36,675 bases of DNA, taken from contig CAJBRY010000680.1 in assembly GCA_903958085.1 (NCBI GenBank), forward strand, positions 1-36,675. The letters run 5' to 3'. Positions within the stretch are counted from its first letter, which is position 1, and the number at the start of each line of letters is the position of its first letter. Shown here piece after piece: positions 1-36,675 of the stretch. The notes under the pieces were generated by a model. That model saw nothing but the letters and a program-made list of their open reading frames with translations. It was not told where the DNA came from and made no database searches. Made by a program: the position numbers and the translations under genes. The DNA is from an uncultured Geobacteraceae bacterium (GTDB lineage Bacteria; Desulfobacterota; Desulfuromonadia; Geobacterales; Pseudopelobacteraceae).

Positions 1-80
1 CATAGAGAATTGGTATATATTCACCTTGGATTTTGTCGTCTGATAGTTGCAATAAGTGGAATAGGTAGAATTAACAGAAT

Positions 81-109
81 AAAAAAAGGGAGGCTTTTTC
101 AAGCCCCCC
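81..109 (-). terminator. Rho-independent terminator of the pilus operon
   Basis: Minus-sense RNA GGGGGGCUU-GAAA-AAGCCUCCC-UUUUUUU: 9-bp stem (one G.U), 4-nt loop, 7-U tract; lies just downstream of the prepilin stop at 133. Confidence 0.85.
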
Positions 110-132
110 TCTACTAAAAATATTTGTATCGA

Positions 133-864
133 TTAGAACGGACGGTCGAATGCCCAGACAGTTGCACGCACATCAGTATTTGCCCATGTATAGGCAACAT
201 TCGTAGAAGAATAGTTATTAAATAACGGTGATAAAACTGACTTTGTTGTGTCTGGAGTTGCAGTTACAGCCTTGTTCGACGACCTGAAACTTCCTTTTCC
301 AGCATCTGCCTCTCCATCCAAAGCAGTATCAATGGCTTTAAAAAGTTCTAGATCCTCTTTTGAATAAGAAGCAGTACAGTCCTTATCTTTGCACATTACA
401 ATTACGTTTCTGTTCGTGCCTGTAATAGGGAGCCCAGGCACGTTTCCAAAGTACATATAGTAAGTATACGAACCCACAACTACGGGGTTTGCTGGAGCGT
501 GCGACATAGTAGTTGTGATTTCTGTAAGCGCACTGGCAGTAGTTTCTTCAGTTGCCCCACCATCGCCAATTACACCATTTTTACCTGAGTCACCTGGATA
601 CCGTCCGTTACGATCCAGATAGGCCAAACTCAAATTGCGCCAAGTGCTGGCAGCAGAGATGACCTTCTTGGCATTCGCGTTGATTATCAAATCCTGCCCC
701 TTAACAATTGCGGCAATGATAATCCCGATGATAACCAAAACAATTGCCATCTCAACAAGAGAAAAACCCCTATGGTTTCTGATTCGCGCTACAAGGCCAA
801 GTTTTTTCGGTTCTTCCACGGTTTCCATCTTGGTTTCCAGCTCAGTATCCATCTTTGGTTCCAT
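133..864 (-). CDS. Type IV/II prepilin-like protein with N-terminal methylation motif (G|FSLVEMAIVLVIIGIIIAAIVKGQ) and long acidic leader
   Basis: ORF 133..936; start set at internal ATG (862-864) preceded by AAAAGGAG in minus sense; class III signal peptide GFSLVE plus hydrophobic helix. Confidence 0.85.
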   Translation of the reverse strand: MEPKMDTELETKMETVEEPKKLGLVARIRNHRGFSLVEMAIVLVIIGIIIAAIVKGQDLIINANAKKVISAASTWRNLSLAYLDRNGRYPGDSGKNGVIGDGGATEETTASALTEITTTMSHAPANPVVVGSYTYYMYFGNVPGLPITGTNRNVIVMCKDKDCTASYSKEDLELFKAIDTALDGEADAGKGSFRSSNKAVTATPDTTKSVLSPLFNNYSSTNVAYTWANTDVRATVWAFDRPF

Positions 865-917
865 ATTTCCGCTCCTTTTCTGGTTGGAATCTAGATCAAA
901 AAGTATATGTTCATACG

Positions 918-946
918 CGTATACTATGTAAAACAAGGTTAGTCAA
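918..946 (-). promoter_or_regulatory. Putative sigma-70-like promoter for the prepilin gene
   Basis: Minus sense TTGACT-N17-TATACG (plus coordinates 941-946 and 918-923); the -10 is overlapped by the palindrome ATACGCGTAT (913-922). Confidence 0.45.
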
Positions 947-968
947 GAAAACTTGTTAATAATTTAGG

Positions 969-997
969 GGCTTGAACATTTTTTTATTCCTCAAGCC
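969..997 (-). other. Inverted repeat spanning the stop codon of the TPR gene
   Basis: GGCTTGA (969-975) / TCAAGCC (991-997), 15-nt T-rich loop containing the stop codon (984-986). Confidence 0.5.
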
Positions 998-2063
998 TCA
1001 TAAGTTTGTCCTTTGCCTCTTTTTTCAGTGTAGAACTTGCATTCGGCAGAGTCAAAATATGGCGATATGCCCTGACCGCTTCGATTCGGTTCCCCTTGCG
1101 TTCATGTATCCGCGCCATGCCGTGGAGAGCCAGCGGATCTCCTGCTTCTGCCATCTGTCGGTAAGTCATTGCCGCCTCTTCAAGCTTGCCCGTTCTCTCC
1201 TGAAGGATGCCGAGGTTGATAGCCAGAGTCCTGTTGGTCGGATCGGCTGAAGACGCTTTTGAAAAGAGCTGAAGAGCTTCAAGGCTGTTCCCTGATGATG
1301 AATAGGCGATAGCCGCATTGATCATTGCAGGAACGTAGTCAGGTTTTTCCTCCAAAGCCAGTTTTGCTTCCTCGGCTCCTTCATTGAACATACCGAGGTT
1401 ATTAAGAGCAGCCGCTACGTTGTTCCTTATCTTGAAATTATCTGGATCAATCTTCAGCGCTTTCCGGTAGCTTGCCAAAGCTGATCTCCAGTCTGATACC
1501 AGCTCGGCTGATCTGGCTGAATACAGAAGCGCGTCCCGCTTTGCTGTATCAGCTCTACCTGATGAGGCAGAGTCGGGGGCGATTGTTACCGGTACAGCTT
1601 TAATTGCCAATCCATCTGGCGGATTGTATCTGATATACGGTTTATGTCTGGTCGGCTTTTTTGTCGGCGCCGCTTTTTTTCGAGCTGGTACTGCTGCAAC
1701 AATTTCTTCGGGTTCGTCTTTTTGTTCTACTGACGGCATTACGACCGCCTGAGGTGTTGCCGGTTCAGACACCACTGGCACAGGAACAGGCAGAGGAACA
1801 ATCGGTGTCAGTGGTTTAGGTGCCTGTGGCACAACCGCCGAGGTACCTGTAACCAGCTGTACCATCCATTCATACTGGGTAACGGCGACCAGACCAATTG
1901 CAATTGCTGCGACTGATATCGCAGATATGACTACATATCGGTTTTTAATATTCTGATCTTTAGCCGGAAAACCATGTGCACGGCTTAGTGTCGGCGGAAT
2001 ATCCTTCATCCCTGCCGATTCGCCGGTGCTTTTTTTTGATAGTAGATCAGCCAGAAGACTCAT
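984..2063 (-). CDS. MshN-like TPR protein with N-terminal TM helix and Pro-rich linker
   Basis: TM segment YVVISAISVAAIAIGLVAV; PLPVPVPVV linker; TPR helices (SALASYRKALKIDPDNFKIRNNVAAALNNLG...); position in pilus operon. Confidence 0.75.
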   Translation of the reverse strand: MSLLADLLSKKSTGESAGMKDIPPTLSRAHGFPAKDQNIKNRYVVISAISVAAIAIGLVAVTQYEWMVQLVTGTSAVVPQAPKPLTPIVPLPVPVPVVSEPATPQAVVMPSVEQKDEPEEIVAAVPARKKAAPTKKPTRHKPYIRYNPPDGLAIKAVPVTIAPDSASSGRADTAKRDALLYSARSAELVSDWRSALASYRKALKIDPDNFKIRNNVAAALNNLGMFNEGAEEAKLALEEKPDYVPAMINAAIAYSSSGNSLEALQLFSKASSADPTNRTLAINLGILQERTGKLEEAAMTYRQMAEAGDPLALHGMARIHERKGNRIEAVRAYRHILTLPNASSTLKKEAKDKLMRLEE

Positions 2064-2083
2064 TCAAAAATACCAGTCCGTTA

Positions 2084-3925
2084 TCATTTAAGTGTTGGGT
2101 GCAAAACATATTGGGACTCATTATAGAGCAGCAGCAACGTCATGGAATCAGGCTGGCCTGTGCTTTTCAACCCTTTTGCCTTTTGATACTGCCTGAGCGC
2201 AGTTTCCGTTTTTTGATCAAAAACACCGCTTTCCGATGTTGTCATTCCTGCATTTTGCAACAATTTCTGGAGTGTGGAAATTGCTTTTCCTTCAGAGCCT
2301 TTGGCGACGCGTGCAGGTATCTTAACATAGTTTTTCCATGGAATTAACGCTTTGCGCCGCCATACTGCTTCGAACTCACTTCTGGAAAGCGTGCTTTTGG
2401 ATGCCAGAGGTGGATCTATCCTGAATTCGTTGCTTGAAGCTTTAAGCAGCGCAACATAGATGTCCCCACCCTTCGGGGAGTAAGCAACCGAAACCAGTGA
2501 AGGATAGTTGCTCTTCAGCAGTTCATCGACAGTTCCGGTGAAGGGCTGAAGTCGCATGCTCCTGGCTGAAGTCAGGCTGACAAGATAAGAGGTGAGAGTT
2601 CCCTTTGCAAGTTCTGTTTTTTCTACAGCCGGATAATTCCATGCTGCAAGAATAGCATTGAAGGCTGATACCGCCATGCGCCTGGGGTCGGCAGCGGCTG
2701 TTTCACGTGCGGCGTCAGCGGCAAAAGAGCTCTCTTTTTGTGGAGTGACTGTAATTGTTTTTTTGCCTGTGCTTGCGGAAGTAGATCGACTAAAACGTGC
2801 AGAGCTTGTCGAGGCATATACTGTGGCTGTCGGTTTTGCCGTTGAACGATTCAGCATTCTGGCAGACGAAAGCGGTGCCATTTTTAATTGCGGAGTCGGC
2901 GATGGCAACACCATAGCGGTCAGCAGATCCCATTTTTCACGGATTATCAGGGTACCGACTCCAATGGCAGCAATCAGTAATAACCAGATAAGCATGACGA
3001 TAACGCGGCGCGGGGAAAAACTCATGGCGAACAGGCCGCTTGATCTGCCGCTAAAAGGTTGGAGCTCCCGACGGTGACTGGCTGGCGGCTTGACGGTCGC
3101 TTCCCGTGGAGCGGCTGCTTCCATGACATCTGAGGCGCCCTGCTCTACATGCGTTGCTTTAACTTCTCTGCTGTTTCCGAGGAACGCAGACATGAGCGCA
3201 CGAGAGGCCAGCAGATTTATGGTGCGCGGAATGCCGCCGGAAAGTTCGTAAACCAGATCCTTGGCCTTCTGATTAAACAGCAGAGAGTTATTCCCACCCC
3301 GGATCAGTCTTGTATTTATGTAATCGGAGGTCTCCGGCGATGTCAGGGGTTTGAGCTGGACTCGAACCGTAATGCGCTGATTCAGCTGACGGAGTGGAGC
3401 ACTGAGAAGCTTGTCGCACAGTTCATGCTGGCCGATAAGCATAATCTGGAGCAGCTTTTCTTTTTCGGTCTCCAGATTTGAAAGCAGCCTGAGTTCTTCA
3501 AGAGTCGTGTCAGGAAGCTCCTGAGCCTCGTCAACTATTATTACCACCCGTTTGTCATTGGCTGCATGACTCAGCAGAAAGTCGCGGAATGCTTTGAGCA
3601 TGTCATTTTTATTTGTGGTGGTGCGCGGAATTTTAAAATCATCTAGGATGGCCTGAAAAAATTCGTCAGGCATAAGTCGCGGCGTCATGATCAATGCTAT
3701 TTCAGCACGATCTTTCCATTTATCTGTGAAGATACGCAGTATGGTGGTCTTGCCGGTTCCAGGCTCACCCGTAAGGACGCAAAAACCTTCTTTCTGTTTA
3801 ACGCAGTATTCGAGCGAGAGGAGCGCGGTGGCGTGAGCAGGTGAATTGTAAAAGTAGGCGATATCCGGCGTGAGTCGGAACGGGTCATCGTTTAGATAGA
3901 AAAATGAGAGATAATCCGCTGCCAT
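2084..3925 (-). CDS. ExeA/GspA/MshM-like AAA ATPase with TM helix and C-terminal peptidoglycan-binding domain
   Basis: PFRLTPDIAYFYNSPAH, Walker A GEPGTGKTT, Walker B VVIIVDEAQEL; TM VIVMLIWLLLIAAIGVGTLII; C-terminal STLQKLLQNAGMTTSESGVFDQKTETALRQYQKAKGLKSTGQPD (PG_binding_1 type). Confidence 0.88.
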   Translation of the reverse strand: MAADYLSFFYLNDDPFRLTPDIAYFYNSPAHATALLSLEYCVKQKEGFCVLTGEPGTGKTTILRIFTDKWKDRAEIALIMTPRLMPDEFFQAILDDFKIPRTTTNKNDMLKAFRDFLLSHAANDKRVVIIVDEAQELPDTTLEELRLLSNLETEKEKLLQIMLIGQHELCDKLLSAPLRQLNQRITVRVQLKPLTSPETSDYINTRLIRGGNNSLLFNQKAKDLVYELSGGIPRTINLLASRALMSAFLGNSREVKATHVEQGASDVMEAAAPREATVKPPASHRRELQPFSGRSSGLFAMSFSPRRVIVMLIWLLLIAAIGVGTLIIREKWDLLTAMVLPSPTPQLKMAPLSSARMLNRSTAKPTATVYASTSSARFSRSTSASTGKKTITVTPQKESSFAADAARETAAADPRRMAVSAFNAILAAWNYPAVEKTELAKGTLTSYLVSLTSARSMRLQPFTGTVDELLKSNYPSLVSVAYSPKGGDIYVALLKASSNEFRIDPPLASKSTLSRSEFEAVWRRKALIPWKNYVKIPARVAKGSEGKAISTLQKLLQNAGMTTSESGVFDQKTETALRQYQKAKGLKSTGQPDSMTLLLLYNESQYVLHPTLK

Positions 3926-3941
3926 GCTCTGCTAGAACCTC

Positions 3942-5159
3942 CTAAGCTTTTCCGACCGTGGAGACAAGGTCGTAAATAGGGAGCAACAATCCCATTATCA
4001 TAATGGCAAAAAGTCCACCAATTACAACCATAGCAAGTGGTTCGACTATCTTGCCAAGAGTGTCGGTGGCATTGTCCAGCTTTGTCGTGAAGTACTTAGC
4101 CAGAAAATCGAACTGTTTGTCAAGGCTTCCGCTCGTTTCTCCGACGCGGATTTTGCTTATGACCAGTGGTGGCAGGATTTTCTGCTGCTCTAAAGATTCT
4201 GAAATCGGCCTGCCATAGAGAATGTTCTCTTTGGCTTTGAGGAGATTAACCGCAAAATATTCGTTCCCCAATGCCGGAATCAATAGATCAAAAAGCCTTT
4301 CAATAGCAATCCCTGCCGCCATAAGTATTCTGAACTGCTCCGAAAATGTAGCCAGCAGTTTATTGAAAATAATTACTTTTATGAACGGAAGCTTAATCAG
4401 AGTAAGATCGCGTATGTATCTGAACTGGCGGTTCTTACCCAATAAAATTATTACGAGGGGAGTCAAGGACAGTGTAAAAAACAGCATTTTCCAGTGTGAC
4501 TGGAAGAAATTGCTGGTTGCGATTATTGCTAGAGTGAGAGCGGGAAGCTTTACCCCTAATCCCTTAAGAGTTACGACAAGATTAGGAATTACGAAAAGCA
4601 TCCAGAAGGTCAGGGCTCCGAATATGGCTGCGAAGGCAATAACAGGATTCAGGAGTGCTTTTCTGATGGCGGCGGAGAGATCAAGCATCCGCTGAAGATG
4701 TTCGGAAGCTTTTCTCAGGTTTTCTTCAAGGTGCCCAGTTTCCTCACCGACTAATACCAGCGTCTTGACGATGTCTGGAAACAGTTTGCCCTGTGCTTCC
4801 AAAGCAGCCGACAGAGAACTGCCACGTTCCAGTCTCTGTTTAATATCGGAAATAAACGGTTTGAATGCTTTTTTTGTTGTCGAGATAAGGATGTCATCGA
4901 GTACCGCAATGATTGGTATTCCGGCATTCATCATGACCGAGAAACTCTGAGTGAATTCGAGAATATCCTGTCTGCCTACCTGAATTTTTTTGAAGAGCTG
5001 ATAAAGATAGGATTGCTGACTGGTCGCCTCGCGAATAGAAACAATATATAGTCCCTTCTCGTTCAGATCTCTTGTAGCTGATGTAATTGTTTCTGACGCC
5101 AGTCTCCCCTTTACGTTCTTTCCGGAGTAGTCTATTGCGTCGTAGGAGTAGTTCCTCAT
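3942..5159 (-). CDS. Type II secretion F/PilC/MshG family inner-membrane platform protein
   Basis: MRNYSYDAIDYSGKNVKGRLASE N-terminus, FTQSFSVMMNAGIPI motif, duplicated GspF domain, C-terminal IVEPLAMVVIGGLFAIMIMGLLLPIYDLVSTV. Confidence 0.92.
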   Translation of the reverse strand: MRNYSYDAIDYSGKNVKGRLASETITSATRDLNEKGLYIVSIREATSQQSYLYQLFKKIQVGRQDILEFTQSFSVMMNAGIPIIAVLDDILISTTKKAFKPFISDIKQRLERGSSLSAALEAQGKLFPDIVKTLVLVGEETGHLEENLRKASEHLQRMLDLSAAIRKALLNPVIAFAAIFGALTFWMLFVIPNLVVTLKGLGVKLPALTLAIIATSNFFQSHWKMLFFTLSLTPLVIILLGKNRQFRYIRDLTLIKLPFIKVIIFNKLLATFSEQFRILMAAGIAIERLFDLLIPALGNEYFAVNLLKAKENILYGRPISESLEQQKILPPLVISKIRVGETSGSLDKQFDFLAKYFTTKLDNATDTLGKIVEPLAMVVIGGLFAIMIMGLLLPIYDLVSTVGKA

Positions 5160-6808
5160 CCAACAACTCTTTGAATCTCATTGATGGTTGTCTGACCGGC
5201 GGCCACCTGTTTAAGCCCCTCAGTAAAGAGCGGAACCATGCCTCCGCGCAGAGCCGCCTGAAAGACTGCTTCCATTGAGGCTTCAGAGTAGATCAGTTCC
5301 TTGATCTCTGAGCTAAAAACCATTACCTCGGCGATTGATGTCCTGCCGGAATAGCCACTGTTTCCGCATCTGTCGCATCCTGCTCCACGAAAAGCACTGT
5401 TTCTTTCCATTCCAGCATTCCTGAAGAGCAGCTGTTCTTTCTCCCCCAGTTCGTACTCCTCTTTGCAGTAGTGGCAGATTTTGCGTACAAGGCGCTGGGA
5501 AAGAACTGCCAGTATGGTTGAAGAAAGCAGCAGTTTGCTCATTCCCAAGTCAAGCAGACGGGGAATGGATGTTACTGCATCGGTTGCATGCAGAGTGGAA
5601 AGCAGGAGATGCCCTGTAATTGAACTGCGGATTGCAATCTGGGCTGTTTCCTTGTCGCGAATTTCCCCCATAAGCATTACATCCGGATCCTGCCGCATGA
5701 AGGTTCTGGCTGACGATGCAAAGGTGTAGCCTGTTTTGTCGTTGACCTCGGTCTGGCGGACAAAATTAAGGCGGTATTCTACCGGATCTTCGACAGTTAT
5801 AACGTTTTTATCGAGCAAATCAAGTTCGCGAAGACAGGAGTATAAAGTTGTGGTTTTGCCGCTTCCGGTTGGGCCGGTTATAAGTATGATGCCGTGGGTT
5901 TTGCTGAAAAGCTGACGTAAAGTTTCAATAATATCATCGTTTAGCCCCAGTGAATTGATATTCCTGATAGAACCACTCGTGGAGAGAATTCTCATTACAA
6001 TATTTTCGCCATGCACAGTTGGAGCCGTGGATATGCGCAGTTCGTATTTCTTTTTTCTAAACAGCTGAGTGAAAGCACCATCCTGAGGAAGTCTCTGCTC
6101 GGTTATGTCCATCTGGGCCATGATTTTTATTCGCGAAGCCAGAGATGTAAGAACAATTTTAGGAAGGCAGTGGGAATATTTAAGCACACCGTCAATTCGG
6201 TAAAAAATGTGGAGTACCTCTTCAGAGGGTGTCAAATGAATGTCTGAGGCCAGCTTCTGAATGGCATCCATGACAAGAAGCTCAGTCAGATCGGGGATGT
6301 CGGCATTTTGAATTGCTGCAGCCGTATTAAGGCCTGCCAGCAATGTTTCCAGGCGCTGCTGTACCGAGTTATTTGCAAAATAGTAGGCGCACTCGATGCT
6401 GTCTCCAAAAGCCTCCTCGTCAACAAGGAAAACTTTGGGTCGCTTCCCGGTTAACTGGATAACGTTATCTATTGCAACAAAGTTGCTGGGGGAAAGAATT
6501 CCGATAGAAAGAACATCATCCGTAAGTTCCAGCGGAATGTAGCCGTTTTTTAAGGCAGTTTCTTTAGGGATGCAGCGCAGAGCCTGCTCGGATAGAGTGA
6601 AAGTACGAAGATCAAGATACTCAATGCCGGCCTGCTGGGCAACAGTTCGGGCAAATTCCTGTGACGTCAGAAATCCGAGAGAAATAAGAGTTTCAGCAAG
6701 TGTTGCACCTGTTACGCGTTGTTGAATGATGGCAATGTTGAGCTGTTTGGCAGAGATTAAGCCTTTTGACAGCAGGAGCTCAAACAGATTATCCGGAGCG
6801 GGCAACAT
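5156..6808 (-). CDS. GspE/PilB/MshE family secretion ATPase
   Basis: MshEN-like N-terminus; Walker A GPTGSGKTTTLY; FMRQDPDVMLMGEIRD; HLLLSTLHATDA; zinc-binding CHYC...CDRC. 4-nt overlap with downstream gene. Confidence 0.95.
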   Translation of the reverse strand: MLPAPDNLFELLLSKGLISAKQLNIAIIQQRVTGATLAETLISLGFLTSQEFARTVAQQAGIEYLDLRTFTLSEQALRCIPKETALKNGYIPLELTDDVLSIGILSPSNFVAIDNVIQLTGKRPKVFLVDEEAFGDSIECAYYFANNSVQQRLETLLAGLNTAAAIQNADIPDLTELLVMDAIQKLASDIHLTPSEEVLHIFYRIDGVLKYSHCLPKIVLTSLASRIKIMAQMDITEQRLPQDGAFTQLFRKKKYELRISTAPTVHGENIVMRILSTSGSIRNINSLGLNDDIIETLRQLFSKTHGIILITGPTGSGKTTTLYSCLRELDLLDKNVITVEDPVEYRLNFVRQTEVNDKTGYTFASSARTFMRQDPDVMLMGEIRDKETAQIAIRSSITGHLLLSTLHATDAVTSIPRLLDLGMSKLLLSSTILAVLSQRLVRKICHYCKEEYELGEKEQLLFRNAGMERNSAFRGAGCDRCGNSGYSGRTSIAEVMVFSSEIKELIYSEASMEAVFQAALRGGMVPLFTEGLKQVAAGQTTINEIQRVVG

Positions 6809-6839
6809 ATAGTTTCACCTGCCTGAACGCAAACGAACT

Positions 6840-8525
6840 TTACTCATTTTCAACTATATGAGGGCGCAGGAGAAGCACCAGTTCAGATCTTGATTCAGTA
6901 TTGTTTGTTCTGGTGAAGATCTTGCCAAGGTACGGTATATCGCCGATGAGCGGTATCTTCTCTTGATTTGAGGATTCCTTCTTCGAGATCAGGCCGCCTA
7001 TGATTACCATTTGACCATCCCGCATCTTGACGGTGGTTGTCATCTCGCGCAGAGCAACGGTTGGTATGGTAATTGTGGTCTGGTTGCTGCCGCTGCCGAA
7101 GGTTTTGTCCTGCAGGTTCACCAGGTCAGACGTTATAGGAGTAATATTGAGCGAAATGTCACCTTTTTCAGATATGAAAGGTACTATGCCGATAATCATA
7201 CCCGAAAGAACGCTTGTGGTTTCAGGGACGAAGCTTATAGTATTACCCCCTGCATTAGTTGACGTGGTAGTGGTCACTTTTGAAATAAAACTGGTGTTAG
7301 TTCCGACGGTTAAAATGGAGGCATGACCGTTCATGACATTGATTTTTGGGTTGGAGAGGGTTTTGATCTCTCCTTGAGTTTTCAGAGATGTGAGCAGTGC
7401 CTGGAAGTCCGTTCTAGCAAGCCCTACCTGAAATTTTGAACTGTTGGCAGCAGCATTACTGGCATCATTGAAAGAGGTGTTTGCAAGATTGAGACTGCCT
7501 AAACCACCACTAAGCGTGCCGCCCAGTGCTCCTGCATTTTTGAGAAAGGACCAATCAATTCCGAAGTTGAGTCCTTCATTCAGAGTAACTTCAATGATTC
7601 TAGCCTCGATCATCACCTGGCGGTTTAGAACCTTCCTGACATTATCCAGATACTGTTCAACCTTCTCCAGATTTTTTCTGGAGGCGGTCACCATTATCGT
7701 TCCGGTAAGACGGTTCACTGTGACGCTTTGCTGTGCGCCCCCTTCTCCTGATCTGTTGGTAGTTTTGTGTTTTTGATCAATCCCACTACCGGTCTGTGCG
7801 GCGGAAGTCCCACGCTTATCCATAATGCTTGCAAGAGATGACTCCATGGAACTCCAGAAATCATGAGCCTTGCCGTCGGCCTTGCTGCCTGCCGTAATTG
7901 CAGCGCTCATTCCTGCTCCGGAAATATTTCCACCGACGTCCATCGAATAAGAATTGACAAGAGCCGGGTGCCCCAATTCAAAAACTCTCGTACCGACCGA
8001 CTCAACTTTGAGGACATTATTGGTTATCGTGTAGAAGCAATCGGCGCTTGAGAACACACTTTTCAGCGCATCCTCTGCGGTAGCATTCTTAAGAGACAGA
8101 GTGATGGGCTGGTCGAGAGGCACATCCCGGTCTATCATAAGATTTAATCCGCTTGCGTCGGCAATAATATGAAGGACGTCACCGAGCGTACTGTTTCTTA
8201 CGACAATAGTGACAATTTTGGTTTTAAGCGGAACTATCTCCTCCGGCATTGAAACAAAAGCCGGCGGCTGCGGCTCAGATGGTGGTGGAGGGGGGTCAAC
8301 TTTCCAGGCCGGTGAGCGCGGGATGCTGTCATTTATGAGATGCTCATCCGACTTTGCAGCCTGTTTGTTGGAAGAACAGGCCGTCAGCATCGCTACAGCA
8401 AGAACAGGCAACATGTACCTGCAGAGGACGGCAGTTATAGTTGAAAATAATTTGGATATCGACCTTGCCCCGGTAGTCTGTGACATGGGATTAACAGCTA
8501 TGCTGATTATTCTGTGGTCAACCAT
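6840..8525 (-). CDS. Secretin (MshL/PilQ/GspD family), probable lipoprotein
   Basis: Lipobox-like LAVAMLTAC; STN/secretin N domains; QVMIEARIIEVTLNEGLNFGIDW and C-terminal MTTTVKMRDGQMVIIGGLISKKESSNQEKIPLIGDIPYLGKIF. Start supported by GGGAAGGATCTATG in minus sense. Confidence 0.93.
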   Translation of the reverse strand: MVDHRIISIAVNPMSQTTGARSISKLFSTITAVLCRYMLPVLAVAMLTACSSNKQAAKSDEHLINDSIPRSPAWKVDPPPPPSEPQPPAFVSMPEEIVPLKTKIVTIVVRNSTLGDVLHIIADASGLNLMIDRDVPLDQPITLSLKNATAEDALKSVFSSADCFYTITNNVLKVESVGTRVFELGHPALVNSYSMDVGGNISGAGMSAAITAGSKADGKAHDFWSSMESSLASIMDKRGTSAAQTGSGIDQKHKTTNRSGEGGAQQSVTVNRLTGTIMVTASRKNLEKVEQYLDNVRKVLNRQVMIEARIIEVTLNEGLNFGIDWSFLKNAGALGGTLSGGLGSLNLANTSFNDASNAAANSSKFQVGLARTDFQALLTSLKTQGEIKTLSNPKINVMNGHASILTVGTNTSFISKVTTTTSTNAGGNTISFVPETTSVLSGMIIGIVPFISEKGDISLNITPITSDLVNLQDKTFGSGSNQTTITIPTVALREMTTTVKMRDGQMVIIGGLISKKESSNQEKIPLIGDIPYLGKIFTRTNNTESRSELVLLLRPHIVENE

Positions 8526-8971
8526 AGATCCTTCCCGGCTTTTCGCATCAGCACCTGATTCTTATCAATTTTGATTATGACCCCACCATCAAGGTCAGAG
8601 CCCTCGTTGACAACGTGACCGTCTACAATCGCCATTCTCGTAGAACCCGCGTAATATATCATGGAAACAACGGGGAGGCTAGCCAAAGAACGAGGTGGAG
8701 TGCTCTTGATGTAGGAGGGACCTTTCAAGCTTTTATCTGCGCTGTCCCTATTCGCTTTCGCCGGTTTGGTTACCGGGCATGTACGTCCCGTGAATGTTCT
8801 TAGCGGAGATGGTGTTGTTATGGCGACAGATGGATTGGAAAAACTGATCAGCTCTTTTTCGGAAGGTGTCAGTTCGGAATCCGGAAGTTTCAATAAAAGG
8901 AGTGTAGCTGGAATTGCCATTACGAGGAGCAATGTTAAAACTATTGACACTACAGTCTTGTCCGCTGTCAT
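8507..8971 (-). CDS. MshK/PilP/GspB-like single-TM pilus accessory protein
   Basis: N-terminal TM; C-terminal YYAGSTRMAIVDGHVVNEGSDLDGGVIIKIDKNQVLMRKAGKDLWL resembles GspB/PilP C-terminal domain; ATGA overlap with upstream CDS and 19-nt overlap with secretin. Confidence 0.7.
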   Translation of the reverse strand: MTADKTVVSIVLTLLLVMAIPATLLLLKLPDSELTPSEKELISFSNPSVAITTPSPLRTFTGRTCPVTKPAKANRDSADKSLKGPSYIKSTPPRSLASLPVVSMIYYAGSTRMAIVDGHVVNEGSDLDGGVIIKIDKNQVLMRKAGKDLWLTTE

Positions 8972-9522
8972 GGCTTCTGCTTCTCATTGGCAATTATTTT
9001 GCCGGTGATCTTGTAAGATAGCGCTCCGACTCCTTTTACATCTGACTGTGTTATGGCTATAGCGCTGACAGGGCTTACAGGGAATACGGATCCATGAAGG
9101 GCGCTAATTGTATTCAATACACCGTTAAAATCCGGATTGTTTAAGGTTATAGTGTACTGAATAGAAGATTCACTCCCTTTTTTCTCCAGAGCAGTAATAG
9201 TCATGTCATCGGCATTGAACAAGGTTTTCAGCTCATCTATTTTTTCATAGAGAATCATTTCCGGTGATTTATTTTGTATGTTCCGGGCAAATTGAGACTG
9301 TATTGCTGCTAAAACGGAACGGCGATTTGCACTGGCTTCCCTTACTTTGGAAAGCCCACTCACTGCTCGAGTCAAGTCATCTAGCGTTTTTACCAACTGG
9401 CGATGGCTCCGTTGCTGAATTATGAAAGCAGAAGTCATAACCAGAAGCAATAATGCTGCAATATAAAAACGCCACTTCAACGGTTTTAGGCTGTATTCAT
9501 AACCGTTTCCACTCTGATTCAT
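8968..9522 (-). CDS. MshJ/PilO/GspM-like protein
   Basis: Single N-terminal TM then coiled coil and small alpha/beta domain; operon position between MshI- and MshK-like genes. Confidence 0.65.
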   Translation of the reverse strand: MNQSGNGYEYSLKPLKWRFYIAALLLLVMTSAFIIQQRSHRQLVKTLDDLTRAVSGLSKVREASANRRSVLAAIQSQFARNIQNKSPEMILYEKIDELKTLFNADDMTITALEKKGSESSIQYTITLNNPDFNGVLNTISALHGSVFPVSPVSAIAITQSDVKGVGALSYKITGKIIANEKQKP

Positions 9523-10901
9523 CAGGGGCCTCGTCTCCCACCGTTGTAGCGTGCCTGAATGCTGAAGTTTTTTTGTTTTATGTCAACTTTACCTGATAGC
9601 ACAGCATAACCCGGGAGGGCTCCAATTAGTGCTACAAGTTTTTCATAATTGCCCTGAGTGGCACTATAGGCTGAAGAGATTATTGCACCTTCAATCTGGA
9701 GATTGAGTCCACCTTCTCCGTTCTGAATAGTGACAGCCTTGATAATATAATCTCCAGATTGTGGCAGATTAAGCTCTGCCAGGGCAACTGCAGGATTGAG
9801 CGAAGAATTGTGTATTTTAACTAATTCAAGTGGCTGTTTAAGTTGAGTTACATCTGAATCGAGCTTTCTAAAGGTCGCCAGTTCGTTCGCTGAGCCACTT
9901 AGTTCAGTTCTCATTCTGCCCGCTTCGGTTTTGAGTTCGTTTATAGCAAGTTGCTCATTCACCAGTAACATTGCCAAAACCATTATTATGGCAACAATTA
10001 TAAGAGTTGCTGTGGTGAGTAGCTTTCTATGTAAAATAGACGAGGCATAGTCTGACGGCAGAATATTGGCGATATTGGGGGATTCCACAGAATGCAGGGC
10101 GCTTGCTATCGGAGCCAGATAATTCTGAATTATGTCGGATGGCGTATCTGCCAACTGCGGTGGCAATTCCTCCCTGAATGGAACAGAAACGGGAGGTAGA
10201 AAATGTCCGGCCAAGCTGGCTGGATTCAAATATACCGTTTGAATCGGGCGTAAACGCAATGACTGGATGCAGTAGTCAAGCGTCATGTTGATGTTATTTA
10301 TGTCTTCTGGAAGAAGGTTGTTGTCGAGTGAAGGAGTTTTTCTGATAAATGCCAATTCGCTGTTTTCAGAAACAAGATGGAGTTTCTCTCCCGGAAGGTT
10401 TGCGATAAATATGCGAGGTTGCCAGAAATCAGGACTGCAAGTGGTAAGAGCCAGTCTAAAAATCGAATAAGGGGCGGCAAAGATGCAAGATACTTTGATT
10501 CCAAAATGGCTAATCTGGTGGATTAAATCAGACAGAAAATTGTCTGGATAGCTAAAAACAGCAATCTTGCAATGCGGTTTGCCTTCAATGCTGGACTCAC
10601 CGATTATGTTGTGAAAAAAGCTGAATGAGGTCAGATCCGGGTGGGCATTTCTAATTTCATTGCCAACAAGTTTGTCATAAAATTTACCAGCGGCAGGAGG
10701 TAAATGAACCGTGTCCTGATAAAATATCGGTGGGTTGCAGCAGATAATGCAACTTTTTTCCTTGCAGTTGGAGAGGTAGTCGTAAAATTCCTCTAATTGA
10801 AGAGTCAGAGCGTACTTTATCTCTACCGAATTACCGGCAAGACGAACCTTTACAGCCTGTATGATCGACCCGTCGAAGTAGAAGGAAAGTACGTTACTCA
10901 T
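9522..10901 (-). CDS. MshI/PilM-PilN-like fusion protein
   Basis: N-terminal actin-like (PilM-type) region, TM LLTTATLIIVAIIMVLAMLLV, then PilN-like periplasmic domain; TGATG coupling to downstream gene. Confidence 0.7.
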   Translation of the reverse strand: MSNVLSFYFDGSIIQAVKVRLAGNSVEIKYALTLQLEEFYDYLSNCKEKSCIICCNPPIFYQDTVHLPPAAGKFYDKLVGNEIRNAHPDLTSFSFFHNIIGESSIEGKPHCKIAVFSYPDNFLSDLIHQISHFGIKVSCIFAAPYSIFRLALTTCSPDFWQPRIFIANLPGEKLHLVSENSELAFIRKTPSLDNNLLPEDINNINMTLDYCIQSLRLRPIQTVYLNPASLAGHFLPPVSVPFREELPPQLADTPSDIIQNYLAPIASALHSVESPNIANILPSDYASSILHRKLLTTATLIIVAIIMVLAMLLVNEQLAINELKTEAGRMRTELSGSANELATFRKLDSDVTQLKQPLELVKIHNSSLNPAVALAELNLPQSGDYIIKAVTIQNGEGGLNLQIEGAIISSAYSATQGNYEKLVALIGALPGYAVLSGKVDIKQKNFSIQARYNGGRRGP

Positions 10902-11000
10902 GCCAAACTCACTGATGAATTTAAGGTCGCAATACCAACATCCACGCCTTGAATAGCATGAAATATAACTTTAAACTACTGTTTTTATGCAAGTATTGTT

Positions 11001-13274
11001 CTATGCCCGTTCCAAGCCTGCGAATTGCAACATAAGTTTCTTCGGGCCGAACGAGTTAAACCATACGATAACCTTCCGGGCGTCGCCCTCTCCCTCGACT
11101 TTTCTTATCGTGCCGACGCCAAACTTGCTGTGTCGCACCTTCAGGCCAATGCAAACCCCATCATTTTCGTCAGAAGGTTCCGGGATTACTTCAACGTCGT
11201 TATTTTTGTCTGAAATAATGGACGAAAGATTATGTTCTTGAGTGGCAACAACTCCTCGATAAGCCAGGTTAGCTTCCCGTTTATTACATTCAGCACGATA
11301 GTTCCCCTCAATTTTGCCATGATCATCAGCATCTTCTGCGAGCAACTCCTGTGGGATATCCTTTAAAAATCGCGATGGAGGATTTTGCTGTTCCTGCCCA
11401 AACAGATATCTCCGCTTGGCATTAAGCAGATAAAGACGCTCACGGGCGCGGGTCATGCCGACATAGCAGAGACGGCGTTCCTCCTCCATTCCGTCAAGAT
11501 CGTCCAGTGAGCGAACGTGTGGAAATAAGCGTTCCTCCATGCCGATCATGAAAACTGCTTTAAACTCCAGGCCCTTTGCGGCGTGGAGGGTCATGAGGGT
11601 AACGGATGGTGTGCCAATCTCTCCTTGTTCAAGGTCTGAAACCAGAGATACCTGTTCCAGAAATTCTGATAGTCCGGCATCAGGATTCTTTTCGCTGAAT
11701 TCCTCAATTGCCGCAATAAGTTGTTCCAGGTTTTCCAGACGCTCGGCATCGTCCGGATCTCGGCTATTTTTCATTTTCTCCAGATAGCCGCTCTCCCGCA
11801 TGACCGATCTTGCCAGTCCAGCCAGGCTGTTGCAGAGAGCGGTTTCTCTAAAGCCGTCAAGCAAGGCGACAAAGGCTGTCACCTTGCCGCGAGGCGAGGC
11901 GCTTAACAGGCCATCTCTGGTGGCATTCTGTAGAGCATCAAAAAATGTCCCGCCATTCTGAAAGGCCTGAGATGAGATCTTGTCCACTGTTGCATTTCCG
12001 ATGCCGCGAGCCGGAACATTGATTATCCGCTTCAGTGAAACTTCATCTGCCGGGTTATCGAGCACACGGAGATAGGCAAGAATGTCCTTAACCTCCATGC
12101 GGGAATAAAAGCGAACACCACCAACGATGTGATAAGCAAGTGCACTGCCGACAAGTGTCTCTTCAATCAGCCGAGATTGAGCATTGGTGCGGTAGAAAAC
12201 AGCCATCTCTTCCAAGGGAATACTACCGTTTCTCAGGCGCATTATCTCACGGCTTACAAAACGTGCTTCCTCACGATCAGACTCGACCCTTTCGTAGCGG
12301 ATTGGCTCTCCTTGAGGGTTTTCCGTCCAGAGAGTTTTCCCCTTACGCCCAAAATTTTGCTTAACTACCTCACCGGCTGCCTTCAGGATAGTTGCGGTGG
12401 AGCGGTAGTTCTGTTCGAGGCGAATGATTTTCACACCGGGAAAATCTTTTTCAAATTCAAGAATGTTACGGATGTCAGCGCCGCGCCAGGAATAAATGGA
12501 TTGGTCATCATCCCCCACAACACACAGGTTCTGTCGCTCACCGGCCAACAATCGGATCAGATTGTACTGCACCGGATTGGTGTCCTGATATTCGTCAACC
12601 AGCAACCACTGGAAGCGTTCACGATAATAATTTCTGACTTCGGGGAAGTGATTAAGCAGGTGCACCGTCTGAATCATCATGTCGCCAAAATCGAGAGCGT
12701 TGCACTTTTTGAGGCGCTGCTGGTAAACAGTGTAAATCTCGACCACTTTCTGGTTATATACATCGCCTGGGGAGATTGAACCGATATCTTCTGGAAAGAG
12801 CCCACGATTCTTGAAGTCATCAATACGTCCGGAAACAGCTTTCACAGAATAGCGTTTTTCGTCCAGGTTCATCTCAGCAATTACGTCCTTGAGAAGTCGC
12901 TCGCTGTCGCGGTCATCATAAATTGCAAAAGACGATTGAAAACCGAGATGGTGTATATCTCTACGCAGGATGCGGCCGCAAGCAGCATGAAAAGTTGATA
13001 TCAGCGGCAGCCCCCCCCCGCCGAGTAGTTTCCCAACTCGTTCCTCCATCTCTTTTGCCGCCTTATTTGTAAAGGTTACCGCCATGATATTCCACGGGCG
13101 TACTCCACGTTCACGGATCAGGTGAGCAATACGGTGAGTAATAACTCGGGTTTTGCCAGAACCGGCCCCAGCCAGGATTAACAGTGCCCCTTCGCCATGC
13201 AGTACGGCTTCTTTTTGGGGCGTATTGAGATTTTTTAGAAGATCCATGTATTTTGTTTTAGACGTTGAGTGCAT
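11001..13274 (-). CDS. pcrA: ATP-dependent DNA helicase UvrD/PcrA
   Basis: LNTPQKEAVLHGEGALLILAGAGSGKTRVITHRIAHLI, AVTFTNKAAKEMEERV, LVDEYQDTNPVQY, VVGDDDQSIYSWRGADI, LEQNYRST, TLHAAKGLEFKAVFMIGMEE, C-terminal PcrA Tudor-like region. Start ambiguous among 13283 (TTG), 13274 and 13247. Confidence 0.95.
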   Translation of the reverse strand: MHSTSKTKYMDLLKNLNTPQKEAVLHGEGALLILAGAGSGKTRVITHRIAHLIRERGVRPWNIMAVTFTNKAAKEMEERVGKLLGGGGLPLISTFHAACGRILRRDIHHLGFQSSFAIYDDRDSERLLKDVIAEMNLDEKRYSVKAVSGRIDDFKNRGLFPEDIGSISPGDVYNQKVVEIYTVYQQRLKKCNALDFGDMMIQTVHLLNHFPEVRNYYRERFQWLLVDEYQDTNPVQYNLIRLLAGERQNLCVVGDDDQSIYSWRGADIRNILEFEKDFPGVKIIRLEQNYRSTATILKAAGEVVKQNFGRKGKTLWTENPQGEPIRYERVESDREEARFVSREIMRLRNGSIPLEEMAVFYRTNAQSRLIEETLVGSALAYHIVGGVRFYSRMEVKDILAYLRVLDNPADEVSLKRIINVPARGIGNATVDKISSQAFQNGGTFFDALQNATRDGLLSASPRGKVTAFVALLDGFRETALCNSLAGLARSVMRESGYLEKMKNSRDPDDAERLENLEQLIAAIEEFSEKNPDAGLSEFLEQVSLVSDLEQGEIGTPSVTLMTLHAAKGLEFKAVFMIGMEERLFPHVRSLDDLDGMEEERRLCYVGMTRARERLYLLNAKRRYLFGQEQQNPPSRFLKDIPQELLAEDADDHGKIEGNYRAECNKREANLAYRGVVATQEHNLSSIISDKNNDVEVIPEPSDENDGVCIGLKVRHSKFGVGTIRKVEGEGDARKVIVWFNSFGPKKLMLQFAGLERA

Positions 13275-13387
13275 GGGCGTCAATTAAAAAAGCCCTGCCT
13301 TTTGTGTGGTATCTTTCTATATGGACTATATGTGTAAACCAGGGAGAGCAGATAATTGAAAACCAGGTTTTAAAACCATATATTTTA

Positions 13388-13417
13388 TTGCAAAATCATG
13401 TAAATAAATGCCATAAT
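13388..13417 (+). promoter_or_regulatory. Possible sigma-70 promoter for CoA-transferase operon
   Basis: TTGCAA-N18-CATAAT in AT-rich intergenic region. Confidence 0.35.
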
Positions 13418-13504
13418 AATTAGCAACTGAATGGACTTGATTGTAATAGAATATTGTTTTTCTAAATGACAATGCATTAAAAGCTAAATTTCTGGAGGCA
13501 GGGC

Positions 13505-14197
13505 ATGGCTGTCGTATGTACAGGTATTGAGGATGCCTTGGAAGGGATTCGCGACGGTGCCAGCATAATGGCAGGCGGCTTCGGACTTGTTGGCATTCCG
13601 GAAAAGTTGATACAAGGGATTCGGGATAAAGGCGTTCGGGATCTCACTCTGATTTCCAACAACTGTGGTGTGGACGACTGGGGATTGGGCATTTTGCTTC
13701 AAAACAAGCAGATCAAAAAAATGGTTTCCTCCTACGTCGGCGAAAACAAGGAATTTGAACGACAATATCTGGCTGGTGAGCTGGAGGTAGAACTTGTTCC
13801 ACAGGGGACTCTGGCGGAGAGGATTCGCGCAGGTGGAGCCGGCATACCGGCATTTTACACACCTGCCGGTGTTGGTACACCAATTGCGGAGGGGCGCGAA
13901 ACGCGTATCTTTGACGGCAAGGAATTTCTGCTTGAGACTGGACTCAAAGCGGATTTTGCGCTTATCAAGGCGTGGAAAGGAGATCGTTTCGGCAATCTCG
14001 TCTACCGTAAGACGGCGCGCAACTTTAATCCGATGATGGCGGCAGCTGGAAGGACAACTATTGCCGAGGTGGAAGAACTGCTTGAATCAGGAGAGCTAGA
14101 CCCGGATCAGATTCACACGCCAAGCGTTTATGTACAGCGAATTTTTGCCTGTAGTGACCACGAAAAACGCATTGAGCGACGAACCGTCCGAAAATAG
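13505..14197 (+). CDS. 3-oxoacid CoA-transferase, subunit A
   Basis: [17 protein letters not shown]...[16 protein letters not shown]...[44 protein letters not shown]. Confidence 0.93.
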
Positions 14198-14209
14198 AAA
14201 GGGAAATCT

Positions 14210-14839
14210 ATGGCTTTAACGAGAGAGGAAATGGCTCAAAGAGCTGCCCAGGAAATAGAGGATGGTTATTATGTAAATCTGGGAATAGGCATGCCAACCC
14301 TGGTGGCAAATTATATAACCAAAGGGAAAAGAGTGGTACTTCAGTCGGAAAACGGCTTGCTCGGCATCGGCCCCTACCCGGCTGAAAATGAAGTTGACCC
14401 TGATCTGATCAACGCTGGCAAAGAAACTATAACTATGATTCCGGGTTCTTGCATATTCAGCAGTGCAGAATCCTTTGCCATGATACGTGGCGGCCATATC
14501 GATCTGGCAATTCTCGGTGGCATGGAGGCTTCTGCCTCGGGAGATCTTGCCAACTGGGTAATTCCCGGTAAAATGGTCAAAGGAATGGGTGGAGCGATGG
14601 ACCTTGTGCACGGGGCCAAGCGGATTGTAGTCCTGATGGAACATTGCAACAAACAGGGGGAAACCAAAATACTTGATAATTGCACCCTGCCGTTAACAGG
14701 GCGCGGTGTGATAAATAGGATTATTACCGATCGCGCTGTTCTGGATGTTACTCCAAAAGGTTTGCGCCTGGTCGAAACCGCGCCTGGTTATACACCTGCC
14801 GACATTCAGGCCTGTAGCGAGCCAAAGTTGATCATGTAA
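14210..14839 (+). CDS. 3-oxoacid CoA-transferase, subunit B
   Basis: [40 protein letters not shown] (catalytic Glu motif), [31 protein letters not shown]. Confidence 0.95.
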
Positions 14840-14867
14840 ATCTCTGCTACTTATGCCGATTTGATTG

Positions 14868-16103
14868 TTATGATAAACATACTTGATTCCTGCCCAGATT
14901 CTTTGCTTTGTAGAGAGCTTTGTCGGCTGCTTTCAGGACATACTGTGATGTTGGAAGCGCCTCTCCTCGTTCAGCAACGCCGATACTTATTGTGACAGAA
15001 ACAGTTGACGATTTCGTGCCATTATTTCGTTGCTTTGCCCCATTGTTTTTATCTTTAGGCCTTTCAGGGCTCCGTATGGAAAGTTTATATTCAGCTATTG
15101 CCTTTCTCACCTTCTCCAGTTCGGGAATAGCTTCTTTGGAGCTTTTGCCTGGGAACAGAATTGTGAATTCTTCACCACCGTAACGAAAAGGTTTGCCGCC
15201 TCCTCCCACTCCCATCATCAGGTGGGCCACTGCCTTCAATACCTGATCACCAACATCGTGGCCGTAGCTATCATTGAATTTCTTAAAATGATCCACATCC
15301 AGCATGGCAAGAGCATATCTGCTGCCAAGTCCGTTCAGACTTTCGTTAAGTGAGCGGCGGGACGGGAGACCGGTCAACTCGTCTTTGAAGGCCATGTTAT
15401 ATGAATCCCGGATTACTCCAAGTGTTAGTATGCTCACACCTGTGGTTGTGAAAAGAGTAAATATGTGCGGTGAGTTAGTCCTGTTGGCAGCAATCAGGAA
15501 AGCTATAAGTGCTCCAAAGAGGCTCGCATCTATGAGTGTCTGACGAAATATTGCGAATAGACCGATAACTATCAGAGAAAAAAGACCTATCAGTAATGAT
15601 GGTTGTGTAAGCAGATTGGGGGCAAGCATATCAGGCAGTCCCAAATTAGCAGCAAGTACCGGCAGAGAAAATATGAAATTGTATTTGAAAAACCAGAAGG
15701 CAATGAAAAACTGAACTGCAAGAAAAGAATAACGAACTCTTGCAGCCGCCGTGAATACTCCGCGCTCCTTCATGGCCGCCACCAAAGCCATGTTGAAAGG
15801 GATCAACAGGATGATTGCCTGATAAAGCTTGTTTAGGGTGAATTCGATTTGTTGTTCGGAAAGGTATGTTCTGGAAATCCAGCAGAATGTGCCGAGCAGC
15901 AGAATGGCTATGAAAGGCCGGCCTCGGTGAAAGTGTATGGAGAGAAAAATCCCAAGAACAGATACAAGGTATGGTGCTATCAGGAAAAGTTTATACCCAT
16001 CTTGAGACATCCTTGATAGATATTGAACTGAAAAACCTGCAGCAAACAATAACACTACAGGCACGGAAAATATTTTCAGTTTATTGGCTACTACCCAAAA
16101 CAT
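14868..16103 (-). CDS. Membrane-anchored diguanylate cyclase (GGDEF/GGEEF)
   Basis: Multi-TM N-terminal half; FKDELTGLPSRRSLNE, AMLDVDHFKKFNDSYGHDVGDQVLK, FRYGGEEFTILFPG, ADKALYKAKNLGRNQV. Confidence 0.92.
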   Translation of the reverse strand: MFWVVANKLKIFSVPVVLLFAAGFSVQYLSRMSQDGYKLFLIAPYLVSVLGIFLSIHFHRGRPFIAILLLGTFCWISRTYLSEQQIEFTLNKLYQAIILLIPFNMALVAAMKERGVFTAAARVRYSFLAVQFFIAFWFFKYNFIFSLPVLAANLGLPDMLAPNLLTQPSLLIGLFSLIVIGLFAIFRQTLIDASLFGALIAFLIAANRTNSPHIFTLFTTTGVSILTLGVIRDSYNMAFKDELTGLPSRRSLNESLNGLGSRYALAMLDVDHFKKFNDSYGHDVGDQVLKAVAHLMMGVGGGGKPFRYGGEEFTILFPGKSSKEAIPELEKVRKAIAEYKLSIRSPERPKDKNNGAKQRNNGTKSSTVSVTISIGVAERGEALPTSQYVLKAADKALYKAKNLGRNQVCLS

Positions 16104-16260
16104 CAGCTAATACCCCTTTCACAAATTCAATACATGCATATTCCTACAATATTTGCGGCGGATTTTGATGCAACTGTCGCGAAGTCCATTGTGGTTTTGA
16201 TTATGAGTGCCATACAGGGAATTGTCAATCCGCTTTAATAATCGATAATAGTGTCATTGA

Positions 16261-16289
16261 TTGCCTTCATTTTGCTCGTGTGCTAAAAT
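16261..16289 (+). promoter_or_regulatory. Putative extended -10 sigma-70 promoter for HEAT-like/gpsA operon
   Basis: TTGCCT-N17-TAAAAT with TGC immediately upstream of the -10. Confidence 0.55.
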
Positions 16290-16325
16290 CCCAACTTGAT
16301 TTACAATTGAATGAGGAAAAGAAAT

Positions 16326-17918
16326 ATGACAATCCCGTTAAAAATCGATAACACTTTAAGAGAAAGAAGGCGAATCAATCGACTGTTGGACTTTCTCAAA
16401 CGGGATGACCTGACAGGCGAGCAGATGGAACGCATAGGAAGGCGACTGCAGAAGTCGGGCAAACGAGCGCTTTCTCCGCTGGTTCGGAAGCTTTGGTGTG
16501 AGCAGAACGGCACCACACTGTATCGCTATACCTGTATGCTTGATTTTTTTGATGCCACAGCTTGGATGGAACAGTTAATTCAAATTACCATCCAACGCAA
16601 GGATCTGGAGGAGGACGGCAAGCTGGCTTTGCTGGATGTCCTGCATGACAGTGGTATCGACGTCACCGCCCCACCCTTTGGTGCTATGACAGGCTACGGT
16701 TCTCCCACTTTGGAAGGTTTTGTTGATGACTGCCTGAAAGATGGTGAGCGCGGACTGGTCAGGTTTATTGACAGTTTTCTGGATGTAGCTGACGAGTTTA
16801 GAGATCGAATGATGGGGGAGCTTTCGAAGAATAGCACACCCGAGGCTATAGCACTGCTTGAAATATTATTAACTTTTGAGAAAAAAGAGATAGTTCGGGA
16901 ATCAATAATTGCTCTTGGCCGCGCAAAAACGGGCTATGCAATTGATGTGCTTGAACGGGCTCTTCCCCGGTTTAAAGACGAACAAGCTGACCTGATCAGG
17001 CGCAGTATACGCCGCCTTTCTTTTATCGGCATTCGGGAAAGAATCAAACTGCCTCACTCTTTTCAACAACCCCTTCCATTTTATGAAGTTTATGCCGGCC
17101 CTGTCGATTTCTATGGTTCGAGAACCCTCTGGTTTTCTTGGCGCCTGGGAGAACATGGCTTTGCCTCCATGCTGATCCTGACCGGTGAGACAGATGGCTT
17201 ACTTAACGCCATAAGCTATCGGATGAAAGACGAAAAAGAGTATGTACACATTTTAAAAGACGTTGCGGGCGGTGAAATGCTTTCACCTGTTGGACACGGA
17301 TATGCTCTGGCTTCACTTCGGGACGCGCTTCACCGCAGCCGTGAAGGCGGGTTCTACCTGCCACCGGATTTCTACGTTGATATGCGCATGTTCCGAACTG
17401 ATGCCCTGAAACCTGAAGCATATATTCCACGCTTCAAACTTAAACATCTGGAAGATATTGTTGAAAAAATACCGGGATATGTAACCTCCAGCAATGATCT
17501 TCTTGACGAACCCGGCCTTGAAGGTTGGGTCTTGACTGAGTCCGCTCTGTACGATGCTGCAGAGCGCTTCAATGCCCTTGAAACTGAAAATGTATCCGGT
17601 AAAGTTTCAGATGAGCTGCTGGAGAAGGAGATTTCCTACTGTTGCAACGAACTGATCGTGCCGCGCCGCGCTGACATTATTAAGCGACTCCTGTTGACAG
17701 CGGATTATCTGCAAGAAATCGAAAGCGATGACAGTTCTATTCAAAAAATACTTGCCACAGCACTCAGTCTTGTTGGAGGCTTTTTACCGGATTGTCGGCA
17801 TCCGTTTGTCCGGAGATTACTGATTGATAGTGTAGATGCCGCACGGCAAACACTGGCCGAAGGATATGACCCTCGACTGGAGGAAGGTTACGATGATGAC
17901 GATGACTACGACGACTGA
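16326..17918 (+). CDS. Uncharacterised protein with HEAT-like helical repeats and acidic C-terminal tail
   Basis: ATG at 16326 preceded by GAGGAAAAG; helical repeat segments (TPEAIALLEILLTFEKKEIVRESIIALGRAKTGYAIDVLERAL); C-terminus EEGYDDDDDYDD. Confidence 0.7.
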   Translation: MTIPLKIDNTLRERRRINRLLDFLKRDDLTGEQMERIGRRLQKSGKRALSPLVRKLWCEQNGTTLYRYTCMLDFFDATAWMEQLIQITIQRKDLEEDGKLALLDVLHDSGIDVTAPPFGAMTGYGSPTLEGFVDDCLKDGERGLVRFIDSFLDVADEFRDRMMGELSKNSTPEAIALLEILLTFEKKEIVRESIIALGRAKTGYAIDVLERALPRFKDEQADLIRRSIRRLSFIGIRERIKLPHSFQQPLPFYEVYAGPVDFYGSRTLWFSWRLGEHGFASMLILTGETDGLLNAISYRMKDEKEYVHILKDVAGGEMLSPVGHGYALASLRDALHRSREGGFYLPPDFYVDMRMFRTDALKPEAYIPRFKLKHLEDIVEKIPGYVTSSNDLLDEPGLEGWVLTESALYDAAERFNALETENVSGKVSDELLEKEISYCCNELIVPRRADIIKRLLLTADYLQEIESDDSSIQKILATALSLVGGFLPDCRHPFVRRLLIDSVDAARQTLAEGYDPRLEEGYDDDDDYDD

Positions 17919-18921
17919 CATAGCCAGAATTGCAGTTATAGGTGCCGGTAGTTGGGGGACTGCTCTGGCGGGACGCCTTGCCGCCAACGGCAATGACACT
18001 CTGCTCTGGGCTTATGAACCCGAGTTAGTGGCGGAGATTAATTCCTTGCATACTAACTCTCTCTATCTTACCGGCATCAATCTTCATCCTGCCCTTGCCT
18101 GTACCGGAGACCTCAAAGAAGCTGTGAATGGGCGGGGCATTGTGGTTTTGGTGACGCCGGTGCAGGTTATGCGGGGAATATTAAAGCAGCTTTCAGCACA
18201 CATTTCCAAGGATGCTATTATTGTCAATGCTTCCAAGGGTATTGAGCTGGAGACTCTGCAGACGGTTTCTCAGATTTGTGCCGAATTATTGGGCGATACG
18301 ACTCTTTCCAATTATGTGACACTTTCCGGCCCGACCTTTGCCCGCGAAGTTGCTCAGGAACTACCATCGTTGATAGTCGCAGCTTCGCGCAACGACGCAA
18401 GTGCGCGAAGCGTTCAAGCGGCTTTTAGCTCTCCTTGTCTTCGAATTTACACCAACTGTGATGTTGTTGGAGTAGAATTGGGTGGTGCAGTAAAAAATGT
18501 TATTGCTATCGCTGCCGGAATCTGCGACGGCCTCGGCTTTGGCCACAACGCCAGGGCAGCTCTTATCACGAGGGGCCTTGCGGAAATGAATCGTCTTGGG
18601 CGAGCCATGGGAGCACAGGCCACTACCTTTGCAGGTTTGGCTGGCATGGGCGACCTTGTACTGACCTGTACCGGCGACCTTTCCCGTAACCGCACAGTGG
18701 GTTTCAAACTTGGCCAGGGGCTGAAACTGGCAGACATTCTTGCTGAAATGCGTATGGTGGCTGAAGGGGTAAAAAGTGCAGAATCAATCTACCTCTTATC
18801 CCGCCGACTTGAAGTTGAGATGCCAATTGTTGAGAAAACCTACCAGATCCTTCATGAGGATAAACCGGCCAGGCAGGCAGTAATAGAACTCATGGCGCGA
18901 GATTTGAAAGCAGAAGGGTAA
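17893..18921 (+). CDS. gpsA: Glycerol-3-phosphate dehydrogenase [NAD(P)+]
   Basis: IAVIGAGSWGTALAGRLAANG, SKGIE, LSGPTFAREVA, ELGGAVKNVIAIAAGICDGLGFGHNARAALITRGLAEM, GDLVLTCTGDLSRNRTVG. Start at 17893 after GGAGGAAGG. Confidence 0.95.
   Translation: MMTMTTTTDIARIAVIGAGSWGTALAGRLAANGNDTLLWAYEPELVAEINSLHTNSLYLTGINLHPALACTGDLKEAVNGRGIVVLVTPVQVMRGILKQLSAHISKDAIIVNASKGIELETLQTVSQICAELLGDTTLSNYVTLSGPTFAREVAQELPSLIVAASRNDASARSVQAAFSSPCLRIYTNCDVVGVELGGAVKNVIAIAAGICDGLGFGHNARAALITRGLAEMNRLGRAMGAQATTFAGLAGMGDLVLTCTGDLSRNRTVGFKLGQGLKLADILAEMRMVAEGVKSAESIYLLSRRLEVEMPIVEKTYQILHEDKPARQAVIELMARDLKAEG
18382..18411. other. 10-bp perfect inverted repeat inside gpsA
   Basis: GCTTCGCGCA (18382-18391), 10-nt loop, TGCGCGAAGC (18402-18411). 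Confidence 0.7.
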
Positions 18922-18960
18922 AACAGATGGTATTTCTAACACGCAGAATTTGCTCACTAT

Positions 18961-18991
18961 AAGCCCTCGATTTTTTTTACGTCGGGGGCTT
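18961..18991 (+). terminator. Hairpin downstream of gpsA (possible terminator; U tract lies in the loop)
   Basis: AAGCCCTCGA-TTTTTTTTACG-TCGGGGGCTT, one wobble; not followed by a T run. Confidence 0.35.
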
Positions 18992-19058
18992 CGTATATTA
19001 AATGTTTAACATAAACTCTGTTTGTTACTATGACCCTGGTAATTGAAAGGACATTATA

Positions 19059-21623
19059 ATGGACTTCACCAGAATGCTGCACAAATTCACAGTTGTCCCA
19101 TCATTGACCGACGAATTGGCTGCGCTCCAGCGGGTGTCATACAATCTCTGGTGGTGCTGGGAGCAGGATGCTACCGCTCTTTTTCGTCGCCTGGATCCGG
19201 AACTCTGGAAAACGACCAGACATAATCCGGTAGAAATGCTTGGGATTTTGCAGCAGACTACTTTAGAGGGGTTAAAAAACGACGAAGGATTCATGGCACA
19301 TCTTAAGCTTGTTGATGAGAAACTCAGTGACTATCTTCAGGCAAAAACCTGGTTTCAAAAATCGGGACATGCTGATTCAAAGATAAAGATCGCCTATTTC
19401 TCTATGGAGTTCGGACTGCATGAATCTCTGCCGATTTATTCAGGGGGGCTCGGCATTCTGGCCGGAGATCATCTTAAATCAGCTTCCGACTTAGGTTTGC
19501 CGCTGGTCGGAGTCGGACTGCTCTACCGTCAGGGATATTTTCGTCAGTACCTGAATAATGAGGGATGGCAGCAGGAGTATTACCCTGAGAATGATTTTTA
19601 TAATCTCCCTTTAACTCTGGAACGGGATGAGAACGGAACACCACGCACCTTTGAGCTTGAATTTGGACCTCGCAGGTTCAAGGTTCACATCTGGCGTGTT
19701 CAGGTCGGGCGTGTCCCACTGTACCTGCTTGATACAAATCTCGAGGAAAACTCCACTGAAGACCGTCTTATAACCGCTCAACTCTATTTTGGCGACAAAG
19801 AGATGCGGATGATTCAGGAAATCCTGCTCGGTATCGGCGGCATCAGGGCTTTGAGAATGCTGGGTATAGTTCCTAACGTGTGTCATATGAACGAGGGTCA
19901 TGCTGCTTTTCTTGCACTGGAGCGCATTCGCCTTTTGATGAACAAGCGTGGCATTCGCTTTAACGAGGCTCGCGAGATAGTAAATGCCGGCAATATTTTT
20001 ACCACACATACCCCGGTTGAAGCAGGCATAGACCACTTTGCTCCCGATTTGCTGGATAAATATTTTTCCGGATATTTTACATCCTTCGGGATAAGCCATG
20101 ATGATTTTATCGGACTTGGGAGACAGAATCCGAAAAACCAGCAGGAATCTTTTTGTATGGCGGTGCTGGCTCTCAAACTTGCTGGACACGCAAACGGCGT
20201 TAGTCAGTTGCACGGCGAAGTATCACGCAAAATGTGGAAAAATCTCTGGCCTGAACTGCCGCAGGAACAAGTGCCACTGACATCCATAACAAACGGAGTA
20301 CATACCCGGACATGGATGTCCAACCACATGGGGAGCCTCCTGATACGTTATCTGGGAACTAGATGGCTCGATGATCCTACTGACCATAATGTTTGGCGCA
20401 GGATAGCTAAAATTCCGGATGCCGAGCTTTGGCGAACGAGGCAGAGCAGCAGGGAGAAACTGGTTGATTTTGCCCGTAAACGTTTGAAAGAACAGCTGAT
20501 TAAGGTTGGCGCCACAACAAAAGAAATTGCCACAGCAGAAGAGGTACTGGATCCAGAAGCTTTAACTATAGGTTTTGCACGACGCTTTGCCACCTATAAG
20601 CGCGGAACACTGCTTTTACGCGACCAGGAAAGATTGGCAGCCATTCTCAACAATCCGGAAATGCCTGTTCAGTTTATATTTGCCGGCAAGGCTCATCCGC
20701 AGGATCAAGAGGGTAAAGAGCTGATTCGTCAGATCGTGCAGGCATCCCATCAGGAACGCTTCCGACATCGCATAGTTTTCATCGAGGATTACGACATGGA
20801 AGTAGCCAGGCATCTGGTTCAAGGTGTTGATGTCTGGCTCAACACACCGCTCAGGCCAATGGAGGCCAGCGGCACCAGCGGCATGAAAGTGGCTTTTAAT
20901 GGAGGGCTGAACTTGAGCGTCCTTGATGGATGGTGGTGTGAAGGCTATCAGGGGAACAATGGTTGGGCTATCGGCAAAGGAGAGGTGTACGAAGAGATAG
21001 ACTACCAAAATCAGGTAGAGGGGCGTGCTCTTTATAACCTTCTTGAAAAAGAAGTCATTCCACATTTCTATGATCAGGGGAGCGACGGCGTGCCGCGATC
21101 ATGGGTTGCAACAATGAAGGCTTCGATGCAGAGTCTCTGCCCAGTATTTTCGACTGACCGCATGGTGCAGGAGTATGCGGAACACTCATATATCCCATCA
21201 TATAATCAGTGGCAGCGCCTGGTCGATGATGATTTGGCGTTGGCGCTTGATCTTGCTCGCTGGAAAGAACAGATTTTCAGGTTGTGGCCTCATGTACGTG
21301 TTGAACAGGCAGGAGCGGATGCGGGTGATGCCGTTATGGTCGGCAGTCAGGTTCCGGTCTATGCCAGGATTGCCTTAGGTGAAATCCCGGTTGATCAGGT
21401 CTCGGTTGAAGGTTATTTTGGAGTACTGGATTCGACCGGCAACATTCAAGGCGGAGAGACTGTTACCCTGGACATGAAAGAAGATCTAGGTGGCGGAGTA
21501 TATAGCTTCGGCGGGCTTTTTGAGTGCCGTTTTTGTGGAAGGCACGGATTTATGTTAAGGATAATTCCGCGCCATGCAGTTTTCGGCACTGTTTATGAAT
21601 CAGGTTATCTTATTTGGGGATAA
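19059..21623 (+). CDS. glgP: Alpha-glucan (glycogen/starch) phosphorylase, GT35 family
   Basis: IAYFSMEFGLHESLPIYSGGLGILAGDHLKSASDLGLPLVGVGLLY, HMNEGHAAFLALERI, FARRFATYKRGTLLL, RPMEASGTSGMKVAFNGGLNLSVLDGWWCEGY. Confidence 0.95.
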   Translation: MDFTRMLHKFTVVPSLTDELAALQRVSYNLWWCWEQDATALFRRLDPELWKTTRHNPVEMLGILQQTTLEGLKNDEGFMAHLKLVDEKLSDYLQAKTWFQKSGHADSKIKIAYFSMEFGLHESLPIYSGGLGILAGDHLKSASDLGLPLVGVGLLYRQGYFRQYLNNEGWQQEYYPENDFYNLPLTLERDENGTPRTFELEFGPRRFKVHIWRVQVGRVPLYLLDTNLEENSTEDRLITAQLYFGDKEMRMIQEILLGIGGIRALRMLGIVPNVCHMNEGHAAFLALERIRLLMNKRGIRFNEAREIVNAGNIFTTHTPVEAGIDHFAPDLLDKYFSGYFTSFGISHDDFIGLGRQNPKNQQESFCMAVLALKLAGHANGVSQLHGEVSRKMWKNLWPELPQEQVPLTSITNGVHTRTWMSNHMGSLLIRYLGTRWLDDPTDHNVWRRIAKIPDAELWRTRQSSREKLVDFARKRLKEQLIKVGATTKEIATAEEVLDPEALTIGFARRFATYKRGTLLLRDQERLAAILNNPEMPVQFIFAGKAHPQDQEGKELIRQIVQASHQERFRHRIVFIEDYDMEVARHLVQGVDVWLNTPLRPMEASGTSGMKVAFNGGLNLSVLDGWWCEGYQGNNGWAIGKGEVYEEIDYQNQVEGRALYNLLEKEVIPHFYDQGSDGVPRSWVATMKASMQSLCPVFSTDRMVQEYAEHSYIPSYNQWQRLVDDDLALALDLARWKEQIFRLWPHVRVEQAGADAGDAVMVGSQVPVYARIALGEIPVDQVSVEGYFGVLDSTGNIQGGETVTLDMKEDLGGGVYSFGGLFECRFCGRHGFMLRIIPRHAVFGTVYESGYLIWG

Positions 21624-21624
21624 T

Positions 21625-23850
21625 ATGGTTCTAGCAGCAGACATCCAGCAGCAGGTATATGACCTGCTTTCACGCACATCCAACATCTCTTTTGTCACTG
21701 CAGATCAAGCGGCTGGCAGTGGTAGTATACTGTCTCCCGGTCAGCGGGTAAGTGCAGAAGTCCTGTCCCTGTTGCCCAACAATCGTGTTCAGGTAAAAGT
21801 TGGCTCCGAACGTTTCAATCTGGAACTGCCTATGCAGGTTCGTGCCGGACAGACACTGGAGATGACTTTCCTATCCGCCGATCCTCGCTCAACCTTCGCC
21901 ATAACAAGGCAAGCAGGGATGGCTCCTCCTGTCAGCCTCTCAGATGCTTCGCGTCTGCTGAGTCTTCTGGTGTCAAACGAGCAGGTAGTTGATCCTAAAT
22001 TCCGCTCTTCACTTCAAAATATCGGAGACATGCTCCGCCGTTCATCAGGAGAGACAGCAGTTTTAGCCAATCTGATGGATGAAGCTTTGACTTACGGTGT
22101 TTTAAGGGGAGGGGTCAAATCACCACCAGAGGCCTCCGGTGAGTCGATGCAGGACCCCGGTGAGCCGTTGGGAGAGGCCTTTAAACAGGGTGCGCGCCGA
22201 TTGACTCCAGAACAGTCCAGGTTAGCTGCTTTTGAAAACAATGCATCCCAAATCCTCCGTACTATAGCCCAAAGTTCTCGCTTTATTCTGATAGAAGCTG
22301 CCAACCACCCGCTGACACCGCTCCCGTTAGTACCCGGGGAAGAGGTAGAGGCTCTTGTTACAGGAACTCTGCCTGGTGGCAGGGTGTTTGCTCAGATAGC
22401 CGGTACTACAATAGAAATGGTTGTTCCGCGTTCAGTTCAAAGCGGCGATATCCTCCGTCTTACCTATATATCATCACAGCCGGCTTTGACATTTGCAATT
22501 CCGCGTACTCTTCCTGACAACACTTCAGGTGTTCTCAGTGAGGCTGGGCGCTGGCTGAGTGTGCTGGAGCACAGCGATGGGGGAATATCAAGCCAGCAGA
22601 TGTATGTATTGGATCGGCTGAATACTGTTCTGAAAAGTCTTCCGCCGGACTCGCCTGCTTATACCGCATTTCTGGATGAAGCCATTACCTATCAGACAGT
22701 CATGCGGAATCAGAATCTCGCCGGTCAGCCTTCGGGAATGGCTTCTTCGCAGATTTCTGCCCAGCAAACCCCGGTTAGCGGGAACGGAATGGTTTTGAGT
22801 GATGATATGGCAAAATTACTTCAGGCCATCATCAGAGGGAACCGCCTGGCCTTGCTGGAATCTCAGAACCAGCAGACCATGCCGACAGGATTTGCCCCTG
22901 GAGAACAGCTAAGGGGAGAGGTGCTCTCCGCTCTTGGTGGCGGCCGCTTCATGGTTCAGGGTGCTGGCAGGAACTTTGAGTTCTTGCTACCTAAAGGATT
23001 TTCGAAAGGCAGTCAGGTCAATATGTTCTTCATAACGGAGGAACCTCATCAAACCTTTTTATTGACCCGTTTCGGTAGTCCAGGAGATTCAAGAGTCAGC
23101 GAAACAGGTCAATGGTTGAGTCGTTTTTTGGGGGAATCATCGGCTCAGGCAACTGTTCAGACTTCGCTGGGAATTTTGCGCACACTATTGTCAGGGCCTC
23201 CTACAGATGCGAATTTACTCGGGCGTATGCTTCAACAGGGACTTAAGGAAAGTGGACTCTTTTATGAGTCGCATCTCTCTCGTTGGTTTGGTGGAGATTT
23301 TTCTCTGGAGGACATTCTTCGTGAACCACAGGGGCGTCTATCTCCTCGTCTGGCGCAAAATGATGGCCATTTCATCCCCACTGCAGGTGATCTTGTGCGC
23401 GCCAGCATCCGAACCGGCTCTTCAGAGGTCATGGAGGCCGTTTTTAATAAAGCAGGAACCAGTATGGCTCATGAAGGAATTGCTGATCAGCGTACTATGC
23501 CGATAGTCAGTGAACAGCTCTCAACACTTCAAAACGGACAACTGCTATTCAGGGGAGATCTTTTCCCTGGTCAGCAGCTGGATTGGTCCGTTACCGAACG
23601 TGAGGCTGAACGTAACAAGTCTGGTGGGCGTGAACGGAATTGGGAAACCAGCGTTGCCATAACCCTGCCACATTTGGGACATGTGTCAGCAGAACTTATT
23701 TTTGATGGCACCCATGTGCTTATCAAAATTGATGTTGAAAATAGCAAGACCTTGCCGATTCTTGAAAAAGGAAAAGTCAGGCTGATCGATCAACTTGAGG
23801 CAGCCGGACTTACTCCGACAGATATACATATCAGCCATGCGTCCGCGTGA
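21625..23850 (+). CDS. FliK-like flagellar hook-length control protein with three internal repeats
   Basis: C-terminal Flg_hook-like domain (FRGDLFPGQQLDWSVTERE...VAITLPHLGHVSAELIFDGTHVLIKIDVE); ATG at 21625 one base after the glgP stop. Confidence 0.8.
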   Translation: MVLAADIQQQVYDLLSRTSNISFVTADQAAGSGSILSPGQRVSAEVLSLLPNNRVQVKVGSERFNLELPMQVRAGQTLEMTFLSADPRSTFAITRQAGMAPPVSLSDASRLLSLLVSNEQVVDPKFRSSLQNIGDMLRRSSGETAVLANLMDEALTYGVLRGGVKSPPEASGESMQDPGEPLGEAFKQGARRLTPEQSRLAAFENNASQILRTIAQSSRFILIEAANHPLTPLPLVPGEEVEALVTGTLPGGRVFAQIAGTTIEMVVPRSVQSGDILRLTYISSQPALTFAIPRTLPDNTSGVLSEAGRWLSVLEHSDGGISSQQMYVLDRLNTVLKSLPPDSPAYTAFLDEAITYQTVMRNQNLAGQPSGMASSQISAQQTPVSGNGMVLSDDMAKLLQAIIRGNRLALLESQNQQTMPTGFAPGEQLRGEVLSALGGGRFMVQGAGRNFEFLLPKGFSKGSQVNMFFITEEPHQTFLLTRFGSPGDSRVSETGQWLSRFLGESSAQATVQTSLGILRTLLSGPPTDANLLGRMLQQGLKESGLFYESHLSRWFGGDFSLEDILREPQGRLSPRLAQNDGHFIPTAGDLVRASIRTGSSEVMEAVFNKAGTSMAHEGIADQRTMPIVSEQLSTLQNGQLLFRGDLFPGQQLDWSVTEREAERNKSGGRERNWETSVAITLPHLGHVSAELIFDGTHVLIKIDVENSKTLPILEKGKVRLIDQLEAAGLTPTDIHISHASA
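21730..22113 (+). repeat. FliK-like protein internal repeat 1 (about 128 aa)
   Basis: LSPGQRVSAEVLSLLPNNRVQVKVGSERFNLELPMQVRAGQTLEMTFLSADPRSTFAITR...ASRLLSLLVS...MDEALTYGVLRGG. Confidence 0.7.
22326..22710 (+). repeat. FliK-like protein internal repeat 2 (about 128 aa)
   Basis: LVPGEEVEALVTGTLPGGRVFAQIAGTTIEMVVPRSVQSGDILRLTYISSQPALTFAIPR...AGRWLSVLEH...LDEAITYQTVMRN. Confidence 0.7.
22891..23268 (+). repeat. FliK-like protein internal repeat 3 (about 126 aa)
   Basis: FAPGEQLRGEVLSALGGGRFMVQGAGRNFEFLLPKGFSKGSQVNMFFITEEPHQTFLLTR...TGQWLSRFLG...LQQGLKESGLFYE. Confidence 0.7.
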
Positions 23851-24106
23851 CGAAGATCAGCGCCGGGCTGCGGCGCTATCCTATAAGCAGGGTTATTACG
23901 CACCTGTAGTAGTAGCCAGAGGGAAGGGAATAGCCGCGGAAGCGATCATTGCCTGTGCTCATGAAGCGGGAGTTTATGTTCATGAGTCACCAGACCTCGT
24001 AAGACTGTTAATGCAGGTTGATAATGATCAGTTTATACCACCAGAGCTGTATCGAGCAGTCGCAGAAGTTCTGGTCTGGTTACAGTGGATGGAGAGTCAG
24101 CAATAA
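23837..24106 (+). CDS. Short FlhB C-terminal-domain-like protein (FlhX/YlqH type)
   Basis: AAALSYKQGYYAPVVVARGKGIAAEAIIACAHEAGVYVHESPDLVRLLMQVDNDQFIPPELYRAVAEVLVWL matches the FlhB C-terminal domain layout; start overlaps the FliK-like 3' end by 14 nt. Confidence 0.85.
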   Translation: MRPRDEDQRRAAALSYKQGYYAPVVVARGKGIAAEAIIACAHEAGVYVHESPDLVRLLMQVDNDQFIPPELYRAVAEVLVWLQWMESQQ

Positions 24107-24132
24107 TAATGCAATTTAAGTGAGGAGGAACA

Positions 24133-25542
24133 ATGCAGATTAAATTTGGCACTGATGGCTGGCGTGGGATTATTGCCAGAGATTTTACTTTTGAAAATCT
24201 TTCATGGGTCGCACAGGCAACCATGGACTATCTTAACCGCGAAGGATTAGGGGGCAAGGGGCTTGTTATAGGCTATGATCGACGCTTCATGTCCCAGGAT
24301 TTTGCAAAGCGGGTAGCTGAAATTGCTGCCGGCAACGGCATTCATGTCCGCTTGACGGAAGACTATGCCCCGACGCCAGCTGTTTCGTGGGCAGTTAGAG
24401 AAACCTGCTCAGGTGCGGGAATTATGATCACGGCAAGTCACAACCCACCCCAGTATAACGGTTTTAAAGTAAAGGAGGCTTTTGGTGGCTCCGCACTGCC
24501 GACTACTACAAAAATTCTCGAAGAAATCGTGGCATACAATATTGACAACCAACGGCGAGTTGTGTCGGTTCCCTTTGATGAAGCATTAAAAAAAGGGAAC
24601 ATCGAATTTTTTGACCCATGCGAAGGATATTTTCACCAGATCAGCCGTTATGTCGACCTGGATCTGATTGCAAAGGCCGGAATAGCTGCCGTTGTTGATC
24701 CTATGTACGGTGCTGGCTGCGGTTTTATTCCACGTCTTTTGCCCGGAGTTGCCGAAATACACAATATTGAAAATCCATCTTTTGGCGGCCTACCTCCAGA
24801 ACCTATTGCTCAGAATCTTCTTGAGTTGTCAGCTCTCCTAAAAAACCGGAAATACGGTGTCGGACTTGCACTTGATGGTGATGCCGACCGTATCGGTGCC
24901 GTTGATGAAAACGGTGATTTTTTCTCCTCCCACTGTATTTTTACTGTCATACTGAGACATCTGATAGAGCATAAAAAAATGACTGGGGCCGTGGTTAAGA
25001 CTGTCTCTTCTACTCGCATGGTCGATCTGCTGACTGAAAAATTTGGTCTGGAGCTTTTTGAAACACCGATCGGATTCAAGCATATCTGTGAGTTGATGCT
25101 GGAGCGTGATATTCTGATGGGTGGTGAAGAGTCCGGTGGTCTCGGCGTCAAGGGACATCTTCCGGAGAGGGACGGAATCCTTCTCGGGCTTCTTTTGCTT
25201 GAGGCTATCGCCGTAAGCGGCAAGGGTTTGCGTCAACTGCTCAACGAAACCATGGATGAGATTGGTCATTTTCATTATCAACGGATCGATCGTCGAATAG
25301 ATGATATTGCCAAAGAGCAGCTTATTAAACAACTGCGCTCTGATCCACCAACAGTAATCGATGGCCAGCGGGTTGTGTCGACCAATTTCAGTGATGGTTT
25401 CAAGTTTATCTTTGAAAGCGGAGATTGGCTTTTGATCCGTCCATCCGGAACAGAACCGGTTTTGCGGCTGTATAGTGAGGCAGGAACGCTGGATCAGGTG
25501 GAGCGGTTTTTGCGGCAGGCAGTTATAATAGCAGGTTGTTAA
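24133..25542 (+). CDS. Phosphoglucomutase/phosphomannomutase family (alpha-D-phosphohexomutase)
   Basis: FGTDGWRG, TASHNPPQYNGFK, LDGDADRIGAVDENG, GGEESGGLGVKGHLPERDG, RPSGTEPVLRLY. Confidence 0.95.
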   Translation: MQIKFGTDGWRGIIARDFTFENLSWVAQATMDYLNREGLGGKGLVIGYDRRFMSQDFAKRVAEIAAGNGIHVRLTEDYAPTPAVSWAVRETCSGAGIMITASHNPPQYNGFKVKEAFGGSALPTTTKILEEIVAYNIDNQRRVVSVPFDEALKKGNIEFFDPCEGYFHQISRYVDLDLIAKAGIAAVVDPMYGAGCGFIPRLLPGVAEIHNIENPSFGGLPPEPIAQNLLELSALLKNRKYGVGLALDGDADRIGAVDENGDFFSSHCIFTVILRHLIEHKKMTGAVVKTVSSTRMVDLLTEKFGLELFETPIGFKHICELMLERDILMGGEESGGLGVKGHLPERDGILLGLLLLEAIAVSGKGLRQLLNETMDEIGHFHYQRIDRRIDDIAKEQLIKQLRSDPPTVIDGQRVVSTNFSDGFKFIFESGDWLLIRPSGTEPVLRLYSEAGTLDQVERFLRQAVIIAGC

Positions 25543-25571
25543 AATTTGTATCAATAATTCTAACTAGACGG

Positions 25572-25599
25572 TTGCACTGACGAAAAAATCGGTTATAAT
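25572..25599 (+). promoter_or_regulatory. Putative sigma-70 promoter upstream of cheY
   Basis: TTGCAC-N16-TATAAT; about 85 bp upstream of the cheY start. Confidence 0.6.
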
Positions 25600-25684
25600 C
25601 CTGCGCACTGAAATCGAATAAATAACATGCAAAAAAATATATCCATACTTGTTATGGAAAACTACTAAAAGGAGCATTCCACCA

Positions 25685-26050
25685 ATGGCAAACATTCTAA
25701 TCGTTGATGATTCATCTACCATGCGCAAAATAATTTCAAGATCTCTACGTCAGGCTGGCTTGTCTGTTGATGAAATTTTTGAGGCTGGCGACGGCATTGA
25801 GGGGCTAGGTGTGATTGCCTCCGGCAAATCAATTCAATTGATACTTTCCGACATCAATATGCCGAACATGGATGGCCTTGAGTTTGTTAAGGCGGTTCGT
25901 GGCAATGGTAATTCAACTCCTATCGTTATGATCACTACAGAAGGCGGCGAAGAAATTATTGCCGAGGCAATGTCGAGCGGAGCAAACGACAGCATCAAAA
26001 AACCGTTCACTCCAGACCAGCTCCAGGAAAAGCTGGGAGGCCTGTTATGA
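25685..26050 (+). CDS. cheY: CheY-like single-domain response regulator
   Basis: ILIVDDSSTMRKII, LILSDINMPNMDGLEF, PIVMITTEG, SIKKPFTPDQL; start at ATG 25685 preceded by AAAAGGAG. Confidence 0.92.
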   Translation: MANILIVDDSSTMRKIISRSLRQAGLSVDEIFEAGDGIEGLGVIASGKSIQLILSDINMPNMDGLEFVKAVRGNGNSTPIVMITTEGGEEIIAEAMSSGANDSIKKPFTPDQLQEKLGGLL

Positions 26051-26553
26051 CTCTGAACCCGGACGTCGCCAGGTCAACTAACTTCACAGAAGATCAGATC
26101 GCCGGTTTTGTGATTGATGCAACCAGGGAAGTTTTTTCAACCATGGTCATGATGGATGTGGCCGACGACTTCCCACTAAAAGAGCCAGTCAGCCGTTTTA
26201 AATGTAGTATTACCGGCATGGTCGGTTTTGCAGGAACATACTCTGGCGTGATTTCAATCCACTGCCCTGTCGACCTGGCACTGAAGGTCACCTCAAACAT
26301 GCTCGGAATTGACTGTGATGAGGTCAATGAGGACCTTAACGATGCGATAGGAGAAATAGCCAACATGCTGGGGGGTAGTGTAAAACAGGTACTCTCCAAA
26401 GGTGGGCTGGATGTTAAGCTGTCGATTCCGACGGTTATATCAGGTGAAGACTATACTGTAAACTCGCTTTCCGACAATGATTGTGTGGTTGTTCCATTTA
26501 CTGTTGAAGGACATACACTTTTGGTTGGTCTCACATTGAAAGAGGAAGACTAG
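26047..26553 (+). CDS. CheX-like CheY-P phosphatase family protein
   Basis: DLNDAIGEIANMLGGSVKQVLS contains the ExxN phosphatase signature; ATGA overlap with cheY. Confidence 0.85.
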   Translation: MTLNPDVARSTNFTEDQIAGFVIDATREVFSTMVMMDVADDFPLKEPVSRFKCSITGMVGFAGTYSGVISIHCPVDLALKVTSNMLGIDCDEVNEDLNDAIGEIANMLGGSVKQVLSKGGLDVKLSIPTVISGEDYTVNSLSDNDCVVVPFTVEGHTLLVGLTLKEED

Positions 26554-26605
26554 CTTTGCCTAAACTGCCTTGTCGTGCGAAACCTGCACCGGAAGATAAT
26601 ATCTG

Positions 26606-27667
26606 ATGGACGGTTATACAACGCTATACGGAATGCTGGAAACGGCTCTGAAGCAGGCTGGTGAAGAAAGCGGCATGCTGTTAGGGCAGGAACTTTCTAT
26701 CACCCTTTCAGATTCTCTTTCTACAAGCAAGAGTTCATATTTTGGCGGGCTTGACGACGGCTGTTTCGTAATGGGTGTTGATTCTGGTGAGGCTTATCAG
26801 GGGCAGTTCTACCTGATTTTCTCACTGCGTGACGCCATAGTCATGAGTAGCATACTTCTTGGCATCCCACCCGCAAGAATTCAGGAAAAGAAACGCCTTT
26901 CGATCATTGAGAACGATGATATTGACGCTTTTTCTGAAATTGCCAATATGATCAATGGAGCCCTGAACACTGTTTTTCAGGGGACACTGCCTAATAAAGT
27001 CCGTCTCAAGCTGTTATCCCCAAAAAAATATATTCCTGAGATTGATCAAATAAGTCCGGAAGAGCCTATCCCAGATGGTGATTTCCTGATGTTCCGTTCC
27101 AAATTGGATATGCCGGGACAGGAAATGAACCATCTGGATGTCCTGATGCCGTTTGCGTTGGGCAATATGTTTGACCCACAGCCGGAGGTTGCTGAGGCTG
27201 AAACTGAAGTCGATGACTCAGGAGCGGGCAGTGATGAGGGCGCTGAAAATGTCAGTGATGAGGATGTTGTTGCAGAACCTGCTGCCAGCGGGATCGAAAG
27301 TATTATTGTGCTGGAAGACGATGAGGAGCAACGTCAGCAGATGATTGAGTTGCTTGCATTCACCGGTTATCAGGTAGCAGAAGGGACTCTGAACGCCGAC
27401 CTAAAGGAGTTGTTTGGTGGTAGAAACGTAAAACTTGTAATGATCGGCTCTCAAGATGCCGACGATCGTGAACTGGCTGTGTGTATCAAGGTCAACGCAA
27501 TGCGCCAGGATTTTCCTCCCCCAATCATCATGAGTGCTGAATGCTGGACAAGAACAGCCGTACTTAAGGCACTTAAATACGGAGCAAGAGATATTATCAT
27601 AAAACCTTTCAATGGTGACGATGTGACCTCAAAGGTACGCCGCTACTGCAAAATTGCTCCAGTCTAG
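26606..27667 (+). CDS. CheC/CheX-like domain fused to a degenerate receiver domain
   Basis: N-terminal AFSEIANMINGALNTVF (ExxN); acidic linker; C-terminal receiver fold SIIVLEDDEEQR...VKLVMIGSQ...PPIIMSAE...GARDIIIKPFNGDDV. Confidence 0.75.
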   Translation: MDGYTTLYGMLETALKQAGEESGMLLGQELSITLSDSLSTSKSSYFGGLDDGCFVMGVDSGEAYQGQFYLIFSLRDAIVMSSILLGIPPARIQEKKRLSIIENDDIDAFSEIANMINGALNTVFQGTLPNKVRLKLLSPKKYIPEIDQISPEEPIPDGDFLMFRSKLDMPGQEMNHLDVLMPFALGNMFDPQPEVAEAETEVDDSGAGSDEGAENVSDEDVVAEPAASGIESIIVLEDDEEQRQQMIELLAFTGYQVAEGTLNADLKELFGGRNVKLVMIGSQDADDRELAVCIKVNAMRQDFPPPIIMSAECWTRTAVLKALKYGARDIIIKPFNGDDVTSKVRRYCKIAPV

Positions 27668-27705
27668 TTTTGTTGACGCACTATCCCGTTTATAATGGCT
27701 ACGCA

Positions 27706-29820
27706 ATGATGACTCAAACTCCATTCTTAAAAACAATATTTAAACATAACTTGCGACATTTGTTTTTTATCGGATTGCATCTCGTTGCGCTTTCGATCGT
27801 TTTGCTTCCTGCCTGTGCAAATGCTTCTATTCCTAACCGTCTCTACCGAATCGATATTCGCCCTCAAAAAGATTTTACCCGCCTTACTGTAAGGCTTTCA
27901 GATCCCCCTCAATACAGGCTCTCCGCCATTCCAGGAAATCGTCTGCGCCTTGCCATAAATGACACTGGGGGGACATTATTCAAAAAATTCCGGCGTTATT
28001 CTGACAAAAATATTGGCGGCTTGATTATTAAAAAACGTGGCAATAGCTTGCTGGTTACCTTCCAGATTTCTCAAAAAGTCGGTTGGCGTGATCTAACCCG
28101 CCCTGACATCAGCGCAATAACCATTGATGTCGGTGTTCCATTCAAGCCTAAATCCCCTCAAGCTTCTCTGTCAGGGCGGGAAAAAATCTGGAACGGGGTT
28201 GAAAAACTTGTGAGGGATTTTGATCCTCCTCTAAAATCAGAAATCCCGTTCACTCCAACAGATCGTCAAATTCTGAAAAACTTCCTTTCCGAAGAAGAGC
28301 TGAAGGACTTCATGATAGGTGAGGCCGCTCTTTACAAGGGAAGTCTCACGGCAGCCGAAGAAACATTTACGCGTTATTCTTCGCGTCAGGCTCCGATTCG
28401 TGCATTGGCACTCTATCGCCTTGCTGAGACATGGTATAAATTGCAAAAGTACGCACAAGCTTTAGCCGCCTTTCGCGAAGCGGAAAAACTTTGGCCGGCT
28501 TATTTGGGGTTAAATCCCGGAGTTACTTTTTATTATGGCGACAGCATAGCCCGAAGTGGTGAACTCACATCTGCCCGCTCTTTGCTTGCCGGCCTTGTTG
28601 CCCGCCTTGCAGACAAAGCGTTTGCTCCGGCTTTGCTCGTAAGGCTTGGCGATATCTTAACTCGTCAGGGGCATGAAAGTGAGGCCTCTGCAATTTATAG
28701 AAATGTTGCAGAAAATTTTAAGGAGAACAAAGCCAGTCAGATGGCGTTGATGCGAATTGCTGACAACCAGTTTCTCCAATCAACTCCCTGGAATTACCTT
28801 CCGATCAGTGACGTATACCTGACAGCCTCCCAGCAAAGCGGCGACCTTGATATGCGGGAAGAGTCGCATTTTAAGTATGTTCTTCTTGAGTCGATTCACG
28901 GCGAAGCAGCAACTGCGCTACAGTTGGTAATGAGTTTTCAGCGCAAATTTCCTCGTGGTGTTTATGCTGCAGTTGCCAGAACTATCAGGGAAGTACTTGT
29001 TACTGAAGTATTTCGCCGCAGCATCTGGAAAAATGATCCCTCATCTCTTGTGCGATTCATGGAAGAGCAGCACGAGTATTTGAGCGGCTGTGTAGAACAA
29101 CCGGGGTTTCTCGCCACAATTACTCGCGCTTATAGCGAAGCAGGTCGCCCTATTGAGCTAGTCAAGTTGTTGACCTCGCTTGTTGATCGAACTTGGGCAG
29201 CATCTGTAGCGCCTGAGCTCTATACCAGCATTATTGATAACGCTGAACTTATTGGAGATTTGATCACTGCGGAGCGTACAATGAAAGCGTATATGGGTAA
29301 GTTTTCTGGTAAGCCGCAAGCCAGACTTATGTCAGAGCGTCTTGGTTCGCTCTATTTTTCAACAGCAAAACATCCGCAGGTTAAAGAAACGCTCCTCTGG
29401 CTCCTCAACAAGGGCGAAAAGGCGCAGCGCGCTGAAAGCTATTATCAATTGGGCAGATCATTATGGGAACTGCAACTCTATTCTCAGGCAGCAAAATCTA
29501 TGGATTTATTTATTTCTGCCCCTTCCGGTCGTGACCCGAGACTTGTGCCGGATGCATATTTTGTTGCCGGTTCGTCCAAAGAAAGTCTGGGCGACCGTAA
29601 AGGTGCGTTAAAACTGTTTGAAACTGCTCTCAAGCTTCCTGATAACAAACGTAACGAGGAGTTCGTATACAGAGCTGGGCAGATTAACCTTCAGGAAGGG
29701 AATATTGTTCGGGCAAAAGGCCTCTTCGAGCAGCTTGCCAAAAACGGTAAAGATATTGATTGGCAAAAACTGGCCCAGCAAGCCTTGACAACCCTCGATT
29801 CAAAGAAGACCCTTCCGTAA
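27706..29820 (+). CDS. Exported AMIN-like plus TPR protein
   Basis: Signal peptide (FFIGLHLVALSIVLLPACANAS); YRIDIRPQKDFTRLTVRLSDPPQYRLSAIPGNRLRLAI AMIN-like; multiple TPRs. Start ATG 27706 or 27709 preferred over TTG 27670. Confidence 0.7.
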   Translation: MMTQTPFLKTIFKHNLRHLFFIGLHLVALSIVLLPACANASIPNRLYRIDIRPQKDFTRLTVRLSDPPQYRLSAIPGNRLRLAINDTGGTLFKKFRRYSDKNIGGLIIKKRGNSLLVTFQISQKVGWRDLTRPDISAITIDVGVPFKPKSPQASLSGREKIWNGVEKLVRDFDPPLKSEIPFTPTDRQILKNFLSEEELKDFMIGEAALYKGSLTAAEETFTRYSSRQAPIRALALYRLAETWYKLQKYAQALAAFREAEKLWPAYLGLNPGVTFYYGDSIARSGELTSARSLLAGLVARLADKAFAPALLVRLGDILTRQGHESEASAIYRNVAENFKENKASQMALMRIADNQFLQSTPWNYLPISDVYLTASQQSGDLDMREESHFKYVLLESIHGEAATALQLVMSFQRKFPRGVYAAVARTIREVLVTEVFRRSIWKNDPSSLVRFMEEQHEYLSGCVEQPGFLATITRAYSEAGRPIELVKLLTSLVDRTWAASVAPELYTSIIDNAELIGDLITAERTMKAYMGKFSGKPQARLMSERLGSLYFSTAKHPQVKETLLWLLNKGEKAQRAESYYQLGRSLWELQLYSQAAKSMDLFISAPSGRDPRLVPDAYFVAGSSKESLGDRKGALKLFETALKLPDNKRNEEFVYRAGQINLQEGNIVRAKGLFEQLAKNGKDIDWQKLAQQALTTLDSKKTLP

Positions 29821-29983
29821 AGCCATGAAGTCATTTTATTGACTTTGTCAAAAGAATGGCAGCAGCGTGTTTCGGCACCATCCATGCAAATTTGAATTCA
29901 TAAGCAGACCGGCAATTTCTAATATTTGCGTCGACAAGCAGAAATGCAAGAGAGTAGCTGTTTTTATTGCGGCAAATATTTTC

Positions 29984-30008
29984 CGACACTCCGGGGTGGG
30001 TAGTGTCG
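29984..30008. promoter_or_regulatory. Inverted repeat upstream of the flgB sigma-54 promoter
   Basis: CGACACT (29984-29990) / AGTGTCG (30002-30008), 11-nt spacer. Confidence 0.45.
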
Positions 30009-30046
30009 AGGCAAGCGCCTATTAGCGCAAAACTGAAACCTCCCTG

Positions 30047-30062
30047 TGGTACGTTTTTTGCA
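30047..30062 (+). promoter_or_regulatory. Sigma-54 (RpoN) promoter of the flagellar operon
   Basis: TGGTACGTTTTTTGCA matches TGGCACGNNNNTTGCW with exact GG-N10-GC spacing; about 30 bp upstream of the flgB ATG. Confidence 0.85.
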
Positions 30063-30093
30063 TATAACAGGTGTTTGAGAGGAGTTATTTACT

Positions 30094-30522
30094 ATGCAAA
30101 TAGAAGGTCTTTTCAGTAATACAATTACACTTTTGGGGAAAAGCGTTGACCTCAGGGCAAAGAATCAGAATTTGATCGCCTCCAATATTGCAAATGCCGA
30201 AACCCCGAATTTTGTGCCAAAATCATTGGCATTTGAAGAGGAATTGCAGGGGGCTCTGAAAAACAGAACAAACGGTCAGCGAGCGTCTTCACTTCCGCAT
30301 CAGCGACATATCCCGGTTCGAGGAGCAGGGGCTAGCCTACAGTCGGTCTCTGGTAAAATTATTGAAACGCCAGCCTTGACACCCGGCAAAGACGGCAATG
30401 CTGTAGAGCTTGAAAATGAAATGGGAAAACTGGCAGAAAACCAAATAATGTTTAATGCATCTGTTCAGATGCTGACAAAAAAATTCGAAGGATTGCGCTC
30501 TGCAATAAGGGAGGGTAAATAA
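30094..30522 (+). CDS. flgB: Flagellar basal-body rod protein FlgB
   Basis: LRAKNQNLIASNIANAETPNFVPKSLAFEEEL; followed by flgC, fliE. Confidence 0.94.
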   Translation: MQIEGLFSNTITLLGKSVDLRAKNQNLIASNIANAETPNFVPKSLAFEEELQGALKNRTNGQRASSLPHQRHIPVRGAGASLQSVSGKIIETPALTPGKDGNAVELENEMGKLAENQIMFNASVQMLTKKFEGLRSAIREGK

Positions 30523-30960
30523 TTGGACTTCTTCAGTTCTATGAATGTTAGTTCGTCGGCTCTTTCTGCCGAAAGAACACGAATGAATCTGATTTCAAGC
30601 AACCTTGCTAATGCCAATGCTACGCGGACCCCTGAAGGGGGGCCATACAAGCGGAAAGATGCTGTTTTTGCAGCGACACCTCTTGAAAATCAGTTCAATC
30701 GCGTGCTTGACGGTGCAACGGCCAAACAGGTGCGGAAAGTAGAAGTAACAGACATTGTTGAAGACCAGAATCCTCCTCGTCTCCAGTATGACCCGAGTCA
30801 TCCGGACGCTAATCCTCAAGGATATGTCGCGATGCCTAACGTCAACGTTGTTGAGGAAATGGCTGACATGATCAGTGCTACGCGTGCGTATGAAGCCAAT
30901 GTGACTGCAGTACAAGCTGCCAAAAGTATGGCTATGAAAACTCTGGAAATCGGCAGGTAA
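30523..30960 (+). CDS. flgC: Flagellar basal-body rod protein FlgC (TTG start)
   Basis: SSSALSAERTRMNLISSNLANANATRTPEGGPYKRKDAVF...VNVVEEMADMISATRAYEANVTAVQAAKSMAMKTLEI; TTG directly abuts the flgB TAA, GGAGGG RBS. Confidence 0.95.
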   Translation: MDFFSSMNVSSSALSAERTRMNLISSNLANANATRTPEGGPYKRKDAVFAATPLENQFNRVLDGATAKQVRKVEVTDIVEDQNPPRLQYDPSHPDANPQGYVAMPNVNVVEEMADMISATRAYEANVTAVQAAKSMAMKTLEIGR

Positions 30961-31007
30961 TTTTCTCGAACAAAGGAATAACCAGAAAACATTAAAGGGG
31001 ATTTACC

Positions 31008-31310
31008 ATGATAATTAATGGAATAAGTAGCGGAATTGGCATGTCGAAAGCCTTCCCGGAAATGACTAAAGCAAGCTCATCTTCTACGGCTGAAGGTGCT
31101 GGAAAATTTTTCAGTGAACTTGTGTCCAAAGTAAATGACATTCAAGTTCAGTCGGACAAGGCGATTCAGGGGCTTGCGAGCGGAGAGAACAAAAACCTTC
31201 ACGAAGTAATGATTGCTGTCGAGAAATCCAGCCTTTCGTTCCAGTTCATGTCGTCGGTACGCAACAAGGCAATTGAGGCTTATCAGGAAGTAATGAGGAT
31301 GCAGGTTTAA
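31008..31310 (+). CDS. fliE: Flagellar hook-basal body protein FliE
   Basis: [60 protein letters not shown]. Confidence 0.95.
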
Positions 31311-31356
31311 AGTCTATACTGCCGCTTAACCCGCAAAAGGAGTCTAAACTTTTCAA

Positions 31357-32931
31357 ATGCCAGAAGGAATTCGCAGACTTATAGAGCCTTTTACAGCTCT
31401 TTCGCCAGGGAAACAGATGATGATTGCTGTTGTAGCCTTTCTCTCAGCTGTCGCATTTGCAATTCTTATTTTCATCGCTAACCGTACGGATTACAAGCCA
31501 CTTTTTACTAACCTCACATCAGAAGATGCGGGTGAGATTGTCAAAAAACTGAAGGACTCCAAAACGCCCTATCAGATAACTCCAGACGGCAAAGGGGTTC
31601 TGGTTCCTTCTGATAAAGTTTATGAACTTCGCCTGACACTTGCTTCTGAGGGAATTCCGCAGGGTGGCGGTGTTGGATTTGAAATTTTTGACAGGAAAAA
31701 TTTCGGAATGACGGAGTTTGTGCAGAAACTCAATTATCAGCGGGCTTTGCAGGGTGAACTATCCCGCACAATTTCGCAGATTACCGGAGTTGAGCAGGCA
31801 CGAGTGCACCTTGTCATACCCGAAAAATCGCTTTTCAAGGACAACGAAAAACCGGCCACCGCTTCAATAGTTTTGAAGATGAAATCAAACCGCGCCCTCC
31901 GTGATTCTGAAGTTCAGGGGGTTATTCATCTGGTTTCGGCATCGATTGAGGGAATGGATCCCGAGCATGTCACCGTCCTCGATAGTCGCGGCAAGATTCT
32001 CAGCAAAGGCGGCAGCAGTGACCCTACAGCCCGCATGACTTCTGCCATGCAGGAAACACAGCGTACTTACGAAAAAAATGTTGAGGAGCGAATTCAGTCT
32101 CTGCTAGATCGAATTGTCGGTGGTGGTAAGTCGGTAGCCCGAGTCACAGCATCGTTTGATTTCAAACAGGTTGAAAGAGTTGAGGAAAAATTTGATCCAG
32201 AGTCAATTGCCGTTAGGAGTGAACAGCGCACAGAAGAGAAAGGAGCTTCCAGTACCAGCGGGTCAGGCGTTCCTGGAGTACAGACTAACCTCGGGCGAAC
32301 AACTGCAGGAAATGGGTCAACCTCGGGTGGTGGTTCAAAAAATGACGAAACACTTAATTATGAAGTAAGCCGTTCAACCGCAAAGATTATTGAACCGGTT
32401 GGAGCATTAAGCAAAATTTCAATAGCCGTTCTGGTTGATGGAAAGTATGAAGAGCCGGCTGCTGTAAAAGAAGGTCAAGTTGCAAAGGCGAAATATGTGC
32501 CGCGCTCCCCTGACGAGCTACAGAAAATTGAAACTCTTGTAAAAAGTGCGGTAGGCTTTAATCCTGAACGCGGAGATCAGATGAGCGTTCAAAACATACC
32601 ATTTCAGGATACCGGAGAAGCTGGCAGTAGCGAAACCGCTGCCTGGTGGAATAATCCGTTTTTTATCTCACTGGCAAAAAACCTGATGATTGGAGTTGGA
32701 TTTCTCGCATTGATCATGTTTGTTATTCGTCCTTTACTTTCATCGTTACGGTTGACAAGACGTCCAACGCTTGAGAGTTTTGAGGCGGTCGCAAGCGGGG
32801 ATCTGACGACTGCAGAAAGGGCTTTGATTAACTCGCAGATGGCAGAACAGCAGAGCTTGATTGAACAGGCCAAGAAAGACCCATATCAAGTTGCTCAAAT
32901 ATTACAAAACTGGGTTTCTGAGGATAAATAG
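31357..32931 (+). CDS. fliF: Flagellar MS-ring protein FliF
   Basis: YKPLFTNLTSEDAGEIVKKLKDSKTPYQI, GVGFEIFDRKNFGMTEFVQKLNYQRALQGELSRTI, ARVHLVIPEKSLF. Confidence 0.97.
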   Translation: MPEGIRRLIEPFTALSPGKQMMIAVVAFLSAVAFAILIFIANRTDYKPLFTNLTSEDAGEIVKKLKDSKTPYQITPDGKGVLVPSDKVYELRLTLASEGIPQGGGVGFEIFDRKNFGMTEFVQKLNYQRALQGELSRTISQITGVEQARVHLVIPEKSLFKDNEKPATASIVLKMKSNRALRDSEVQGVIHLVSASIEGMDPEHVTVLDSRGKILSKGGSSDPTARMTSAMQETQRTYEKNVEERIQSLLDRIVGGGKSVARVTASFDFKQVERVEEKFDPESIAVRSEQRTEEKGASSTSGSGVPGVQTNLGRTTAGNGSTSGGGSKNDETLNYEVSRSTAKIIEPVGALSKISIAVLVDGKYEEPAAVKEGQVAKAKYVPRSPDELQKIETLVKSAVGFNPERGDQMSVQNIPFQDTGEAGSSETAAWWNNPFFISLAKNLMIGVGFLALIMFVIRPLLSSLRLTRRPTLESFEAVASGDLTTAERALINSQMAEQQSLIEQAKKDPYQVAQILQNWVSEDK

Positions 32932-32967
32932 GCGTTGTAACTTTTTGTTTACTTTAGAAGGAAATTT

Positions 32968-33960
32968 ATGACTGGTTCAGAAAAAGCTGCCGTTTTGTTG
33001 CTGTACTTAGGCAATGATGTAACTGCCAAAGTATATGAACATATGGATGATAGTGAAATAAAAAAAATCAGTAAAAGCATGGCCTCCCTGGGACATGTTT
33101 CGCGCGAAACGATTATGACTATTGTCTCAGACTTTACTACGGTTATTGATCCAGAGGCCGGCATATTCTCTCAGGGCGATGAATTTGTTTTGAAGATTCT
33201 TGAAAAGGCGCTTGGCCCAGAAAAAGCTCAGATGTTGATGGATGAGTTACAAGCTTCCAGTTATGGTGACCTAGTCGATATTCTTGCAAATATGGATTCT
33301 AAAAGTATAGCCAACTTCCTTTCGCAAGAACACCCTCAGACCATTGCCGTCATCCTGGCTAAACTTAAATCAAAGCAAACCAGCGAAATTATCAGTCTAC
33401 TGCCACAAGAGTTACAGGCTGAAGTTGTCCTTCGGATAGCTGATGTAGAACAGGTTTCTCCAGACATACTGAAAGAAATTGACGATGTTATGAAACGTGA
33501 ACTGCAATCTATGGGGGGAACCCAGCGCTATAAGGTTGGTGGTATTGACAAAGTTGTCGATATGTTCAACCACTTTGAACGTAGTAAGGAAAAGCAGATA
33601 CTAGATAAACTGGACGTACTCAGTCCGCCTTTGTCTGAAATTATTCGTAAGCACCTCTTTACTTTCGAAGATGTATTTGCGCTGGATGACCGCAGTATAC
33701 AGTCTGTCATGCGCGAAGTTTCAAATGATACTTTGACTTTGGCCATGAAAACCTCTCCTGATGAAGTTAAGGAAAAGATTTTCAAGAATATCTCCAGTCG
33801 TGCAGCAGATATGATCAAGGAGGACCTGGAAGTCATGGGACCGGTACGACTTTCGGACGTCGAAAAAGCTCAGGGGGAAATCATAAAGATCGTACGCAAA
33901 ATGGAGGAAGAAGGGAAAATTGTTCTGGCAGGCCGTGGAAGCGACGATGTCCTCGTCTAA
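32968..33960 (+). CDS. fliG: Flagellar motor switch protein FliG
   Basis: EKAAVLLLYLG; EHPQTIAVILAKLK; C-terminal LFTFEDVFALDDRSIQSVMREVSNDTLTLAMK, RAADMIKEDLEVMGPVRLSDVEKAQ. Confidence 0.97.
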   Translation: MTGSEKAAVLLLYLGNDVTAKVYEHMDDSEIKKISKSMASLGHVSRETIMTIVSDFTTVIDPEAGIFSQGDEFVLKILEKALGPEKAQMLMDELQASSYGDLVDILANMDSKSIANFLSQEHPQTIAVILAKLKSKQTSEIISLLPQELQAEVVLRIADVEQVSPDILKEIDDVMKRELQSMGGTQRYKVGGIDKVVDMFNHFERSKEKQILDKLDVLSPPLSEIIRKHLFTFEDVFALDDRSIQSVMREVSNDTLTLAMKTSPDEVKEKIFKNISSRAADMIKEDLEVMGPVRLSDVEKAQGEIIKIVRKMEEEGKIVLAGRGSDDVLV

Positions 33961-34699
33961 GATAATAAAGCAGGCTGATTACATCGATGCCGGTGCTACA
34001 GAATATAGCTTCAGAAGTATAAACCACACTACAGCAGTAACTGCCGGTTCCGTTCAAAGTAGCGTTGGGTTTGTTCCGCTTGGTTTGTTCCAGGGATTTG
34101 ATCAGCCGGATTCATCTGGAGATGAGGCCGAGGATACAGGACCACCTCCCATTGAAATAAGCGAAGAAGAACTTAATAGAAAACTTAGTGACTCCTTTAA
34201 TGCCGGCCTTAAAGATGGAAAGGAACTGGCTGAACGAGGACTAGTGAATGTTTTCAGGGCGCTTCGGTCTTCAAGTGAATCAATACATGACCTTAGGGAT
34301 AAAATATTCAGGGAATCAGAGGATGAACTGATTAATCTTGTAATGCTCGTAGCCCGCAAAGTAATCATTCGGGAAATTGAGCAGGACAGATCAATTCTGG
34401 CTGGCGTCGTACAGAATGCGCTTGCCGGTTTGTCAGCACGCGAAGAAATAACGGTTCGCATCAATCCGGATGACTATCTGCTAGTTACCTCAGGGCGGGA
34501 CGAGTTGCTGCAAAAGGAACTGCTAAACGAGCGATTGCTGCTGAAGCCAGATCCATCTGTTGGAGTTGGTTTTTGTCTTGTAGATACGGAAATGGGGACT
34601 ATCGACGCTTCTCTGGACGGCCAAATGGAACAGATATACCGAACTCTTCTCGAACAGCGTACCGCCGCTGCAGCAGCTGAGGCCTCCACCGTTGCATGA
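33947..34699 (+). CDS. fliH: Flagellar assembly protein FliH
   Basis: Between fliG and fliI; ISEEELNRKLSDSFNAGLKDGKELAERGL; C-terminal LLKPDPSVGVGFCLVDTEMGTIDASLDGQMEQI. Start ATG 33947 overlaps the fliG end. Confidence 0.9.
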   Translation: MSSSKIIKQADYIDAGATEYSFRSINHTTAVTAGSVQSSVGFVPLGLFQGFDQPDSSGDEAEDTGPPPIEISEEELNRKLSDSFNAGLKDGKELAERGLVNVFRALRSSSESIHDLRDKIFRESEDELINLVMLVARKVIIREIEQDRSILAGVVQNALAGLSAREEITVRINPDDYLLVTSGRDELLQKELLNERLLLKPDPSVGVGFCLVDTEMGTIDASLDGQMEQIYRTLLEQRTAAAAAEASTVA

Positions 34700-34705
34700 T
34701 GTGCC

Positions 34706-36025
34706 ATGCCTGACTTAAAACTCAATCTTGAAAAATATCGTTCTGCACTTGCGACTACAAAGTCTGTCAGGTTGCAGGGGAAAGTTACTCAGGTTGTTGG
34801 ACTGGTAATAGAAGGATATTGTCCGGACACTTCGGTCGGTGCTATCTGCGAAATCAAGCCTCTTGATGGTGAGCCTATCCCTGCCGAAGTAGTTGGCTTT
34901 CGTAATAATAAAACACTCTTGATGCCCCTTGGCGAGCTAAGGGGTGTAGGTCTTGACAGCCTGATATCTGTTCGGCGTGATAATGCTTCCATGGGAGTGG
35001 GACCCCTAATGCTCGGGCGGGTTATAGACGGTCTTGGCAATCCGATTGATGATAAAGGACCCATCGACGTAGAGGAAGAGTACCCTATATATGCGTTGCC
35101 TGTAAATCCAATGTCCCGGCCTCCTATTCGGAAACCACTGGATCTTGGAATCCGCAGCATCAATGGTTTGTTGACCTGCGGTCAGGGTCAACGAGTCGGA
35201 ATTATGGCAGGCTCCGGCGTCGGCAAATCTACCTTGCTGGGTATGATAGCCCGCTATACAGAAGCCGACGTGAACGTTATTGCCCTAATAGGAGAACGTG
35301 GCCGTGAGCTGCGTGAATTTATTGAAAAAGATTTGCAGGAACTGGGACTTAAGAAGTCTGTCGTTGTAGTTGCAACCTCAGATCAGCCCCCTCTAGTCAG
35401 GATGCGCGGCGCCTATATTGCTACCACAATAGCAGAGTATTTCAAAAATCAAGGGAAAAAAGTCCTTTTGATGATGGACTCAGCAACCCGTTTTGCAATG
35501 GCAATGCGCGAGGTAGGTCTTGCCATTGGCGAACCTCCAACCACAAAAGGCTATACACCGTCCGTCTTTGCCGCATTGCCGAAACTACTTGAAAGGACAG
35601 GAAATTTCCCTGAGGGGAGCATCACAGCTCTATACACAGTGCTTGTGGAAGGTGACGACTTCAACGAACCTATTTCCGATGCAATGCGCAGCATTCTTGA
35701 TGGGCATATAGTCTTGTCGCGTGACCTGGCTGCTCGAACCATCTATCCTCCTATTGATATCCTTGCAAGTGCAAGCCGCGTCATGACAGATGTCGCATCA
35801 AGGGAGCATCTGGATGTTGCCTCAAAATTCAAGGAAGTGCTGGCGACATATCGTCAATCAGAAGATTTGATAAATATTGGTGCCTACAAGGCCGGGAGCA
35901 ATTCCGGTATAGATTATGCTATAGCCCATATTGCACAGATGCAGTCCTTTATGAAGCAGGCGGTGCATGATCCGGTGATGCTTGAAGAAGCCGTCAAGGA
36001 TTTGAAAACCATGTTTGCATTCTGA
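34706..36025 (+). CDS. fliI: Flagellum-specific ATP synthase FliI
   Basis: GIMAGSGVGKSTLLGMIARYTEADVNVIALIGERGREL, KKVLLMMDSATRFAMAMREVGLAIGEPPTTKGYTPSVFAALPKLLER. Confidence 0.97.
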   Translation: MPDLKLNLEKYRSALATTKSVRLQGKVTQVVGLVIEGYCPDTSVGAICEIKPLDGEPIPAEVVGFRNNKTLLMPLGELRGVGLDSLISVRRDNASMGVGPLMLGRVIDGLGNPIDDKGPIDVEEEYPIYALPVNPMSRPPIRKPLDLGIRSINGLLTCGQGQRVGIMAGSGVGKSTLLGMIARYTEADVNVIALIGERGRELREFIEKDLQELGLKKSVVVVATSDQPPLVRMRGAYIATTIAEYFKNQGKKVLLMMDSATRFAMAMREVGLAIGEPPTTKGYTPSVFAALPKLLERTGNFPEGSITALYTVLVEGDDFNEPISDAMRSILDGHIVLSRDLAARTIYPPIDILASASRVMTDVASREHLDVASKFKEVLATYRQSEDLINIGAYKAGSNSGIDYAIAHIAQMQSFMKQAVHDPVMLEEAVKDLKTMFAF

Positions 36026-36056
36026 TTTCGACTGTTTGTCGTGGGAGTAACCGGCA

Positions 36057-36500
36057 ATGGCTGGTAAAACTTTTGAGCTTGAACAGGTTTTAACATATCG
36101 CCGCGAAATGGAAAGGGTTCGCAAACAGGAGTTTGCCACTGCCAGGCAGCAGCTTGAATATGCCAATCATGAATTGAAGCGGGAAGAACAACTGGTAGAC
36201 TTATTGACACAGGAGTTTCAAAGATGTCAGCAGGAGATGCAATGTATTGATGATCTACGAATGTATTCTGATTTTTTCGGACGCAAAAGAGAAGAGATAA
36301 AGCTGCAGAAAGAGCAGATAGAGCAACTGGATGAAGTAATGAACGAAAAAAGGGCTGAATTATTGGAAGCAAGTAAGGATAAAAAAGTTCTTGAATCGTT
36401 AAAACAAAAAAAGGCTGAAGAATTTAAACAGGAAATGGCTACCAAGGAACGAAATTTCCTTGATGAGATTTCTATACAGAAAAAGGTCAAAACGTCTTGA
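36057..36500 (+). CDS. fliJ: Flagellar export protein FliJ
   Basis: Coiled-coil FELEQVLTYRREMERVRKQEFATARQQLEYANHELKREEQ; directly after fliI. Confidence 0.9.
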   Translation: MAGKTFELEQVLTYRREMERVRKQEFATARQQLEYANHELKREEQLVDLLTQEFQRCQQEMQCIDDLRMYSDFFGRKREEIKLQKEQIEQLDEVMNEKRAELLEASKDKKVLESLKQKKAEEFKQEMATKERNFLDEISIQKKVKTS

Positions 36501-36675
36501 GACTGAAAAAGATACTATATATTCTGCTTGTTTTTGGTAGCGGTCTTTTTATGACTAATTATCAACTGCCTGCTGTCTTAGCAAGTTCGGCAGGCCAGAA
36601 TCCGACAACAGCGAATGTACCGGCAGAAACTGGAAAGGAAGCCTCAGGCGGCGGCTCACAACCCATCAATGCAAC
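36497..36675 (+). CDS. Truncated exported protein (possible MotE-like flagellar accessory protein)
   Basis: TTG at 36497 overlaps the fliJ TGA; frame stays open to window end: MRLKKILYILLVFGSGLFMTNYQLPAVLASSAGQNPTTANVPAETGKEASGGGSQPINAT (signal/TM segment). Absent from the supplied ORF track. Confidence 0.55.
   Translation, partial: MRLKKILYILLVFGSGLFMTNYQLPAVLASSAGQNPTTANVPAETGKEASGGGSQPINA

Follow-up and report, generated by a model that had tools for sequence, protein, structure and literature searches.

A three-module FliK paralogue coupled to a stand-alone FlhB C-terminal domain in an uncultured Geobacteraceae bacterium and its flagellated relatives

The window, that is, the whole stretch of 36,675 nucleotides analysed here (contig CAJBRY010000680.1 of an uncultured Geobacteraceae bacterium), carries a long gene, fliK2, for a second FliK-type protein, followed by the partner gene flhX and, further on, by a cluster of flagellar genes (Table 1). 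An alternative in-frame ATG of fliK2 at position 21574 would give a protein of 758 aa and would overlap a glycogen-phosphorylase-type gene that ends at 21623; the later start is preferred because GGGGAT lies directly 5′ of it and because it agrees with the start of the homologues. The upstream gene, of the glycogen/alpha-glucan phosphorylase type (19059-21623), ends one base 5′ of the fliK2 start codon. A gene of this type is also present 5′ of fliK2 in several relatives (L039, L040, L045, L046, L048, L079 and L085), and a homologue adjoins flhB in L161. At the other end of fliK2, the sequence shared with flhX reads ATGCGTCCGCGTGA. Some 6 kb separate the fliK2-flhX pair, which follows metabolic genes, from the flagellar cluster, and fliK2 itself stands about 12 kb before fliJ, which places it outside the fliJ-flgD interval. 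Between flhX and flgB (25649-27667) are found genes for a CheY-like receiver and a CheX phosphatase, as well as one for a protein of 353 aa that has a receiver domain at its C-terminus and a stretch with weak likeness to CheX.

Table 1. Features of the fliK2-flhX region and of the flagellar cluster, in positions of the window
Feature	Position	Strand	Evidence or remark
fliK2, 741 aa, second FliK-type protein, three modules and T3S4 domain	21625..23850	+	ORF, self-alignment, Pfam, profile, AlphaFold2
Module A (predicted helix, six-stranded barrel, helices)	21664..22125	+	Self-alignment, profile, AlphaFold2, module tree
Module B	22258..22731	+	Self-alignment, profile, AlphaFold2, module tree
Module C, its end running into the FYESHL segment	22822..23295	+	Self-alignment, profile, AlphaFold2, module tree
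FYESHL...W..G...L..EPQGRLS segment	23260..23343	+	Conserved more than any other part of the family
C-terminal T3S4 / Flg_hook domain (PF02120), without the ~53-aa canonical tail	23617..23844	+	Pfam, fold match
flhX, stand-alone FlhB C-terminal domain, no NPTH	23837..24106	+	PF01312 columns 262-334; 14-nt overlap with the end of fliK2
flgB, flgC, fliE, fliF, fliG, fliH, fliI, fliJ cluster	30094..36500	+	In relatives followed by fliK and flgD

A sequence-only reading of this DNA had proposed that the fliK2 protein is built from three tandem modules of about 127 aa, and the presence of three homologous modules is now confirmed. Local self-alignment scored 151 for A-B, 121 for A-C and 168 for B-C, against a maximum of 58 in shuffled sequences (500 per pair), and a profile of related modules found exactly three matches in the protein, at 188-196 bits. 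It is the proposed length that did not hold, since the extents of these matches (residues 31-184, 229-386 and 417-574 in the 758-aa numbering) give a module of about 150-160 aa. The three copies are pairwise 21-28% identical, whereas orthologous modules of different proteins share 67-70%, and no family of DNA repeats exceeding 19 nt was found. Such a low identity together with the lack of a long DNA repeat points to an old duplication, and the same figures rule out recent or concerted repeats.

Two outcomes had been named beforehand as telling against the repeat, a lack of significant repeats and blocks without a common fold, and neither was observed. The AlphaFold2 model, built with 42 homologues, predicts the same order of elements in all three blocks, a helix followed by six strands and then helices (in the 741-aa numbering, H2-18, E21-94 and H105-161 for block A; H195-217, E220-293 and H306-364 for block B; H393-404, E408-481 and H493-555 for block C). 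The barrels of the three blocks reached a pLDDT of about 75-90 within models of moderate overall confidence (mean pLDDT 64 and 67), and for the ancestral unit, taken from a deep alignment of 94 sequences, a six-stranded barrel was predicted at a pLDDT of about 90, the helices after it being less certain. Foldseek comparison of the module retrieved OB-type barrels (IF1/eIF1A) as weak matches, with E at least 0.05. This likeness is to be read as a hint, which agrees with Pfam, where a few members weakly match eIF-1a and SH3-type domains, and the module may tentatively be described as an OB/SH3-like barrel with flanking helices. No Pfam family covered the module generally among the 42 members scanned, and PDB sequence searches with the module profile and with the C-domain gave nothing significant. 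Matches of the full model to metallo-beta-lactamases were not significant either and were set aside.

Behind their last module, all Geobacter-type members show the motif FYESHL (or FYEAHL)...W..G...L..EPQG.LS, which was not found in the canonical FliK loci L001-L030; the window protein has both the barrel module and this segment upstream of its C-domain. The assignment of the protein as FliK-like, with one FliK-type domain at its C-terminus, was upheld by a match of the last 75 residues to PF02120 (Flg_hook) at 42.9 bits (E 4.4e-11; cut-off 29.8), and all of the 42 aligned homologues match the same family at E ≤ 0.01. The solved structure nearest to the full model is the substrate-switch domain of PscP (5cuk; probability 1.00, rmsd 2.1 over 66 columns, E 0.02), which is the best fold match of the FliK2 C-terminal domain. 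PscP/YscP is an injectisome ruler and is not known to have barrel modules.

The end of the protein departs from the canonical pattern. The T3S4 core reaches residue 740 of 741, and the chain stops right after it, whereas in canonical FliK the core is followed by a tail with a median of 53 aa. The canonical ending (L/V)D(I/V/L/M)x(Y/F/M) was found in 27 of 32 rows, the others having N for D (three), one variant and one cut sequence. No such ending is found in 113 of 124 module-bearing FliKs, the window protein among them. The remaining 11 keep an LLD-type tail and all fall in a divergent Pseudomonadota group, so that the absence of the trigger tail from FlhX-linked FliKs is not universal. In small-genome Pseudomonadota (L176-L187), the divergent FlhX-linked FliKs measure 581-622 aa and carry a mid-protein barrel and the LLD-type C-terminal tail. 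These proteins were also considered as a second multi-barrel lineage and rejected as such: hhalign clearly supports a barrel at about 206-360 (96.6), allows for an N-terminal one (75.8) and gives no support to a middle one.

Three modules are found in almost every gene-bearing member of the window's family (65/76 genomes, nine genera), and also in named isolates such as those of Oryzomonas and Pelotalea. A single module is present in Geotalea, Geomonas and Betaproteobacteria, and relatives beyond the family mostly have one module or the FYESHL segment alone. The module tree gives A, B and C a clade each, with supports of 99/97, 100/98 and 100/99 (the last holding once a contig-truncated protein is counted); the triplication is thus a single event that preceded the radiation of the family, the copies not having been homogenised since. 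A candidate single-module protein, L108, was discarded, as its contig begins inside the gene and its module groups with C. A lone-module FliK2 within the three-module family is encoded in genome G613 (L191, 6881-7855, on the same contig as L066). Over its first 100 residues this protein shares 74% identity with module A of a genus mate, over the following stretch 68% with module C, and its tail falls in the three-module family, closest to the same genus mates; judged from its sequence, it is a secondary three-to-one deletion in which the A barrel was fused to the C helices. The three-module architecture is real, ancient and family-wide.

The length of the protein is nearly fixed. In 28 genus members, FliK2 measures 714-766 aa (CV 1.6%), as against 402 to 1220 aa for canonical FliK in the same genus (CV 32%), both taken from stop-to-stop frames, and this near constancy beside a variable canonical FliK disfavours repeat number as a length ruler. 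The sequence-only reading had suggested that the number of repeats could relate to length control, a proposal that found no support: three modules are fixed almost throughout the family and one is the number elsewhere, the paralogue keeps its length where canonical FliK varies threefold, and the modules belong to separate A, B and C clades, all of which speaks against length-tuning by repeat number.

It is the partner gene, overlapping and absent from the earlier reading, that says most about function. The product of flhX matches only the C-terminal columns of the FlhB family (PF01312) and has no membrane part. Full FlhB proteins of relatives carry NPTH at residue 268-269, and the alignment of FlhX begins just past this cleavage site, so that FlhX is the counterpart of the self-cleaved FlhB fragment (FlhB-CCD); the name FlhX is the one used for small FlhB C-terminal genes (PMC9321776, PMC10746217). 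FlhX follows FliK2 directly on its 3′ side in 106 of the 108 module-bearing loci, in most cases with an overlap; of the two loci that differ, one is truncated by the end of its contig. The association extends to Pseudomonadota: of 299 sampled genomes, 26 were matched by a barrel/FYESHL profile from which FlhX was absent, and FlhX was adjacent in all 26.

The pair follows flagella. Among 58 genomes surveyed, comprising the window's own and its relatives, 47 have flagellar genes and 11 do not, and FlhX was found in 41/47 of the former and 0/11 of the latter (Fisher p 5e-8), with G000 and G002 counted as FlhX-bearing flagellated genomes although flhB is only partial in them. Some flagellated relatives lack the pair (G037, G043, G044, G045 and G049), which means that FliK2-FlhX is not essential. 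Neither FliK nor FlhB is present in G007, G028, G033, G034 and G035, all of the same genus; flagella were apparently lost within the genus, together with the pair. With the exception of G020, which carries 9% contamination, no second full-length FlhB was found in the genomes surveyed.

The sequence-only reading had also pointed to a possible second, canonical fliK downstream of fliJ, and in relatives there is one: canonical fliK lies between fliJ and flgD, in addition to fliK2 (shown in G003 and G055). Two FliKs are found in nearly all flagellated genus members, and at least two FliK genes in 34/34 carriers checked among the named and Pseudomonadota genomes. The window's own genome yielded one FliK; its assembly consists of 804 contigs and the present contig ends just after fliJ, before the position in question, and for this reason the canonical fliK of the host is expected to sit in an assembly gap.

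Compared with canonical FliK (PF02120), FliK2 has in common the T3S4/Flg_hook C-domain over the curated cut-off and its occurrence in flagellated genomes, but has folded modules (as predicted) in place of a variable ruler region, no tail of about 53 aa, another locus than fliJ-flgD and a coupling to FlhX. fliK2 is a flagellar paralogue coupled to FlhX, and not the standard ruler FliK. In Bacillus subtilis, ylqG-ylqH is presumably a FliK-domain gene beside an FlhB C-terminal gene, upstream of flgB. The stand-alone FlhB C-terminal homologues of the FlhX/HP1575 kind correspond to the partner gene in the window, a protein equivalent to FlhB from the cleavage site on, whereas the three-module FliK2 is a separate protein. 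In Pseudomonas putida, pp4328-4329 form an operon of a FliK homologue and an FlhB-domain protein under the control of FleQ (PMC5026340), and match fliK2-flhX as the same gene pair by the description given there. A flhX-fliK pair was also noted in Nitratiruptor (PMC9321776). The gene pair was thus already known and the three-module form is new, while the pair is functionally unstudied: no functional study of it was found in the openly accessible literature.

Several explanations can be given for such a protein. As a second secreted molecular ruler, FliK2 would be lengthened by its three modules and would set a longer or a second length checkpoint. The T3S4 domain is compatible with this idea, and within the genus the lengths of paralogue and canonical FliK are weakly correlated (Spearman 0.42, p 0.025, phylogeny uncorrected). 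Moreover, homologues of family f4 are also long (555-668 aa) by means of a Pro/Ser/Thr-rich linker and not of extra modules, so that length was gained twice by different routes; in three loci of this family (L051, L052 and L056), one module is accompanied by an insert of about 300 residues, rich in Pro, Ser and Thr, that separates the EPQG segment from the T3S4 domain. A ruler nevertheless seems improbable, given a module count that stays fixed while canonical FliK of the same genus covers its whole range of lengths, modules that are predicted to be folded and that evolve as three separate clades rather than as interchangeable repeats, a family member (G613) that lives with a single fused module, the missing trigger tail, and the presence of a standard ruler FliK in relatives. 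Much more remote is a service to a non-flagellar export system such as a pilus or an injectisome, which the sequence-only reading had likewise allowed and which would suit the distance of the pair from the flagellar cluster, behind metabolic genes. Its absence from all 11 flagella-less relatives, the lack of a second full-length FlhB outside the contaminated G020, the proximity of flgB-fliJ and the membership of the P. putida counterpart in the FleQ flagellar regulon (PMC5026340) speak together against it.

What is known of the export gate suggests another role. In Salmonella, FlhB-CCD keeps the gate in its early mode, removal of both this domain and Fluke leaves secretion locked in the late mode, and it has been proposed that FliK destabilises and ejects FlhB-CCD through its terminal residues (PMC13344023, 2026); FliKC binds FlhB (PMC6972891). 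A protein that has the binding domain and lacks the trigger, and that is coupled to a free FlhB domain of this kind, best fits a holder or supplier of FlhB-CCD. The reading that we favour, with a confidence that stops a little short of even, is that this second, FlhX-linked FliK is a flagellar export accessory that would bind FlhX or FlhB-CCD and moderate the switch, and not a hook ruler. Its T3S4 domain may bind FlhX and/or FlhB-CCD and, without the tail whose last residues would unseat FlhB-CCD, would hold this domain rather than eject it. In this way FliK2-FlhX might keep or restore the gate in the early-secretion (rod/hook) mode, for example if FliK2 stored FlhX as a spare FlhB-CCD and handed it to FlhB, and a gate held early would moderate the moment when the ruler FliK flips the switch. 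Docking to the gate or to FlhX would be the task of the barrels, and the family-wide triplication could have added docking sites with separate, specialised roles. Both the binding partner of FliK2 and the direction of its effect on switching are what we infer here. FlhX could also act alone, with FliK2 only as its chaperone. FliK2 would then be mainly a chaperone or inhibitor of FlhX, an active spare part of FlhB kept soluble or silent until needed, as the overlap of the two genes, their near-perfect co-occurrence and the equivalence of FlhX to the cleaved FlhB domain would allow; the title of Wand et al. 2006, as cited in PMC2923134, likewise states that an FlhB C-terminal homologue of Helicobacter pylori can replace deleted FlhB-CC. 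We regard this explanation as rather unlikely, as it leaves three large barrels unexplained; it also shades into the export-accessory reading, and sequence cannot separate the two.

The change of substrate at the type III export gate is an old problem, and in many flagellated bacteria a FliK without the ejecting tail is coupled to a free FlhB domain. In its boldest form, which we put forward as a speculation with the chances against it, the export-accessory reading would make FliK2-FlhX a widespread counter-switch cassette, in which a trigger-less FliK and a free FlhB-CCD re-lock the gate or hold it early, and whose barrel, in a single lineage related to Geobacter, would have been triplicated and the three copies fixed as docking domains with specialised tasks. 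The expected effect of the pair, a switch that is delayed, reset or buffered, makes it a direct test of the ejection model. Moreover, the barrel module is a domain without a Pfam model of its own, and its triplication of single origin, together with a natural one-module revertant, provides a ready-made domain experiment.
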